This document shows positions 1 to 64,000 of a stretch of DNA of 64,000 nucleotides, piece after piece. Source of the stretch: Halarcobacter sp. (GTDB taxonomy: Bacteria > Campylobacterota > Campylobacteria > Campylobacterales > Arcobacteraceae). The stretch spans positions 1,646,680-1,710,679 of the forward strand of contig NZ_OY781470.1 of assembly GCF_963676935.1 (NCBI RefSeq). Reading direction: 5' to 3'. The position numbers and the translations under genes were made by a program. The notes below the pieces were generated by a model. That model was not told where the DNA came from, made no database searches, and saw nothing but the letters and a program-made list of their open reading frames with translations. Each line of letters starts with the position of its first letter. Positions within the stretch are counted from its first letter, which is position 1.

Positions 1-335
1 TCTATGTCAACATTACCTTTTAATGCTGATCCAAAAAGTATATTATTTTTTTCATATTCACTTTTAATATTTTCTTTTTTTAAAATATTTTTAAATTTTT
101 CCCAATTATTTTTATCAAAACTAGTTGACTCAAAACCATATTTTTCTAAATCTTCTGCTATATAATTGGGAATAATACTTATAATTTCATTTTTAATTTC
201 CCCATTATAAGTATTTGTTTGTATAGATTCTTTTTCTATCACATTTTTGTCATTATTTTTACTATAATTTAAACCGATATAGTACATAAGAATCATTCCA
301 ATAATTGAAATAACTAATAATATTTTTTCTCTCAT
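1..335 (-). CDS. Ankyrin-family membrane-anchored protein, 3' end cut by window edge
   Basis: Only the first ~111 residues are inside the window. The protein opens with MREKILLVISIIGMILMYYIG, a single N-terminal membrane segment, then a short polar linker and the block IPNYIAEDLEKYGFES..NWEKF. That block matches the pre-ankyrin block of three complete paralogs downstream in this window (LPxFIKxxI..xGxx....xxWxxFL), so the missing C-terminus very probably carries ankyrin repeats. The start at 335 has an AAGGG ribosome site about 6 bases upstream. Expected location is the periplasm, tethered to the inner membrane; this is inferred from the N-terminal segment. Partner and function are unknown. 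Confidence 0.75.
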   Translation of the reverse strand, partial: MREKILLVISIIGMILMYYIGLNYSKNNDKNVIEKESIQTNTYNGEIKNEIISIIPNYIAEDLEKYGFESTSFDKNNWEKFKNILKKENIKSEYEKNNILFGSALKGNVDI

Positions 336-347
336 ATTTAATGCCCT

Positions 348-523
348 TTAATTTTTTTCTGTACAAATATAAAATGCTCCTGAAGGATCACTTTTTATAA
401 TTGCATCTATCATCACTGGAGTATAATCTTCTGCATAAGCTTTATCATTAAAAGAAAAAGTATTAAAGTTTTTTTAATATTTTTATTATTCCAATATCTA
501 TATCTGTAAGAAAAATTTTCCAT
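348..523 (-). pseudogene. Small hypothetical gene broken by a one-base frameshift in an A-run
   Basis: Reading the minus strand from ATG at 523 gives MENFSYRYRYWNNKNIKK and then goes out of frame at a run of seven A (about 470-476). If that run had eight A, the frame would continue as NFNTFSFNDKAYAEDYTPVM and on to ..AFYICTEKN, stopping at 348, for an uninterrupted 58-residue protein. The downstream frame reads like real protein and ends just before the ribosome site of the next ankyrin gene. I do not recognise the product. The break may be decay, a slippage (phase-variable) site, or a sequencing error. Confidence 0.45.
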
Positions 524-531
524 ATTTTTAA

Positions 532-728
532 TTTATAATAATGAATATCAATATTATATATCCAGTAAAATAAATTATTCCTTAATATTATAATGAATTT
601 AAATATTTATTATAAAACTACTTCTGTGCAATTTTTGGATCCATCGCATCTCTAAAAGCTTCCCCTATAAACACAAGTAATGTTAAAAGCAAAGACAACA
701 CTACAAATGCTGTAATTCGAAGCCTAAG
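532..728. repeat. Direct repeat copy A: yejE tail plus downstream spacer
   Basis: These ~197 bases align without gaps, at a constant offset of 3603, to 4135-4331. Counting by eye gives about 17 differences, close to 90 percent identity, and the stretch 601-680 is almost identical. The copy covers the end of yejE and the AT-rich spacer after it. It is one end of a duplicated unit that also contains an ankyrin gene and small membrane-protein genes. Confidence 0.9.
618..728 (-). pseudogene. Truncated yejE 3' remnant
   Basis: On the minus strand this reads LRITAFVVLSLLLTLLVFIG and on to EAFRDAMDPKIAQK and a stop, identical in most residues to the C-terminus of the full yejE at 4221-5240. No start codon, ribosome site or upstream part of the permease is present, so it cannot be functional. 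It lies directly after the stop of the 106-residue membrane protein and is the scar of a tandem duplication. Confidence 0.9.
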
Positions 729-731
729 ATT

Positions 732-1052
732 CTAATCACTTAAAAAACTTATAAGTGAAAAAATATAACTAGGTAAAGGAAAAGCTAATATAAATATTAT
801 TTTTCTTTTCATAATATAAAGATACAATTTTTCAAGATAATATATAATCTTTAAGTTCTTATAATCTTTAGACTCAAAAATATAAAAAAATATAGTTCCT
901 AGTATTAATAATATAAAAAAGTTGAATTGATACAAATTTTCTATATAAGAATCTAAAATTGACTTAAAAGTAAAAGACCAACAAACAAGTATAAATAAAA
1001 TTAAAAATGATCTTACTAAACTAGCTAAACTATTTTTATTTTTATTTTCCAT
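732..1052 (-). CDS. Small polytopic membrane protein, 106 aa
   Basis: Not recognised. About three hydrophobic segments are visible, near residues 12-30, 40-58 and 85-103, joined by a basic loop (KDYKNLKIIYYLEKLYLYIMK). It begins MENKNKN, resembling the MENKDKQK start of two microproteins in the same cluster. The start overlaps the end of the preceding ankyrin gene by 11 bases, so translation is probably coupled to it. The overall layout resembles the 110-residue protein at 2422-2754, which also sits next to an ankyrin gene. It could be a membrane partner of the ankyrin protein. Confidence 0.65.
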   Translation of the reverse strand: MENKNKNSLASLVRSFLILFILVCWSFTFKSILDSYIENLYQFNFFILLILGTIFFYIFESKDYKNLKIIYYLEKLYLYIMKRKIIFILAFPLPSYIFSLISFLSD

Positions 1053-2172
1053 ATTTATCCAACATTTTTTTTACTTCAATCTTTTCTTCATCGCTTTTGT
1101 AAAATTTTGAACGTTCCAAATAATCATAAACATTTTTACCTAACCAATCTATTTTTGAAGTATCTGCACCATTTTCAAGATAAAGCTTGATTTTTTTTAT
1201 ATTTGCTCTAAATACAGCATACATAATTGGAGTTTGTTGTGATTTTTCACTTGCAACTGCATTTATATCAACTCCTGCATTAATAATTCTTTGAAGGTTT
1301 TCTATAGTAATATTTTGATTCATTGTTGCAGAATGTAAAGCATTATACCCTTTAGAATCATTTTCTAAATCTAAATTATTATCCAACATATATTCAATAA
1401 CATCATTGCTTGTATTATTTTTTAATAATTGTTCAAAATAACTTCTACCTTCACTTACTTGGGGATTAATTCCTATAGTTTGTAAATGTTCATATAAATA
1501 CTCTTTATTATAATCATAAGTTAATTCATTCAAGTGTTTTTTCTTAAATTCTAAACCTTGTTCTTTCAAATAAGAGACAAGTTCAGTATTCCATTTTCCA
1601 GATCTTAATGCATTTGTTAATACATCAGGACTCTTGTTATAATAGTTTGTAAATATATCTGCTCCATTATTTATAAGTTCTTTTATTAGATTTAAATTAT
1701 TAGAATCTTTAGAAGCATATATCAAAGGAGTATTCCCATACTTATCTTTTACATTTACATCATAGCCTAAATCAAGGAGTTTCTTAGTCATTGTCATAGA
1801 ACCACTTTTTACTGCAATATGTAATAAATTTAAGCCATTAACATCTTCATCTAAAAGAGTATTTAAATTGTCTTTTTTTAGTTGTAAAAGAAAATTATTC
1901 CAATCTTCTTCACTAAGATTTTCTGAATCAATACCATAACTTTTAATAGTATTTTTGATAAAAATTGGTAAATTAACTTTATTATTGTCAACTATTTTAA
2001 TAGCTAAATCTTTTTCTTCATTAGAAATAGATTTTTCTAGAATCTTATTTTCTTGTACAAGGTTTCTATTCTCATCTTTGACTATTATCTCTGGCTTAAA
2101 AAAGACCTTTCCAGATAATAAGCCAAAGAAAAATAAAGAAATGCCAATTAAGCCAAATAAACTTTGTTTCAT
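1042..2172 (-). CDS. Membrane-anchored ankyrin-repeat protein (paralog 3)
   Basis: 376 residues. An N-terminal hydrophobic segment (MKQSLFGLIGISLFFFGLLSG) anchors or exports it. A charged linker follows, then the family block LPIFIKNTIKSYGIDSENLS..DWNNFL near residues 70-97, then ankyrin repeats from about residue 115 to the end, with typical cores such as LLHIAVKSG, GYDVNVKDKYGNTPLIYA and GVDINA. ATG at 2172 is chosen over an upstream TTG at 2181 because AAAGG is 11 bases from the ATG but only 2 from the TTG. It is coupled to the membrane protein at 732-1052. Ankyrin repeats mediate protein binding; the target is unknown. Nearest analogy is the periplasmic ankyrin proteins found beside catalases, but no catalase is present here. 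Confidence 0.8.
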   Translation of the reverse strand: MKQSLFGLIGISLFFFGLLSGKVFFKPEIIVKDENRNLVQENKILEKSISNEEKDLAIKIVDNNKVNLPIFIKNTIKSYGIDSENLSEEDWNNFLLQLKKDNLNTLLDEDVNGLNLLHIAVKSGSMTMTKKLLDLGYDVNVKDKYGNTPLIYASKDSNNLNLIKELINNGADIFTNYYNKSPDVLTNALRSGKWNTELVSYLKEQGLEFKKKHLNELTYDYNKEYLYEHLQTIGINPQVSEGRSYFEQLLKNNTSNDVIEYMLDNNLDLENDSKGYNALHSATMNQNITIENLQRIINAGVDINAVASEKSQQTPIMYAVFRANIKKIKLYLENGADTSKIDWLGKNVYDYLERSKFYKSDEEKIEVKKMLDKYGK

Positions 2173-2232
2173 TTTAAACAAAACCTTTGACTTTTAAAAA
2201 TTTTACATTTGTAAACTATATCATTCATGATT

Positions 2233-2337
2233 TTATTTAAGTACATTTATTACTGCAAAAATTGCATTAAATACACTTAATACTCCAATAAAAACAATCA
2301 ATGGTGATTCTTTTTGTTTATCTTTATTTTCCATCAT
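2233..2337 (-). CDS. Single-span membrane microprotein, 34 aa
   Basis: Starts MMENKDKQKESPLIVFIGVL, continues with a hydrophobic stretch and ends AVINVLK. One transmembrane helix covers residues ~13-32. An AAAGGA ribosome site lies 4 bases before the first ATG. The first residues and the underlying ~25 bases (2310-2334) nearly duplicate the start of the 22-residue frame at 2754-2822. It sits between a membrane protein and the next ankyrin gene. Expression is inferred from the ribosome site and the duplicated start; function is unknown. Confidence 0.55.
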   Translation of the reverse strand: MMENKDKQKESPLIVFIGVLSVFNAIFAVINVLK

Positions 2338-2421
2338 ATTCCTTTAATAAATTTAATATATTGTTTTTCATTTTTATCCTTTTAAAATATTCATAACTAA
2401 AATACAAACAAAATCGTTGTA

Positions 2422-2754
2422 TTAATAATTTGATAAAAAATAGATACAACCTATAGGTATAACTAATAATATAATAAAAGATAAAACTTTATATTTTATG
2501 TGAGTTATTTTAAAAGCTTCACTTAAATAAAAAATAATAAATGATTTTTTATACTTTTCTTCTATTAAATAAATAGAAAAACTTGTTATTAATGCTGTAG
2601 CAGGAAAATAATAAAAAAGATAAAAGTCACTTCCTCTTTCATAACCAAAGAGATTTAAAATTATTAAATCAATATAAATAATTATAAAAAATACCATATT
2701 TACAGCTTGCCTAAAATCATTAAGATTATTTTTTTCTTTATATTGTGTACTCAT
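2422..2754 (-). CDS. Small polytopic membrane protein, 110 aa
   Basis: Not recognised. About three hydrophobic segments are seen (near residues 17-37, 47-65 and 88-107), with a polar N-terminus (MSTQYKEKNNLNDFRQ) and a basic loop (EEKYKKSF). Its ATG overlaps the TAA of the preceding microprotein (TAATG), so translation is coupled. Size, number of spans and place after an ankyrin gene match the 106-residue protein at 732-1052, suggesting a diverged paralog. Confidence 0.65.
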   Translation of the reverse strand: MSTQYKEKNNLNDFRQAVNMVFFIIIYIDLIILNLFGYERGSDFYLFYYFPATALITSFSIYLIEEKYKKSFIIFYLSEAFKITHIKYKVLSFIILLVIPIGCIYFLSNY

Positions 2755-2822
2755 TATTTTTCCTTTTTATATTTTGCTAAAAAACTTTGCATTTTATTTT
2801 TTTGTTTATCTTTATTCTCCAT
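2754..2822 (-). CDS. Microprotein, 22 aa, MENKDKQK start
   Basis: Reads MENKDKQKNKMQSFLAKYKK and ends EK. It is highly charged, with no membrane span. The ribosome site AAAGGAT is well placed and its stop overlaps the start of the next gene as TAATG. Its first eight residues equal those of the 34-residue microprotein at 2233-2337 after that protein's extra Met. It could be a leader peptide coupling translation of the membrane protein, or the N-terminal remnant of a longer duplicate. Confidence 0.45.
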   Translation of the reverse strand: MENKDKQKNKMQSFLAKYKKEK

Positions 2823-2832
2823 TTTTTATCCT

Positions 2833-3948
2833 TTATTTATATTTATTAAGTATTTCAATTATTTTATTTTTTTTATCTTCATCTTTTACTCTATCTAGAT
2901 ACTCATAAACTCCATTGCCTTTTTTATTAACAACATTCATATCAGCACCATTTTTAAGTAAGGTATCTATTTTATTTATATCAACAACATTTGCAAATGC
3001 CATTGCCCTTAGTAATGGAGTATTACCTGTTCCGTTATAAAAAACCTCATTTACATTTTCACCCATATCAATAATTTTTTGAATATTTTCATTAGATATA
3101 TTATTATTCGTTACTAAGGCATGTAAAGAGTTAAAACCATCTTTTTTTTCGAATTTAACACCATTATTCAAAAACTTACTTATTGTTTTATTGTCATGAT
3201 TTTGTAATAACATATCTTCAAAAAGACTAATATAACTATTTTCTTTTACTTGTGTATTAACATCTATATTTTCTATTAACTCATGTAAATATTCTTTATT
3301 TTCTATGCTATTTGCTACATCAAAAAACTTTACATTATCCAACTGTATTCCATATTGTTTTAAAATATTTATAGAAGCTTTTTTTGTATATTTATTACTA
3401 TTTTTTAAAGCATAAAGTAAACAATTTTCATCAGGTATTGCTCCCATTTTTATAAATTCTTTAATAACAAGAATATTATTACTTTTAAAAGCCAACATTA
3501 AAGGGCTTTCTCCTTTAGAATTTTTTTGATTTATATCAAAACCCTCTTCAAGCATTTTTTTAATGTCGTTAAAATTATAAAAACCCGTTGCAATTACATG
3601 AAAAGGTGTATTTCTAAAAAAATTTTTATTAATTTCTTCTTTTAAATACTTTTTTGAATATAAATACAAAAACTTTTCCCAATCTTTTTGTGTGAAATCA
3701 TTAGTAGTTATATGAAATTTTTCTATATCATTTTTTATAAAAGTAGGAAGCTCAATGCTTTTTACAATCTCTTTTTCCATTAAATAAGTATTTTTAGAAT
3801 CTTCATTTTTTTTATTTTCAATCTTATTCATTGAAATATTTTCAATAGCTTTTTCTGTATCTTTAAAATAAATCTTATCAAAAAAAAATCCCATAAAAAA
3901 AGAGATGCAAATAGATAAAATAAAAAATAGTTTTATATTACTAAACAT
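2833..3948 (-). CDS. Membrane-anchored ankyrin-repeat protein (paralog 2)
   Basis: 371 residues. It starts MFSNIKLFFILSICISFFMG, a membrane anchor, followed by a polar linker, the family block LPTFIKNDIEKFHITTNDFT..DWEKFL near residues 68-95, and degenerate ankyrin repeats to the C-terminus (GFDINQKNSKGESPLMLAFK, GVKFEKKDGFNSLHAL, GADMNVVNKKG). AAGGG precedes ATG 3948 by about 9 bases. It has clear family resemblance to the ankyrin proteins at 1042 and 6348 but is strongly diverged, so these are not recent copies even though the flanking yejE tail duplication is. Role unknown. Confidence 0.8.
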   Translation of the reverse strand: MFSNIKLFFILSICISFFMGFFFDKIYFKDTEKAIENISMNKIENKKNEDSKNTYLMEKEIVKSIELPTFIKNDIEKFHITTNDFTQKDWEKFLYLYSKKYLKEEINKNFFRNTPFHVIATGFYNFNDIKKMLEEGFDINQKNSKGESPLMLAFKSNNILVIKEFIKMGAIPDENCLLYALKNSNKYTKKASINILKQYGIQLDNVKFFDVANSIENKEYLHELIENIDVNTQVKENSYISLFEDMLLQNHDNKTISKFLNNGVKFEKKDGFNSLHALVTNNNISNENIQKIIDMGENVNEVFYNGTGNTPLLRAMAFANVVDINKIDTLLKNGADMNVVNKKGNGVYEYLDRVKDEDKKNKIIEILNKYK

Positions 3949-3950
3949 GA

Positions 3951-4154
3951 TTAATTTCCCTTTTTTACTTCAATTTTATCACCACTATAATTGTATATAA
4001 TTATAAATTTCAAAAACCATCTTCTACTCTCAACAAAATCAACAATTTCATACTCTAGTCTTACAAATAATTGTTTTAAATCAACATTTATCCCTAGAAT
4101 TGGTGGGAAAGGAATTTTCTTTTCATCTAATTCCTTTATAATAATGAATATCAA
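3951..4154 (-). CDS. Possible 67-aa gene or gene fragment
   Basis: The frame opens on TTG inside repeat copy B and has no internal Met. The C-terminal half (LFVRLEYEIVDFVESRRWFL, then KFIIIYNYSGDKIEVKKGN) looks like genuine protein, and its last codons contain the ribosome site of the following ankyrin gene. Because its 5' end lies within the duplicated spacer, it may be the tail of a gene whose head was lost in the recombination. Low confidence that it is translated as drawn. Confidence 0.3.
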   Translation of the reverse strand: MIFIIIKELDEKKIPFPPILGINVDLKQLFVRLEYEIVDFVESRRWFLKFIIIYNYSGDKIEVKKGN

Positions 4155-4331
4155 TATTATATATTTAAGAAAATAAATTGTTCCTTAACTTTATAATAGA
4201 TTTAGATATTTATTATAAAACTACTTCTGTGCAATTTTTGGATCCATCGCATCTCTAAAAGCTTCCCCTATAAACACAAGTAAAGTTAAAAGCAAGGATA
4301 AAACCACAAATGCTGTAATTCCAAGCCATGG
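4135..4331. repeat. Direct repeat copy B: intact yejE end plus spacer
   Basis: This is the parental copy of the block also found at 532-728, since here the coding part is continuous with full-length yejE. Homology stops abruptly at codons LGITAF on one side and just beyond the spacer on the other. Confidence 0.9.
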
Positions 4332-5240
4332 TGCGTGCATATTTGCTTTTCCTTGGGCTAATAGTTCTCCTAAACTTGGACTTCCTGCAGGTAATCCAAA
4401 ACCTAAAAAATCTAAAGAAGTCAAGGTAGTGATACTTCCACTTAAGATAAAAGGCATAAAAGTTACTGTTGCAACTAAAGCATTTGGCAAAATATGTTTA
4501 AACATGATATTTTTATCACTTTGTCCTAAAGCACGTGCTGCCTTTACATATTCAAAATTTCTTGACCTTAGAAATTCTGCTCTTACTACTCCTACTAGAG
4601 AAGTCCATGAGAATAGTAATAAAAGCCCCAATAGCCACCAAAAAGTGGGTTGGATATAGTTTGCTAAAATAATTAGCAAATAAAGAGTTGGCAAACCTCC
4701 CCAAATCTCTATGAATCTTTGCCCAAGAAGATCTATTTTACCACCATAATACCCTTGAACAGCTCCAACAAATACTCCAATTATAGATGAAAATATTGTT
4801 AATGCTAGTCCAAATAAAACTGAAATTCTAAAGCCATACATTATTCTTGCAAATACATCTCTTCCTTGGTCATCTGTTCCTAAGATATTTTCACTACTTG
4901 GTGCACTAGGAAAAGCTTCTTTGGAGTCTGTTTTTATAGTATCAAATGAGTATCTAACCAAAGGCCAAACTATATATCCATTTTCATTGATTAGTTCTTG
5001 TACATACTCATCTTTATAATCAGCTTCACTTTCAAAATCCCCACCAAAAGTTCTTTCAGAATAGCTATTAAATATAGGTGCATAAATAGAGTTTTTATAT
5101 ACAACAACCAAAGGCTTATCATTTGCAATAAATTCTGAAAATAGCGTAATTACAAATAAAAATAGAAATATCCATAAAGAGTAATATCCTCTTTTATTCT
5201 CTTTAAACACATTAATTCTTTTTTCGATAACTGTTTGCAT
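4221..5240 (-). CDS. yejE: Peptide ABC transporter permease, YejE/OppC type
   Basis: 339 residues. Inner-membrane permease of the dipeptide/oligopeptide/microcin-C family. After an N-terminal span (WIFLFLFVITLFSEFIA) there is a long periplasmic insert with GTDDQGRDVFARIMYG, then the transporter core with the coupling loop EYVKAARALGQSDKNIMFKHILPNA (EAA motif) and DPKI near the C-terminus. ATG 5240 is chosen because AAGG lies 6 bases upstream; an upstream TTG at 5255 has no ribosome site. It follows yejB with a 1-base gap. No ATPase (yejF) gene is present in the window, so the ATP-hydrolysing part must be elsewhere. Its 3' end is duplicated at 532-728. Confidence 0.9.
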   Translation of the reverse strand: MQTVIEKRINVFKENKRGYYSLWIFLFLFVITLFSEFIANDKPLVVVYKNSIYAPIFNSYSERTFGGDFESEADYKDEYVQELINENGYIVWPLVRYSFDTIKTDSKEAFPSAPSSENILGTDDQGRDVFARIMYGFRISVLFGLALTIFSSIIGVFVGAVQGYYGGKIDLLGQRFIEIWGGLPTLYLLIILANYIQPTFWWLLGLLLLFSWTSLVGVVRAEFLRSRNFEYVKAARALGQSDKNIMFKHILPNALVATVTFMPFILSGSITTLTSLDFLGFGLPAGSPSLGELLAQGKANMHAPWLGITAFVVLSLLLTLLVFIGEAFRDAMDPKIAQK

Positions 5241-5241
5241 C

Positions 5242-6336
5242 TTAAACCTTATCAAAATTTATTCTTGGGTCAACCCAAGTATAAACTAAATCAGAAATTA
5301 ATGAGATGAAAAGTCCCATTAGAGTAAAGATATATAATGTTGCAAACATTATTGGATAATCCCTATATAAAGTAGCTTCAAAACCTAAAAGCCCTATTCC
5401 ATCCAAAGAAAATATCACTTCTATTAAAAGTGAACCTGTAAAAAACATACTGATAAAAGCAGCAGGAAAACCTGAAATTATAATCAACATAGCATTTCTA
5501 AAAACATGATTATATAAAACTTTGTTTTCTTCCAAACCTTTTGCTTTTGCTGTTATTACATATTGTTTTGATATCTCATCTAAAAAAGAGTTTTTAGTCA
5601 ACATTGTAAGAGTTGCAAATCCACCAATAACTAAAGCTGTTAAAGGAAGGGTTAAATGCCAAAAATAATCTATTATTTGTTTATACCAAGGTAAGGTATC
5701 AAAATTATCACTTACTAGCCCTCGTAGTGGAAACCAATCAAAATAGTTTCCACCTGCAAAAAGTATTACAAGTAAAATGGCAAATAAAAACCCTGGAATC
5801 GCAGTAGCTACAACAACTATTGTGGAAGAATATATATCAAATTTACTTCCATGTTTTAGTGCTTTTTTTATACCTAAAGGTATTGAGATAAGATATATGA
5901 TTAAAGTGGACCAAATACCAAGAGAGATTGATACGGGCAGTTTTTCTTTAATCAACTCAAATACTGTTGCATTTCTAAAAAAACTATCACCAAAATCAAA
6001 AGTAATATAGTTTTTTAACATTAGAAAATATCTTTCAAGTATTGGTTTATCAAAACCATATAATTTTTCTATATCTTTTATCAGTTCTGGGTCAAGACCA
6101 TTTGAGCCTTTGTATGAAGATGAAGTCTCTTGTTCTATACTTGAGGAACTCATTAAGTCTGTTTGGTCACTTCCTGTGATTCTTTCTAAAGTGCCATCAC
6201 TTTCACCATTTAATTGTAAAATCATTTTTTCAACAGGTCCTCCTGGACTTGTTTGTACAATAAAAAAGTTAATAGTCATAATCCCTAGAAGTGTTGGGAT
6301 TATAAGAAGAAGTCTTCTTATTATATAGCTTGGCAT
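5242..6336 (-). CDS. yejB: Peptide ABC transporter permease, YejB/OppB type
   Basis: 364 residues. The N-terminus [20 protein letters not shown] and the motif TSPGGPVE are typical of OppB/YejB. An extended periplasmic Ser-rich insert ([12 protein letters not shown]) near residues 60-75 precedes [13 protein letters not shown], then the permease core with an EAA-type loop ([24 protein letters not shown]) and the ending [12 protein letters not shown]. It pairs with YejE downstream. Unusually, it is separated from the yejA-like binding protein by two DUF1566 genes, a ferredoxin and an ankyrin gene. Confidence 0.92.
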
Positions 6337-6347
6337 TTTTTTATCCC

Positions 6348-7469
6348 TTATTTTTTATATCGATCAAGTAAAGTCTTGATTTCTAATTTTTTATATTCAT
6401 CTATCTTTGAATTATTTAGATAATCATATACATCTTTACCACTGTGTGTTTGAATCGATATATTTGCTCCTTTTTTTAAAAGATATTCTATTTTTTGAAA
6501 ATCACCATTTTGTGTAGAGATCATTAAAGGTGTCACATTAGAAGCTGTTTTTTGATTAACATCCAAATTAATATTATCCATCAATCTAGAAAATGTTTCA
6601 AAAGAAATATTATGATTTTTTACTGCTCCAAATAGTATTGCAACACTATTACTTTTATTGTACGTTTCAAAATCAATCTTTGTATCAAGTAAATATCTAA
6701 TGTTGTTATCATCAATTTTATTATTTAAAAAATATTCTAAATAACCTATATTGATTTTTTCTGAATATATTTCATTTACTTCTAAAGTATCAATATAATC
6801 TTTTAAATACTTATTTTTCTTGTCGCTTTCAATTTTAAGTAATGATAAAAAATGTTTTTTCTTAAATTCAAAATTATTTTGCAATAAATATTCGACCAAA
6901 TCTTCTTTAAAATTAAACCCATCTTTTATAGTTCCTAAGGCAAAATTTAGTGCATCCCATTTTCCTTCAATATCTTTGTTTATTTCAAGATTTGCACCAT
7001 TACTTACCAAAAACTCAACAAACTCTACACTTGCATTAGCTTCTATAGCATATATAAGTGGTGTTTTCCCTCTATCATTTGTATTTATATCATAGCCCAT
7101 ATCTATTAGTTTTAATATTAATTCTTTTGAACTCTTTTTTGCCGCTTGATGAAGTAAACTTGTAGTATCTATAAGTTTAATAAACTCTTTAAAATCATTA
7201 TGCTTTTGTTTTTTTAAAAAACTATTCCACATATTTTCGTTTAATTTTGTAACATCTAAACCTCGAGCCAAAATATCTTTTTTTATGTAAAAAGGCAAGG
7301 TTTCTACTTTTTTTATCTCTATTTGTTTTTCAATTTTAGTAGTCCCAAATTTATTAAGTATTTTTTCATCTCTTAAGTTATTAGTATCAATATTTTCTGT
7401 CTTTGAATTTAAATTCAAGCCTAAAAAAAAACTTATAACTAAAGATAATATTATAATAAGTATTTTCAT
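6348..7469 (-). CDS. Membrane-anchored ankyrin-repeat protein (paralog 1)
   Basis: 373 residues, starting [20 protein letters not shown]. The ATG at 7469 has AGGATAA just upstream; a longer frame from 7523 would overlap the ferredoxin and hide the signal anchor. The family block [26 protein letters not shown] is near residues 73-100, followed by ankyrin repeats ([55 protein letters not shown]). It lies only 11 bases upstream of yejB, so it is co-transcribed with the permease genes. It is either functionally tied to that transporter or merely inserted in the operon. Confidence 0.82.
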
Positions 7470-7473
7470 AGAC

Positions 7474-7757
7474 TTATCCTTCTTTAATTGCTTGAGATGG
7501 ACATACAAGTACACAACCACCACAAGAGATACATGTATTGGGATCTATCCATGCATGATCTGGATTAGTATAATGAATACTAATTGCATCTACAGGACAA
7601 ATATTGTAACAATATGGCATATCACTAGCAGGACCACAATTAGAATCTCTACTATATATACACTTCATTGGGTCTACTTTATAGCCATTTCAAAAAGTTT
7701 AGGTACTTTAAAGAAGCTACTTATTAATATACTGAAAACAAAAACTCTTCTATTCAT
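7474..7757 (-). pseudogene. 4Fe-4S ferredoxin-like protein, apparent N-terminal frameshift
   Basis: The in-frame part (7474-7668) encodes 64 residues with CISCGGCVLVCP near the C-terminus and a looser N-terminal cluster (CIYSRDSNCGPAS..YCYNICP), i.e. two iron-sulfur sites. ATG 7668 has no good ribosome site. Upstream, ATG 7757 has AAGGAT 6-7 bases before it and encodes MNRRVFVFSILISSFFKVPK..MAIK and then TAG at 7674. One extra base at ~7676 would fuse the two as ..MAIKVDPMKCIYSRDSN, a normal ferredoxin opening with a signal-like leader. So the gene looks frameshifted, or the short form is used. The upstream start overlaps the DUF1566 stop. Confidence 0.6.
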
Positions 7758-8193
7758 CTTTTATCCTTACACACCTTACAGAACAACATAAGTCTGTCTT
7801 TTTAAAACTTGTAATATTAGTATTATATATATTTAATGTCCAAGCATATTTTTTGTCTTGAGCATTAGTATTTATAGTCCAATAATTATAATTTGATGCA
7901 CTATGCCCTGTATCATAATTAATATGAGTTACAATAGTAAAGTCTTTTACTTTACTATTAGGTTTATCCTTTGTCTTTAACATAGCATCAAAAAGTTCAT
8001 CTATAGTAGGTAGTTTCCAATCACTAAAACCATCCTCTTTTAAATTTTTACAATATTTTTTAGCTTCATCCCAAATGATATTTTTTTTTGGTACATTATT
8101 AAAATCTTGCCATTGTATAATCTTACCATCTAATATAGTTATATCACTAAAAAGATGCATATTGATTATAAATATTAAAAATAGAAATCTCAT
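7750..8193 (-). CDS. DUF1566-domain exported protein (147 aa)
   Basis: A short signal peptide (MRFLFLIFIINMHLFS) is followed by a single DUF1566-like domain. Its hallmark motifs are visible: IQWQD, EAKKYCKNL, GFSDWKLPTIDEL, YWTINT and a C-terminal C-x3-CVR (CSVRCVR). Members of this family are exported and often have paired cysteines; biochemical function is unknown. It lies 10 bases after the paralogous gene at 8204. Confidence 0.75.
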   Translation of the reverse strand: MRFLFLIFIINMHLFSDITILDGKIIQWQDFNNVPKKNIIWDEAKKYCKNLKEDGFSDWKLPTIDELFDAMLKTKDKPNSKVKDFTIVTHINYDTGHSASNYNYWTINTNAQDKKYAWTLNIYNTNITSFKKTDLCCSVRCVRIKDE

Positions 8194-8203
8194 CTTATCC
8201 CCC

Positions 8204-8689
8204 TCAAATATCTTTTACACATCTAATATAATTTTTTTTATTAGCATTAGTAGTATTTATAGTTCCATCAGTAAATGAAATATAATAAAAACCTGTATAA
8301 CTTTTAAAAAAAAATGCTTTGCTAGAAGATAAGTAAACACCCTCAGTTCCATAAGTATTGTAATCAACACCAACTTTTCCCACAGGATAATCAAAAAAGT
8401 TTGTATTTTTAAATGCTATATAAATAGCAGGTTTATATCTTGTATAATCCACTATACTTTGAAGCTCTCTAATACGTGGAATTCTCCAATTATTATAATT
8501 ACCAATATTCAATTCTTTACAGTATTCAACAGCTTCACTATAAGTATATAAATTTTCATTATTATTATCTTGCCAAATTAGATTAAGTTTCTTATCAAAA
8601 ATAATTTCAAAATTATCATCTCTTATAAATCTATCATTACTAAAAAGCAATGAATTAAAGAATAAAGTAAATACTAATATTTTATACAT
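8204..8689 (-). CDS. DUF1566-domain exported protein (161 aa)
   Basis: A signal peptide (MYKILVFTLFFNSLLFS) is followed by a DUF1566 domain with LIWQDNN, AVEYCKELN, YNNWRIPRIRELQSIVDY, YLSSS and NYIRCVKDI. It is a tandem paralog of the next gene downstream. It is preceded by 60 bases with no convincing hairpin, so it may be transcribed from the yejA-like gene upstream. Function unknown. Confidence 0.78.
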   Translation of the reverse strand: MYKILVFTLFFNSLLFSNDRFIRDDNFEIIFDKKLNLIWQDNNNENLYTYSEAVEYCKELNIGNYNNWRIPRIRELQSIVDYTRYKPAIYIAFKNTNFFDYPVGKVGVDYNTYGTEGVYLSSSKAFFFKSYTGFYYISFTDGTINTTNANKKNYIRCVKDI

Positions 8690-8749
8690 TATTAACCTCC
8701 ATTTTTTACTTGTAATTTTAATTATATCTATACTTTTTAAACTTTTATA

Positions 8750-10525
8750 TTATTTTCTAAATTCCTCTTTTATCCACCAAGTAAAAACTCCTAAACCATA
8801 TTTTGGTGCTATTTTTGGTTGATTGAATTTATTCCAATATGATAATCTATATGAAGAGATGTACCAATTTGGTATAACATAATAGTTGTGTGTTAAAACT
8901 CTATCAAGAGCCCTAACAGCTGTGATTAACTCTTTTCTTGTTTGGGCTTTTATGATAGTATCTATCAAACTATCTACTGCTTTAGATTTAATACCAATAT
9001 AGTTTTTACTTCCTTTTATATTGGCTGCTTGGCTTCCCCAATAATTTCTTTGTTCATTTCCAGGAGATAAAGAGACTCTAAAATTTCTAATAGTCATATC
9101 ATAATCAAAACTCTTAATCTTATTTGCATAAGCAACTTGATCTATAACTCGTACTTTTGCAATTACTCCAATTTTTTCTAAGTTTTTAATATACGGATTT
9201 AAAACTTTTTCCATAGATGAAGAACCAAGTAAAATCTCAAATTCAAATTTTTTGCCATCTTTTACTAAAACCTTATTTTCAAACTTCCAGCCAGCTGATT
9301 TTAGTATCTTTAAAGCTTTACGTAATTGTTTTCGGATATTTCCTGAGCCATCCGTAATGTTACTTTTAAAAGCCTCACCAAAAACCTCTTTTGGAAGTTC
9401 ATTTTTAAAAGGATCTAATAGCTTTAACTCCTCCTTTGAGGGTTTACCAACAGCACTAAGTTCACAGTTTGCAAAATATGAGTTTAATCTTTTATATTGA
9501 TTGTAAAAAAGTTTTTTGTTTGTCCATTCAAAATCAAAGGCTAGATTTAGAGCTTTTCTAACTTCTATATCTTGAAATAGTGGTTTTCTAATATTAAATA
9601 CAAAAGCTTGCATCCCTTGAGCTTTTTCATGTTTAATCTCTTTTTTTACAATCTTACCTTTATCAAAGTTTTCTCCTGTATAAAGTGTCGCCCAATTTTT
9701 AGCACTGTTTTCCATACGATAATCAAACTCACCTGAAATAAATGCTTCTAGAGTCACTGTTCTATCTTTATAGTAATCGTATTGAATTTTCCCATAATTG
9801 TATTGTCCTACATTTACATTTAAATTCTTTGCCCAATAATTTTTATCTAGTTTATAGCTAACATATTTTCCATATTTAAATTTGTCAACTATATAAGGTC
9901 CTGAACCAAGGGGAATAACAGAATCCGAATCTAAAAAATCTTTATTTTTCCAAAAATGTTTAGGAAGAACTTTAAGTTGTCCTAAAATAAGAGGCAATTC
10001 TTTATTTTTATTTGTTTTAAAATTAAATTGAATAGTATATTTATCTAATACAACTGCTTCTTTTACGTCAAAATAATATCTTTTATATTGTGGACTTCCT
10101 TTATTTATTAAGGTATCAAAAGAAAATTTAATATCTTGGGCAGTTACCTCTTTTCCATCTTGAAATCTTGCTTTTTTATTAATATAAAACTTAACCCAAT
10201 CATTATCTTTTGAAATCTCAACATATTGTGCAATCAAAGGATAATAAACAAAGGGTTCATCCAAGCTTGAAGTCATCAACGTATCATAAACCATACCTAT
10301 TCCTGCAGCACTTCTACCTTTTAAAATAAAAGGATTAAATGAATCAAATGTTCCTATAGTTGCAGCTTTAAAAACTCCACCTTTTTTTGCATTTGGATTT
10401 GTATATTCAAAGTGTTTAAATCCCTCTTTATATTTTGGTTCGTTACCTATTGTTATATATGCTTGTTTTTGTGCAAAAAGCATATTTGTATAAAAAAATA
10501 GTACAACAATAACTAAATACTTCAT
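8750..10525 (-). CDS. yejA: Periplasmic peptide-binding protein, YejA type (SBP family 5)
   Basis: 591 residues, close to the length of E. coli YejA. Signal peptide MKYLVIVVLFFYTNMLFAQ. Family-5 solute-binding features include HFEYTNPNAKKGGVFK, ATIGTFDSFNPFILKG, VYDTLMTSSLDEPFVYYPLIA, VTAQDIKFSFDTL, ALNLAFDFEWTNKKLFYNQY and a C-terminal region ending GVFTWW. It should deliver peptides to the YejB/YejE permease. It sits only 12 bases after the tonB-like gene, linking peptide uptake to the iron-regulated receptor operon. Confidence 0.92.
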   Translation of the reverse strand: MKYLVIVVLFFYTNMLFAQKQAYITIGNEPKYKEGFKHFEYTNPNAKKGGVFKAATIGTFDSFNPFILKGRSAAGIGMVYDTLMTSSLDEPFVYYPLIAQYVEISKDNDWVKFYINKKARFQDGKEVTAQDIKFSFDTLINKGSPQYKRYYFDVKEAVVLDKYTIQFNFKTNKNKELPLILGQLKVLPKHFWKNKDFLDSDSVIPLGSGPYIVDKFKYGKYVSYKLDKNYWAKNLNVNVGQYNYGKIQYDYYKDRTVTLEAFISGEFDYRMENSAKNWATLYTGENFDKGKIVKKEIKHEKAQGMQAFVFNIRKPLFQDIEVRKALNLAFDFEWTNKKLFYNQYKRLNSYFANCELSAVGKPSKEELKLLDPFKNELPKEVFGEAFKSNITDGSGNIRKQLRKALKILKSAGWKFENKVLVKDGKKFEFEILLGSSSMEKVLNPYIKNLEKIGVIAKVRVIDQVAYANKIKSFDYDMTIRNFRVSLSPGNEQRNYWGSQAANIKGSKNYIGIKSKAVDSLIDTIIKAQTRKELITAVRALDRVLTHNYYVIPNWYISSYRLSYWNKFNQPKIAPKYGLGVFTWWIKEEFRK

Positions 10526-10537
10526 CTTTTCTCCTAT

Positions 10538-11293
10538 TTATAATCTATATTCTATTGGGACAGAGATATTTATAAAACTTTTATTAATATCTTCCGTAAA
10601 AGGTTTGAATTTTTTTAAATTTTTTATCATCTTTAAAGTAGATTTATCTAATCTTCTTTTTCCACTTGAACTTTCTAAAATAATATCTTTAAAACTACCA
10701 TTCTTTAGTATTTTAAAACTTATAGTAACAACCCCTTGTTCTTTTAGTCTTTTTGAAGCTACTGGGTATCTTTTATTTTTATCTAAATATGACCATAATT
10801 CAAATTGATAATTTTTTTTAAACTTCTCAAATTTTTCAATACTTTTTGTATTTTGAACTTTAGATACTTTTTTAGAAAGTTCTTTATTCTTTTTATTTAC
10901 TAACTTTTTTTCTTGCACTTTTTCAATTTTTTGAGTTTTTTTCTCAACTACTTGTTTTTTTATTTCCTTTATTTTTTTTTCAATTTTTTTGCTTATTTCT
11001 TCTTTTTTTGTTTTAACAACTTTTCTTTTTGCTTTTTTTGTGATTTTTTTTAGTTCTTTTTTCTTTACAGCTTTATCTTTTTTAACAATTTTTTTTTCTT
11101 TTTTTTTCTTTTCTTCTACTTTTTTTTCTACTTTTGGCTTAGCTTGCTTTAGCTGTACCATTTGTACAGAAAGCTTTTTTGAAGAAAGCTTCTGCACAAT
11201 TTTTGGTTCTGGCTTTATATTTATATATGTAATTACAAAATAATGTAAGATAATCACTAATATACTAGAAAATATAAAAATTAAAAATCTCAA
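10538..11293 (-). CDS. tonB: TonB-like energy transducer with Lys/Glu-rich neck
   Basis: 251 residues. An N-terminal membrane anchor (MRFLIFIFSSILVIILHYFV) is followed by a very long Lys/Glu-rich segment (residues ~35-150) and a C-terminal TonB domain (residues ~165-250) with YPVASKRLKEQGVVTISFKI, GSFKDIILESSSGKRRLD and SVPIEYRL. TonB proteins carry energy from the inner membrane to outer-membrane receptors. The usual spacer is Pro-rich; this one is charged. Being in the same operon as a TonB-dependent receptor, it is probably dedicated to it. No exbB/exbD is present here. Confidence 0.88.
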   Translation of the reverse strand: MRFLIFIFSSILVIILHYFVITYINIKPEPKIVQKLSSKKLSVQMVQLKQAKPKVEKKVEEKKKKEKKIVKKDKAVKKKELKKITKKAKRKVVKTKKEEISKKIEKKIKEIKKQVVEKKTQKIEKVQEKKLVNKKNKELSKKVSKVQNTKSIEKFEKFKKNYQFELWSYLDKNKRYPVASKRLKEQGVVTISFKILKNGSFKDIILESSSGKRRLDKSTLKMIKNLKKFKPFTEDINKSFINISVPIEYRL

Positions 11294-11302
11294 ATAATAC
11301 CT

Positions 11303-14077
11303 CTATTCATCCATTGTTTTAGGGTTTAATTCAATATAAAAAATATCTTTAGTATCTAAATATTTATTTGCAATATCTTTAATAACTTTAGGATTTATAG
11401 AATTATATATATCTTTATATTTTTCAATTTTATTTAAATCATCACCATAGTAATAATGACTTTTTAATTGATTTAACCAAAACTTAGGAGTTTTTCTATT
11501 CTCATCAAATGAATTCATTATTTTTTTTACAAAAGAATCAATATACTTTTGTTCAACTTCATTTTTTTGAATATTTGATATTACTTGTTTTATATATTTT
11601 ACTAACTCATCTTTTCTATTTGGATCACAAGTAAAAGATATAGATACTGTTGCTTTAGAATAAGGTTCTCGTTGAAAACTAGTTCTAACACCAACAGAAT
11701 AAGCTCCTGATTTATCTTCTCTTATTAACTCTCTTAATTTTGTTCTTAATACATCTTTAAAAGCTGAAAGATAAATTGCTTCACTTGTGGAATAAGGTAA
11801 TTCTTTTGAATAAGATAAAGCTATTGAACTTATATTTTCATTACTATAATTTCTAATAAACTCATGCTCACCCGATACTGGTTTTATTCCTCTGAATTTG
11901 TAATTCTCATCTCTTTTTTTAATAGGCAAGTTTCCTAAATATAAAGAACTAAACTTCTTAACCTCATCTTTTGATATATCGCCAACAATTATAAATGTGA
12001 AGTTATTCATATCTGAAAATCTATCTGCAAAGATTCTTTTTATATCTTCTTTATTTAGTTTTTTAATATCCTCTTCATCTGTTGGTTTATATCTTTCATT
12101 GCCTTTATATTTATAAATAGCTAATTCATTAGAAAATTTTCTATTTGGGTTTCTATCTTCCCTTTTTATATTTGCTAAAGTAATATTTTTAAGATTTGAA
12201 AACACGTTGTCATCAAATCTATACATAGTTACGAAAGTATAAATATGTTCTAAAAGATACTCAAAATCTTTTTTTGTAGAAGAGCCTGAAAATGCTTCAC
12301 CATATCTTGAAATAAGAGGTCTGATTCTAACACTTTTATCTGCATAGATTTTATTAACTTCTATAAAATTATATTTATCAAGCCCTGAACGACCAATAAC
12401 CTTTAAAGCAAACTTTGCATTGGGTAAATCTTTAGTATCATATACAGAAAACCCACCTTTTGAAAAAGCATTTAAAGATACTGAATTTTTAAGATAGTCA
12501 TTAAATTTATAAACTACTTTTATACCATTTTCTAATGTAAATTCGTAATAATCATATTTTTTATCATATGTTTCTTTAACTATTTTCATAGGTTTAAGAT
12601 TGTCAGGTGATAATTTTGAAGGTAATTCTTTAGTATCCTTAGCAACTTTTAAATCTATATCTTTATTGTTTAATATACTCTTAACTCTTCTTTTTGATAC
12701 TTCTACATTTGGAGATACAATATACATAGCAAGTCTGCTTTTTAAAGCTAAAATATTTTTATATTTTTTATTTATATCACTTAAGGTAAGTTCATCTAAT
12801 AATTTATTTACTAATTCAACTTCATATTTTTCATCAATAAATAATTCTTTATTTAAAGCATATGATGCTAACTGATCCGCATATCTTTTTGACATCTTAT
12901 TTTTTAAACTTTTTAATGAATCATTATTTTGTTTTTTTAACTCTTTAATAACTCTTTGAAAATCTTTTTTATCAAAACCTAACTTTTCAATTGTATACAT
13001 CAGTTTTGTTATCTCTTTTAAGGCAGGTATCTCATTTATTCCGCTATAAGATGAACTAAAAGAGTAGGTTCTTAGATTTGTAGCAAACCTTCTACTATTT
13101 AGTCCTATTCTAGTTGCTATAGGATTTTTCTTAAGCATTTGTTCACTAGCTTTTTGATTAAAAAGTTTTATCATAATAGTTCTAACTAATGAATCTTTTA
13201 AATCCTCTTCTGTTTCAACTTTTTTATAATCATCATAATAATATATATTTAAACTAGGACTAATTACCTCTTTATCCTTTGCAATTGTGACTCTTGTTTT
13301 ATCAATCTTTTCAACATCTCTTGTTGCTTGTTTTCTTTTGCTATTGTTTTTAAAGTCACTAAACTTTTCTTTAATCATTTTTTCAATATTTTTTGAATCA
13401 AAATCACCAACCACAACTAGATGCATAAATTCAGGTCTATACCAATCATCATAAAAAGCTTTTACCCTATCTATTTTAATATTTTTGACAATATCTAAAT
13501 CTCCAATTGGGTCTCTTTGTATATATTTACTATTTGCATACATTTCATGTTTTAGTTGCTGATAGATTCTATATCGAAGATTGTTTCTGTATCTAGCCTC
13601 TTCTAAAACTACACCTCTTTCTTTATCTAGTTCTTTTTCTGTAAAATCTATACGTCCAGCCCAATCAGAAAAAATCAACATTGCTTTTTCTAAATTATCA
13701 TTTTTTAAAGGAATCTCTAAAGTGTATAATGTTCTAGTTGTAGTAGTACTTGCATTTAAATGACTTCCAAAACCAACACCAATAGATTCAAGGAATTTAA
13801 TAATATCATTACCTTTAAAATGTTCTGTACCATTAAATGCCATATGCTCAACAAGATGAGCTATACCTTTTTGATCATCATCTTCTTCTAAAGAACCAGC
13901 TTCAACTAAAAGCCTAATTGAAGCTTTTTTTTCAGGCTTACTGTTTTCTTTTATTGTATATTTTAATCCATTTTCTAATTGCCCTTGTATTAATGATGGT
14001 TCAACCTTTAATGCAGTTGCATTTAAAATTGAAAAACAAAAAAATAGGCAAAATATAATATTTATATATGATTTCAT
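11303..14077 (-). CDS. Periplasmic M16 zinc protease, PqqL/FusC-like
   Basis: 924 residues, similar to E. coli PqqL and Pectobacterium FusC (both a little over 900). Signal peptide MKSYINIIFCLFFCFSILNA. The inverted zinc motif HLVEH (in GIAHLVEHMAFNGTEHF) is near residue 75, with the second metal-binding Glu in ERGVVLEEAR. Two M16 halves are present, the second without a zinc motif, as usual. In the Fus system FusC cleaves an imported iron protein in the periplasm. Here it lies between a membrane protein and tonB within a TonB-receptor operon, supporting a similar role. Its ATG directly follows the previous stop. Confidence 0.88.
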   Translation of the reverse strand: MKSYINIIFCLFFCFSILNATALKVEPSLIQGQLENGLKYTIKENSKPEKKASIRLLVEAGSLEEDDDQKGIAHLVEHMAFNGTEHFKGNDIIKFLESIGVGFGSHLNASTTTTRTLYTLEIPLKNDNLEKAMLIFSDWAGRIDFTEKELDKERGVVLEEARYRNNLRYRIYQQLKHEMYANSKYIQRDPIGDLDIVKNIKIDRVKAFYDDWYRPEFMHLVVVGDFDSKNIEKMIKEKFSDFKNNSKRKQATRDVEKIDKTRVTIAKDKEVISPSLNIYYYDDYKKVETEEDLKDSLVRTIMIKLFNQKASEQMLKKNPIATRIGLNSRRFATNLRTYSFSSSYSGINEIPALKEITKLMYTIEKLGFDKKDFQRVIKELKKQNNDSLKSLKNKMSKRYADQLASYALNKELFIDEKYEVELVNKLLDELTLSDINKKYKNILALKSRLAMYIVSPNVEVSKRRVKSILNNKDIDLKVAKDTKELPSKLSPDNLKPMKIVKETYDKKYDYYEFTLENGIKVVYKFNDYLKNSVSLNAFSKGGFSVYDTKDLPNAKFALKVIGRSGLDKYNFIEVNKIYADKSVRIRPLISRYGEAFSGSSTKKDFEYLLEHIYTFVTMYRFDDNVFSNLKNITLANIKREDRNPNRKFSNELAIYKYKGNERYKPTDEEDIKKLNKEDIKRIFADRFSDMNNFTFIIVGDISKDEVKKFSSLYLGNLPIKKRDENYKFRGIKPVSGEHEFIRNYSNENISSIALSYSKELPYSTSEAIYLSAFKDVLRTKLRELIREDKSGAYSVGVRTSFQREPYSKATVSISFTCDPNRKDELVKYIKQVISNIQKNEVEQKYIDSFVKKIMNSFDENRKTPKFWLNQLKSHYYYGDDLNKIEKYKDIYNSINPKVIKDIANKYLDTKDIFYIELNPKTMDE

Positions 14078-15367
14078 TTATATCTCTCTTTTTATATTTT
14101 TTTGATTTATTATAAATAATTTATTAAATAGAAGAAGGATAATAATAGAATATACTCCTCCTAAAACTATTAACATAGCTTGAATCAAATGGTTTGTTAA
14201 AATATTTTTTTTCATTTTTATAAAAATTAAATATAAAAATGCTAAAACAGCATAAAGTACAAACGATTTTATACTTAAATTTTTTAGCTCGAAAAAATAG
14301 TAACCATCACTATTTTTGATAATATCAATATCATAAGGAAAAATAATAGATTTTATCATCTCATATATTTTTCCTCTTTGTAAAGAGTATGAATATGAGG
14401 CTTTATTTATTAGATCATAATCTAAATTGGTTACAAATAAATTTATATTTCTTTTTTTATTAGTATCATCATCTTCAATAAGTGTTAAAATTCTATTTAT
14501 AGGAGTTGTCATCATCTTAAAATCTGTTGTAAGATAATTATAGTTGTCTATAGGAAGTTTAACAAATTGATAATTATCATACATTATTAAGTATATTTCA
14601 TTATCTTCACTAATTGCAAAACCATAGTATTCTTTTCTATTATCCTCTTTATTTAATATATATCTTATTTTTTTACCATTATTATCAACTTTTTTTATAA
14701 ATGGTTTTGAATTAACTTGTTTTACATGGAATAAATTATACTCAGAATCAATTATAAAATAACCTTCATCAAATGGCTTTCTAGTTGTAGGATTACCAAA
14801 TGCACTTTTTAAAGGGAATTTAGCACCTTTTTGAATTAAAATTTTATTATAAGCTTCTGATTTTATTGTATCAATTTTATTTTTATCAGATTCAATAAAA
14901 GTTATTCCTTTATCACCTAATTTAAATAAGTCTTTTGGTAGTTCCAAAGAAGCATATTTAGGATTTGACTCAAATAATGGATATAAATTCACGTTATTAG
15001 ATATTATTTCATTTGTTCTAATTCTTAAAAAACTTCTTTCTCTTCTAATAACTCTTGTGTCTTGTCCATAAATACTTAACTTCTCTGGGAAGTTATCAGT
15101 CTTGATTAAATCTGAAAAATAAATAAATGGTAATTTAGCTCGATATTCATCTTCTGTTAATTTTATACTCCCATCTAAATTAGAGTAATTATAATTCTTT
15201 GTTTTGCCATCAAGATTAAACCTAACAAAATCCTCATCTACAGGAGAATAATAAACTTTATTCCTATCAATAGGATTTGCATAAAAACTCTTAAATACAC
15301 CAGGCAAATAAATTGATAAAACAAGAATTGAAACTATAATAAATGGATAAATTTTTAAATTTTTCAT
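14078..15367 (-). CDS. Membrane-anchored protein of ABC-2 operon, 429 aa
   Basis: An N-terminal span (IYPFIIVSILVLSIYLPGVF) and two C-terminal spans (residues ~365-385 and 393-412) flank a large periplasmic region with beta-propeller-like runs (YFIIDSEYNLFHVKQ, YGFAISEDNEIYLIMYD). It overlaps the permease gene by four bases (ATGA) and touches the M16 gene, so all three are translated together. Layout resembles proteins labelled DUF4857 that accompany ABC-2 transporters; I am not certain of that assignment. Probable accessory subunit of the transporter. Confidence 0.6.
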   Translation of the reverse strand: MKNLKIYPFIIVSILVLSIYLPGVFKSFYANPIDRNKVYYSPVDEDFVRFNLDGKTKNYNYSNLDGSIKLTEDEYRAKLPFIYFSDLIKTDNFPEKLSIYGQDTRVIRRERSFLRIRTNEIISNNVNLYPLFESNPKYASLELPKDLFKLGDKGITFIESDKNKIDTIKSEAYNKILIQKGAKFPLKSAFGNPTTRKPFDEGYFIIDSEYNLFHVKQVNSKPFIKKVDNNGKKIRYILNKEDNRKEYYGFAISEDNEIYLIMYDNYQFVKLPIDNYNYLTTDFKMMTTPINRILTLIEDDDTNKKRNINLFVTNLDYDLINKASYSYSLQRGKIYEMIKSIIFPYDIDIIKNSDGYYFFELKNLSIKSFVLYAVLAFLYLIFIKMKKNILTNHLIQAMLIVLGGVYSIIILLLFNKLFIINQKNIKREI

Positions 15368-16041
15368 TTTATATATCCTTTTGTATAAGATGTAAATACT
15401 TTATAAATTGTAAAAATATATACTAAAATTATAAATATTCCTATAATATTAAGTTTATAACTAACAAAAAATTCAGATTGTGATAATGGAAGATAAATAA
15501 TTAAAATCAAAAAACTTACAAGTACATATATCACTTTTTTCATTATCTTAGGTTCTATAAAAGCTAAAATAGTAGTCAAATAACACAAAAAAGATAAAAT
15601 AAACATTGGCAACATTTTAGAAAATATCGCATCAAAAATCTCTTGTGGATAATATCTTGTGATTATAAAATAATAAAAAATAGAAATAACTACAAACAAT
15701 ATTGCCAAAAATATAATACCTGTAAAAATTAAAATTGTTATCAATGTAAAATGACTTAATGGTAGATGAAGGTAGAGTCTAATTCTAGCATTATTTATCT
15801 CTGGATAAAACTGAACAATACCTAGACTTACAGAAAAAATTATACATAAATAATGTATATAATTAAAATCAAATTTTCCTTTAAATGATATTTCTAATAT
15901 TGCTTGTGTAACATTCATTCCACTAACTATATTTTTTATATCAACAAAAGTAAACAGTAAACTAAATGAGATAAGTAATATAAAAAATATTATTACTTTA
16001 TAACATTTCAAAACCTCTTTATAAATAATTGCACTTAACAT
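15364..16041 (-). CDS. ABC-2 type transporter permease, 225 aa
   Basis: Six hydrophobic segments are visible over 225 residues, starting after MLSAIIYKEVLKCYK, the typical cytoplasmic helix of ABC-2 permeases. It overlaps the ATPase stop (TAATG at 16041) and the downstream gene by 4 bases. It should form an exporter or energised complex with the ATPase at 16041-16934 and the protein at 14078. Direction and cargo are unknown. Fus and Ydd loci also carry an ABC transporter, but of a fused type. Confidence 0.75.
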   Translation of the reverse strand: MLSAIIYKEVLKCYKVIIFFILLISFSLLFTFVDIKNIVSGMNVTQAILEISFKGKFDFNYIHYLCIIFSVSLGIVQFYPEINNARIRLYLHLPLSHFTLITILIFTGIIFLAILFVVISIFYYFIITRYYPQEIFDAIFSKMLPMFILSFLCYLTTILAFIEPKIMKKVIYVLVSFLILIIYLPLSQSEFFVSYKLNIIGIFIILVYIFTIYKVFTSYTKGYIK

Positions 16042-16934
16042 TAATATCTTCCTGTATAACCTATAAAGGCTTCTTCAAAATTCATATTTATTTCACTTAT
16101 AGAATTAAATACAATTTTCTCTTTTGTTAAATATGTTTCTATCTCTTTTAGTGAAGAAAAACTATACACATATGAATATTCAGGGAAATTTTCTATATTA
16201 ACAATATCATTATTCTTTTTTATTTGACTTCCTTCTACACCAACTATTTTATATTGTTTAAAGTTGTTTAAAAAGTCATCTAAACTAGTCTGTAATATCT
16301 CTTGTTGAGAATCTAAAATTATAATATCATCTAAAATTGTTTCCAAGTTTTGCATAATATGCGTAGTCATTAGAAGTGTTTTATTATATTTAATAATATA
16401 CTCTTTTAAATACTCTAAAAACAAACTTCTATAACCAACGTCTAAGCCCATAGAATAATCATCAAGTATTAATAAATCTGCATCTTGAGCAAAAATCAAA
16501 CCTAAAACCACTTGTGACCTTTGTCCACATGAAAGTTTTTTTATAACTTGATTATTAGGCACTTTTAACTTAGAAACAAGTTCATAATATAACTCTTTTT
16601 TCCACTGATTTGGAAAAAATTTTGAATAGTATTTTTCAATTTGCTCAATTGTCATAAAATCATATTGAACATGACCTTCATGTAAAAGCCCTATTTTAGC
16701 TTTTGTTTTAGGAGTTAATTCATGAGATTTCTCACCATAAACTAAACATTCTCCTGAAGTTGGTTCTAAAAAACCCATTAAAATATTTATTGTAGTTGAT
16801 TTTCCTACACCATTTTTACCCAATAATCCAATAATCTTACCCTTAGAAATAGAAAAAGAAAAATCCTCAAAGATTTTTCTTTTTCCATAATAATGTGTAA
16901 GATTTTTACATTCAATTATATTTTGCATTAACAT
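16041..16934 (-). CDS. ABC transporter ATPase with altered signature and Walker B
   Basis: 297 residues. Walker A is GLLGKNGVGKST (residues ~34-45). The signature reads LSCGQ instead of LSGGQ. Walker B is DLLILDDYSMGLD, where the usual catalytic Glu after the Asp is replaced by Asp. The H-loop is TTHIM. A C-terminal ~80-residue extension follows, as in ABC-2 exporter ATPases. It partners the permease encoded directly downstream. The Glu-to-Asp change may slow hydrolysis. Confidence 0.88.
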   Translation of the reverse strand: MLMQNIIECKNLTHYYGKRKIFEDFSFSISKGKIIGLLGKNGVGKSTTINILMGFLEPTSGECLVYGEKSHELTPKTKAKIGLLHEGHVQYDFMTIEQIEKYYSKFFPNQWKKELYYELVSKLKVPNNQVIKKLSCGQRSQVVLGLIFAQDADLLILDDYSMGLDVGYRSLFLEYLKEYIIKYNKTLLMTTHIMQNLETILDDIIILDSQQEILQTSLDDFLNNFKQYKIVGVEGSQIKKNNDIVNIENFPEYSYVYSFSSLKEIETYLTKEKIVFNSISEINMNFEEAFIGYTGRY

Positions 16935-16937
16935 CCT

Positions 16938-19439
16938 TTAAAATGTATAAGAAAGTTCTAACCATACTTGTCTTCCAATACTATAATTATCATCAAAAAA
17001 TTGCTCTTCATTTTCTCTATCTAATAGATTAATTACCTCTAAAGAAGCATTTAAAGATTGTTTTTTGGGAAGAGGAAAATACATATTAACTTTTGCATCA
17101 ATTGTATAGTGTTCACGAAACTCTTTATCTTCATATATTAGATAATCTGTACCTGCTTCCATATAATCACCTTCAAGAAGTTTTGTGGTTTTATATTTTT
17201 CAGTATATTTAAAGATACTAGAAAAGGAGATATTTGCTTTATAATTAAACACCTTATATTTTATATTATCTAACGCAAGATATAATTTGTAAACTTGTGG
17301 ATCATCATAACTAGGTAGTAAATTTCTATTAATAAGCTCATCTTTATATTGTACTTTAGTACGACTAACAGTGTTATCATCCAAATCATAAGTTAAAAAA
17401 TTTGTTTCATTTTTATTATTTATTCGTGTAGAAAACATATATGAAAAATCAGCTTCTCCAATTTTTATAGGTTCAACATTTTCTATACTTATTGTCATAG
17501 AATCATATTCACTTACACCATTATTAGTTACAGAAATAGGTTCATAATACCCCACATATCCATCTTCTCTTATATAAGACTGTTTTTCTCCTGTTTCTTC
17601 TTTAAATTGATTTTTAGAGTCTCTTTGTATATATTTAACTTTTAAATAATTATTAAAAAATTCTTGTCTTAATCCAATTACTTTTTCATCTGTATAAGGA
17701 GTGTCAAGTGTACTAAAAGTATATCTATTATCTCCCTTATCAGAATCAACATTCCAAACTGTATTATTAAAGGTACCACTTGGTATTAAAGAAGAATTTA
17801 ATTCATTTTTATAACGTGACCTATATTCACTTTGATATGGACTTCTAGCTTCCCTTAATTTAAAAGCTAAAAGTGATTTATCATAATATCTATTTAAACC
17901 TCCAAAAAGTACTGTTTTACCATTTCCAAAAAGATCATATGAAATATTTAATCTAGGAGATAAGTCATAATTTTTTAAATATGTATTGTAATCCAATCTA
18001 ATACCTGGCTTAATTTGTAGATTTTTATATGTAATATTATCTTCAAAATATAAACCTAAACTTGCCATATCTACATCAACATCTTCAGCCTTATAAACTA
18101 TTCTTTTTGAAAAATATTGTTCTCTATCTACACAGTCACTGGTATAACCATTACAAATTATTTCAGAATTATAAATTGGGTTATAATAACTATAACTATT
18201 TTGGTCTCTTGTATAATTTGCTTTTTGATAAGAGAGTTGAAAACCTGTAAAAAGTTCATTTTCTGTATTTAAAAAAGAGAATTTTTTGGAACTAAAGTCA
18301 CTATTAAGTTCAATCTTATCATTTGTTTTTTCAATATTTCCATATCCTCCCTCTTTAGAATAACTTTTATTATCTATAGATTCAATACCCCAAGGTTTAC
18401 TTCCATACCTTAACCATTTTTTATAATCAGTTGCACTATCTTCTCTTGAATTTTCATTTCTTCCTAACGCAAAAGCCGATTCCATATTCCAAAAATCAAA
18501 ACTTTTTTCATAGTTTGCTTTAATATTTAAACCACTTCCAATATTTGTAAACTCACTGTTTAAAACATAATCTCTAAAAAGTTTATTCTCAAAATTAGAA
18601 TATATTCCAGTTAAATCTAATATGGAATCATCATCAAAAAAATAAGAATACTTCAAAAGTAAATTATGGTTTTCTTGGGTTTCATCTTTGTAAGATGAAA
18701 AGTAATCTTTTGGAAGAATTGATTTTTTATAATTATAAGTTGCGAAAACTGCACTTTTTTCATTTATTGGTTGATTATGATGAAAAGTGAAAAAAGTTTT
18801 TTCAAAATCTGATAAAGACTCCATATCTTCACCAAAAGTATCATCATCTTGTGAAATTTTAGTGTGAAAATTTACAAATGATTCACTTGTATGTCTATAT
18901 TTAAACTTTGTTTTTCTTTCAAAACTTGGTCTTTTTAATTTTACATCAATAACTCCACCGTTAAAATTTCCATATTTAGCAGAAATACCACTATCATATA
19001 CATCAATACTTTCAACTAAATCTAAATCAATATACATCGAATTTTCATTTCCAGGCACATCAGTAATTGCATAATCGTTATCATTTACTGGATCCAATAA
19101 AGAATCATTTGATATTCCATCCAAAAGTAAACTATTTTGATAAAATTTAGCTCCATTTATTCTTATTTTACTAGGTTTGATATCGCTTATAGTGTCTTTG
19201 TCATTAAATTTATCTTCTACTTGGATATTTGGATTTAATTTTAAAACTGAACCAATATCTCCATTTCCATGAGACATTAGTTCTATGTCTTTTTGACTGA
19301 TATTTTGAGAAGATATAGTTGAAGGATCTGTACTCTTATCACTAACACTAATTGTAGGAAGAGTATCACTATACCCTAACCCTACAATTGTAAACAAACT
19401 TAAAATTATCTTTTTATTCATAAGCAGTCTTTTAATCAT
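16938..19439 (-). CDS. TonB-dependent outer-membrane receptor, 833 aa
   Basis: A signal peptide (MNKKIILSLFTIVGLGYSD, after a possible upstream Met) is followed by a plug domain (residues ~45-165) with IRINGAKFYQNSLLLDGISN and ESIDVYDSGISAKYGNFNGG, then a ~22-strand barrel ending in WLELSYTF with terminal Phe. It should import a ligand across the outer membrane using TonB. The start overlaps the lipoprotein stop by 8 bases. A Fur box heads the operon, so the ligand is probably iron-related. The neighbouring M16 protease suggests a protein or peptide ligand. Confidence 0.92.
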   Translation of the reverse strand: MIKRLLMNKKIILSLFTIVGLGYSDTLPTISVSDKSTDPSTISSQNISQKDIELMSHGNGDIGSVLKLNPNIQVEDKFNDKDTISDIKPSKIRINGAKFYQNSLLLDGISNDSLLDPVNDNDYAITDVPGNENSMYIDLDLVESIDVYDSGISAKYGNFNGGVIDVKLKRPSFERKTKFKYRHTSESFVNFHTKISQDDDTFGEDMESLSDFEKTFFTFHHNQPINEKSAVFATYNYKKSILPKDYFSSYKDETQENHNLLLKYSYFFDDDSILDLTGIYSNFENKLFRDYVLNSEFTNIGSGLNIKANYEKSFDFWNMESAFALGRNENSREDSATDYKKWLRYGSKPWGIESIDNKSYSKEGGYGNIEKTNDKIELNSDFSSKKFSFLNTENELFTGFQLSYQKANYTRDQNSYSYYNPIYNSEIICNGYTSDCVDREQYFSKRIVYKAEDVDVDMASLGLYFEDNITYKNLQIKPGIRLDYNTYLKNYDLSPRLNISYDLFGNGKTVLFGGLNRYYDKSLLAFKLREARSPYQSEYRSRYKNELNSSLIPSGTFNNTVWNVDSDKGDNRYTFSTLDTPYTDEKVIGLRQEFFNNYLKVKYIQRDSKNQFKEETGEKQSYIREDGYVGYYEPISVTNNGVSEYDSMTISIENVEPIKIGEADFSYMFSTRINNKNETNFLTYDLDDNTVSRTKVQYKDELINRNLLPSYDDPQVYKLYLALDNIKYKVFNYKANISFSSIFKYTEKYKTTKLLEGDYMEAGTDYLIYEDKEFREHYTIDAKVNMYFPLPKKQSLNASLEVINLLDRENEEQFFDDNYSIGRQVWLELSYTF

Positions 19440-22400
19440 TTACATAATATGGTAATTCATCTATATCATCATATATTCCATCACCATCAATATCATCATC
19501 TAAAATAAGCCCTGAAGAATCAATTTTAGATTGAGTTGCCGAAGGAAGGAAAAAGTCTGGTTTACCGTCCATATCTGTATCTACAAAAGCAATAGAAGTA
19601 TTATTAAATGCATCAAAATTTGATAAATAAGTTACAGAGAATAATGTACCTTGAGTTTTTTCCTTAATTAACTTAATTTTTTCTAATGTTATTTTTACCT
19701 TATCTAAGTTATTTATTGAAGCATAAGCTCTTGCAACATTTCTATAAAAACTATAAGCATCTAAACTTTCACCTAGTGTAGAGATATTGTTACTTATCTC
19801 ATCTATTAAATCTTCTGCTTTTTTAAAATCTTTTGTTTGAATAAGTGCACTTAAAATAGAATCACTTACAAATTGTGCACTCTGACCATCATCATAATAA
19901 CCTATTGCTCTTCTCATTTTATATTCAATACTATCAACATCTCCACTAGTAATTGAAGGCAATGAGTTAATACCTTTTTCTATAAGTTTTCTAGCTTCAG
20001 TAAGATTCCCATACAATGCCAAGTATTTACTTTGAGCTACAATATTTCTTAATTTATTAATATAGTCATCATCATTACTATCAAGTTGTACACCCGAAAC
20101 AAGTTCTCCTAAGCTATTTACTAAAGAAGTAATAAGTGTTGTTTTAGGTAGATTTAGATCATCAACAACACCAACTATAGCTTGATATGCATTAAGTTTA
20201 TAAACTTCATCACTCATACTATTTGCAAGATTAATTGCTTTTTCAAGCATTTCATCTCTTTTAACTGTGTTATTAATTGAATCATATTGTCTAATTACTG
20301 CTGTTAAACCATAATCCTCATTTAAAACATATTTTGATATCGATTTATCAGTTAGTGTCCACGGTCTTGTTTCCATATCATTAACTAGCATTTCAAAAAA
20401 ATCAACCATTAAATCATTATCATAAGCTTTTAACTGTCTTGCTGGACTAAAAGCAGATCTACTAATTTCAGTTCTTGAATAATATCTATAAATTTGATTT
20501 CCTAAATTATAGGGATCTCCTTCAAAATCTTTAAAAGGTCTATATTCATAGATTAAATCAATAGCTTTTTGTTTACTTTCATTTGAACCTTCTAAAAATA
20601 ATGCTGTTACTAGACCATCAACCAATGCTGTATCTTCATGGTCTCTTAAAGAAGTACTTTTTGTATAATATTTCATACCTTTCGTTTCAAAAATATTTAA
20701 CATCTCTTCAAGTTCACCATTTAAAGCTCTAATTCCTGCAATAGTTGCCCCATATTCAGCATAATATTGAGAAAATGATTCTCCTGCTGCTGTGATTTTT
20801 GTATAGTTTGTACCTAAGTTATCATCTATAGAATAAGCTCTATTAAGAATAGCAGTTGATTGTGCTGTATTTTTTAATATTGGTCCTAATTTTGCTATAG
20901 AGGTAAGCATAGAAATTAGACTTCTAACATTTGAACTATCATAAGGTATTGATATAACATAATTTGCTGCTTGTTCAAACATTTTTCTTGCTTTTAGAAT
21001 CTCATTTTTATCAATATAATCTTGAATAATATTTCTAAATTGATATGTAATTCTTCCATAAGCAGTCATATTATCAACTTTTAAAACAATTTCATTATTA
21101 AAGTAATCTATTACATCCTGTGCATCGATAACATTGGCTACGGATTTATCATACCCTGCACTAAAGTAAGTTAAATATAAATCTAATACAGCATAAATAT
21201 CATCACTTTCTACAAATTTTGCACCTTTAGAGTCTAAATATTTTTGCATTAGATTAAAACTTCTATCTAATAATATTTTTGCATCATCATTTTTATCTTG
21301 TTCTAATAATATTGAAGCAACATATGTATGACCATTGATTTTTTCTAATTGACCAAAAATATTATTATTTAATATATCAATAGCTTCATTTGAATATCCT
21401 AATATAGCAAAACCTCTTGCAATCTGTACATATGAAGGATTTAATAAAGCATCATCATAAGTGTTTTCAATTAATTCAATAGCTTTACTAATATGTGATT
21501 TATCAGAAAATGTATAATATTCAACTCTTTTAGCATTGTCATTTCCTAATATACTCTTAGTAATTTTTGAATCAAAGATTTTAATACCATCAATACTTGA
21601 AATATCAATTACTTTATTATTATAATAATTAGCAAAATCACTAGATGAAAGATTTAATGTTGTATTAATAGAATCGATTAAAGTACTATCATCTTTAAAA
21701 CTTGGAGTAAGACCTAAATCGAACAATATTTTTCTAATTTGATATTTTGATACTAGTTTATATTTATTTTCTAGTGACTTAACTTCTTCTACTATTTGGT
21801 TAGCCAAATATTCTAAATTTGTTTCTATAATACTATTGTATGATTCTTGACCAAAAGCATTTTTTAATCTATATAAAACACTCCCTGTTATAGTATTTTT
21901 TATTATTTCATCTATAGAACTTGAATCATCAACTAATTTAAGTTCTTCATTTAATTCATCTCTTTCTTCATTACTTAAACGAGATACTAAATCAACTCCA
22001 ATAAAATCTTCAAAACTATTTTGTGTTACATCAGAACTGTCAACATCCAAATAACCAATCAAATTACCATTTGTATCCCTTGATAATGCAACTTTAGTTA
22101 TTTTTTTTGTTTTCTTTGCAAGAGCTAAAGATGATAAAGGATTTTTAATTAAATCTTCTACTTCTATTCCTAAAAAATCTGCAACTTCTTTTTTTGCATT
22201 TTCAATATTTGATGAAAAGTCATCATGTTTACTTAAAAGAGTAGTTAAAGGGGTAACAAAAATCCCATCATTACTATTAAATAAAGAATATGGTGTTTTT
22301 AATATCAAGCCTGATAAATCATCACCGTCACTTCCACCTTCCGCTTCAATTGTACAATAAAATAAATTTTCACTTGATGGTATACCTTTTATTGTAAACT

Positions 22401-22623
22401 TACCATCTTCATCTGTTTTTGTTGATGATGTATAGGTTTTATCTCCACACACCAAAGATATTGATGCTCCCTCAACTGCAGGATCAATAACATTTCCAGA
22501 TACTGATTTTGTTGTAGTTCCTGTTGAAATTATACTACCCGAAGAGGAACCTCCTCCACCACCACAACCAGATAAAAACAAACCAAATGTAATCAATGTC
22601 ACAACTAACGATTTTTTATACAT
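19432..22623 (-). CDS. Large lipoprotein heading the Fur-controlled operon, 1063 aa
   Basis: A lipoprotein signal (MYKKSLVVTLITFGLFLSGC) is followed by a Gly/Ser tether. Residues ~38-95 form a carboxypeptidase-regulatory-like beta domain (SVSGNVIDPAVEGASISLVC, TDEDGKFTIKGIP). The long middle is helical with TPR-like repeats (FAILGYSNEAIDILNN, EQDKNDDAKILLDRSF, GNLTEARKLIEKGI). The C-terminus has acidic calcium-type loops (DTDMDGKPDFF, DDDIDGDGIYDDIDELP). Ribosome site AGGAGG. Being first in a TonB-receptor operon, it may be a surface ligand-capture partner of the receptor. I do not recognise a named family for the whole protein. Confidence 0.8.
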   Translation of the reverse strand: MYKKSLVVTLITFGLFLSGCGGGGGSSSGSIISTGTTTKSVSGNVIDPAVEGASISLVCGDKTYTSSTKTDEDGKFTIKGIPSSENLFYCTIEAEGGSDGDDLSGLILKTPYSLFNSNDGIFVTPLTTLLSKHDDFSSNIENAKKEVADFLGIEVEDLIKNPLSSLALAKKTKKITKVALSRDTNGNLIGYLDVDSSDVTQNSFEDFIGVDLVSRLSNEERDELNEELKLVDDSSSIDEIIKNTITGSVLYRLKNAFGQESYNSIIETNLEYLANQIVEEVKSLENKYKLVSKYQIRKILFDLGLTPSFKDDSTLIDSINTTLNLSSSDFANYYNNKVIDISSIDGIKIFDSKITKSILGNDNAKRVEYYTFSDKSHISKAIELIENTYDDALLNPSYVQIARGFAILGYSNEAIDILNNNIFGQLEKINGHTYVASILLEQDKNDDAKILLDRSFNLMQKYLDSKGAKFVESDDIYAVLDLYLTYFSAGYDKSVANVIDAQDVIDYFNNEIVLKVDNMTAYGRITYQFRNIIQDYIDKNEILKARKMFEQAANYVISIPYDSSNVRSLISMLTSIAKLGPILKNTAQSTAILNRAYSIDDNLGTNYTKITAAGESFSQYYAEYGATIAGIRALNGELEEMLNIFETKGMKYYTKSTSLRDHEDTALVDGLVTALFLEGSNESKQKAIDLIYEYRPFKDFEGDPYNLGNQIYRYYSRTEISRSAFSPARQLKAYDNDLMVDFFEMLVNDMETRPWTLTDKSISKYVLNEDYGLTAVIRQYDSINNTVKRDEMLEKAINLANSMSDEVYKLNAYQAIVGVVDDLNLPKTTLITSLVNSLGELVSGVQLDSNDDDYINKLRNIVAQSKYLALYGNLTEARKLIEKGINSLPSITSGDVDSIEYKMRRAIGYYDDGQSAQFVSDSILSALIQTKDFKKAEDLIDEISNNISTLGESLDAYSFYRNVARAYASINNLDKVKITLEKIKLIKEKTQGTLFSVTYLSNFDAFNNTSIAFVDTDMDGKPDFFLPSATQSKIDSSGLILDDDIDGDGIYDDIDELPYYVND

Positions 22624-22685
22624 ATTAACCTCCTGAAATTTTTAATGAATAATAGAAAATAAAACTTTAAATACATCTTAATTAT

Positions 22686-22704
22686 GAGAATGATTATCGT
22701 TACG
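22686..22704 (-). promoter_or_regulatory. Fur box upstream of the receptor operon
   Basis: On the minus strand the site reads CGTAACGATAATCATTCTC and matches the consensus GATAATGATAATCATTATC at 15 of 19 positions, including an unbroken core GATAATCATT. It lies ~63 bases before the lipoprotein start, between that gene and the divergent mazE-like gene. Iron repression through Fur is the natural reading. Confidence 0.75.
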
Positions 22705-22842
22705 TTAAATAAAGTGCCATTTTATAGGCTCTAGAATCTTTTTTATTTTATATAATATTAATCTAATCTATTTTATATTATAATTTTAATACTAATTATC
22801 AAAATAATATAATTATAAAGTAATTATCTTTTAGGATTTAAT

Positions 22843-23055
22843 ATGGAAGTAAAAATAGTAAAAATAGGTTCATCAAAAGGTATTAGGATACCTTCTAAGA
22901 TTCTAAAAGAGTTTAATAATCCTGATGGATTCAAATTAAACATAACTGATTTTGGAATATTTTTAAAACCTACAAAAAATTCAGTAAGAGTTGGTTGGAA
23001 AGAGGCATTTTGCAATAGCAAAACTTGTCTTTTGGATAAAAGTAAAGGAGCATAA
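22843..23055 (+). CDS. mazE: MazE/AbrB-type antitoxin
   Basis: 70 residues. The N-terminal SpoVT/AbrB swapped-hairpin motif is visible as VKIVKIGSSKGIRIPSKIL, followed by LNITDFGIFLKP. The C-terminus (VRVGWKEAF...LLDKSKG) would bind the toxin. It is followed one base later by the MazF-like gene, so this is a type II toxin-antitoxin pair, and it probably represses its own promoter. It is transcribed away from the Fur-controlled operon. Confidence 0.85.
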   Translation: MEVKIVKIGSSKGIRIPSKILKEFNNPDGFKLNITDFGIFLKPTKNSVRVGWKEAFCNSKTCLLDKSKGA

Positions 23056-23056
23056 G

Positions 23057-23377
23057 ATGGATATACTTCAATATCATATATATGAAATAGATGTAAGTGG
23101 AGCAATAAAAGGTGATGAAATGCCTGAAAATGTAATATATGGGACTATACTTTCACCAAATGAGATGAATGATATACTAAAGACAGTAATTATTGCACCC
23201 ATGTGTGACAAATGTGCTATTACACCCACAACTTTTTTAATAAATGAGAAAACTAGAATAAGAGTTGACCAAATTTCATCTTTACCAAAAAAAAGAATTA
23301 CTAAGTATATTGGAAAACTTGATATTTCTCAAATTCCAAAAATCAAAAAAACTTTAGAAGAGATGCTAGTTAAATAA
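23057..23377 (+). CDS. mazF: MazF/PemK-type mRNA endoribonuclease toxin
   Basis: 106 residues from ATG 23057. The MazF fold shows IYGTILSPNEMNDILKTVII with AP, a middle PTTFLINEKTRIRVDQISSL and ending KRITKYIGKLDISQIPKIKK. An Arg/Thr pair is in place, although the usual PGEI is PNEM. A longer frame from 22991 overlaps the antitoxin and is rejected. The gene has an AAAGGAG ribosome site overlapping the end of mazE. Confidence 0.82.
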   Translation: MDILQYHIYEIDVSGAIKGDEMPENVIYGTILSPNEMNDILKTVIIAPMCDKCAITPTTFLINEKTRIRVDQISSLPKKRITKYIGKLDISQIPKIKKTLEEMLVK

Positions 23378-23384
23378 ACTTTTT

Positions 23385-23699
23385 CTACATCTCATCAAAA
23401 AGTTGGTAGTTGGGTCTCCAGTACCCTCTTCCACCCCTTAAGCTAACACACTTATGATTTGGTAGTTTTTTTCTATAAAAGTTTAATCTTTCTTTTGTAG
23501 TTTTTCCAGTATCACAATAAAATACAAAAACAGTATTTTCTGGCATTTGTGACATCTCATATGGATTGTAAGTGATTGTTTCAATATTATCAAGTGGTTT
23601 TAAAATAGTATCTACTAAAACTACATTGATACCCTCTTTTTCTAACTCTTTTGTATATTTATAAAGCTCTTGTTGTGTCCATTCATCTTTTTCAAACAT
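23385..23699 (-). CDS. Rhodanese-like small protein
   Basis: 104 residues without a signal peptide. The C-terminal half resembles a rhodanese active-site region: VFVFYCDTGKTTKERLNFY with Cys near residue 64, then CVSLRGGRGYWRP, matching the usual L.GG..GW. The fold is short compared with a full rhodanese domain (~100 residues), and the N-terminal half is divergent. It converges on mazF with a 7-base gap. Tentative. Confidence 0.5.
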   Translation of the reverse strand: MFEKDEWTQQELYKYTKELEKEGINVVLVDTILKPLDNIETITYNPYEMSQMPENTVFVFYCDTGKTTKERLNFYRKKLPNHKCVSLRGGRGYWRPNYQLFDEM

Positions 23700-23798
23700 T
23701 CTAATATAATTCCTAAAAACTGTTTAAACTCTCTTAAAATAGTAATTATAATTACTTTTTTATATAATTGAGTCATAAGTGCTAAGGTAATTTTTTAA

Positions 23799-23819
23799 CT
23801 TGATTGACTTTGACTCAAG
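23799..23819 (+). promoter_or_regulatory. HAIR operator (HspR site) and promoter of cbpA-hspR
   Basis: CTTGATT-N7-ACTCAAG matches the HAIR consensus CTTGAGT-N7-ACTCAAG at 13 of 14 positions. It overlaps the probable -35 (TTGATT, 23800) 16 bases before a -10-like TATGCT at 23822, 50 bases from the cbpA start. HspR encoded by the second gene would repress its own operon here. Confidence 0.8.
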
Positions 23820-23869
23820 TTTATGCTAAAATAAAACTACAAAATATAATAAATTATTAGGATTAAAAT

Positions 23870-24757
23870 ATGTCAAAAAGTTTATATGAAACACTTGAAG
23901 TAAGTGAAAATGCAACACATGATGAAATAAAAAAAGCTTATAGAAAATTAGCAAGAAAATATCACCCAGACGTAAATAAAGACCCTAAAGCAGAAGAAAA
24001 ATTCAAAGAGATAAATGCTGCTTATGAAGTTTTAAGTGATACAGAGAAAAAACAACAATATGACCAATTTGGTGATTCAATGTTTGGTGGTCAAAACTTT
24101 CATGACTTTGCAAGAGGTCAAGGTTCTGGCGTAGATTTAGATGAAATATTAAGACAAATGTTTGGTGCTGGAGGAGGATTTGGATCATCAGGATTCTCAC
24201 AAAGTGGATTTAGTAATTTTAATGGCTTTGGCAATCAAGGTTTTGGTGAACCGGATCTTGATACACAAGCACAAATAACTATACCTTTTGATGTATCAGT
24301 GCTTGGAGGGAAACAACATATCTCTTTAAACAATGATTCATTTGATATAAAAATACCTGAAGGTATTGCAAATGGTCAAAAAATTAGAGCAAAAGGGAAA
24401 GGTAAATCTTATCAAGGACAAAGAGGTGATTTAATTATTAAAGTTAATGTTGCTGCTAGTCCAGAATACGAAAGAGAAAACTCAACTTTAACTAAGGCTT
24501 TTGATGTACCTTTAAAAACTGCTCTATTTGGTGGAAAAGTTGAGATTAAAACAATACATAAAACCATAACTCTAAAAGTACCAGAAAACACTAAACAAAA
24601 TCAAAGATTTAGAGTAAAAGAGTTAGGAGTCTTAGATAGAAAAAGTGGAGTAAAAGGCGATTTATATTTAAAAGCAAATATAGTTTTACCTAAAGTAGAC
24701 AGTTTAGATGAAGATTTAATTGAAGTATTAAAAGAGAAACTTCCTGAAACAATTTAA
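23870..24757 (+). CDS. cbpA: DnaJ-family co-chaperone, CbpA type
   Basis: 295 residues. The J domain (residues 3-68) carries the HPD motif in [21 protein letters not shown] Gly/Phe-rich linker follows (~75-130), then two beta-barrel substrate domains. The zinc-finger cysteines of true DnaJ are missing, which makes it CbpA-like. It stimulates Hsp70 (DnaK). It is co-transcribed with hspR and preceded by a HAIR operator, as in Helicobacter and Campylobacter. Confidence 0.93.
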
Positions 24758-24768
24758 AAGGATTGACT

Positions 24769-25149
24769 ATGGATACAAATGCATATAATGAACCAGTATA
24801 TTTAATCTCTGCCGTTGCTGAGATTTTAAATATCCATCCTCAAACACTAAGACAATATGAAAGAGAAGGGTTAATAAAACCTTCTAGAACTAATGGAAAA
24901 ATAAGACTTTATTCACAAAAAGATATAGACCATATTAGATATGTATTAACTTTGACTAGAGAGTTAGGTATAAATTTAGCTGGAGTTGATTTAATTTTAC
25001 AATTAAATGAGAAAATCACTCTTTTAGAAGAAGAAGTAAAGATTCATAAAAAGAAACTAAAAGATATAAATAAATTTGGTCTTGTGCCAAACTCTAAAGC
25101 TTTGGTTATTAAAAAAAGTTCTTATGATGTAGTAATTTTTGAAGAGTAG
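24769..25149 (+). CDS. hspR: MerR-family heat-shock repressor HspR
   Basis: 126 residues. The MerR helix-turn-helix is near residues 8-45 (YLISAVAEILNIHPQTLRQY with EREGLIKPSRTNGKIRLYSQ), followed by a coiled coil. No effector-binding cysteines are seen. ATG 24769 is 6 bases after AAAAGGA; a TTG at 24763 abuts that site and is rejected. It represses chaperone operons through HAIR sites, one of which lies at 23799. Confidence 0.92.
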   Translation: MDTNAYNEPVYLISAVAEILNIHPQTLRQYEREGLIKPSRTNGKIRLYSQKDIDHIRYVLTLTRELGINLAGVDLILQLNEKITLLEEEVKIHKKKLKDINKFGLVPNSKALVIKKSSYDVVIFEE

Positions 25150-25165
25150 TTTTTAACTACTCTTC
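25141..25165. terminator. Convergent hairpin between hspR and ftsZ
   Basis: GAAGAGTAGTT and AACTACTCTTC form a perfect 11-bp stem with a TTT loop, covering the hspR stop and reaching the ftsZ stop. There is no strong T-run on either side, so it may act as a transcription barrier rather than a classic intrinsic terminator. Confidence 0.6.
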
Positions 25166-26298
25166 TAAGCCAATTGATATTGAACTTTGTAATCTCTCAT
25201 TAATGGAGGGATATCTAAATAGTTTTCATCATCAGGTGAAACTTTTTTAGACTTATCTTCTTCTACAGGTTTAGTCTCAAAATGTGTATCATTTTTAGAT
25301 TCAAAACCAGTAGCTACTATTGTTATTTTAACTTCATCAGTTTCAAGTGTACTATCTGAAGTTGTACCAAATATAATTTCTGCATTAGAATCAATAGTTT
25401 CATGAATTTTAGACATTACATCATTAATAGCAAATAATGAAACTTGTGGGTGAGTATTAAAGTGAATCAGAATACCTTTTGCACCACTTAATGATACTTT
25501 GTCAAGTAATGGTGAATCAATTGCATCTTCTAATGCTTTTTGGGCTGCATTCTCACCTTTTGCTTTACCAATCCCCATTAATGCCATACCTTTATGTTGC
25601 ATAATAGTTTTAACATCAGCAAAGTCAGTATTAATATCTGAATTACCAGGATTTAAAATAACTTCAGTCATACCATTAACAGCTTGATAAAGGATATTAT
25701 CAATAATTTTGAAAGCATCTTTCATACCAACATTTTCATCAATTATTTCTAATAATCTATCATTTGGCACAACAATTATAGAATCAGATATTTTTTTAAT
25801 CTCTTCAAGACCAAGATTTGCTAACCCTGCTCTTTTTTTACCTTCCCATGTAAAAGGTTTAGTTACAACAGAAACAGTTAATGCACCAATCTCTTTTGCA
25901 GCTTTTGCTATAATAGCAGCAGCTCCTGTACCAGTACCACCACCTAAACCAGCGGCAATAAATACAATATCAGCACCTTTTAATGAATCTTTAATATCTT
26001 CATAACTTTCAACAGCAGAATCTCTACCAATCTCTGGTTTCATTCCTGCACCAAGTCCTTTTGTTAGCTTTAATCCAAGTTGAATCTTCTTTGGTGCTTT
26101 TGATATTCTCAATACCTGTAAATCTGTATTTGCAGCAATTAAGTCAATCTTATGAGTTCCCTCATTTATCATGTGGTTGATCATATTACAACCACCACCA
26201 CCAACTCCAATTACTGAAATTTTAGCTATATTATCCGAAAGAGTTTTACTAGGCATTTCCACTTTTATATCATCCACATTAAATAAATTTTCGTTCAT
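25165..26298 (-). CDS. ftsZ: Cell-division GTPase FtsZ
   Basis: 377 residues. The tubulin signature is GGGTGTGAA (in AGLGGGTGTGAAAIIAKAAK), preceded by VGGGGCNMINHMI; the T7 loop and C-terminal tail follow. The last residues (LDIPPLMRDYKVQYQLA) form the conserved tail peptide, here extended. ATG 26298 overlaps the ftsA stop as TAATG; an upstream frame start at 26325 is inside ftsA. FtsZ polymerises into the division ring. Confidence 0.97.
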   Translation of the reverse strand: MNENLFNVDDIKVEMPSKTLSDNIAKISVIGVGGGGCNMINHMINEGTHKIDLIAANTDLQVLRISKAPKKIQLGLKLTKGLGAGMKPEIGRDSAVESYEDIKDSLKGADIVFIAAGLGGGTGTGAAAIIAKAAKEIGALTVSVVTKPFTWEGKKRAGLANLGLEEIKKISDSIIVVPNDRLLEIIDENVGMKDAFKIIDNILYQAVNGMTEVILNPGNSDINTDFADVKTIMQHKGMALMGIGKAKGENAAQKALEDAIDSPLLDKVSLSGAKGILIHFNTHPQVSLFAINDVMSKIHETIDSNAEIIFGTTSDSTLETDEVKITIVATGFESKNDTHFETKPVEEDKSKKVSPDDENYLDIPPLMRDYKVQYQLA

Positions 26299-27695
26299 TA
26301 GAACCACTCCGTAATTGCATTCCACAATTTTTTAACGCCAGTGTTCTTATCCTTTTTTGTTAGAGTTGGTAATAATTTAGAATCATCTTCTTCACTGACA
26401 TCTTTATTTTTATTATTTAAAACAGTTTTTTGGATATCAGCAGCACGTATAGACTCAGCAAATTCTTCTGGTTGTGCTTTTGTTGCTGCTTGCTCAACAT
26501 TTTTTATTTTTCTAATTAAATTTTTATTTGAATCAAGTTCAAAATTTCTATTTGTTTCTAAAGAGTAAAGTAATAAACCTACAATAGTAGCCATCTTAGG
26601 ATCTTCAAAACTCATATATCCATTTTTAATATTAATTGGATTAGAGATTTTAACAGGTAAGTTATCAAAAATCAATGTTGCTAACTCTTTAACACCTATC
26701 AATTTACTCATTCCACCAGTAATCACTATTCCTGTACCTAGGCTTTCATGGATACCACTTTTTCCTAAATTATTTTTTATTAAAGTCAATACCTCTTCAA
26801 CTCTTGCATGAATAATTGTTTGCACATATTCTAAAGAAACTTCTGAAGAGTTTTTTTCATCACCAATTCTTGGTGTTCTAACTTTTTTATTTGCTAATTC
26901 TTCATCAGACTTTAATAGGTCTCCATACTCTGTTTTTATTTTTTCTGCTGCTATTGGTGGAGTATGAAGCATAACTGATAAATCATTTGTAATATGATTT
27001 GATCCAACTGGAATAAAACCATTGTAGATTAATGAAGAACCTTTATAACATGCAAATTCTGTAGTTGTAGAGCCCATATTTATTACAGTTGCACCAAATT
27101 TTCTTTGCTGTTCATCTAAAATTGAAATTGCAGTTGCATATGAATTTAAAACAAAATTATTTACAGTTATGTTTGCCATTTTAAAAGCTGATTTGATATT
27201 TGTAAGAGCTGTTTTCTTTGCAGTTACCACATAAACAGATACTTCAAGTCTTGAACCATTCATATTTAATGGATTTTCAACATCTGCTGAATCATCTATT
27301 TTGAAAAATATTGGTATTACATGTACTACTTCATATTCAGGTATTATTGTAGCATTATATAAAGCCATTTGTAAAACTTGATTAATCTCATTTTCTGTAA
27401 TCAAACCATTTGGAATATTTACACTTCCTGAGCTTCTAAGTCCTTTTGTATATGAACCTGAAATAGATACAACAGTAGATTCAATCTGTTCTGTAGTATT
27501 TTTCCTTGCAATAGAAACTGCTTCTTTAATAGACTTAGAAGCTAACTCAATATTTGAGATAACTCCTTTGTTTATACCATCACTTTTATATGAACCTGTC
27601 CCTAAAATATTAATCTTATAATCTAGATTATTTCTAGCAATTACAGCAGTAATATTCGATGAACCAATATCAATTGCTAAAAGAGTCTTGTTCAA
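26298..27695 (-). CDS. ftsA: Cell-division protein FtsA
   Basis: 465 residues. Actin-like ATPase fold: LLAIDIGSSNITAVIA at the N-terminus, the SHS2 insert near residues 85-165, and IVITGGMSKLIGVKEL in the second phosphate region. The C-terminal amphipathic membrane helix is GVKKLWNAITEWF. It tethers FtsZ to the membrane. It lies between the ppiD-like gene (2-base gap) and ftsZ, the usual Campylobacterota order. Confidence 0.96.
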   Translation of the reverse strand: MNKTLLAIDIGSSNITAVIARNNLDYKINILGTGSYKSDGINKGVISNIELASKSIKEAVSIARKNTTEQIESTVVSISGSYTKGLRSSGSVNIPNGLITENEINQVLQMALYNATIIPEYEVVHVIPIFFKIDDSADVENPLNMNGSRLEVSVYVVTAKKTALTNIKSAFKMANITVNNFVLNSYATAISILDEQQRKFGATVINMGSTTTEFACYKGSSLIYNGFIPVGSNHITNDLSVMLHTPPIAAEKIKTEYGDLLKSDEELANKKVRTPRIGDEKNSSEVSLEYVQTIIHARVEEVLTLIKNNLGKSGIHESLGTGIVITGGMSKLIGVKELATLIFDNLPVKISNPINIKNGYMSFEDPKMATIVGLLLYSLETNRNFELDSNKNLIRKIKNVEQAATKAQPEEFAESIRAADIQKTVLNNKNKDVSEEDDSKLLPTLTKKDKNTGVKKLWNAITEWF

Positions 27696-27697
27696 AA

Positions 27698-29161
27698 TTA
27701 CTCCTCAAAATTTATTGAAGATTGCACTTCATATCTATTCTCTAAATTTTTTACTAAATTATTCATCAACTCTTGATTTAATAGATTATCCATTGTACTT
27801 TTAACTGCTTCATCTTTAGTTTCATCATATGAAGCTAATTTTGAATCATTAATTCTATAAAGTACAATTTTATCTGCAAGAGTTATTTTACCAGTTTTTT
27901 CAGTACTTGAAAAAAGTTTATTTAAAAATGTTAAAGCATCATTTGCATTAAGACCTTCAATTTTATTAAATGAATTTCTTGAAACAAAACCTACATGAGT
28001 TCCTTTAAAATCTTTTAATTTATTTGTTGCAAGCTTTTCAAGTTCAATTCCTTTAGTAACTTTTACATAATCAACTTTCGCCATATCTTTAGCATCTTCA
28101 AAAGATAAGGTTTTTGGAGAAATTTTATTTACAACTTTTACAACAAGATATTTACCATTATATATAAATGGTTTTAAAACATCTCCAGGAACTGCATTTA
28201 AGATTTCTGCATTGTTTTCTTCACCATAAGGTAAGTTTGCTTCAACCATTTCTATAGTTTGTTCAAACTTCTCTTCATCTTTTTTAAGTTTTAAATAATG
28301 TTTTAAAGCAACTCTTTTTGTAGCTTTTTCATTTAAAGCATTAATAACATCTTCTTTTGCTTCTTCTAAAGTTTTAAGTTTTCCATCTTCTTTAGTAAAG
28401 TCAGTTTTAAATTTGTTATAATGACTAGAAATCTCATCATCAGTAAAACTTTTTGTAGTTAAGGCTATCTCATCAATTTGTAACTTAACTGCTGGCTGTG
28501 ATTTATAATTATCTTTATTAGCTTCCCAGTAGTTTTTAATCTTTTCTTCTGTAGTTTCAATCTTAACATCATCTAAACTTAATATTTCAATATTTATATC
28601 ATCTTCAGAGAACAAAAGCTTATTTAAGTTTTTTATCTCATTTTTCTGAGATTCAATACTAAATATCTTTTCCACTTTTTTTAATAATAAATCTCTTTTT
28701 AATGAAGTTTCAAATTTTGTTGGATTTGTTCTATTTTGATTTAAAACTTTTATATATGTATCTTTATCAAATTTACCATCTTTTATAAATCCAGGAATCT
28801 TAACAAGTTCTTTTGCAACCTCTTCATCTGTCACAGACAGACCTAATTCATCAGCAAAAGATAAAATAAGATTTTTTTGAATCACCATATTGTATGCAAC
28901 TTGTTTTAAATTTAATTTATCAGCCATCTCTTGATTAAACTGTTCACCAAAGATTTTTGCATATTGATCATATAAAGACGAATACTCTCTTTGATATTCA
29001 TCAACACTTACTTCTCTGTCTCCAACAACAGCTACAGTTCCACCTTTTGAACCATAGTCATAAGAGCCCCAGCCAACAAAACCTGCTCCTACAAATGCTA
29101 TTGTACTTATCCAAATAGTAATTACAAGCCATTTTTTATGTCTTTGCATCCAACTTATCAT
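27698..29161 (-). CDS. PpiD/SurA-like periplasmic chaperone (SurA_N family)
   Basis: 487 residues. A single N-terminal span is visible (KKWLVITIWISTIAFVGAGF), then a SurA_N-like helical domain (residues ~40-180: VAVVGDREVSVDEYQREYSS, FADELGLSVTDEEVAKELVK). The parvulin-like middle is weak and may lack isomerase activity. It is a membrane-tethered folding factor for exported proteins. It heads the ftsA-ftsZ run, as in Campylobacter. Confidence 0.85.
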   Translation of the reverse strand: MISWMQRHKKWLVITIWISTIAFVGAGFVGWGSYDYGSKGGTVAVVGDREVSVDEYQREYSSLYDQYAKIFGEQFNQEMADKLNLKQVAYNMVIQKNLILSFADELGLSVTDEEVAKELVKIPGFIKDGKFDKDTYIKVLNQNRTNPTKFETSLKRDLLLKKVEKIFSIESQKNEIKNLNKLLFSEDDINIEILSLDDVKIETTEEKIKNYWEANKDNYKSQPAVKLQIDEIALTTKSFTDDEISSHYNKFKTDFTKEDGKLKTLEEAKEDVINALNEKATKRVALKHYLKLKKDEEKFEQTIEMVEANLPYGEENNAEILNAVPGDVLKPFIYNGKYLVVKVVNKISPKTLSFEDAKDMAKVDYVKVTKGIELEKLATNKLKDFKGTHVGFVSRNSFNKIEGLNANDALTFLNKLFSSTEKTGKITLADKIVLYRINDSKLASYDETKDEAVKSTMDNLLNQELMNNLVKNLENRYEVQSSINFEE

Positions 29162-29229
29162 AAATTATAACCCTTTTTTAAATTTCGCCTATATTACTCA
29201 AAAGTTGCTTTTAAAGAGGTAAAGAGAAA

Positions 29230-31527
29230 CTATAATTTTTTTGATAATAGGTCATTTATTACAGACTCACGCCTTGTAGTTTCAATTCTTTTACACGCAC
29301 TTTTAAAGGCATCCTCTTCTCCAACAATAAAACACATATCTTTTGCTCTTGTAATTGCTGTATATAATAACTTAGTATTATGCATTATATAATGGGAAAA
29401 ACTCATAGGGATTAAAGCATTTTCATACTCCATACCTTGTGTTTTATGGATAGTTAAACAATATGCCAAAGATAATAAAGAACTTAAATCATCAAAATCA
29501 TAAAATACTACCATATCATCATTTGGATATAAAACTATACATTGGTTTTCTTCAAAATCTAGTTTGATGATAAGCCCTAATTGTCCATTAAATACTCTTT
29601 TTTCCAAGTATTCTGTTGAATTAGCTTTGTACATTTGCATAGTTTGGGCTTTCATATTTTCATTTTTAATATGAATAACTTTATCACTCATCTTAAACTC
29701 ATATAGTTTTGTTTTGTAAGCTTTTCCTTTAGAATGATTAAAAAGTGTTTGAAGTTGCATATTCAAATTTTCAACACCTAAAGGACCAGCTTTCATAGGT
29801 GTAATAACTTGAAAAAGAGTTAATGCTTTAGAAATATCTTTTTGTTTTATATAATCATAATATTTTTGTATATAATGTGTTGAGATATTTAATACTGTAT
29901 TTAATATATTTTCACTAATCTGAGCTCTTACATTTGAAAATTCTGTTTGTTTTAAACTATTTTTTACTGCATAATAATTATTTATAGAAACATTAATAAA
30001 TTTAAAATCATCATACTCTTTAGAATATTCTGGAATATTTCCTTGTCTAATATCGTTTGCTATTACTGCAATTGCTTGGTTTTCACTTTGTCTATATATT
30101 TTTGTTAATTTACAAATAGGTGCTAACTCATATTTTATAGCATCAGCTAAAATATTCCCTGCACCAATTGCAGGTAATTGCCCATCATCTCCAACGATTA
30201 TAAACACAGCATCATCTGAAATCTTTTTTATAAGATTATAAAACATCACTGAATTTACCATAGAAGCTTCATCTAAAAGTATAACTCTATGGGGGAAAAA
30301 CTCTTTATCTTCAAATTTTACAAAAAGTGATTGGATAGTTGAACTATTATAACCTGTTGTATCAGAGATTCTTTGGCTTGCAATACCACTTAATGCAATG
30401 GTAATAATATCATCATAAGAAACCACTTCTTCAAGCAATTCTAAAACCGCCCTACTTGATGTAGATTTACCTGTTCCTGCATAACCTATTAAAAAAAGTG
30501 TATTACTTCCTTCATTTATAATCTCTACAGCTTTTTTTTGTTCTTCACTTAATTCAAAGCCTAAACTTGACTCTTTCTTTTTTATATATTCATCAAAATT
30601 TGCAACTATTTTTTTATTTTTTTCATCTTTTCGTCTTTGAAAAAATTCTAATATTCTACGCTCTGCATAATATAATATAGAAGGAGCTAATCTATTCTCT
30701 TTAGTTTGAAATATCTCCTCCTCAACTAACATTTTAGTTATTGAGTTTTCATATAAAATATCTTCATCTCTAAAGTTTAAAGCTTCATCTAAAAGTTTAT
30801 ATAAATGTGACTTATCAATTGAAGAGTTTCCATTATTATCACAAAATTCTCTTAAAGTATAATTTATACAAGCATTTATTCTAAACTCAGATTTAGGGTC
30901 AATTCCTAATGCTTTTGCTATTTCATCTGCTCTTTTAAATCCTATACCTTTAATATTTATAAGCATATATGGATTTTTTTTAATTTTATCTATTAAATCA
31001 TCAACTTCACTAAAATGAGAATATATTTTATTTATAAGATTTGAAGTAACTCCAAATTTTGAAAGAAAAGTTCCTAACTCTCTTAAATGTTTAAATTTAT
31101 TCCATGAAGAGACTATCTTGTCAAGTTTTTTTTCTTTTATCCCTTTAAACTTTAGGAGTTCTCCAGGTTTTTCATTTAAAATCTTAACTAATTCATCTTC
31201 AGAGTACTCTTCTAACAACTCATGAGCAAACTTTTTTCCTATACCTTTTACTATTTTTGTTAAAAAGAAAAATATCTCTGCTTCTTTTAACTCTAAAGTT
31301 TGAAATTGAAATTGAACACCATATTTTTTATGGGTAGTCCAATCACCTTTTAAAAGAATCTCTTCTCCTAGCAGTTTTTCAATATCAGTATCAAAATAAG
31401 TTCCACATATTTTTTGATTGTTTTCTAAGATTGCAATTACATATTTTGTTTCATCATTTTTATAAAGAACCTTTTTTAATATACCACTTAGATTAAAAAG
31501 TTTTTCTTGCTCTTGGTCATTTTCCAT
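29230..31527 (-). CDS. recD2: RecD2-type superfamily 1 DNA helicase
   Basis: 765 residues. The N-terminal region has helix-hairpin-helix-like motifs (IVKGIGKKFAHELLEEYSED, NIKGIGFKRADEIAKALGID). Walker A is FLIGYAGTGKSTSSRAVLE near residue 345, Walker B RVILLDEASMVNSVMFY, the Q/R motif KIYRQSENQ, and the C-terminal motif is SLAYCLTIHKTQGMEYENAL, ending with AITRAKDMCFIVG. A 5'-3' helicase for repair, without RecBC partners. Its ATG overlaps the stop of the gene before it. Confidence 0.92.
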   Translation of the reverse strand: MENDQEQEKLFNLSGILKKVLYKNDETKYVIAILENNQKICGTYFDTDIEKLLGEEILLKGDWTTHKKYGVQFQFQTLELKEAEIFFFLTKIVKGIGKKFAHELLEEYSEDELVKILNEKPGELLKFKGIKEKKLDKIVSSWNKFKHLRELGTFLSKFGVTSNLINKIYSHFSEVDDLIDKIKKNPYMLINIKGIGFKRADEIAKALGIDPKSEFRINACINYTLREFCDNNGNSSIDKSHLYKLLDEALNFRDEDILYENSITKMLVEEEIFQTKENRLAPSILYYAERRILEFFQRRKDEKNKKIVANFDEYIKKKESSLGFELSEEQKKAVEIINEGSNTLFLIGYAGTGKSTSSRAVLELLEEVVSYDDIITIALSGIASQRISDTTGYNSSTIQSLFVKFEDKEFFPHRVILLDEASMVNSVMFYNLIKKISDDAVFIIVGDDGQLPAIGAGNILADAIKYELAPICKLTKIYRQSENQAIAVIANDIRQGNIPEYSKEYDDFKFINVSINNYYAVKNSLKQTEFSNVRAQISENILNTVLNISTHYIQKYYDYIKQKDISKALTLFQVITPMKAGPLGVENLNMQLQTLFNHSKGKAYKTKLYEFKMSDKVIHIKNENMKAQTMQMYKANSTEYLEKRVFNGQLGLIIKLDFEENQCIVLYPNDDMVVFYDFDDLSSLLSLAYCLTIHKTQGMEYENALIPMSFSHYIMHNTKLLYTAITRAKDMCFIVGEEDAFKSACKRIETTRRESVINDLLSKKL

Positions 31528-31880
31528 TAATAACCATCATCAAATTTAGATTTTTTATGTTTATCTTTTCTATAAGAGTTTTTATTTTTCTCTTTTTGTA
31601 AAAGATTTGCATCTTTTAAAAGTGTAGATCTTTCATCCTCAAAAGTTTCAGTATGATGTTCTATATAATGTAGTGTTTTATTAATAAAAGCTATCAATTC
31701 AGTTAAATATTTTGAATTTAATTCAATTGATTTTACTCTTTTAATATCTTCGTAATTTTTAAGTGTTCTTTCTTTAAATAGCTCTTTATCAAAATTTTCA
31801 AGTTTTAATAAAGAAACTGTTCTTGTAAAAAACTTTTCTAAAACTCTAATATATCTTATTCTTAATTGCTTATCATGCAT
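31527..31880 (-). CDS. Hypothetical cytoplasmic protein, 117 aa
   Basis: Not recognised. It is helical and charged, with no signal peptide or membrane span, and has a Lys-rich tail (KEKNKNSYRKDKHKKSKFDD). It is placed between the ArsC-family gene (1-base gap) and the helicase (TAATG overlap), so all three are translated from one transcript. Its close coupling to recD2 may hint at a nucleic-acid role, but this is only a guess. Confidence 0.7.
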   Translation of the reverse strand: MHDKQLRIRYIRVLEKFFTRTVSLLKLENFDKELFKERTLKNYEDIKRVKSIELNSKYLTELIAFINKTLHYIEHHTETFEDERSTLLKDANLLQKEKNKNSYRKDKHKKSKFDDGY

Positions 31881-31881
31881 A

Positions 31882-32229
31882 CTAAAGTATCTTATCTATA
31901 TTTTCTAATGGTCTAGCAATAACAGCTTTGTTATCTTTTATTATAATAGGTCTTTCTATTAATTTTGGATTTTCAATCATCGCAGTAATTAAAACTTCAT
32001 CTGATTTTGCATCTTTTAAATTTAACTCTTTATAAATATCCTCTTTTGTTCTCATTAGCTCTCTTGGAGTGATATTTAACATCTCTATTATTTTTATTAG
32101 TTCCTCTTTTGATGGAGTATCAACTAAATATTTAACAACATTTAACTCTAATCCTTTCTCTTCTAAATATGCTAAAGCATTTCTAGATTTCGAACATCTA
32201 GGATTATGTAAAATAGTTATTTTGCTCAT
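31882..32229 (-). CDS. ArsC/Spx-family thioredoxin-fold protein
   Basis: 115 residues, normal family length. The N-terminal redox motif is ILHNPRCSKSRNALAYLEEK, with the catalytic Cys near residue 12 and the ArsC-style Arg/Ser after it; TPRELMRTKEDIYKEL and RPIIIKDNKAVIARP are the later family signatures. The Cys-x-x-Ser form and IARP Arg fit glutaredoxin-dependent arsenate reductase. No other ars genes are adjacent, so the physiological substrate is open. Confidence 0.85.
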   Translation of the reverse strand: MSKITILHNPRCSKSRNALAYLEEKGLELNVVKYLVDTPSKEELIKIIEMLNITPRELMRTKEDIYKELNLKDAKSDEVLITAMIENPKLIERPIIIKDNKAVIARPLENIDKIL

Positions 32230-32244
32230 TAAAAACCTTTAAAA

Positions 32245-32619
32245 TTAAAATTTTGGTAAAATATTGTTTAGACTTTCTAGTCCTAATTCTTCTAAATTAA
32301 GATGAATCTGTCCCATTTTATGAGATCTGTTATTTATGACTATTGGAGAAAAAATATTCATTGAAGATTCTGAAACTTGAGATTGTAATACAAATATATA
32401 AAAAATAGATAATTCTTCCAAATTTTGAATATCAAGTTTTTCCTTAAAATCATCAGGAAATTCAAAAGCCAATGATTTTAATGCCCCAAAACTCATAAGT
32501 CTTAAAGTCACCCCTGTTTCCATTCCAGTGATTACAGAAAAAAAATCATCTAATTTTGTTAATTCAAATTCTGTTTCTTCTTTACATCCATCAATGGGTA
32601 CTACTACTTCATAAACCAT
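32245..32619 (-). CDS. fliW: Flagellar assembly factor FliW
   Basis: 124 residues, with the FliW layout: a variable start, then an SFGALKSLAFEFPDDFKEKL-type core, FYIFVLQSQVSESSMNIFSP and IVINNRSHKMGQIHL. FliW binds flagellin and the regulator CsrA, coupling flagellin level to translation. It is divergent from the fliK-like gene across ~90 bases. Sequence is divergent in the first third, so the call is good but not certain. Confidence 0.75.
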   Translation of the reverse strand: MVYEVVVPIDGCKEETEFELTKLDDFFSVITGMETGVTLRLMSFGALKSLAFEFPDDFKEKLDIQNLEELSIFYIFVLQSQVSESSMNIFSPIVINNRSHKMGQIHLNLEELGLESLNNILPKF

Positions 32620-32707
32620 AAGACCCCTTTATAAAATTGAGTGATTTTACAAAAAATAGAATTTGTTGTCAATTAATAATCCATTATTTTATGTTATACT
32701 CTAAAGT

Positions 32708-34801
32708 ATGATAGTGTCAAGTAACAATAACTTATTAAATATATTATTGCCAAATGAAAATAAAGTTTTAAAAGATGTATTGAAAGATGCTGATGCAAAA
32801 ACCTTAGAAAGCCTAAATAAAGGCACAACTACTGTCGGTGATATATTAAAAAACCTTTTTACTGACTTAAAAACTGGAGATAAGAATCTCTCAACTATTG
32901 AGAATTTATTAAAAAATTCAAATATTTTTAAAGATTTAGGAAATTTCTCAAAAAATATAAATAATCTACTAAAACAATTGGATGACCCCTCTTTACAAAA
33001 ATATAAACCATTATTAGAAAACTTTTTAAAAGATATTATAAATTTAGATTCAAATAGCTTAAAAGAGTTAATAAATAGGTCCGGAGTTTTTTTAGAAGCT
33101 AAAGCTTTAGAACAAACTAAAGGGAATACAAATATACCAAAAAACTTGGAAACACTCTTAAATCAAATAAAAAATGTATTAAAAGATATTCCGACTTTAG
33201 AAAGTAAAAACTTATCAAATCTAATTGATAAAATGTTGCAAAACAATTCTACAAATAATACAGTTCAACAGTTAGGAAATGATTTAAAAACTTTAATCAA
33301 TGGATTGCAACAACTTTCAAAAGGATTAAACAATTCTCAATTAACAAATCTATTAACATTAACAAACAATTTAAAAAATATATCTTTAGATGGTCAATTA
33401 ATTGAATCAAAACTAGAAAATTTTAAACCTACCAGTCAAAATACAACCACACAAGTAAATCAAAATATAAACTCTAATCAAAATTTGCCAAATACACAAA
33501 ATACAAATACCAATCAGAATTTAGCAAGCTTAGAGAATACTAACACTAATCAAACACTTTTACAAAATAAAGAGAACATATTATCTAAAACCCTTGATAC
33601 ACTTTTTCAATTAAGAAGTGAAATTCAATCAAATAATAATATACAAAATAAAGAAAGCTTGTTAAAACAGATTGATACACTTATTCAAACAAAAGATTTA
33701 TTTACAAAAGACACCTCACAAATTGAAGTAAAAAACTTACTAAACCAACTTACAGCTCAAATAGACAATAAAAACCTTACAAATATAAACGGAAACATTG
33801 AAAAACTTGTAGGGATGTTAAAAAATCAAAGTGATGAGATAACAAATTTAGAAAATAAAGTTTTACAAAATCAAAATATACAAGTTGAAAAAGCAACTCT
33901 TACCAAAGATATTCAACAAACTATTTTAAACTTAAGAAATGAACTTTCTAATATTCCTAATAGTGATAATAAAGCTATTAATCAAATAATTGATAGATTA
34001 TTAAATATTCAAAATATATTTTCAAAAATTGAAATTCCTATTGATGTAAAAAATACTATGCAAAATAATTTGCCAAACAATTTTCAAAGTAATTTTGCCT
34101 CAAATATAAATAACTTGATAGTAAATTTAAAAGAGAGTATTGTTAATCTTTCATCAAATCCAGAAAGTCTAAATCTTCACAACACTATTTTTAAAAATAT
34201 AGAAAAATTAGAGAGTATAAGTCATAATATTTTACAACAAATGCAATTACCTGATAAAAATCTTTCTCAGAATAACTTGCAAAATGATATAAAAACTGTA
34301 CTTTTACAAATGCAAACTGAATTGCAAACTAAAAGCGATGCAAGTTCACAAGAGCTATTAAAAAATGTTGATAGATTAATTACACAAGTTGAATATCATC
34401 AACTATTATCAATAACATCAAATAGCAATAATGTCTATCTTCCTTTTATTTGGGATATGTTAGATGATGGAACAATCTCTATGAAAAAAATAAATGAAGA
34501 TAAATTTTTCTGTGAGATAAATTTGTCACTTAAAGAGTTAGGACAAACACAATTACTTTTAGCTTTATATGACAAAAATAAAATTGATATAACTGTTTAT
34601 GTCTCAAAAGAGTATTTTAAAAAAACTTTTAGAGAAAATTTAACAAAATTAAAACAAGCTTTAAATTCAGTAAATTTAGTACCCACAAATATAAATATTA
34701 TAGATATGAAAAAAGATAAAGAGCAAGAGAATCAAAAAGTCAACTCTAATCCATATGCTCAAAATCAAGATTTAGATACTGGATTTAATATTAGGGTTTA
34801 A
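32708..34801 (+). CDS. fliK: FliK-like flagellar hook-length control protein
   Basis: 697 residues. A long Asn/Gln/Leu-rich, low-complexity central region holds many helical repeats (NQNLPNTQNTNTNQNLASLE near 265). A compact C-terminal domain follows (residues ~575-670: YLPFIWDMLDDGTISMKKIN, CEINLSLKELGQTQLLLALY), typical of FliK C-termini. FliK measures hook length and switches export specificity. It is followed 1 base later by the FlhB-like gene, the same pairing known in Helicobacter and Campylobacter. A -10-like TATGTTATACT lies directly upstream. Confidence 0.8.
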   Translation: MIVSSNNNLLNILLPNENKVLKDVLKDADAKTLESLNKGTTTVGDILKNLFTDLKTGDKNLSTIENLLKNSNIFKDLGNFSKNINNLLKQLDDPSLQKYKPLLENFLKDIINLDSNSLKELINRSGVFLEAKALEQTKGNTNIPKNLETLLNQIKNVLKDIPTLESKNLSNLIDKMLQNNSTNNTVQQLGNDLKTLINGLQQLSKGLNNSQLTNLLTLTNNLKNISLDGQLIESKLENFKPTSQNTTTQVNQNINSNQNLPNTQNTNTNQNLASLENTNTNQTLLQNKENILSKTLDTLFQLRSEIQSNNNIQNKESLLKQIDTLIQTKDLFTKDTSQIEVKNLLNQLTAQIDNKNLTNINGNIEKLVGMLKNQSDEITNLENKVLQNQNIQVEKATLTKDIQQTILNLRNELSNIPNSDNKAINQIIDRLLNIQNIFSKIEIPIDVKNTMQNNLPNNFQSNFASNINNLIVNLKESIVNLSSNPESLNLHNTIFKNIEKLESISHNILQQMQLPDKNLSQNNLQNDIKTVLLQMQTELQTKSDASSQELLKNVDRLITQVEYHQLLSITSNSNNVYLPFIWDMLDDGTISMKKINEDKFFCEINLSLKELGQTQLLLALYDKNKIDITVYVSKEYFKKTFRENLTKLKQALNSVNLVPTNINIIDMKKDKEQENQKVNSNPYAQNQDLDTGFNIRV

Positions 34802-34802
34802 T

Positions 34803-35102
34803 ATGCAAAAAGATAATTTAAAAAAAGCTGTTGCACTTGGTTATGATATAGAAACAGACAATGCTCCTAAAGTTGTAGCAAAAGGTACTGGAAGTGTAGC
34901 AAAAAATATAATCAAAATTGCACAAGAGAATGAAGTTCCTATTAAAAAAGATGAAGATTTAATTGAACTATTGTCTGCAATTGATATTGATAAAGAGATT
35001 CCTGATTCAATGTATAAAGCAGTATCTGAAATATTTGCTTTTATATACGATTTAACAAAAATTGAAAGAAAAAAAAGAGAAGAAAACTTCAAAGGATATT
35101 GA
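34803..35102 (+). CDS. flhX: FlhB C-terminal domain homolog (FlhX)
   Basis: 99 residues, corresponding only to the FlhB cytoplasmic C-terminal piece after the NPTH cleavage site. It shows KKAVALGYDIETDNAPKVVA, KIAQENEVPIKKDEDLIELL and EIPDSMYKAVSEIFAFIYDL. Free-standing FlhX can replace the FlhB cleaved domain in export switching. It is adjacent to the fliK-like gene, with which it should work. Confidence 0.9.
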   Translation: MQKDNLKKAVALGYDIETDNAPKVVAKGTGSVAKNIIKIAQENEVPIKKDEDLIELLSAIDIDKEIPDSMYKAVSEIFAFIYDLTKIERKKREENFKGY

Positions 35103-35158
35103 TACTTTTATAAGTACAATTATAATATAATCCAAAGAAAAATAAGAACTGGCACTAA

Positions 35159-35599
35159 ATGAAAATCAACAATCTTGATAATCCTTTTTTCATAGTAACA
35201 TTTTGTATATTTGCAATAATAAGTAATATAATATCATCAATTTATTTTTTTCCTATATTATTTTTAGGAATCTTGTTTATGTCTTTTTTTGTTTGTTTAA
35301 AAAGAAGATATAACTACTCACTTATGTTTGTTATCATTACATTTTGTTTTATTGAGTTAAATAATGGATTTAAGATATTTTCTTTATCTTTATTAGCCAC
35401 ATTTGTATATGTATTTATTGCTCCATATATAAAAAGAACATTAAGTTTCACTTCATTAAATTCATATATTTATATGGGAGTATTCTATTTAGGTGTTTAT
35501 ATTATGTGGTCATTAAATAATGACTTGACTCCACAAATAAATTACACTTTATTGGTAAACTTGGTTATTGATTTCATAATATTCGGGGTATTTATTTGA
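35159..35599 (+). CDS. MreD-like membrane protein upstream of PBP2
   Basis: 146 residues with five hydrophobic segments covering most of the length. Its stop overlaps the start of mrdA by 4 bases. In this phylum a small membrane protein in this place is the MreD-like partner of PBP2 in cell elongation. The sequence is too hydrophobic and divergent for more than a positional call. A -10-like TATAATATAAT lies ~35 bases upstream. Confidence 0.6.
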   Translation: MKINNLDNPFFIVTFCIFAIISNIISSIYFFPILFLGILFMSFFVCLKRRYNYSLMFVIITFCFIELNNGFKIFSLSLLATFVYVFIAPYIKRTLSFTSLNSYIYMGVFYLGVYIMWSLNNDLTPQINYTLLVNLVIDFIIFGVFI

Positions 35600-37368
35600 A
35601 AAGATTAAACTTAATATTTATAATAATTTTTATCATATTAATAACACTTCTTTCTAGAGTTTATTTTTTAAGTATTAAATCAAACACTTATTATGAAGAG
35701 TTATCAAAAAGAAACTATATAAAAAAAATCTACAAAGTTCCAAATAGAGGAATTATAAAAGATAGAAATGGCGTACCTTTAGCTATGAATAAATTGGGCT
35801 TTTCAATAAATATTAGACCCCATTTAAGATCTTACAAGAAAAAACATATTTTAGACGACTTAGTTAATTTAATAAATGAAAATTTTCCTAAATATTCAAA
35901 AGATAGTTTATATAAAGAGTATAAAAAGTTAGATTCTAACTATAAGCATGATTTTGTAAAAATTGTTGAGTTTATTCCTTATGAAGAATTTTTTGATAAA
36001 TATACCTTATTTAATTCAAATGATGACATCGAAATAAAATCAGAAGTAAAAAGAGTATATCCTGAAGGGAAAAATGCTTCACATATAATTGGATATGTAG
36101 GAAGAGCTTCAAAAATAGACATACAAAATAACGAATTTTCAAAACATAGTGGAATAATTGGTAAGAATGGTCTAGAAAAATACTATAACAAAGAATTACA
36201 AGGAAAACTTGGAGAAAAAACTGTTAAAGTTAATGCTTTAAACAAAGAAGTTGAAGTATTAGATGAAAAAGATCCTTCATCAGATAATGATTTAACTATT
36301 TCTATTGATATTGAACTTCAAAAATATATTCAAGAAATATTTGGAAATGATAGTGGGGCAATAATTGTAATGGATGCAAGAAATGGTGAGATATTATCTG
36401 CCGGCTCATATCCTGAATTTGATAATAATATTTTTGTTGATGGTATTTCAATTGATGCCTGGAATAAAATGAAAAATGATTTTAATCATCCTTTTACAAA
36501 CAAACTAATAAACGGTCTTTATCCTCCAGGTTCAGTTATAAAAATGGGAATTGCACTTTCTTTTTTAGATAATGGAATAAAACCTGATTACGAAATCTAT
36601 GACAGTGGTTTTATACAAATAGGAAATAGAAAATTTAGAGATTGGAAACCTACAGGTCATGGAAAAGTAGGATTTGTAAAAGCGATAAAAGAGAGTTGCG
36701 ATACCTTCTTTTATAAAGGAAGTCTACTTGTAGGGATCAATAAAATTTCTAAGTCTTTAAGAAACTATGGAATAGGAGAAGAAACTGGAATTGATTTAGT
36801 AAATGAATTTTATGCTACAAATCCTAATAAAGATTGGAAAGAAAAAAAATATAATCAACCTTGGTATATAGGTGATACAATTAATGCTTCAATTGGTCAA
36901 GGCTATATGACTGTAACACCAATGCAAATTGCAAGATACACAGCATTTTTAGCGACAGGGAAACTTCCAAGACCACATTTTTCAAAATTAAACTATGAAG
37001 AACCTAAAGAGATTGAATACAACAAAAATTATATGAAAATTATAAGACAAGGGATGTATGAAGTAACAAATAAACCAAAAGGTACAGCATATTACCATGT
37101 AAGAGAATCAAAAGTCACTTTAGCAGGTAAAACTGGTACTGCACAAGTAGTTACTATCCCTCAATCTGAAAAAGTAAGAATGAAAGAGAGTGAATTAAAA
37201 TATTATCATAGGTCTCATGCTTGGATTACAACTTATGGACCATATAAAAATCCACAATATGTAGTAACTGTCTTAGTAGAGCATGGTGGACACGGAGGAA
37301 GTGCCGCAGGTCATGTAGTCAGTAAGATATATAATAAATTAGAAGAGTTAGGTTATATTAAAAACTAA
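35596..37368 (+). CDS. mrdA: Penicillin-binding protein 2 (elongasome transpeptidase)
   Basis: 590 residues. One N-terminal span, then the dimerisation domain (VPNRGIIKDRNGVPLAMN), and the transpeptidase domain with SxxK in YPPGSVIKMGIAL (near residue 314), SxD/N-type ESCDTFFY, and KTG in LAGKTGTAQVV. The KTG region is followed by HAWITTYGPYKNPQYVVTVL. It crosslinks peptidoglycan for rod elongation, with RodA. Confidence 0.95.
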   Translation: MKRLNLIFIIIFIILITLLSRVYFLSIKSNTYYEELSKRNYIKKIYKVPNRGIIKDRNGVPLAMNKLGFSINIRPHLRSYKKKHILDDLVNLINENFPKYSKDSLYKEYKKLDSNYKHDFVKIVEFIPYEEFFDKYTLFNSNDDIEIKSEVKRVYPEGKNASHIIGYVGRASKIDIQNNEFSKHSGIIGKNGLEKYYNKELQGKLGEKTVKVNALNKEVEVLDEKDPSSDNDLTISIDIELQKYIQEIFGNDSGAIIVMDARNGEILSAGSYPEFDNNIFVDGISIDAWNKMKNDFNHPFTNKLINGLYPPGSVIKMGIALSFLDNGIKPDYEIYDSGFIQIGNRKFRDWKPTGHGKVGFVKAIKESCDTFFYKGSLLVGINKISKSLRNYGIGEETGIDLVNEFYATNPNKDWKEKKYNQPWYIGDTINASIGQGYMTVTPMQIARYTAFLATGKLPRPHFSKLNYEEPKEIEYNKNYMKIIRQGMYEVTNKPKGTAYYHVRESKVTLAGKTGTAQVVTIPQSEKVRMKESELKYYHRSHAWITTYGPYKNPQYVVTVLVEHGGHGGSAAGHVVSKIYNKLEELGYIKN

Positions 37369-37379
37369 ATAACTCTTCT
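37341..37379. terminator. Convergent hairpin over two stop codons
   Basis: AGAAGAGTTA (37341-37350) and TAACTCTTCT (37370-37379) form a 10-bp perfect stem with a 19-base loop that contains both the mrdA stop and that of the converging gene. No clear T-run follows, so it is a probable bidirectional stop signal rather than a proven one. Confidence 0.5.
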
Positions 37380-38237
37380 ATCATATAATTTCAATAAAAT
37401 TAAACTAAAAATAATCGCAGCAATGATTCTAAATATAACTATAACATATAGATTTGCATTAAAAATCACAAAAAGTAAAGTATCTTCAATAATAGCATGA
37501 CAAATCATCAAAAATGTACCAATAAAAAAGATATCTCTTTTTGTAAGACTACTACTTTTAGCTTCTTTGATTAAAATCCCTGCACCATAGGTTATTCCTA
37601 ATATTACACCAACAAAAATTGAAAAATTTCTTGATAAATTTTTCTCAAACTTTTTAATAAATGGCCTACTTTTAATATAATCCATAAATAAGATAATTAA
37701 AGATATCAGAATAATTATTTCAATAGTTAGCTTTATTGAATCTACAAAAGATGACATTAAAACATCTAATAAGTTTATATATTCTTTTTTTTCAACTATA
37801 ACATTTGAAACAATACCATTAAATAATTCATTTGGTAAAAACGTAACTAGAAAAGCAACAATAACACCACTAATAAGTCTTAATAAAATCGAATAACCAT
37901 TTGGCAATCCAATCTTTTTCATAACAGCAGTTTCAACAATTAAAGAATGACAAATACCTAAAAACACAGCTAAAATTGTCCACTCTTTCGGGGTTAGATC
38001 CAATGGAGCAGCAAAAGCAATTGCTGCATATAGATTCAAAAAAATTCCACTTAAAATACTAAGTGCTGCTTCTTTAGGTAAATCTAAAAATGATGTTAAG
38101 GGTTCCACTAGAAATGAAATATAAGACAAAATATTGTAATAATATAAGACTTCGGCAAATATATAAATTGGTATAACTAATTTTATGATAATCCAAGCAC
38201 TCTTAAGTGAAGAGTTTAAACTTTGTTTATAATCCAT
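37365..38237 (-). CDS. Nucleoside-recognition (Gate) domain membrane protein
   Basis: 290 residues, with about eight spans in two repeated halves. Gate-domain features include LSGIFLNLYAAIAFAAPLDL, GICHSLIVETAVMKKIG in the first half and GAGILIKEAKSSSLTKRDIF followed by FMICHAIIEDTLLF in the second. Members of this family may move small solutes such as nucleosides or phosphate-linked compounds; the substrate is unknown here. Single gene, convergent with mrdA. Confidence 0.78.
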   Translation of the reverse strand: MDYKQSLNSSLKSAWIIIKLVIPIYIFAEVLYYYNILSYISFLVEPLTSFLDLPKEAALSILSGIFLNLYAAIAFAAPLDLTPKEWTILAVFLGICHSLIVETAVMKKIGLPNGYSILLRLISGVIVAFLVTFLPNELFNGIVSNVIVEKKEYINLLDVLMSSFVDSIKLTIEIIILISLIILFMDYIKSRPFIKKFEKNLSRNFSIFVGVILGITYGAGILIKEAKSSSLTKRDIFFIGTFLMICHAIIEDTLLFVIFNANLYVIVIFRIIAAIIFSLILLKLYDRRVI

Positions 38238-38319
38238 TATATTCCTTAAAAAAAGCGGAATTATAGCATATTAATATTATTTTTGATATTATTCATCCAA
38301 GTTTATCTAAGGACTGTAA

Positions 38320-39051
38320 TTGAAAATATTCATTACTTTATTAATTTTTACAATCTCATTATTTGCAGCAGAAGAACAAGTGCCAATAATTAACCTTTCA
38401 GTAGCTGCTTTAGAAGAACCTGCACAATTTGTAAAAACAATTAATATAGCTATAATACTTGTACTTTTAGTACTTGCCCCTACCCTTCTTTTAATGATTA
38501 CTAGTTTTACAAGACTAATAATTGTATTTTCATTATTAAGGCAAGCGATGGGATTACAAACTACACCTCCAAATCAAATAATTATCTCTTTGTCTCTTAT
38601 ACTTACAATTTTTATTATGGAACCTTATGCAAAAAAATCTTGGGATGATGCGATAAAACCCTATATGGATGAAACTATAGGATATGAAGTTGCTTTTGAA
38701 AGAGGAGTTAAACCCTTTAAAGAGTTTATGATAAAAAATACAAGAGAAAAAGATTTAGCACTTTTTTATAGAATAAAAAATGAAGAAAACCCTAAAAATA
38801 TTGATGCAGTACCATTAACTTTATTGATGCCTGCATTTGTCGTAAGTGAATTAAAAACTGCCTTTGAGATTGGATTTTTAATCTTTTTACCCTTTCTAGT
38901 TATTGATATTATTGTAGCTTCTATTCTTATGTCTTTGGGTATGATGATGCTTCCACCTGTTATGATATCCTTACCTATTAAAATCATATTTTTTATTGTG
39001 ATTGATGGTTGGGCGTTGATTATAGGAAATCTGGCCCAGTCCTTTAAATAA
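38320..39051 (+). CDS. fliP: Flagellar export apparatus protein FliP
   Basis: 243 residues. It starts on TTG with TAAGGA 7 bases upstream. Signal-like N-terminus, then LMITSFTRLIIVFSLLRQAM, the FliP signature, LTLLMPAFVVSELKTAFEIG and SLGMMMLPPVMISLPIKIIF. FliP forms the central export gate with FliQ and FliR. It is a lone gene here, distant from other export genes, as is common in this phylum. Confidence 0.96.
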   Translation: MKIFITLLIFTISLFAAEEQVPIINLSVAALEEPAQFVKTINIAIILVLLVLAPTLLLMITSFTRLIIVFSLLRQAMGLQTTPPNQIIISLSLILTIFIMEPYAKKSWDDAIKPYMDETIGYEVAFERGVKPFKEFMIKNTREKDLALFYRIKNEENPKNIDAVPLTLLMPAFVVSELKTAFEIGFLIFLPFLVIDIIVASILMSLGMMMLPPVMISLPIKIIFFIVIDGWALIIGNLAQSFK

Positions 39052-39137
39052 TTTAACAATATTTTTATAATAAATTAATATATTTTTTTATTTAAATTTG
39101 ATATAATACAACTTGATTATATTAATCAAGGAATGAA

Positions 39138-39641
39138 ATGAAAAAACATATATTATCTTTAACTATATTTATACTATTAATCATTTTTTCTGGTTGTAGT
39201 AACTCTAAGTTTAATGTGAATTATAATGAAAAAAATCATACCACTTCTATTCTATTAGATGATAAAGTTTATATATTAAAAGATACAAACGAGATAAAAG
39301 AAAGATATGGTAAATTAGTCAGTATTCCTAAAAAAGCAAATAGTTCATTTGTCTCATATAGTTCAAATGATGAGGATTGTAAAGTTATTCAATATAGAGT
39401 TTTTCCAGACTTAACAGCAAAAAAAGCATTTTATTTAACATCTGTTGATGATGATATTAAAAGATATTATAAAAACTGCTCATTTGAAACAATAAATAAT
39501 ATTAAATTCTATAAGTGTAAAGGACTTAGAATAATAACAAAAGATAAATATGGGATTCATGGTATAGTTCAAAAAAAATATATATATATAGAAAATGAAA
39601 AATGTTTCAATAAATTAAAAAATTTATTGAAACATAAATGA
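39138..39641 (+). CDS. Hypothetical lipoprotein, 167 aa
   Basis: A lipoprotein signal (MKKHILSLTIFILLIIFSGC) is followed by a small mixed domain with two or three later cysteines (DEDCKVIQYR, YKNCSFETI, YKCKGLRII) that could form disulfides. Not recognised. ATG 39138 is preceded by AAGGA. No operon partner is apparent. Confidence 0.72.
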   Translation: MKKHILSLTIFILLIIFSGCSNSKFNVNYNEKNHTTSILLDDKVYILKDTNEIKERYGKLVSIPKKANSSFVSYSSNDEDCKVIQYRVFPDLTAKKAFYLTSVDDDIKRYYKNCSFETINNIKFYKCKGLRIITKDKYGIHGIVQKKYIYIENEKCFNKLKNLLKHK

Positions 39642-39779
39642 TATAATTACATTTAAAATTGCTGTTACTATTGTATCTACTTTTTGAATAACTACTTTTC
39701 CATCTACAAAATGCTATATTATAAATTTTGTATACTTTTATTTTTATTTTATTTATTTAAAATATAAAATTAACTATAT
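39642..39779. other. Short intergenic spacer, no gene supported
   Basis: A minus-strand frame reading HFVDGKVVIQKVDTIVTAIL and ending ISFMFQ looks protein-like but has no start codon. It weakly echoes the neighbouring small lipoprotein (VxDTIxxxxxVxxAVxNVV-like pattern), so it could be a degenerate relic. Otherwise nothing is seen. Confidence 0.3.
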
Positions 39780-39959
39780 CTAAAAGGGTATAGCTGTATC
39801 AATACTATTTCCTGTTGTAGATATTGTATCTCCAACTACATCAGGTGCAACAACATTGACTACAGCACCAGTAACTCTAAATGGAAGAGCAATAGTGTCT
39901 CCAACGACACAACCATTAAAAATTATCAATACTAATATCATAAAAATATATTTTATCAC
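39780..39959 (-). CDS. Small lipoprotein, 59 aa, GTG start
   Basis: Reads MIKYIFMILVLIIFNGCVVG and continues DTIALPFRVTGAVVNVVAPD to ..DTAIPF. AAGGA lies 7 bases before GTG 39959. The Cys at residue 17 follows a hydrophobic stretch, so it is likely lipidated. The short alanine/valine-rich tail with VTGAVVN and VGDTI is characteristic of a family of tiny bacterial lipoproteins (NF038104-like by recollection, not verified). Function unknown. It is transcribed away from the DUF4214 gene. Confidence 0.65.
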   Translation of the reverse strand: MIKYIFMILVLIIFNGCVVGDTIALPFRVTGAVVNVVAPDVVGDTISTTGNSIDTAIPF

Positions 39960-40029
39960 AAATTATTCCTTGTATTTTTACAATTTTACAAAATTTATTT
40001 TTAATTTTCCTTCAAATTAATAAAATAAG

Positions 40030-40079
40030 ATATTTTATAATTATATTATAATGAAAAATAATATATAATTATAAAATAT
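40030..40079. repeat. 17-bp perfect AT palindrome upstream of the DUF4214 gene
   Basis: ATATTTTATAATTATAT (40030-40046) and its exact reverse complement at 40063-40079 flank a 16-base loop. It ends 7 bases before the GGAG ribosome site of the next gene. It could be an operator, a 5' leader hairpin, or both; it has no GC pairs, so its RNA form is weak. Confidence 0.6.
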
Positions 40080-40099
40080 TATTATTGGAGAAAAGAAAA

Positions 40100-41965
40100 A
40101 TGAAAAAAATTATAATAATGTTTCTAATGATACTTACTGTCAATACAGAAATTTTTGCAGAACAAACTGCAGAACAATTTATTGAAAGACTTTATCAAAA
40201 TGTTCTAAATAGAGCGTCAGACAATGATGGTTTATCTTATTGGCTAGAAAGATTACAATCAGAATCAGGAGCAAATGTTGCATCAGGATTTTTAAATTCG
40301 CAAGAATTAGAAAACATGAATTTAAGTAACTCAGAATATTTAGAGATTCTTTATTCAACATTATTTGATAGAGAAGCAGATCAAAATGGAATTCTTTATT
40401 GGTTAAATATAATGGATAATGGAATGTCAAGAGAAAGAATTCAACAAGGATTTTATAACTCACAAGAATTTTCAAATCTTGCAGATAGCTTTGGTATTAC
40501 AGCTATTAGAGAACAAGATCAACTTGAAGATGTAGAAGATTTTGTAACAAGATTTTATAATTTAGTATTGGGGAGAAACCCAGATGCTGCAGGACTTATA
40601 GATTGGATAAACCAACTTAATAGTGGTATAAGATCTGGAGCAGATGTAGCTAATGGTTTTTTTAATTCCCCAGAATTTGTAAATAGAAACCTTTCTAATG
40701 AAAACTTTGTTAATATTTTATATAATACATTTTTTAATAGATCTCCAGATACAGCTGGATATCAAAATTGGGTTGATCAATTAAATAATGGTGAAACTAG
40801 ACAAAATATAATTGATGGTTTTAGTAATTCTCAAGAATTTGAAAATTTAGCGAATGAATATGGTATATCTGCAACACTTGAAACAGGAAATCTTTTAGGA
40901 AACGTACAAGATTATGAAAATAGAACACCTTTATCTAATATAAATATATCATTATATGACACAAATTCAAATTTAGTTGATTCAACTACTACTGATACAA
41001 ATGGTTTTTATTATTTTCAAAATTTAAGAGGAGGAAACTATACTATTAATTTTTCAAGTGATGACTATCTAGATGCAATCGGAAACTTTGATATTCTTCC
41101 TAATACAAATAATGTATTTTCTCAAGTATTAATGCCTGAAAATAATGCACAATTTTCTCAAGGTTCTATATCAGGTTATATAATAGATGCATTTTCAGGG
41201 AATAACTTAACAAATGTATTTATTACAGTCTATTCAGGATTAAATACCACAGAAGGAACTCCTATAAGAACTATTTCTTCGTATGATGGGTATTATACAT
41301 TAGATGGACTAGAAGCAGGATACTATACTATCACTTTATCAAAAGACAATTATTTATCAAGTTCATATTCTTTCACAATTGGTGGAAATAATCAAATACA
41401 AGAAAGAGACTTTACCATATCTCCTATTTTGGCTCATAATGAGATAAGAATTATTCTAACATGGGGAGCATCTCCATATGACCTCGATTCTCATACAGCA
41501 TATCTTGAAAATGGACAAAGAATTTATCACAATTATTATAGTAATAAAGAGGAAGGAAATCAAAATAATAATTATATTACACTCGATAGAGATGATATGT
41601 CATCTTATGGTCCAGAAACAACAACTGTTACAAATATGTCTTTAAATGGACAGTATAAATATTATGTACATGATTATAGTAATAGATATTCTAACGATTC
41701 AACTTTTTTAGCAAATTCAGGAGCTTCTGTAAAAGTATATTTTGGTAACAGATCTTATACTTTTAATGTTCCTACATATAGAGGAAACACATGGAAGGTT
41801 TTTGAAATAAATAATGGAATTTTAAGCCAATGTAATAATTCTAATTGTGTATTTAATACATCTACTAATGGTTCATCTATTGAATTTGGAGCAAGAAGTT
41901 TAGTAAAACATGATACAATTACGTCGGAAGAGTTTTTATTGTTTGAAAATCTTCCTTTAAAATAA
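40100..41965 (+). CDS. Secreted DUF4214 / carboxypeptidase-regulatory / YfaP-like protein
   Basis: 621 residues from ATG 40100 (GGAG ~9 bases upstream). Signal peptide MKKIIIMFLMILTVNTEIFA. Residues ~22-255 hold four DUF4214-like repeats (FIERLYQNVLNR, YLEILYSTLFDREADQNG, FVTRFYNLVLGRNPDAAG, FVNILYNTFFNRSPDTAG). Two carboxypeptidase-regulatory-like beta domains follow (~260-440). A YfaP/DUF2135-like domain is next, with IRIILTWGASPYDLDSHTAY, YITLDRDDMSSYGPETTTVT. Probably a surface or secreted protein. It lies 38 bases upstream of a metalloprotease gene carrying the same DUF4214 module. Confidence 0.75.
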   Translation: MKKIIIMFLMILTVNTEIFAEQTAEQFIERLYQNVLNRASDNDGLSYWLERLQSESGANVASGFLNSQELENMNLSNSEYLEILYSTLFDREADQNGILYWLNIMDNGMSRERIQQGFYNSQEFSNLADSFGITAIREQDQLEDVEDFVTRFYNLVLGRNPDAAGLIDWINQLNSGIRSGADVANGFFNSPEFVNRNLSNENFVNILYNTFFNRSPDTAGYQNWVDQLNNGETRQNIIDGFSNSQEFENLANEYGISATLETGNLLGNVQDYENRTPLSNINISLYDTNSNLVDSTTTDTNGFYYFQNLRGGNYTINFSSDDYLDAIGNFDILPNTNNVFSQVLMPENNAQFSQGSISGYIIDAFSGNNLTNVFITVYSGLNTTEGTPIRTISSYDGYYTLDGLEAGYYTITLSKDNYLSSSYSFTIGGNNQIQERDFTISPILAHNEIRIILTWGASPYDLDSHTAYLENGQRIYHNYYSNKEEGNQNNNYITLDRDDMSSYGPETTTVTNMSLNGQYKYYVHDYSNRYSNDSTFLANSGASVKVYFGNRSYTFNVPTYRGNTWKVFEINNGILSQCNNSNCVFNTSTNGSSIEFGARSLVKHDTITSEEFLLFENLPLK

Positions 41966-42003
41966 ATTTTAAAAAATTAGACTAATTTTAAATAAGGAAA
42001 ATA

Positions 42004-44208
42004 ATGAATAAAATAATTTTATTAATATTTTTATCTGTATTATGTTTTGCTAATGAACCTTTTACTAAGTTAATAAAAAGTGAAGAAAATAAAATATTTG
42101 TAAAATTCAACACATCAATAATAAATAAAAATACTAGTAAAATAAATTTATTTGTAGATTCAAATACTGAGCTTACATTTATTATAACAAAATTTGAAAA
42201 AAGAATAAATGGATTTAAATTAGTTGCCAATAATAATAATAAAAATTCATTAATTTTAACTTCAAAAAATAATTTTATCTTTGGTAACATTATATACAAC
42301 AATAAAAAATACTCTATATTACCACATAAAGATTTATTTCAAATAGTAGAAAACAATGATTCAAAAGTTATAAAAAATGATACTAATGGTATAAGTAATC
42401 CTAATAAGCTTAAATCATTTTTAACTTCTCTACCAATAAAAAAAGATTTATTAAATAATAACTCAGAAGAACTAGTCACTATAGATTTATTAATACTATA
42501 TACTCAAGAAATGTTAAACTATTATGGAAATTCACTTCCAGCACTAATTCAGAATTTCGTTGATATAGGGAATGAGGTATTAGAAAACTCATTAGTAAAT
42601 GCAAAATTAAACTTAATAAAAACAGAATTATATGAAAATACACAAGCAAATGAAAATTATAATATAGATACAGCTTTAAATCAAATTACATACGATAAAA
42701 ATGTGAATGCTTTAAAAAGATTATATAACGCTGACATGATATCTTTAATGAGAAGATATGATGGATATAGTTCTACATGTGGACTAGGATATGTATTAGA
42801 CGAATTAAGTATTTTTAGTGCAATGTTTTCATACACTGTAGTAGAAGTTAAAAGTAGTAGTGAAAATGGTTATTATTGTAGTGATACAACACTAATTCAT
42901 GAGTTAGGCCATAATTTTGGTTGCGCACATGATAGAGATCATGCTTCTATACATGGTTTGTTTTCTTATTCTTATGGATATGACCAACCTCATGAATTTG
43001 CAACTATAATGAGTTATGATTCTCCAACAATAAATTATTTTTCAAATCCTAATATTTTATATAATGGAAACTATATTGGGATAGAAGAAGGTTTTTCAAA
43101 TTCTGCAGACTGTTCTAAAACGATTAGAAATTCTAAATCAATTATAAGTAATCATAATTTGTCAGAAGTATTAGAAGATGGTGATACTGCTATAAATAAT
43201 ATATTAAATGGTACTTTAAGTGATGAATATGATAGAGATTCTTTTTTATTTTTATTAAAAGGTACAATAAATTTTGATTTTAATTATTCTAATTACTATT
43301 TAAATATTTATGATGAAAATCAAATTTTAATTTATTCTAGCTATAGAGATTTTTCATTAGACTTAAATGAAGGTAAATATTATTTAGTTCTTTCTTCATT
43401 TTCAGATAGTAATGGCTATTTTTTTAGTGATAATGAATATAATTATACTATTTCTTTAACATCTAATGATCCTTCAAATATTTATTCTATTGTAGCTCAA
43501 CAAAAAGCTTTTATAGAACGATTCTACCAAAACATCCTAAATAGAAGCGCAGATACAGGAGGAATGAACACCTGGTTAGATGTAATCCAAAATCAAAGTG
43601 CCGCAAAAGTAGCCCTAGGATTTTTCCAATCACAAGAATTTATAAACCTAGGACTCTCAAATGAAGAATTCGTAGATATACTGTACCAAACACTTTTTGA
43701 TAGAGTAGCAGATAGTGGAGGAAGAGATATTTGGTTAAATCAATTAAATAATGGTACTAGTAGAATAGAAGTAATATACGGATTTCTAAATGCTCAAGAA
43801 TTTAAAAACCTAGCAGATAGTTTTGGAGTAACACAAATAAGAGATATAGATCAAATAACAGAAGTACCAGGATATGTAAATAGATTCTATAACTTAGTGT
43901 TAAATAGAAGCGCAGATGAAGTAGGATTTAATGATTGGGTAAGTCAATTAAGAGCAGGGACAAAAGCAGGAGGAGATATAGCAAAAGGGTTTTTTAATTC
44001 CCAAGAGTATATCCAAAGAGGATTAGATGATTCAACATTCTTAGATATATGCTATAGAGCATTTTTTAATAGAGAGGCAGATGCAGGAGGTAAAAATAGT
44101 TGGTTGTCACAAATAGCACAAGGTGCAACAACTGATGATATTTTAAATGGCTTTATTGGTTCTCAGGAGTTTATTCAACTTGCTGCTTCTTATGGAATTG
44201 AGCCTTAA
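42004..44208 (+). CDS. Secreted reprolysin-like metalloprotease with C-terminal DUF4214 module
   Basis: 734 residues. Signal peptide MNKIILLIFLSVLCFA. After a ~150-residue propeptide-like region comes the catalytic domain, with the zinc motif LIHELGHNFGCAHD (HExxHxxxxxH, residues ~299-309) and a Met-turn candidate in ATIMSYDS. Residues ~390-490 form a beta region similar to a pre-peptidase C-terminal domain. Residues ~497-734 carry four DUF4214 repeats (FIERFYQNILNRSADTGG, FVDILYQTLFDRVADSGG, YVNRFYNLVLNRSADEVG, FLDICYRAFFNREADAGG). The last part is visibly less AT-rich. Likely secreted, probably co-transcribed with the gene before it. Confidence 0.85.
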   Translation: MNKIILLIFLSVLCFANEPFTKLIKSEENKIFVKFNTSIINKNTSKINLFVDSNTELTFIITKFEKRINGFKLVANNNNKNSLILTSKNNFIFGNIIYNNKKYSILPHKDLFQIVENNDSKVIKNDTNGISNPNKLKSFLTSLPIKKDLLNNNSEELVTIDLLILYTQEMLNYYGNSLPALIQNFVDIGNEVLENSLVNAKLNLIKTELYENTQANENYNIDTALNQITYDKNVNALKRLYNADMISLMRRYDGYSSTCGLGYVLDELSIFSAMFSYTVVEVKSSSENGYYCSDTTLIHELGHNFGCAHDRDHASIHGLFSYSYGYDQPHEFATIMSYDSPTINYFSNPNILYNGNYIGIEEGFSNSADCSKTIRNSKSIISNHNLSEVLEDGDTAINNILNGTLSDEYDRDSFLFLLKGTINFDFNYSNYYLNIYDENQILIYSSYRDFSLDLNEGKYYLVLSSFSDSNGYFFSDNEYNYTISLTSNDPSNIYSIVAQQKAFIERFYQNILNRSADTGGMNTWLDVIQNQSAAKVALGFFQSQEFINLGLSNEEFVDILYQTLFDRVADSGGRDIWLNQLNNGTSRIEVIYGFLNAQEFKNLADSFGVTQIRDIDQITEVPGYVNRFYNLVLNRSADEVGFNDWVSQLRAGTKAGGDIAKGFFNSQEYIQRGLDDSTFLDICYRAFFNREADAGGKNSWLSQIAQGATTDDILNGFIGSQEFIQLAASYGIEP

Positions 44209-44520
44209 GTAACACAAAATCAATTCTCTTATTACAGGAATAATATATTATTAGAAATTTACATCATAATTTACTTTAATGAAAAAACTATTAAAAAATA
44301 ATATAGTAAAACTTATAACATAATAAAAATATGATCTAAAAATTTGACTTTTTATATGATAATATTCCTATTAATTTAACAAAAAAGAAAATGATATTTT
44401 ATATCTATTATCTAAGCTTCTAAATAAAGATATCTAATATATTTTCTTTAATTCACAATGGGAAAAGAAGCGAACTCCTTAATTAAATAAAAAATTATAA
44501 AATTTAGATATATCTTAAAA
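44209..44520. other. AT-rich intergenic region with no feature seen
   Basis: 312 bases between the metalloprotease and the converging cupin gene. No open frame with a ribosome site, no strong hairpin and no RNA gene is recognised on either strand. Confidence 0.5.
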
Positions 44521-44871
44521 TCAGTCTAAGAACTCTATCTCATCCTCTTTTGTGGTAATCATACACAAAAATTCATAGTCTTGCCCATAACAGGCCTCAT
44601 AAAAATGTTCTACTCCTGCAGGAATATATAAAAAGTCTCCTTTTTTTGCATGATACTCTTTATCGCCTATTAAAACCTTTGCTTCCCCACTTAATACAAA
44701 CTGTTGATGTTGAATTTTATTTTTGTGATTTGGCATAAATCCACCATCAGATAAAACTATTTTTCTTACTATAAAATCCTTATCCTCTTTTGGAGTAAGT
44801 ACTGATATATTTGCACCTTTTGTTTTTGGTATTTCAGTTGATGTAAAATTATCTGAACAATTGCAATACAT
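44521..44871 (-). CDS. Cupin-domain protein, 116 aa
   Basis: Single cupin barrel. Motif 1 is seen as PNHKNKIQHQQFVLSGEAKV and motif 2 as GDFLYIPAGVEHFYEA, giving metal-binding His residues. The N-terminus MYCNCSDNF has two cysteines. Cupins of this size are often small-molecule sensors or isomerases; no substrate is suggested by neighbours. Single gene. Confidence 0.8.
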   Translation of the reverse strand: MYCNCSDNFTSTEIPKTKGANISVLTPKEDKDFIVRKIVLSDGGFMPNHKNKIQHQQFVLSGEAKVLIGDKEYHAKKGDFLYIPAGVEHFYEACYGQDYEFLCMITTKEDEIEFLD

Positions 44872-44943
44872 ATAAATCCTTTAAATAAATTGCATTATTA
44901 TATCTTTTTTTATAAAATAGACTAATAGAAAAATGGGTAATAA

Positions 44944-45045
44944 ATGGAAAATATCATAAACGAAATAATATCTTTTAGTGTAATAGTTTTTGTAGTGTTA
45001 CTTTTAGCATACTTAACTAAAAAAAAGGAAGATAATTTAGATTAA
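44944..45045 (+). CDS. Single-span membrane microprotein, 33 aa
   Basis: MENIINEIISFSVIVFVVLL then LAYLTKKKEDNLD. One transmembrane helix with a positive-inside tail (TKKK). It starts on ATG 44944 with GGGTAA as a modest ribosome site. It lies 70 bases upstream of the TolC-family gene and might be a small efflux-associated peptide, but that is a positional guess. Confidence 0.4.
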   Translation: MENIINEIISFSVIVFVVLLLAYLTKKKEDNLD

Positions 45046-45114
45046 TAATTCTTTTATTAGAAAAATTAAATATTTTTTTGTATAATCCCATACAAAAAGA
45101 CGATAGGATGGGCA

Positions 45115-46464
45115 ATGTATAAAGTTATCTTATATTTATTATTAGTAAATACTTATCTATTTTCACAAAGTGTAAACTATAAAAAAGTGATTAATTTAAC
45201 ACTTGAGAATAATCTAAAATTAAAAGAACAAGAATTAAATATTAAAAAATCTACTTTAGATATTGAAAATGTAAAATCTTACTCTTATGGAAAATTAGAA
45301 TTAAAGCATGAAATGAGTAGAACCAACCATTCAGGATATGTATTTAATAATAAACTTTCTTCAAGAGAAGCTACTTTTAATGATTTTGGTGCATCTGAAT
45401 TTACAGGAATATCTGCTTTAAATGTTGAACCAAAGAACCTAAATTATCCAGAGGTAAGAAATAATTTTAATACAAAAATAACTTTTGAATTACCAATCTT
45501 TACAGGTTTTAAATTACAAAATCAAGAAGATATGATGAAAATTGCAAAAAAGGCTCAACAGTTAAAACTAAATCTTGATAAAAAATCATTAGAATTTGAA
45601 GTTCTAAAAGCTTATAATGCTGCTGTTGTTGCAAAAGAGTTTATAAAAGCTACAAAAAAAGCTAGAGAATCTGTTAAACTTTTTGTTACTTCTGCAAATG
45701 AATTTTATAAAGAGGGATTGGTAACTAAAATTGATACTAAACAAGCAAGAGTACATGAATTAAATGTTCAAAGTAAATTAACAGAAGCTCAAAATAAATT
45801 TAATATAGCCCTTGCTTATCTAAAGTTTTTAACTTCACAAGATAATATTACAGATGTAGAAAATTTAGAGATGATAAAAGCAAAAGAATTTAACTTTCAA
45901 TCACTTTACAAAGAAGCTGTAGAAAAAAGAGATGATTTAAAAATGTTAAAACAACAAGAAAAAAGTATGCAAAAAAATGTTGAAGTTTCTAACTCTTCTT
46001 ATTATCCAAATGTATATTCATATTTAGAATATGGGTTTAATGATGACAAAATAACATTCGATAATGAAAAAGACTACTATATGGGTATGTTAGGAATAAA
46101 ATTTACTCTTTTTGATAATACTAGGAATATTCAAAAACAAAAAAGTCAAATAATGTTAAATAAAACTGCATTAAATTTAAATCAATTAAAAGATGCAATT
46201 AAACTAGAAGTTGAAAAGACATTATTAAATCTTGAAGCAAAAAGAAAAGCTTTTAAAGAGAAACAAGAAGCTAAAGAACTTGCTTTTGAAGTTTTAGAAC
46301 AATCAAAACTGATGTATAAAAACCAGTTAATACCAATGACTGAACTTCTAAAACAAGAAGCAATCTACAGAGAAAATGAAGCATCATTAATTATGGCAAA
46401 TTATGAATTATCACTAGCACTTGCAAGAATAAATCTTGTTTCAGGTCAAAGTTTGAGAAAATAA
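45115..46464 (+). CDS. TolC-family outer-membrane efflux protein
   Basis: 449 residues. Signal peptide MYKVILYLLLVNTYLFSQS. Two TolC repeats, each with long coiled helices (NLTLENNLKLKEQELNIKKS, EVLKAYNAAVVAKEFIKATK, KLEVEKTLLNLEAKRKAFKE). It forms the outer-membrane channel for the adaptor and split RND pump encoded next. Confidence 0.9.
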   Translation: MYKVILYLLLVNTYLFSQSVNYKKVINLTLENNLKLKEQELNIKKSTLDIENVKSYSYGKLELKHEMSRTNHSGYVFNNKLSSREATFNDFGASEFTGISALNVEPKNLNYPEVRNNFNTKITFELPIFTGFKLQNQEDMMKIAKKAQQLKLNLDKKSLEFEVLKAYNAAVVAKEFIKATKKARESVKLFVTSANEFYKEGLVTKIDTKQARVHELNVQSKLTEAQNKFNIALAYLKFLTSQDNITDVENLEMIKAKEFNFQSLYKEAVEKRDDLKMLKQQEKSMQKNVEVSNSSYYPNVYSYLEYGFNDDKITFDNEKDYYMGMLGIKFTLFDNTRNIQKQKSQIMLNKTALNLNQLKDAIKLEVEKTLLNLEAKRKAFKEKQEAKELAFEVLEQSKLMYKNQLIPMTELLKQEAIYRENEASLIMANYELSLALARINLVSGQSLRK

Positions 46465-46474
46465 AGGAAAAGAT

Positions 46475-47242
46475 ATGAAGAAATCAATTTTATTTTTAGT
46501 TGTATTTTTATTAAATATGACAAACCTATTAGCAATAGAATTAAGTGGTACAGTAATCTCTGATAATGAAAAAATTATAACTAGTAGATATATGGGATTT
46601 ATAAAAAATGTATATGTAAATGAAGGAGACTTTGTAAAAAAAGGGGATTTACTTTATGAAATAGATTCTTCAAATATTGATAGTAAAAACCGCGAAGCTT
46701 TATTAAATCTTCAAATACAACAAAATAATTTGGATAATGTAAAAACAAACTATGAAAGATATAAAAGATTATATGAAAAAGATCTAATCCCTAAATATGA
46801 TTTAGAACAATTAGAGTTAAAACTAAAAAATATAAAAAATATGATTTCTATTGCTGAAGCAAAAGTAAAAGAGGTTAAATATCAATATAGATATTTAAAG
46901 ATAAGAGCACCAAATGCTGGACTTATAATAAAAAAGAGTATTAAAAGTGGAGAGATGGCAATGCCTAGTGCTCCGGCTATGATTCTTTCTGATTTAGATA
47001 GTTTAAAAATTAAAACTGATATAAATGAGAGTAATTTAGGAAAAATAAAAATAGGACAAGAGGTTGATGTTTTTATAGAATCTATAAACCTACAATCGAA
47101 AGGTAAAATTGCTTCAATAATTCCAAATATACAAAATATGACTCACTCTTTTACTATTAAAATCTCTTTTGATAAAAAAGGTAAACATATATATCCTGGA
47201 ATGTATAGTAAAATTAACTTAGTATTGGATAAAAATGAATAA
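46475..47242 (+). CDS. Periplasmic adaptor (HlyD/MFP family) of RND pump
   Basis: 255 residues, short for the family. Signal peptide MKKSILFLVVFLLNMTNLLA, lipoyl-like half motifs (GFIKNVYVNEGDFVKKGDLL, RAPNAGLIIKKSIKSGEMA), a short hairpin coiled coil (~70-115) and a beta-barrel domain. It links the inner-membrane pump to the TolC-like channel. Overlaps the next gene by 8 bases. Confidence 0.9.
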   Translation: MKKSILFLVVFLLNMTNLLAIELSGTVISDNEKIITSRYMGFIKNVYVNEGDFVKKGDLLYEIDSSNIDSKNREALLNLQIQQNNLDNVKTNYERYKRLYEKDLIPKYDLEQLELKLKNIKNMISIAEAKVKEVKYQYRYLKIRAPNAGLIIKKSIKSGEMAMPSAPAMILSDLDSLKIKTDINESNLGKIKIGQEVDVFIESINLQSKGKIASIIPNIQNMTHSFTIKISFDKKGKHIYPGMYSKINLVLDKNE

Positions 47243-48767
47243 TCAATTAAATATAGCAGGAAGACTTGCTAAAGTATTTATAGACCATCCTTTAACTTTG
47301 ATTTTAAGTATATTTATACTTTTATTGGGTTTTATTTCTTTAGAATTTATGCCAAGAGAAGAAAATCCACAAATAAAAGTAAGTGGTGGAGCTGTTATTG
47401 TGGCATTACCAGGAGCGAGACCAAGTGAAATAAAAAAAGTAATTATTGAACCCTTAGAAAAAAAGATTCGTGAAATAAAAGGTGTAGAACATATCTATTC
47501 ATATGCAAAAGATTCAATGGGTATTGTACAAGTACAATATTATATAGGAGAAGATAAAGAGGAATCAAATTTAAAACTTTATGACCAAGTTATGAGAAAT
47601 ATGGATAAAATGCCAAAAGGGGCTATGAATCCAATTATAAAAACAATGGATATAGATACTGATATACCAATTGCAACTATCGCATTTTTTGCAAAAGATA
47701 ATAATATTTCTCAAACTAAACTTTATAATGAAATAAGTAAAATCGCTTATGAAATAAATAAAATAGAAAAAGTAGCATTAGTAGATTTAAAAGGTGAGAA
47801 AAAAGAACAATACAATATTGAAGTAAATGCAAATAAAATTGCAGCATACAATTTATCTTTAGGGCAAATAGCAAATCAAATAAAAGCCTTATCACTAACT
47901 ACTCCAAATATCAACTCTGATAACAACAATAAAAATCTAACTGTATTAAGTATCAAAAATGCAATAGAATCAAAAGAAGATTTAGAAAATATAATAATTT
48001 CATATAATTATAATACCCCTATTCTTTTAAAAGATATAGCATCTATCTCAAGAAGTTATGATAAACAAAATAAAAAAGAAGCACTTCTTTATAAAAAAGA
48101 CACAAAAGAAACAGCAATTGAACAAGTTACATTAACAATATCAAAACTAAAAGGGGCAAACTCTGTAACTATAAATGAAAATATTTTTGAATATATCTCT
48201 TCAATAAAAAATCAACTTAATGAAAAAGGTATTAAATACGTTATTACCAGAGATGATGGTTATACAGCAAATAATGCAGTAAACTCTCTTGTGCAAAACC
48301 TTTTAATCTCAATACTTATTATTGCAATTTTACTTATCTTCTCTTTAGGTTTTAAAGAGGCTATGATAGTATCTTTATTAGTACCTATGATATTATCTTT
48401 GACTCTATTCATAGGTTTTTTGATGGAAGAGACTATTAATAGAATTACACTCTTTGCATTGATTGTAAGTTTAGGGATGCTAGTTGATGCTGCAATTATT
48501 GTAATTGAAAATATTGTAAGGCATAAAAAAGAGGATAAAGGAAAAACTGATATAAAAACTTTATCTATAAATGCAACAAATGAGATTGGAAATGCTACAA
48601 ATATAGCTACAATTGCTATTATAATGACATTTTTCCCAATGTTTTTTGTGGGAGGTATGATGGGACAATTTATGCACCCTCTTCCTATTTTTGTTCCTAT
48701 AGCCCTAGTTGTTTCTCTTGTAGTAGCATATATATTTACTCCATATTTAGTTAAAAAAATTTTATAA
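47235..48767 (+). CDS. RND efflux pump, N-terminal half protein
   Basis: 510 residues. It holds TM1 (LTLILSIFILLLGFISL), the first porter loop and TM2-TM6, and ends right after TM6 with TPYLVKKIL. The TM4 motif reads LGMLVDAAIIVIENI, where AcrB has two Asp (VDDAI); the second is Ala here. A full RND pump has ~1030 residues; this is one half. The other half starts 9 bases later with its own ribosome site. Confidence 0.88.
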   Translation: MNNQLNIAGRLAKVFIDHPLTLILSIFILLLGFISLEFMPREENPQIKVSGGAVIVALPGARPSEIKKVIIEPLEKKIREIKGVEHIYSYAKDSMGIVQVQYYIGEDKEESNLKLYDQVMRNMDKMPKGAMNPIIKTMDIDTDIPIATIAFFAKDNNISQTKLYNEISKIAYEINKIEKVALVDLKGEKKEQYNIEVNANKIAAYNLSLGQIANQIKALSLTTPNINSDNNNKNLTVLSIKNAIESKEDLENIIISYNYNTPILLKDIASISRSYDKQNKKEALLYKKDTKETAIEQVTLTISKLKGANSVTINENIFEYISSIKNQLNEKGIKYVITRDDGYTANNAVNSLVQNLLISILIIAILLIFSLGFKEAMIVSLLVPMILSLTLFIGFLMEETINRITLFALIVSLGMLVDAAIIVIENIVRHKKEDKGKTDIKTLSINATNEIGNATNIATIAIIMTFFPMFFVGGMMGQFMHPLPIFVPIALVVSLVVAYIFTPYLVKKIL

Positions 48768-48776
48768 GGCTTGAAA

Positions 48777-50426
48777 ATGAAACTAGAAAAATTTATTTAT
48801 GAAATACTTCAAAGCCCTAAAAAAACTTTAATGGTATATCTAATTACCTTAGTATTATTTATGTTGAGTATTGCAACCTTTCCTACTGAAATAGTAAAAG
48901 CAAAAATGTTACCTAGTAAGGACTCTAATACTTTTTCTGTATATGTTGATTTAAAAGATGGTTCATCAGTAAGTGAAACAAAAGAGGTTACAACATGTAT
49001 TTCAAAAAAACTTATATCGAAAGATTTAGTAACTGATGTTTCTGTATTCGTTGGAGAAGGGCAACCTCTTGATTTTGCTGCTTTGGTTAAACAAAGTGCA
49101 TTAAAAGATAAACAATCTCAAGCTGAAATAATGGTAAATATCAAAAAAGATAGAGATATGACAAGCTATAACTTTGTAAGTTCAATAAGAGAAGAACTTC
49201 AAAGTTGTTCAAAATATGATGCAAATATAAAATTAATAGAATTACCAGCGGGACCTCCCGTACTTGCTTCAATTGTTGCTGAAATATATGGTGGGAACTC
49301 TTTTGAAAGTAGAAAAAAACTTGCTATTGAAGTAGCAAAAGTACTTAAAAATCAAAAAACTCTTGTAGATGTGGATATTATGGCTGATGATATATATGAC
49401 AAATATGAGATTATTTTAGACAATAATAAAATTATAAAAAGTGGTTTATCATTAGAACAAGTAAAAAATATAATCTATATAGCATATGAGGGAGTTGTAC
49501 TATCAGTTGTAAATGAAAAAGACTCACAAAGTCAAATACCAATATTTTTAAGACTTGATAATCAAAGATTATTTGACTCAAATAAAAAAGAGGATATTTT
49601 AAATAAACTATCAACTCTAAAACTTGTAAATAAAAATGGATTTAATATTCCATTAACTGAATTAATAGAAGTTAGAAAAACTATAAAGGAACCAACTCTA
49701 ACATCAAAAGATTTAAATCCTATGATAAATGTTATTGCTGAAACTGATAAAGATAGTCAAATATATCCCTTGTTAGATGCAAGAGATGAGTTTTTAAACA
49801 ATTTCAATACTAACTATGAAGTAAGTCGTTCAAACCTATTAAATCTTGAATTTAAAGATAAAAATACAAATGAAACATTTAAACTTATTTGGGATGGAGA
49901 GTTAAAAGTTACAATTGACACATTTATTGATTTAGGTGGAGCTTTTATAATTGCTTTAGTATTAATTTTCTTCCTAATGGTTGTTTACTATAAAAACTTT
50001 GCTGTTTCAGGAGGAATTGTATTAGCTAGTTTTATTTCTATTATAGGAGTTATATTTGCTCATATAATCATGGACTTAATAACTACCGATACTTTTTATC
50101 TAACAGCAACATCTTTAATAGGATTTATTGGTTTAATTGGTATAAACTCAAGAAATTCTACTTTAATTATTGATTTTACTAAACAATTAGTTGAGGAAAA
50201 AGGATTATCAATAAATGAGGCTATAGCAAAAGCAACTGCAACAAGATCAAAACCAATTATACTTACTGTACTTACAATGGTTTTTGCTTCTTCACTCTTA
50301 GCTACAGATGCAGTATTTGGAGGATTAGGTGTTGCACTAATTGGTGGAACATTAATCTCCTATATAGTATCTATGTTTTTTGTTCCCGTTATTATAAAAA
50401 ATCAAATAAAATATATTTTAAAATAA
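48777..50426 (+). CDS. RND efflux pump, C-terminal half protein
   Basis: 549 residues from ATG 48777, which has TAAGG 8 bases upstream; TTG 48771 is too close to that site. It holds TM7 (TLMVYLITLVLFMLSIATF), the second porter loop and TM8-TM12. The TM10 segment is GLIGINSRNSTLIIDF, where AcrB has its relay Lys; here the aligned residue is Arg. The break between halves is exactly at the internal repeat boundary. Confidence 0.88.
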   Translation: MKLEKFIYEILQSPKKTLMVYLITLVLFMLSIATFPTEIVKAKMLPSKDSNTFSVYVDLKDGSSVSETKEVTTCISKKLISKDLVTDVSVFVGEGQPLDFAALVKQSALKDKQSQAEIMVNIKKDRDMTSYNFVSSIREELQSCSKYDANIKLIELPAGPPVLASIVAEIYGGNSFESRKKLAIEVAKVLKNQKTLVDVDIMADDIYDKYEIILDNNKIIKSGLSLEQVKNIIYIAYEGVVLSVVNEKDSQSQIPIFLRLDNQRLFDSNKKEDILNKLSTLKLVNKNGFNIPLTELIEVRKTIKEPTLTSKDLNPMINVIAETDKDSQIYPLLDARDEFLNNFNTNYEVSRSNLLNLEFKDKNTNETFKLIWDGELKVTIDTFIDLGGAFIIALVLIFFLMVVYYKNFAVSGGIVLASFISIIGVIFAHIIMDLITTDTFYLTATSLIGFIGLIGINSRNSTLIIDFTKQLVEEKGLSINEAIAKATATRSKPIILTVLTMVFASSLLATDAVFGGLGVALIGGTLISYIVSMFFVPVIIKNQIKYILK

Positions 50427-50429
50427 AAA

Positions 50430-50455
50430 AAGGTTACCTTTTAAAAGGTAACCTT
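50430..50455 (-). terminator. Intrinsic terminator of the acetyltransferase operon
   Basis: AAGGTTACC-TTTTAAAA-GGTAACCTT is a perfect palindromic hairpin. On the minus strand it is followed by TTTTTTATTTT, a good U-tract, so it ends the transcript coming from 50454 upward. On the plus strand the U-tract is weak, but it may still help to stop the RND operon. Confidence 0.85.
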
Positions 50456-50915
50456 ATAAGTCGTAAACCATAGCTATTTCTTCACAGACAGGGAAATGTT
50501 TACATCGAATACAATCAGCCCAAATTTTATGTTCTGGTATCTTATCTTTTTCAATTTCATAAAATCCTAAACTCTCAAAAAAACCTTTTTGATAAGTAAG
50601 AGATAAAATTTGTTGTAAACCTAGTTTTCTACCTTCTGTAATACAGGCTTCAACAAGTTTTTTACCTAATTTTAGACCTCTATATTTTTCTGAAACAACT
50701 AAACTTCTAACCTCAGACAATCTAATAGAATGTATATGTAAAGCTGTGAATCCTGCTATCTTTCCATCTACTTCTACAACAGTGTAAGATCTAATTGTAT
50801 TAGCCATTTCATCTTCTGTTCGAAGTAAAATAATACCTTTATCTACTTCTTCTTGTACTAACTCTTGCATCTCTTTAATATGCGTTACATCTGGTTTAAA
50901 AAAATTAATTTCCAA
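50454..50915 (-). CDS. GNAT acetyltransferase, short N-acetylglutamate synthase-like
   Basis: 153 residues. GNAT fold with the acetyl-CoA loop VSEKYRGLKLGKKLVEACI and the C-terminal TYQKGFFESLGFYEIEKDK. The ending IWADCIRCKHFPVCEEIAMV is the four-cysteine tail of the short N-acetylglutamate synthase family of Campylobacterota (first step of arginine synthesis). Start overlaps the engB stop by 11 bases. Confidence 0.82.
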   Translation of the reverse strand: MEINFFKPDVTHIKEMQELVQEEVDKGIILLRTEDEMANTIRSYTVVEVDGKIAGFTALHIHSIRLSEVRSLVVSEKYRGLKLGKKLVEACITEGRKLGLQQILSLTYQKGFFESLGFYEIEKDKIPEHKIWADCIRCKHFPVCEEIAMVYDL

Positions 50916-51507
50916 AAAGATATCCTGTTATTGCATTTTGTAATTGATCTAAGCCTCTTTTTTTAAGGTTTGACACAAATATACCTTGTGGGTATGCTCT
51001 TTTAAGTTTTTGTAGATCATTTTGCTTTAATTTATCAATTTTTGTAAAAGCATGAATTATAATTTGATCACCTCTTTTAATTGATGCTAAAAATTCATCC
51101 ACATTTTTATCTATATCCAACTCTGGATGTCTTGCATCAATTAAATGTACAAAAATCTGCAAACATGGTCTTTGTTCCAAATATCCAGTTAAATTCTTAT
51201 TCCACTCTTTTTTTAGACTTTTTGATACTCTTGCATAGCCAAATCCAGGTAAATCAACAAATCTTGCATAAATATAAGGTAACTCTTCATTTTGGGTTTT
51301 AAACTTAATATCAAAATAGTTTATTAATTGTGTTTTACCTGGAGTAGAAGAAGATTTTGCTAAGCCTTTTCTATTTGTTAAAGTATTTAATAACGATGAT
51401 TTTCCAACATTACTTCTACCTAAAAAAGCCACTTCCGCTTTATCTGGACTTGGCGAATCAACTATACTTTGAGCTGACGTTAAAAATTTTGCATCTACTA
51501 TTTTCAT
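50905..51507 (-). CDS. engB: Ribosome-assembly GTPase EngB/YsxC
   Basis: 200 residues. GTPase motifs G1 FLGRSNVGKSSLLNTL, G3 VDLPGFGYA, G4 FTKIDKL and G5-like FVSNLKKRGLDQL. It acts in large-subunit ribosome assembly. One-base overlap with lptA upstream. Confidence 0.95.
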   Translation of the reverse strand: MKIVDAKFLTSAQSIVDSPSPDKAEVAFLGRSNVGKSSLLNTLTNRKGLAKSSSTPGKTQLINYFDIKFKTQNEELPYIYARFVDLPGFGYARVSKSLKKEWNKNLTGYLEQRPCLQIFVHLIDARHPELDIDKNVDEFLASIKRGDQIIIHAFTKIDKLKQNDLQKLKRAYPQGIFVSNLKKRGLDQLQNAITGYLFGN

Positions 51508-51992
51508 TAGTTATTCGACCCGCTATCAATATTTAAGATAAATCTAACTGGCTTATCTTCTTTTCCAACAACTCTAGCATTCCCAGTTAATTGATTTATA
51601 TAGATTTTTTCACCAATAAGCTCTCTTTGTTCAACTTCTTCTTTTATATAACCATCCCCAATAACTGTGTACTCTTGTGTATTTGGATTGTAAATTACTT
51701 TTTTACCTCTACCTTTATAGACTTTACCATTAGAGTGTATCTCAAAATCTACATTTCCTGTAGCAATATATTTTATAGGTTGTTTTGCTTTACCTTTACT
51801 ATTAGGTTTCATATATATTTCTAGCTTTTGAGAATTTAACTTATCTTTTACTTTTAAAAGTTTTACATTACCCGTAAATATTGTTAATCCTGTAGCATCA
51901 TTTGTTTCAAAATGCTTAGCATCTATTATAAGTTTTTCTGTTGCTGCAAAAAGCATAGTAGTTAATATAAAAACTACAAATAAAAATTTCAT
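51507..51992 (-). CDS. lptA: LPS transport periplasmic protein LptA
   Basis: 161 residues. Signal peptide MKFLFVVFILTTMLFA, then beta-jellyroll repeats (IIDAKHFETNDATGLTIFTG, EIYMKPNSKGKAKQPIKYIA, QLTGNARVVG). It forms the periplasmic bridge that carries lipopolysaccharide to the outer membrane. Follows lptC by 4 bases. Confidence 0.9.
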   Translation of the reverse strand: MKFLFVVFILTTMLFAATEKLIIDAKHFETNDATGLTIFTGNVKLLKVKDKLNSQKLEIYMKPNSKGKAKQPIKYIATGNVDFEIHSNGKVYKGRGKKVIYNPNTQEYTVIGDGYIKEEVEQRELIGEKIYINQLTGNARVVGKEDKPVRFILNIDSGSNN

Positions 51993-51996
51993 ATTA

Positions 51997-52533
51997 TTAA
52001 TTTCCTTTTTTCTCTATCTCAATTTCAAAATGCGTTTTTAACGCATTCATATAATAATTATTTAAGTCTAAATACATATTTTCACCCTCTAAATAGTTAT
52101 TAAAATAAGTTCCTTCAAAGGGTAAGGTATTTGTTGCTATTTTTGTTTCGGCATTATACAATAATTCATTGGTATTTAAAGTCATATAATCATTTCTAGT
52201 AAATTGAACATCATTTATAAACTTAAAATTATCTCCTCTTTTTATAATAAGATCCGCCAGTAAAGTATCAGTAATCTCTTGATTGTCATTGTCAATACTT
52301 TTAAGCATCAAGGAACCATCATGCATAACATCTCTATTTTTATATCTAATAGCCTCTTTAGTAAATATAATTCTATTCATACTATCAGTATTTAAAGTAT
52401 ACATAGTTGAGTCAACAAATGTTAATAAAGGTCTATCTTTGTCAGCATCTTTTTTAGCCCTTTGTTCAACAGGCATAAAATAACCTATAACTGATAAACT
52501 AAAAAGAACAAATACAAATATTCTTATAACCAT
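51997..52533 (-). CDS. lptC: LPS transport membrane-anchored protein LptC
   Basis: 178 residues. One N-terminal span (IRIFVFVLFSLSVIGYFM) and a periplasmic beta domain (MYTLNTDSMNRIIFTKEAIR, INDVQFTRNDYMTLNTNELL, LPFEGTYFNNYLEGENMYLD). It receives LPS from the inner-membrane transporter and passes it to LptA. Its start overlaps kdsC by 10 bases. Confidence 0.85.
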   Translation of the reverse strand: MVIRIFVFVLFSLSVIGYFMPVEQRAKKDADKDRPLLTFVDSTMYTLNTDSMNRIIFTKEAIRYKNRDVMHDGSLMLKSIDNDNQEITDTLLADLIIKRGDNFKFINDVQFTRNDYMTLNTNELLYNAETKIATNTLPFEGTYFNNYLEGENMYLDLNNYYMNALKTHFEIEIEKKGN

Positions 52534-53021
52534 ACTTTAATAAAATCCTCTTCAATACCATCTTCTTTGACTATAAATTCAATCATCTCTCTAACTGCAC
52601 CTTTTCCACCTGATGAATTACAAACTATATTTACTATCTCTTTAATATAATTTGAACCAGTAAAAGGAGTAAAAGACAAACCCGCTTTTTTTAACATTTT
52701 ATAATCATTTAAATCATCACCAATAGCTGCAACTTGACTCCAAGAAATATTTTCTTCTTTTAAAATATTTTCTAATACTTCATCTTTATTGTGAACACCT
52801 TGATAAAGATGTTTTATACCTAACTCTTTTGCTCTTTTTTCTACTATTAAAGATTTTCGTCCAGTAATAATTGCTGCATTTTTATTAAGTTTTTTTGTCC
52901 ATGTTGCTATTGCTAAACCATCTGAGACATCAAATGTTTTTAACTCTTCCCCACTATTTGTATAAGTTATTCCTCCATCAGTTAATGTACCATCAACATC
53001 AAGAACAATTAATTCAATCAT
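52524..53021 (-). CDS. kdsC: Kdo-8-phosphate phosphatase KdsC
   Basis: 165 residues. HAD-family motifs: LIVLDVDGTLTDGGITY (motif 1), AIITGRKS (motif 2), VAAIGDDLNDYKML (motif 3). It dephosphorylates Kdo-8-P for LPS core synthesis, which fits the adjacent lptC and lptA. Overlaps hisB by 4 bases. Confidence 0.93.
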   Translation of the reverse strand: MIELIVLDVDGTLTDGGITYTNSGEELKTFDVSDGLAIATWTKKLNKNAAIITGRKSLIVEKRAKELGIKHLYQGVHNKDEVLENILKEENISWSQVAAIGDDLNDYKMLKKAGLSFTPFTGSNYIKEIVNIVCNSSGGKGAVREMIEFIVKEDGIEEDFIKVWL

Positions 53022-53590
53022 AAAACACCTTTTGTACTAGGTACTCCAAGTTTTTCATTTATTACCATTGCTCTTCTTAAAGCAACTGCAAAAGCTTTAA
53101 AACTAGCTTCCAAAATATGATGTTTATTTCTTCCTCTATCATTTATAATATGACAAGTAATTCCAGAATTCATAACTAAAGCATGAAAAAACTCTTCAGC
53201 TAATTCCACATCAAATGTACCAACTTTGCCAGTAATATTTACTTCATACACTAAAAAAGGTCTATTTGATAAATCTAAAGCACAAGTTGTTGAAGCTTCA
53301 TCCATAACAACAGTTGCATTTCCATATCTTTCAACATTTTTTATAGGGAAAATCTCATCTTTTAAAGCTTTTCCTAAAACAATACCACAATCTTCAACAC
53401 TATGATGTGCATCAATATGTAAATCACCCTTACAAGTCAACTCAATATCAACACCACTATGCTTTGATAATGCTTCTAACATATGATCAAAAAAACCAAC
53501 TCCAGTTTCTATTTTAGAGTTACCACAACCGTTAATATCAACTTTACAGAAGATATCTGTTTCTTTTGTTTTTCTAGTTAATTCTGTCAT
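53018..53590 (-). CDS. hisB: Imidazoleglycerol-phosphate dehydratase HisB
   Basis: 190 residues, the single-domain form. Motifs KIETGVGFFDHMLEALSKHS, GDLHIDAHHSVEDCGIVLGK, DEASTTCALDLSNRPFL and NDRGRNKHHILEASFKAFAV carry the manganese-binding His residues. It catalyses step six of histidine synthesis. It is isolated from other his genes, as often seen in this phylum. Confidence 0.96.
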   Translation of the reverse strand: MTELTRKTKETDIFCKVDINGCGNSKIETGVGFFDHMLEALSKHSGVDIELTCKGDLHIDAHHSVEDCGIVLGKALKDEIFPIKNVERYGNATVVMDEASTTCALDLSNRPFLVYEVNITGKVGTFDVELAEEFFHALVMNSGITCHIINDRGRNKHHILEASFKAFAVALRRAMVINEKLGVPSTKGVL

Positions 53591-53598
53591 TCTTTTTC

Positions 53599-54411
53599 CT
53601 ATTCAGCAATTATCATTGCAGTATTAAGATCATTATTCTTTTTAAAGTCTCTTGCTTCTTCTTCTGATCTGAAACCTGAAACCCATACACGGTTAATTGG
53701 TTGTCCTGAATAAACACCCTCTTTTATTATTACATTATACCTATCTTCAAGAATCATTTCAAATTTTCTTTTTGTAATCTGTGCACCCTCTGCTCTTCTA
53801 AATGCACCAACTTGAACATAATATTTACCAACAGTAGCTGTTTCAGCTTTTTCTTGTTTTGTTTTTGCAATTTTTGCATGGAAACCTAAAACTGTAACTT
53901 TAACATTAGCAGTTCCTCTTCCAACCATATCTATATCGTGAGCAGCTTTATTTGATAAATCAATTATTCTTCCACTAACAAAAGGTCCTCTATCATTGAT
54001 TCGAACTATGGTTGATTTCCCATTATCTAAATTATCTACTTTAACCATTGTATTCATAGGAAGTGTTTTATGAGCAGCTGTCATTGCATACATATTATAA
54101 ACTTCTCCATTAGAAGTTTTTTTAGCATGAAAATTTGGTCCATACCATGAAGCAATACCTCTTTGTACATCGCCAACTTTTGCTAATGTTGGATAATACC
54201 ATTTTCCTGCAATTTTATAAGGTCTCATAGTTGCTCTATGCATAGCTTTTGAATTTCTAATCTTTTCTTTTGGAATATCCTTATAAACTTTTGAATTTGA
54301 ATTACTAGTATAATAACTTATAGTTCTACTTTTCTCTGAACATCCACTAAAAAGAACAATTGAAGAGAAAGAAACAATCAAAAGTGGCAATTTATATTTA
54401 TCGAATAACAA
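53599..54411 (-). CDS. rlpA: RlpA-like lytic transglycosylase with SPOR domain
   Basis: 270 residues. Lipoprotein signal LLIVSFSSIVLFSGC. The double-psi beta-barrel is at ~75-165 (GIASWYGPNFHAKKTSNGEV, MTAAHKTLPMNTMVKVDNL, VRINDRGPFVSGRIIDLS). The C-terminal SPOR domain is at ~190-268 (YYVQVGAFRRAEGAQITKRK), which targets denuded septal glycan. Overlaps mltD by 14 bases. Confidence 0.93.
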   Translation of the reverse strand: MLFDKYKLPLLIVSFSSIVLFSGCSEKSRTISYYTSNSNSKVYKDIPKEKIRNSKAMHRATMRPYKIAGKWYYPTLAKVGDVQRGIASWYGPNFHAKKTSNGEVYNMYAMTAAHKTLPMNTMVKVDNLDNGKSTIVRINDRGPFVSGRIIDLSNKAAHDIDMVGRGTANVKVTVLGFHAKIAKTKQEKAETATVGKYYVQVGAFRRAEGAQITKRKFEMILEDRYNVIIKEGVYSGQPINRVWVSGFRSEEEARDFKKNNDLNTAMIIAE

Positions 54412-55801
54412 TACTATCTCCTATTCTTAAAAGTGTAGTTTTTAATTTATTATCTCTCATAAGTTTGTTTACATTAATCTTATATTTTTTTGCGATAGAA
54501 TATAAAGAATCTCCATTTTTTACTATATATTTTTTAACTCTTTTTCTATCACTAAAAGTTTTAAAATCGACCTTTCCTAACATATCACTAGGTATTGGTA
54601 AAACAATTTTTTGTTTTATAGATAATCTTGAAGTTTTTAAATGATTATGGGTTTTAATAAGCTTCAATGGCACTTTATATTTTCTTGAAATATCATATAA
54701 AGTATCTCCACGTCTAACTACATGAATTGCATACTTAGTATCCTCAATTAAACTACTATTTTTATTAAATAGTGTTAACTTATCATATGGGATATTAATT
54801 GTGTAATAGTTTTTTGTAGGTGGAATAATTGATTGTTTAATATGTTTATTTAAATCTAATAGCTCACGATAAGACATATCAATAACTTTTGCAATATTTC
54901 TAAGGTGTAAACCACCTTTTACAGGTACAGTTGCAATTGTTTTTGAAATACCCATATTTAATAAATGTGAATTTTCATACTCTTTAATAAAATTTTTAGA
55001 GTTCATCATCCCTAAAGAGATAATTTTTCTAATATATCGTCTACTCTCTCTTGGTAAATATTGTCTGCTAAGATTTTTTTGTTCTCTTAAAAGAAATTCT
55101 AATTCAGGTTCTATATGAAGTTTTTGAACCTTTCTATATACATCTCTTAAACTATAAAATCTAGCTCTTCTTTGTTGATAATCTCTAATTACTTTTCTAT
55201 ATTCTTTTATTTTTTTACTATTTTTTTCTTTCGGATATTTTTGTACATAAAGATCAATGGTAGCTCTAGTAAGAGCTTCTACAACTCTTCCTTCACCACA
55301 ATTATATGCTATAGCAGCTAAATACCATTTGCCAAATCTATCATGTAAAGCTTTTAAATATTTTGTTGCTGCTACTGTAGATTTTACTAAATCCATTCTT
55401 TCATCAACATAGATATTACTATCAAGGCCATATCTTTTCCCTGTAGCATACATAAATTGCCAAAGTCCAGTTGCCCTTGCATTTGACCTTGCATCAATTG
55501 TAAAGTTTGATTCAGCCATTGCCATATATAAAAATGAATCAGGTATAGATTCTTCTCTTAAGATCTCTTTTATTCTTGGTATAAAAATAGAAGCATCTTC
55601 CATTTTTTGAATATAATGGTCTAAACTTGTTTTATATTGTAATCTCTCATATACTTCTTGCAGTTTATAATCTGTAATAAAAGATGGATTTATATCTAAA
55701 TCCTCTAAAATTTCTAAATCTCTTTGTGTAAAATTAGAACCTGTAAGTGTCGCATTTAAATAAGCAGAGAAAATTAAAAGAACAAATAATATTTTTCTCA
55801 A
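54398..55801 (-). CDS. mltD: Membrane-bound lytic transglycosylase D (MltD) with two LysM
   Basis: 467 residues. Signal peptide MRKILFVLLIFSAYLNA. SLT domain near 85-215 with the catalytic Glu in YMAMAESNFTIDARSNARAT (about residue 96) and GLWQFMYATGKRYGL, AIAYNCGEGRV. LysM repeats at ~345-390 (HVVRRGDTLYDISRKYKVPL) and ~420-465 (YIVKNGDSLYSIAKKYKINV). It cleaves peptidoglycan glycan strands and pairs with rlpA. Confidence 0.94.
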   Translation of the reverse strand: MRKILFVLLIFSAYLNATLTGSNFTQRDLEILEDLDINPSFITDYKLQEVYERLQYKTSLDHYIQKMEDASIFIPRIKEILREESIPDSFLYMAMAESNFTIDARSNARATGLWQFMYATGKRYGLDSNIYVDERMDLVKSTVAATKYLKALHDRFGKWYLAAIAYNCGEGRVVEALTRATIDLYVQKYPKEKNSKKIKEYRKVIRDYQQRRARFYSLRDVYRKVQKLHIEPELEFLLREQKNLSRQYLPRESRRYIRKIISLGMMNSKNFIKEYENSHLLNMGISKTIATVPVKGGLHLRNIAKVIDMSYRELLDLNKHIKQSIIPPTKNYYTINIPYDKLTLFNKNSSLIEDTKYAIHVVRRGDTLYDISRKYKVPLKLIKTHNHLKTSRLSIKQKIVLPIPSDMLGKVDFKTFSDRKRVKKYIVKNGDSLYSIAKKYKINVNKLMRDNKLKTTLLRIGDSIVIR

Positions 55802-55837
55802 ATTCTATCCTATTTCTTAAAATAGGTAATATTTTAT

Positions 55838-56626
55838 CTAAATAATTTTAGAAAACTGCTTAAATAAGGTTTTTGCATTGTTTGTGGTAAGTTCTTCAAC
55901 CTCTCGTCTATCTATATCTAATAACTCTGATATTTTATCCGCAACAAAAGTAGTATAAAAAGGTTCATTTCTTTTTCCTCTATGTGGGTGTGGAGTTAAA
56001 TATGGTCCATCAGTTTCAATAATAATTTTTTCTTGTGGAATTTTAGGTAATATCTCTACAAGTTTTTTGGCATTTTTAAAAGTTAAAACACCACCTATAC
56101 CAAAGTAAAAATTATGTTCAGCAAGTGGCAGTAGATGCTCACTTGCATTAAAACAATGTAATACTCCACCTACTTCATTTGCATTATGATTAACAAGTAT
56201 TTCTCTTGAATCATTAGATGCTTCTCTAATATGTACTATTAGAGGTTTATTTACTTTTTTTGCAAACTCAATTTGAGCTGCAAAAACCTCTTTTTGTTTC
56301 TTTTTAGTTTGCTCTTTTTCAAGTTCATCTTCAGGGAGTCTAAAGTAGTCTAAACCACATTCACCAACAGCAATACATTTAGGATGGTTAATATATTTTT
56401 CTAATATATTTTCATCATATTGTTCCATATCATAAGGGTGAGTACCTACTGCAAAATATACTTCATCATATTTTTCAGCTAACATTACTGCTTGAGGTAA
56501 ATCATCATAATCAGCACCAGGAATCAAGAAACCTTTTACACCATGCTCTAACGCCCTTGATATTACCTCATCAATATCTTCATAGTATTGTTTATTGTCT
56601 AAATGACAGTGTGTATCAATAATTAT
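55838..56626 (-). CDS. tatD: TatD-family metal-dependent hydrolase, non-canonical start
   Basis: About 262 residues if started at AUA 56626 (or 261 from AUU 56623), the normal family size. Residues 1-10 then read (M)IIDTHCHLDN, the metal-binding HxH motif found at the very start of TatD proteins. In this frame no ATG, GTG or TTG lies between an upstream TGA and that motif. AAAAAAGG is 8 bases before the AUA. The first ATG (56527) would remove 33 residues including HxH. Other motifs: VGECGLDYFRL, VLHCFNASE, IIETDGPYLTPHPHRGKRNE. The start overlaps the preceding gene's stop. Confidence 0.88.
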   Translation of the reverse strand: MIIDTHCHLDNKQYYEDIDEVISRALEHGVKGFLIPGADYDDLPQAVMLAEKYDEVYFAVGTHPYDMEQYDENILEKYINHPKCIAVGECGLDYFRLPEDELEKEQTKKKQKEVFAAQIEFAKKVNKPLIVHIREASNDSREILVNHNANEVGGVLHCFNASEHLLPLAEHNFYFGIGGVLTFKNAKKLVEILPKIPQEKIIIETDGPYLTPHPHRGKRNEPFYTTFVADKISELLDIDRREVEELTTNNAKTLFKQFSKII

Positions 56627-56928
56627 GAGAAAAGCCTTTTTTCAATTAAATTTATAAGCTCATTAATATCTGAAAAATCATCAGCTTTAATCCAAGCATC
56701 GATACCAAAATTTTTAAAAGCATCATAATCACTATCATCTTCAACTATTGCAATAGTTGTAAATTTATCTGCACAAGCTTCATGTTTATTTTCTTCAAAA
56801 TCAAATATTGAATTAATATCCAATATTGCAATTTGTGCCTCACCTGAACATCCACTTTGAAAATTTTCTATTGTATGTTTTGAATCAATTACCGATTCAT
56901 CTATATCACAAAAGGTTACTACTCTCAT
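56623..56928 (-). CDS. Hypothetical protein, 101 aa
   Basis: Not recognised. Soluble, acidic, with a flavodoxin/receiver-like alternation of strands and helices (RVVTFCDIDESV, AQIAILDINSIFDF, FTTIAIVEDDSDYDAF, WIKADDFSDINELINLIEKR). The pattern resembles a degenerate response-regulator receiver, but the usual phosphoacceptor region is unclear. Its stop overlaps the start of tatD, so translation is probably coupled. Confidence 0.65.
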   Translation of the reverse strand: MRVVTFCDIDESVIDSKHTIENFQSGCSGEAQIAILDINSIFDFEENKHEACADKFTTIAIVEDDSDYDAFKNFGIDAWIKADDFSDINELINLIEKRLFS

Positions 56929-56964
56929 TTCTATCTCCCTGTTGTTGTTTCCTAAATTTTATCT

Positions 56965-56993
56965 AAAAAAAAATAATAACAGTTTTAAACTGT
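56965..56993 (-). terminator. Intrinsic terminator after hslU
   Basis: On the minus strand ACAGT-TTAAA-ACTGT forms a small hairpin just past the hslU stop, followed by TATTATTTTTTTTT. It should end the rplI-hslV-hslU transcript. Confidence 0.75.
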
Positions 56994-56999
56994 ATTTTT

Positions 57000-58328
57000 T
57001 TATAAAATATACCTTGCTGTATCTTCATTATCTACAATATCATCAAGTTTTTCTTCAACAAGCTCTTTTGTAATAATAACTTTTTCACCAGCTCTCTCAT
57101 CAGCTTCGTATGAAATATCTTCTATCACTTTCTCAATAACTGTATGAAGTCTTCTTGCTCCTATATCTTCTGTTTTTTCATTTGCACTTACAGAATACTT
57201 AGCAAAAGCTCTAATAGCATCATCTGTAAACTCTAATTCTACATCTTCAACTTTTAATAATGCTTGATATTGTCTTAATAAAGAATTTTTTGTATTTGTT
57301 AATATTTTATATAATGATTCTTCATCTAAATTATCTAACTCAACTCTCAAAGGAAATCTTCCTTGAAGTTCAGGTAATAAATCAGATGGTTTAGAAACAT
57401 GAAAAGCACCAGCTGCTATAAATAAAATATGGTCTGTTTTTATTTGTCCAAATTTTGTATGAACAGAACTTCCTTCAACAATTGGTAATAAATCTCTTTG
57501 TACACCCTCTTTACTTGGGTCTTGATTTTGAGATTTTGTTCCAGTAGCAATTTTATCAATTTCATCTAAAAAGATAATTCCACCATTTTCTGCTCTTTTT
57601 ATAGCTTCGATTTTAATAGCTTCTTGATCTAAAAGTTTATCTCCTGCTACTTCTTTTAAAAGAATTTTAGCATCTTTTATTTTAACTTCTTTTTTGATTT
57701 TTTCTTTATTTAAGCCACCTAGCATTTTATTTAGACTCTCTTGCATAGAAGACATATCCATTGGCATAGAGGAATCAATAATCTCTACATGGGTTTTTCT
57801 AGGAATTTCAATTTCAATTACTCTTTCATCTAATTGTCCTGAAAGTAATTTTTCTTCCATTTTATTATATGTTTTAATAAATGATTCTCTAGCGCTATCA
57901 GTTGCACCATCTGGTAAAGGGGGAACTAATTTTTCAATTATTTGTCTATTTATTTCTTCACCAATTTTATCTTTAATTTTTTCTTCAAACTCTCTTGTAA
58001 CTAAATTAATTGATTCAAAAACTAAATCCCTAATCATAGATTCTACATCACGACCTACAAAACCAACTTCTGTATATTTTGATGCTTCCACTTTTATAAA
58101 TGGTAATCCCATCATTTTAGCAAGTCTTCTTGCTATCTCGGTTTTACCAACCCCTGTACTACCTATCATAAGAATATTTTTAGGCATAATCTCTTCTCTT
58201 AACTCAGGAGATACATTCATTCTTCTAAATCTATTTCTTAAAGCAAGAGCGATTGTCTTTTTAGCATCATTTTGACCAATAATATAATCATCTAAATAAG
58301 ATACAATCTGCTTTGGTGTTAATTCCAT
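57000..58328 (-). CDS. hslU: ATPase subunit HslU of the HslUV protease
   Basis: 442 residues. Walker A is IGSTGVGKTEIARRL near residue 55, Walker B GGIIFLDEIDKIA, and sensor regions are in LPELQGRFPLRVEL and KTEDIGARRLHTVIEK. The I-domain insert lies in between. The C-terminus ARYIL inserts into HslV. Unfolds proteins for degradation. It follows hslV with a 6-base gap. Confidence 0.97.
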   Translation of the reverse strand: MELTPKQIVSYLDDYIIGQNDAKKTIALALRNRFRRMNVSPELREEIMPKNILMIGSTGVGKTEIARRLAKMMGLPFIKVEASKYTEVGFVGRDVESMIRDLVFESINLVTREFEEKIKDKIGEEINRQIIEKLVPPLPDGATDSARESFIKTYNKMEEKLLSGQLDERVIEIEIPRKTHVEIIDSSMPMDMSSMQESLNKMLGGLNKEKIKKEVKIKDAKILLKEVAGDKLLDQEAIKIEAIKRAENGGIIFLDEIDKIATGTKSQNQDPSKEGVQRDLLPIVEGSSVHTKFGQIKTDHILFIAAGAFHVSKPSDLLPELQGRFPLRVELDNLDEESLYKILTNTKNSLLRQYQALLKVEDVELEFTDDAIRAFAKYSVSANEKTEDIGARRLHTVIEKVIEDISYEADERAGEKVIITKELVEEKLDDIVDNEDTARYIL

Positions 58329-58334
58329 TATATA

Positions 58335-58871
58335 TTAATCCTCTATCTCTAATATTTTAATATTTTGATTTGTATAAATACAAAGTTCACCTGCAATCAT
58401 AAGTGATTCTTTTACTAAATCAACAGGCTTTAAATCAGAATGTTTAGCTAAAGCTCTAGCAGCAGAAATGGCAAAGTTACCACCACTACCAATTGAAGCT
58501 ATACTTCCATCTTCTGGCTCTACTACATCACCTGTTCCTGACAGAATAAAGATATTTTCTTTATTTAATACAATCATCATCGCTTCTAATCTTCTTAAAA
58601 CTTTATCTTTTCTCCATTCTTTAGAAAAAGCAACTACAGCTTTTAAAAGGTCACCTTTAGATGATTCTAAATGTCCTTCAAACATATCAAAAAGGTTAAA
58701 AGCATCAGCTGTACTACCTGCAAAACCAGCTAATATTTGATCTTTATACAATTTTCTAATCTTTGTTGCATTTCCTTTTAGAACTGCATTTCCAAATGTA
58801 ACTTGACCATCTCCACCTATAACAGCTTCACCTTGACCTTTGTATGCAAGTATCGTTGTTGCTTCAAACAT
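58335..58871 (-). CDS. hslV: Protease subunit HslV
   Basis: 178 residues. N-terminus [12 protein letters not shown], with Thr as the mature catalytic residue after a short pro-segment, and [46 protein letters not shown]. It forms the proteolytic chamber with HslU. Closely preceded by rplI (3 bases). Confidence 0.96.
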
Positions 58872-58874
58872 TAA

Positions 58875-59321
58875 TTATTCTCCAATTATATCTACTTTTA
58901 GTGTAGCATGAACTCCATGCCCTAGTTTACAATCAACATCGAAAATTCCTGTAGCTTTTATTTTATTTTTTAATGTAATAGCTTTTTTATCAATTTCAAT
59001 ATTAAACTCTTCTTGTAGAGATTCACTAATCTCTTTATTTGTCACAGAACCAATTAAATGTCCATTTGCTCCAACTTTATGTTTAATTGTAAGTTTTGTA
59101 GCATTTAACTTTTCTGCTAATTCGTTAGCTTCAGCAATCTCTTTTGCTTCTTGTTCCGCTTTTATTTTTTGTTCTTCTGCATAATTTGCTAAAACTTCTT
59201 CAGTTGCATGAAGAGCAAAACCTTTTGCTATTAAAAAATTTTTACCATATCCATCTTTAACATCTTTAACATCACCAGCTTTACCAGTACCTTTTACATC
59301 TTTAATCAATAATACTTTCAT
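58875..59321 (-). CDS. rplI: 50S ribosomal protein L9
   Basis: 148 residues. N-terminal rRNA-binding domain MKVLLIKDVKGTGKAGDVKD and YGKNFLIAKGFALHAT, a connecting helix, then the C-terminal domain (KHKVGANGHLIGSVTNKEIS). It heads a run with hslV and hslU. A promoter-like TATTGTAAAAT lies ~30 bases before the ribosome site GGAG. Confidence 0.97.
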   Translation of the reverse strand: MKVLLIKDVKGTGKAGDVKDVKDGYGKNFLIAKGFALHATEEVLANYAEEQKIKAEQEAKEIAEANELAEKLNATKLTIKHKVGANGHLIGSVTNKEISESLQEEFNIEIDKKAITLKNKIKATGIFDVDCKLGHGVHATLKVDIIGE

Positions 59322-59404
59322 TACATCTCCAATTTTTAAAAGTTGAGTATTTTACAATAAAGTATTTGAAGTGAGTATTAAGGTTCAAGATTAGAATTAG
59401 CTTA

Positions 59405-59431
59405 AAAAAAGATAATTGATTTTTTAATCAA
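59405..59431 (-). terminator. AT-rich intrinsic terminator of the response-regulator transcript
   Basis: On the minus strand TTGATT-AAAA-AATCAA is followed by TTATCTTTTTTT. It is weak in GC but correctly ordered, and falls between the structured element at 59470-59564 and the rplI promoter region. Confidence 0.55.
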
Positions 59432-59469
59432 ACAGAAAATTAACAATCTAATCTTACAATTCTTTCAAC

Positions 59470-59564
59470 GGTCATTTTAAAGACAAATCCATATTTTAAC
59501 TCAATCAGTCTCCTCCTACTAATTTTCTGAAAGAGTTATACTCCTAAACTACTTTAGAATGACC
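59470..59564 (-). ncRNA. Candidate structured RNA or 3'UTR element with GGAGGAG loop
   Basis: Outer arms GGTCATTTTAAAG (59470-59482) and CTTTAGAATGACC (59552-59564) pair at 12 of 13 positions (the remaining pair G-U or A-C depending on strand). Inside, TAACTC/GAGTTA (59497-59502 with 59533-59538) and CAG/CTG stack with a 3x3 internal loop. The terminal loop reads AGTAGGAGGAGA on the minus strand. It lies just after the response-regulator stop and before a terminator. GGA in a hairpin loop is the CsrA binding pattern. No transcript evidence. Confidence 0.4.
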
Positions 59565-59571
59565 CATAAAA

Positions 59572-60237
59572 TTATTGAATATTAATCTTATAACCATTAG
59601 TTCTATTTGATATGATTAAATCTTCTCCAATAACTTGTCTAATTTTATGAACATGAAATCTGATTGAACCGTTTTTATTATTTGAATTTGCAGGATATAC
59701 ACCATTTTCTAGATTTTTTGAACTTACAAAAAGTCCTCTATACTTAAGAAGGTAAGCTATTATTTGTAAAGGTTTTTCACCTATTAATATTTCAGATTTA
59801 TTTTTTAAGATTTTTTTTCTAAAGATATCATAAACCAAATTATTAGATAAACTAATTAAATCTGAATGAACTTTATATTCTCTTCTGATCAAAGCTTTTA
59901 TTCTTAAAAGCAATTCATTTTCATCTATACTTTTAACAATACATTCATCACAACCGTAAAGAAATGAAGCTTTAATTATATTTGGTCTTCTAGCTATAAC
60001 TAATTTCATTGTTTTATCTTGATATTCATTTAAAAGTTTAATTAGTTTAAATCTAGATTTATTTCTATCATCAATATCTATAATATATAAATCATAATGA
60101 TTATAATAAGTGTATTCCAAAAATTCATTTACATTATCGCATATATCTAAATAAAATCCATTTCTTTCAAGAATGTTAATAATTCTTATAATGGAAGTAT
60201 CATAATCTTTTAAAATTAAAACTCTTAATGCTTTCAA
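59572..60237 (-). CDS. Orphan OmpR-type response regulator with degenerate receiver
   Basis: 221 residues. Receiver domain ~4-115: strand 1 reads VLILKDYD, so the first acidic pair is altered (Lys-Asp); the phosphoacceptor candidate Asp is in DLYIIDIDDRNKS, without the usual MPxxxG; the conserved Lys is in CIVKSIDENELLLRIKAL. C-terminal winged helix ~130-220 (PLQIIAYLLKYRGLFVSSKN, RFHVHKIRQVIGEDLIISNR). No histidine kinase is nearby. May work without phosphorylation. Confidence 0.82.
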   Translation of the reverse strand: MKALRVLILKDYDTSIIRIINILERNGFYLDICDNVNEFLEYTYYNHYDLYIIDIDDRNKSRFKLIKLLNEYQDKTMKLVIARRPNIIKASFLYGCDECIVKSIDENELLLRIKALIRREYKVHSDLISLSNNLVYDIFRKKILKNKSEILIGEKPLQIIAYLLKYRGLFVSSKNLENGVYPANSNNKNGSIRFHVHKIRQVIGEDLIISNRTNGYKINIQ

Positions 60238-60314
60238 TATACTCTCCGTACATTACATATCTAGAAAGTATTATAAAATATATCTATTAATTATTTGTTA
60301 GCTAATATAAAAAA

Positions 60315-61625
60315 CTATTCAATCTCTGGTAATTTTAAAGCTAGAATAATACCAATTATTCCCAAAATAGATAAAAACAATATAACTCCTGCTAGACTAA
60401 TAATACTACTTAATGTTCCGATTAATCCGCTGAAAAGTAAAATAATTCCTATTAAAGTATTACTAACAGCTACATAATCTGTTCTTTTATTTCCTTCAGC
60501 TAAATCAACTAAATATGTTTTTCTTCCTATACGAATACCTTGATATCCAATACTAAGAATAAAATATAAAATAGGCATAACCCATATTATTGAAAATAAT
60601 GATTGAAAATACATATCCATAAAAAAAATAAATATACCTAATACACTACAAATCAAAGCTCCATAAATCATCACTTTTCTACTTGAAATATCAGAAAACT
60701 TTCCCCATATTGGAGCTGAAAATAAATTTGCCATCCCACTTGATAAAATAAATAATCCCAATAAATAAGTATTTGAATCTGAATTTTTTTGTGCTAAAAC
60801 AACATAAAATGGTGCACTTAAAACAGAACATAAAAACAATGCTCTTGTTATAACAAAAAGCCTAAAATTATTATCTGTTTTTAAAATAGACAATTTTTTA
60901 AAAGCAACAACAGCAGCATTCCCACCACCTTCTGTTTCACCATCAAACTCTTTAATACGACTATATACAATACCTGCTATTATCCAAAAAAGACCAGCTA
61001 AACTTAATAATACAGCAAAGTTAGAAGGGGAAAATGGTTTTTCACCATTTATCAAGAAATAAATCCCAAGAGCTATAACTAAAATACCAGCTGCACTTGC
61101 TGACCATCCGTTTAATGCACCTCTTCTTGTTTTAGGAATTGTTTTTCCAACAACATCTTTTGCAGCAACAGAGCTTAATCCTCTTGCTAAACTAAAAAGT
61201 ATCAATAAACCTATAATTGCATAACCAGCAGCAATCCCCTCTAATGTTATTGCAACTATTGCAATACCTATCATACATAATGCTTGTCCAAAGCTTCCTA
61301 AAACCCAAATATTTTTTCTTATAGGCATTTTTCTTATATATGCGGCAATTACCAACTGGGGTAATAAAGAACCTGATTCTCTTATTGGAACTAAAAATGA
61401 GATTAAAAAAATTGGGACATTTAAACTTTCCATTATCCAAGGTAAAACAATTTTAGCATTAGCAACAGAATCTGCTAATTTATTAAAAAAGTAACTAATG
61501 ATTGTAATAAAAAAATTACCAGGAACTACTTTGCAAGCACTTTCATCAATTGCTTTACAAACTCTAGCATCTTCTTCATTTACTAATTTTTCATATAATG
61601 AATCAATTTTTATTTTTTTTGACAT
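60315..61625 (-). CDS. MFS-type transporter, 436 aa
   Basis: About twelve hydrophobic segments after a ~35-residue soluble N-terminus (MSKKIKIDSLYEKLVNEEDA). The loop between spans 2 and 3 (AYIRKMPIRKNIW) and another after span 8 (KFSDISSRKVMIYG) fit the MFS repeats. Substrate unknown. Upstream GGAAAG ribosome site. It is followed by nothing obvious before the response regulator. It lies next to a YeiH-family gene. Confidence 0.78.
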   Translation of the reverse strand: MSKKIKIDSLYEKLVNEEDARVCKAIDESACKVVPGNFFITIISYFFNKLADSVANAKIVLPWIMESLNVPIFLISFLVPIRESGSLLPQLVIAAYIRKMPIRKNIWVLGSFGQALCMIGIAIVAITLEGIAAGYAIIGLLILFSLARGLSSVAAKDVVGKTIPKTRRGALNGWSASAAGILVIALGIYFLINGEKPFSPSNFAVLLSLAGLFWIIAGIVYSRIKEFDGETEGGGNAAVVAFKKLSILKTDNNFRLFVITRALFLCSVLSAPFYVVLAQKNSDSNTYLLGLFILSSGMANLFSAPIWGKFSDISSRKVMIYGALICSVLGIFIFFMDMYFQSLFSIIWVMPILYFILSIGYQGIRIGRKTYLVDLAEGNKRTDYVAVSNTLIGIILLFSGLIGTLSSIISLAGVILFLSILGIIGIILALKLPEIE

Positions 61626-61661
61626 ATCTTTCCATTTATAATTTTATAAATGAAAATTATA

Positions 61662-62626
61662 TTAAAATATTGCTATTAAAACAATTGAAAGTAATATTTG
61701 AAACTTAAAAATATATCCGGCTAAAACCAAAGCATCCCAACCACTTTCTTTAATTGCTTTAAAACTTATTTTTAATCCTATGGCACTCATAGCTAAAAGT
61801 AAAGATATTTTTGAGACTAAAGATATATAATCTATTATATTTTGTGGCAAAACCTGTATTGATGCAATAATTGAAAAGAAAATAAATCCTAATATAAATA
61901 GAGGTATTTGAAATCTTTTTGTATTTTTGGCACTTTTTGTATTTTTTTTTGAAATAAAAAATATTAACCAAATAATAACCGGTGTTAAAAGTAAAATTCT
62001 TCCCATCTTAACAATAGTTGCACTTTGTCCTACTGTTTCATTTACTCCAAATCCTGCAGCAACTGCATGACCTACGGATTGTAAAGTGTTACCTAACAAA
62101 ATACCTATTTCAATATCATTAAATCCTAATAACAATCCAATAAAAGGCAAAATAAAAAGTCCTGCTGTACCTAATAAATTTACAATAGCTATTGCTAAAG
62201 CAGATTTTTCTTTATTAAGTTTTACTATATCTTTTGTTGCAGCTATTGCAGCACTTCCACAAACTGCATTTCCTATACCTAAAATTAATCCTAACTTTTT
62301 ATCAAAATCTTGTTTTTTTGATACATACAAAGCAAAAAATATTGTAGCAATTAAAGAGATTACAATTATAAGAATCGTATTTGCACCTAATGCATTTAAT
62401 ACATTAAAATCTAAATTTATTCCCATTAAAGCAATAGAAAATGAAAGAAGTGACTTTTCAGCAAAAGTTATGCCTGATGCAAATTTTGAAGGTATAGTAA
62501 TGCTATTTCCTAAAATAGCTCCTAAAATGATGGCAATGGCAACTGAACCTATAGGTATATAACTTGAAATAACGTTGCAATTCCTGCAACAATCATACAT
62601 AACAATAATCCATAAATTTTATTCAT
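61662..62626 (-). pseudogene. YeiH/UPF0324-family putative sulfate exporter, apparent N-terminal frameshift
   Basis: From ATG 62626 the strand reads MNKIYGLLLCMIVAGIATLF and hits a stop a few codons later. Adding one base at ~62572 joins it to SSYIPIGSVAIAIILGAILG and the rest of a ~320-residue, ten-span protein with ALMGINLDFNVLNALG, GIGNAVCGSAAIAATKDIVK and LLGNTLQSVGHAVAAGFGVN, all UPF0324 signatures. The alternative start at 62600 gives a nonsense N-terminus (MYDCCRNCNV). So the gene carries a one-base deletion, or the assembly does. Confidence 0.75.
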
Positions 62627-62684
62627 GGGCGAATTATATAAAAAAAATTTATAATTAAAGCTTTTATAAATATAAAAAAATCTT

Positions 62685-63329
62685 TTAGCTCCAGATTTGT
62701 AGAGGGGGAGTATTTGCAACAGCTTTTAAAATATTAGCTCTTGAAACTATTCCTTCAAGATTATCATCCTGATCAACAATAGGGATAGCTGTTAAACTAA
62801 AATCAACCATAACTTTTGCTACTCTTCTTATATCAGTTATAGGATCAGCTGTAATTACTTCTCCTAAATCAAAACTAGAAAGAGGTCTTCTTAAAGTAGT
62901 ATTTACATATTCTAAATCATTTAGTATTGAATTCAAAATATCTTTTTGATTTATCATTGCTATTATCTTATTGTTTTCATTTGTATCTAATATGGGAATT
63001 TGTCGTATATCTTTTTCTTCCATAAGGTTATAAGCTTCTTGAAGAGTATTATCTTGATTTAGTACAATAACATCTTTTGTCATCAAATCTTTTACATGAA
63101 ATATTTGCTCAGAGGTATCAATATTTGCAATATCTCTATAGATTTGAGTAGCTTCATTTACTTTATCATTTTCATAAAGTCTTTTTTTAGGTCTAGTTGA
63201 ATGATCTTTTGGTAGACCTTCATTTACATTATTTCTAACTTTTGCAATTGAATCAACATTTGACAAACTATAAAGATTATCTACTGTACTTCTAAAACTA
63301 AGTCCATTGTTATTATATATTGCAAACAT
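62685..63329 (-). CDS. CBS-domain pair protein, 214 aa
   Basis: A ~75-residue N-terminal region precedes two CBS domains (VKDLMTKDVIVLNQDNTLQE ~79-135 and VITADPITDIRRVAKVMVDF ~155-210). CBS pairs bind adenine nucleotides and regulate partner proteins. The protein has no other catalytic domain. It lies 23 bases after the recombinase-like gene and may be co-transcribed with it. Confidence 0.85.
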   Translation of the reverse strand: MFAIYNNNGLSFRSTVDNLYSLSNVDSIAKVRNNVNEGLPKDHSTRPKKRLYENDKVNEATQIYRDIANIDTSEQIFHVKDLMTKDVIVLNQDNTLQEAYNLMEEKDIRQIPILDTNENNKIIAMINQKDILNSILNDLEYVNTTLRRPLSSFDLGEVITADPITDIRRVAKVMVDFSLTAIPIVDQDDNLEGIVSRANILKAVANTPPLQIWS

Positions 63330-63352
63330 AGCTACTCTTTTTTATTATTGTT

Positions 63353-63994
63353 TCAACTTGCTATATCTAAAGTGTTTGGCAAGTTATGTCTAATATTTCT
63401 TTTCTTAACATAATTATTTAATCCAATATGATTATTATAACCTAAAAGTTTAGCAATTTTTCTAACTGATAATCCTACTGCTAATAATTCTTCAATTTTA
63501 TCTCTTTGTTTATCAAATTTAGATTTTTGTATCGTTCCTTTTGGTTTACCTAAACTTTCACCTTTTAATTTTTTTGCAGTAAGTGCTTCTTTAGTTCTTA
63601 AGCTCATTAAATCTTTTTCTAAATTAACTGTCATAGATATTACACCTAAAATCATTTGGGTTAACATATCTTTATCATCTACTAAATCAAGATTTTGTTT
63701 TACAACAATAATTCTAATTTTATTAGAAAGTAAAAATCTAACAATCTCTAAAATAGTTTCAATTGTTCTTCCAAAAACATTTAAATCATAAACTAAAAGT
63801 GTAGATGAAGATTCACAACTTTTTAGAAAATTCAACATATTTTTTTCATCATCAGGAGTATCTATCTCAATTTCAATCTCTTTATAAACTGAAATATTGT
63901 TAACGCTTTTATAATCAGACAACCCCTTCTTTTGTGTTTTAGTATACGACTCATTGTTATTGTTAACTCTTACAAAACTGAATATTTTAGACAT
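63353..63994 (-). CDS. Serine-recombinase-like protein lacking the catalytic serine
   Basis: 213 residues. The resolvase fold is clear: MSKIFSFVRVNNNNESY at the N-terminus, SSTLLVYDLNVFGRTIETIL, NLEKDLMSLRTKEALTAKKL and a C-terminal helix-turn-helix (LAVGLSVRKIAKLLGYNNHI). The normal YARVS has become FVRVN, so the nucleophilic Ser is Asn; the LDRLGR motif is LNVFGR, losing one catalytic Arg. It probably binds DNA but cannot recombine it. No inversion sites or transposon ends are seen nearby. Confidence 0.8.
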   Translation of the reverse strand: MSKIFSFVRVNNNNESYTKTQKKGLSDYKSVNNISVYKEIEIEIDTPDDEKNMLNFLKSCESSSTLLVYDLNVFGRTIETILEIVRFLLSNKIRIIVVKQNLDLVDDKDMLTQMILGVISMTVNLEKDLMSLRTKEALTAKKLKGESLGKPKGTIQKSKFDKQRDKIEELLAVGLSVRKIAKLLGYNNHIGLNNYVKKRNIRHNLPNTLDIAS

Positions 63995-64000
63995 CTTTAT

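Follow-up and report, generated by a model that had tools for sequence, protein, structure and literature searches.

A conserved RND efflux permease encoded as two half-size genes, with a shortened adaptor, in Campylobacterota

Gene layout of the operon

The window analyzed here is a stretch of 64,000 nucleotides from Halarcobacter sp. (NCBI RefSeq assembly GCF_963676935.1, contig NZ_OY781470.1). It carries an efflux operon in the order TolC channel, adaptor, permease N-half and permease C-half. The following features were assigned (positions in the window):

45115 to 46464, forward strand: TolC-type outer-membrane channel gene, 449 aa (Pfam OEP, E 1.7e-45; relatives have the same operon)
46475 to 47242, forward strand: periplasmic adaptor gene, 255 aa, without the C-terminal membrane-proximal domain (TIGR01730 match; alignment to the adaptors of fused relatives)
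47235 to 48767, forward strand: RND permease N-half, 510 aa, with TM1, the PN/DN periplasmic part and TM2-TM6 (ORF, Pfam, predicted fold)
48486 to 48488, forward strand: codon of D418 in TM4 (= AcrB D407), followed by the codon of A419 (= AcrB D408); invariant in 29/29 N-half alignment rows
48765 to 48769, forward strand: N-half stop TAA running into TAAGG, the likely ribosome-binding site of the C-half (from the sequence)
48777 to 50426, forward strand: RND permease C-half, 549 aa from the likely ATG, with TM7, the PC/DC periplasmic part and TM8-TM12 (ORF, Pfam, relatives, predicted fold)
50151 to 50153, forward strand: codon of R459 in C-half TM10 (= AcrB K940); invariant in 29/29 C-half alignment rows
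50250 to 50252, forward strand: codon of K492 in C-half TM11 (= AcrB R971); Lys in 35 of 36 split rows

The adaptor gene overlaps the N-half gene by 8 nt. A first-pass annotation had described an RND pump split into two half-size genes at this place, and the open reading frames 47235-48767 and 48771-50426 were indeed found. The second frame can also be read from a TTG at 48771 (551 aa), but the ATG at 48777 is the more likely start, because the TAAGG lies 7 nt upstream of it and only 1 nt upstream of the TTG, and because MKLEKF is the conserved C-half start among relatives. The annotation had likewise placed a ribosome site before the second start.

The two genes encode consecutive halves of one permease

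Both products belong to the RND superfamily, with ACR_tran (Pfam) scores of 267.4 bits for the N-half and 138.8 bits for the C-half (cut-off 28). The matches cover successive stretches of the profile, 2-487 and 518-1016 of 1021, and the genes therefore encode consecutive halves of one protein. The best scores with the NCBIfam permease models (NF033617, NF000282, TIGR00915 and TIGR00914) are 248.7 and 94.2 against a cut-off of 1250, these cut-offs being set for full-length proteins and hardly within reach of half-size chains. The predicted fold of the N-half aligns to AcrB 1-497 (2j8s_A: Z 24.7, rmsd 6.8, 462 aligned) and that of the C-half to AcrB 525-1035 (6zof_C: Z 22.6, rmsd 5.1, 489 aligned). 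These are models of single halves with moderate confidence (pLDDT 79.3 and 78.6, pTM 0.63 and 0.58), and their rmsd to AcrB, 5-7 A, is high. The periplasmic parts are full-length in both halves and match AcrB end to end. About 27 AcrB linker residues (498-524) are missing between the halves, comprising most of the loop that bears the amphipathic helix. The halves thus meet at the internal repeat boundary, as had been proposed. The HAE-1 or AcrB type carries both six-TM repeats and both periplasmic loops on one chain; here there are two chains with one repeat each.

The split is conserved across Campylobacterota

The N-half and the C-half were found in identical sets of 163 of the 397 good Campylobacterota genomes, from 42 of 68 genera; the two sets were compared by reading the match listings. 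N-half frames have 509-565 aa and the same break position in all 150 matches listed (144 genomes). In the named collection all 78 loci with both halves have them as separate genes, adjacent or overlapping. A half-size frame is present in all 16 same-genus genomes, that of the window included, so that a fused gene in close relatives, with function lost in this strain, is not what the genus presents. A fused sister form occurs in 11 genomes. Since a few organisms (G040, G059) hold the fused and the split form together, the fused form might represent a paralogue and not the direct ancestral state.

Two simpler explanations of the split were considered. In the window only one TAA separates the halves, which lie in the same frame, and the window sequence alone could therefore rule out neither a point nonsense mutation nor readthrough. 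The first explanation is one gene broken in this strain by a nonsense mutation, a frameshift or a sequencing error, which the shared frame and lone stop would favour. However, the break shared by relatives excludes a strain-specific mutation, and with it a sequencing error or local pseudogene; the C-half has its own start and ribosome site, and dN/dS is low in both halves (N 0.03-0.12, C 0.04-0.15, 5 comparisons each), as under purifying selection, so that the probability of a broken gene is negligible. It is also very improbable that stop-codon readthrough or programmed frameshifting joins the halves and yields a fused permease as well. Seventeen rows, among them the window, have both halves in one frame with one or two in-frame stops between, and 43 of the 78 loci show a stop-start overlap of 1 or 4 nt, at which ribosomes could slip. 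Such an overlap, however, is what translational coupling usually looks like; TAA and TAG both occur among the in-frame stops, and the junctions vary from +9 to long overlaps. Nor is the frame of the C-half relative to the N-half conserved: of the 78 loci, 11 have it in frame 0, 9 in frame 1 and 58 in frame 2. The varying frame and stop codon lead us to reject a fusion by readthrough or frameshifting as the rule, although it may take place in the 17 same-frame rows. The proposal of a true two-gene form is strongly supported by relatives, junctions, dN/dS and the trees described below.

The genomic neighbours that recur beside the split pumps (115 loci) are housekeeping genes, such as serA-like (34), efp-like (31), S1-like (21) and DJ-1-like (20). 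Neighbours were named from reading the sequences, and these four names agree with a Sulfurovum record. Some fused relatives on plasmids adjoin genes for DUF2892, rhodanese, sulfurtransferase or oxidoreductase proteins. A link to sulfur was rejected for the split pumps, as such neighbours are not carried into them (115 loci).

Origin of the split

For the trees, 41 of 71 complete pairs and the window were aligned, the rows being hand-picked for diversity and L070 dropped as partial. In the N tree as in the C tree, the 36 split rows form one clade (SH-aLRT 100) nested inside the fused relatives; both trees come from quick searches with SH-aLRT as the only support, and CusA and L082 form long branches. 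This nesting points to one old fission event in Campylobacterota. Distances among the N-halves are correlated with those among the C-halves (r 0.969). Two genomes hold two copies, and there every N has stayed with its own C. The search outside the phylum covered plasmids, where 4875 records matched, 602 of them over at least 80%, and 30 were listed. Ten of the listed hits were opened: the two from Campylobacterota are both split and the eight others all fused. In a scan of genome contigs, all of the best 80 of 581 confirmed relatives came from records that we read as Campylobacterota or unclassified, so that the split may occur in other groups as well.

Fused relatives were found in Campylobacterota (L063-L068), Roseibium, Polaromonas, Sphingopyxis, Pseudanabaena, Flammeovirga, Paracoccus, Agrobacterium and Vibrio plasmids. 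They fall into the same subfamily in the trees and share the TM10 Arg and a W-x-G-E hairpin before TM8. They differ from the split pumps in having one chain (1057-1202 aa, counted stop to stop).

Proton-relay residues

AcrB, MexB and CmeB (HAE-1) resemble the split pump in the fold of both halves, the TM4 Asp and Glu and the TolC and adaptor partners. They differ in being one chain, with about 20% identity and with the 498-524 linker that is missing here. Their relay consists of Asp-Asp, TM10 Lys and TM11 Arg, whereas the window has Asp-Ala, Arg and Lys. An altered proton relay had been claimed in the first annotation, and its letters are right for TM4 and TM10; the TM11 exchange of Arg to Lys, seen in 35 of 36 split rows, had not been mentioned. 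The alteration is not peculiar to the split, however: TM10 Arg occurs in all 50 subfamily members examined, 14 of them fused. An origin of this Arg as a consequence of the split was rejected, since all fused relatives have it. A single TM4 Asp is also known from CusA (Asp-Ala) and many full-length paralogues. The best PDB profile matches of the C-half are MexK and TriC of P. aeruginosa (9xwg, 20yy and 6vej, the last of which we take to be TriC). Both likewise have TM10 Arg but are single chains of 1022-1031 aa.

The shortened adaptor

The adaptor of the window scores 129.5 bits with TIGR01730 (cut-off 94.9), and the match ends at position 248 of 322. In all 5 split-pump adaptors compared it ends at 244-248, and in all 6 from fused relatives at 307-320. 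As judged from these alignments, the adaptor of the split pump lacks the C-terminal membrane-proximal domain, which the fused relatives keep. All 86 adjacent uncut adaptors of split pumps have 236-273 aa; the L042 adaptor in the alignment (108 aa) runs off the end of its contig. A search of the window with two tails as queries found no second gene that would supply the missing domain (best E 0.17). At 24 of 112 loci the N-half is not immediately preceded by an adaptor gene; 11 of these have a non-adjacent adaptor and 13 have none in the stretch examined. Some pumps must therefore use a distant adaptor or none.

Proposed assembly and comparison with known systems

The most probable reading is a tripartite pump of an as yet unnamed RND subfamily: a single ancient event divided the permease, and the halves pair as an AcrB-like protomer. 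The N-half and C-half would be made 1:1 from their overlapping or near-touching genes, come together in the inner membrane as a pseudo-protomer and form the usual trimer from three pairs, (NC)3. Relay acids lie on the N chain and bases on the C chain, conserved in both, and with the residues divided in this way only the assembled pair would have the relay. Proton transfer would then cross a subunit boundary, with Asp418 and Glu425 supplied by TM4 of the N chain and Arg459 and Lys492 by TM10 and TM11 of the C chain. The trimer would work with the TolC channel and an adaptor binding without a membrane-proximal domain. The split, its conservation, the pairing of the halves, their common origin, the division of the relay residues and the adaptor truncation are seen in the sequences, while complex formation, stoichiometry, proton coupling and export are inferred. 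Small amphiphilic or toxic compounds are the likeliest substrates, since the permease does not belong to the metal (CusA/CzcA) type.

A different oligomeric plan, which had been suggested for half-subunits, found no support here: in the predicted folds the two chains tile AcrB except for the linker, and a new plan is not needed. Assemblies in which each half forms homo-oligomers, the halves are exchangeable or the stoichiometry departs from 3:3 seem improbable. It is true that fission removes the covalent link with most of the amphipathic-helix loop, and that an adaptor without the domain that touches the permease in other RND pumps means that the assembly interface must differ in part; but N and C always occur together, their full-length periplasmic parts match AcrB, and the acidic and basic relay residues are conserved on different chains. 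To a heavy-metal pump (HME, CusA/CzcA-like) we give an equally small chance. The Asp-Ala of CusA, an adaptor match to TIGR00999 (CzcB/NccB; 126.7 bits, below the cut-off of 319.3) and N-half tails with 4 or more His, seen in 25 of 107 rows, speak for it. Against it, the permease reaches 129 bits for TIGR00914 (cut-off 701) with HAE-type models scoring higher, CusA falls outside the subfamily in the N and C trees alike, although its branch is long, and has Glu in TM10 instead of Arg, and the N-half tail of the window has no His. Somewhat less remote, yet still unlikely, is a remodelled pump in which the permease was cut and the adaptor domain lost on one branch, with altered docking, perhaps on the N-C seam, and freed halves that allow new assemblies or regulation.

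Several known systems share single features with the split pump. SecD and SecF, which in many bacteria are by nature two separate six-TM chains, form a machine of the RND superfamily, but belong to another family with another job; the SecDF model gave 19.2 bits for the N-half (cut-off 723) and no listed match for the C-half. A precedent for the preferred assembly is that separately expressed halves of Disp1 and Ptch1, also of the RND family, reconstitute activity (PMC8630017). MdtBC and MuxBC are pumps for which two permease genes of one operon are both needed (PMC7015380). These are full-length homologues in a B2C trimer, whereas each gene of the split pump encodes half a protomer and half of the profile. 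EmrA-type adaptors of MFS pumps have no membrane-proximal domain (PMC13328181), but serve permeases without large periplasmic parts, which the split-pump permease has. In A. butzleri three RND pumps, areB, areE and areG, were disrupted (PMC8300790).

Significance

RND permeases are treated as obligate single-chain proteins with two repeats, and adaptors as needing the membrane-proximal domain. In the open-access literature we found no description of a natural split of an HAE-type RND permease. Databases label both halves "efflux RND transporter permease subunit", and with identical names pump counts per genome may be inflated. Our verdict is an RND protomer that is conserved as two chains and comes with a shortened adaptor; the single-chain rule and the adaptor-domain rule are here broken together, stably and across many genera. 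The pump would offer a natural test of whether the proton-driven cycle depends on a covalent connection of the two repeats, and of the role of the adaptor membrane-proximal domain. With separate genes, each half can be tagged, removed or mutated alone.

Organization of the split RND operon

Two adjacent ORFs of the window match successive stretches of the Pfam profile ACR_tran (1021 positions; N-half ORF 2-487, C-half ORF 518-1016) and are therefore consecutive halves of one RND permease. The pair lies where the first-pass annotation had located it and is followed by an opposite-strand gene starting at 50454.

45115-46464, + strand: TolC gene, upstream of both halves
46475-47242, + strand: adaptor gene, upstream of both halves
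47235-48767, + strand: RND permease N-half (ORF, 510 aa)
48771-50426, + strand: RND permease C-half (ORF, 551 aa if the TTG start is used)

The C-half more probably starts at ATG 48777 than at TTG 48771, because TAAGG lies 7 nt ahead of this ATG in the window sequence and MKLEKF is the C-half start common to relatives. The window also encodes a 734-aa protein (42004-44208) that combines a reprolysin-like metalloprotease domain with four DUF4214 stretches.

Distribution and junction of the halves

The annotation had described a true two-gene form and proposed a search for the same split in related genomes. This description was right, and the form is far more general than could be known from the window. 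An N-half match was found in all 60 relatives searched, and half-size N frames occur in 16/16 genomes of the genus, the window's own counted. Among 397 Campylobacterota genomes (completeness ≥90%, N-half E up to 1e-60), 163 genomes from 42 of 68 genera gave an N-half match, with frames of 509-565 aa in all 150 rows (144 genomes) among the matches listed. Of these 397 genomes, 163 were also matched by the C-half query; read side by side, the genome lists for N and C agree. With a fused sister as query, 11/397 genomes yielded full-length frames (at least 1077 aa). Among the best 80 loci of the named collection, both halves lie within the stretch in 78 and are separate in all of these; the C-half was not found in the other two stretches. 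The same gene pair is present on annotated plasmids of Sulfurovum mangrovi and Sulfuricurvum kujiense, where the database names both genes “efflux RND transporter permease subunit”.

At 25 of the 78 loci the C-half overlaps the N-half gene by 1 nt and at 18 by 4 nt; it follows directly at 8, and spacing at the remainder varies between +9 and long overlaps. Relative to the N-half it lies in frame 2 at 58 loci, in frame 0 at 11 and in frame 1 at 9. This is as expected of translational coupling, whereas a conserved readthrough or frameshift does not fit such variable spacing and frames. Readthrough might at most occasionally join the halves in 17 rows, window included, in which both share one frame across one or two stops.

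Origin of the split

Trees were built for each half from 74 rows (quick IQ-TREE searches with SH-aLRT as the sole support measure). Both place all 36 split rows in one clade with support 100, nested in fused relatives, of which 6 are Campylobacterota sequences and 8 are plasmid-encoded in other phyla or classes. One fission is therefore the simplest account. Two genomes hold split and fused forms of this subfamily together (loci L057/L065 in G059, L058/L068 in G040), so the fused sister may be an old paralogue. Distances among the 36 rows correlate between the two halves (r 0.969). Two genomes carry two copies, and in each the nearest partners of the second N match those of the C that belongs to it. 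Against five same-genus relatives, the window's N gives dN/dS (NG86) of 0.03-0.12 and its C 0.04-0.15, below the TolC value in each comparison. Four fused non-Campylobacterota loci (L179, L181, L182, L183) adjoin genes for DUF2892, rhodanese or sulfurtransferase, and FAD/NAD(P) oxidoreductase; a sulfide-stress link of this branch is possible.

Proton relay and predicted structure

AcrB D407-D408, K940 and R971 align with D418-A419, R459 and K492 of the split permease. The residues of the altered relay proposed for the window were thus read correctly, but their special character did not hold, as they are mostly ordinary. Relays (TM4/TM10/TM11) in the 36 split rows are Asp-Ala/Arg/Lys (28), Asp-Asp/Arg/Lys (6), Asp-Ser/Arg/Lys (1) and Asp-Ala/Arg/Arg (1). 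The TM10 Arg occurs in 14/14 fused relatives and, as in the split permease, in MexK and TriC; it therefore predates the split and is not exotic. It was found in none of 20 paralogues, one being incomplete at that site. CusA shares Asp-Ala at TM4 but has Glu at TM10. TM4 is Asp-Asp in 9/14 fused relatives, and their TM11 residue is Arg (9), Lys (2), Thr (2) or Met (1). The TM11 Lys is the relay change nearly fixed together with the split. The N chain supplies the acidic relay residues and the C chain the basic ones; a complete relay would hence exist only in the assembled N-C pair.

AlphaFold2 models from 42-row alignments (mean pLDDT 79.3 for N, 78.6 for C) match AcrB 1-497 (2j8s_A; Z 24.7, rmsd 6.8, 462 aligned) and 525-1035 (6zof_C; Z 22.6, rmsd 5.1, 489 aligned). 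In these models only AcrB 498-524, the cytoplasmic link TM6-TM7, is absent, and the periplasmic parts of both halves are complete along their whole length as in AcrB. The suggestion of a different oligomeric plan found no support. The C-half carries a W-x-G-E hairpin ahead of TM8, which AcrB, CusA, MdtB and MdtC lack but fused relatives have, one with M for W. C74 and C144 in its periplasmic part (window 48996-48998 and 49206-49208) form a possible disulfide; the pair is kept in 27/29 rows of the C-half alignment, both being lost in L059 and L062.

The C-terminal N-half tails freed by the split contain at least 4 His in 25/107 rows, the window having none. Six-His runs and the like occur in these tails (e.g., L050, L053, L109, L110), and an NPYGICExC-like Cys pair in L120, L165 and L172. 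Metal binding by such tails is possible.

Function and the shortened adaptor

We infer that the split pump is a proton-driven exporter working with TolC. A metal substrate appears unlikely, because the permease is closer to HAE-type than to CusA-type in profile scores and trees. Separately expressed halves of the RND-family proteins Disp1 and Ptch1 restore activity, as stated in PMC8630017, and by this analogy reassembly of N and C is plausible.

The adaptor gene is directly upstream in 88/112 N-half loci; 86 of these adaptors are uncut, all of 236-273 aa. In 11 of the 24 remaining loci, an adaptor of 260-280 aa is encoded elsewhere in the stretch. The TIGR01730 match ends at 244-248 of 322 in 5/5 split-pump adaptors and reaches 307-320 in 6/6 adaptors of fused relatives. 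In the adaptor alignment, 30 rows from split pumps, one of them truncated at a contig end, extend 0-5 residues past the window adaptor's end, and the nine fused-relative adaptors shown extend 60-79. The part absent from split-pump adaptors is the C-terminal membrane-proximal domain, a domain that PMC13328181 describes in both RND and ABC adaptors. A separate piece with this domain was searched for in the window and not found. The split-pump adaptors (window 46475-47242; L031-L174) go against the rule for RND adaptors. The shortened adaptor is an unexpected addition to the two-gene permease. As far as sampled, permease fission and loss of the adaptor domain map to one branch.
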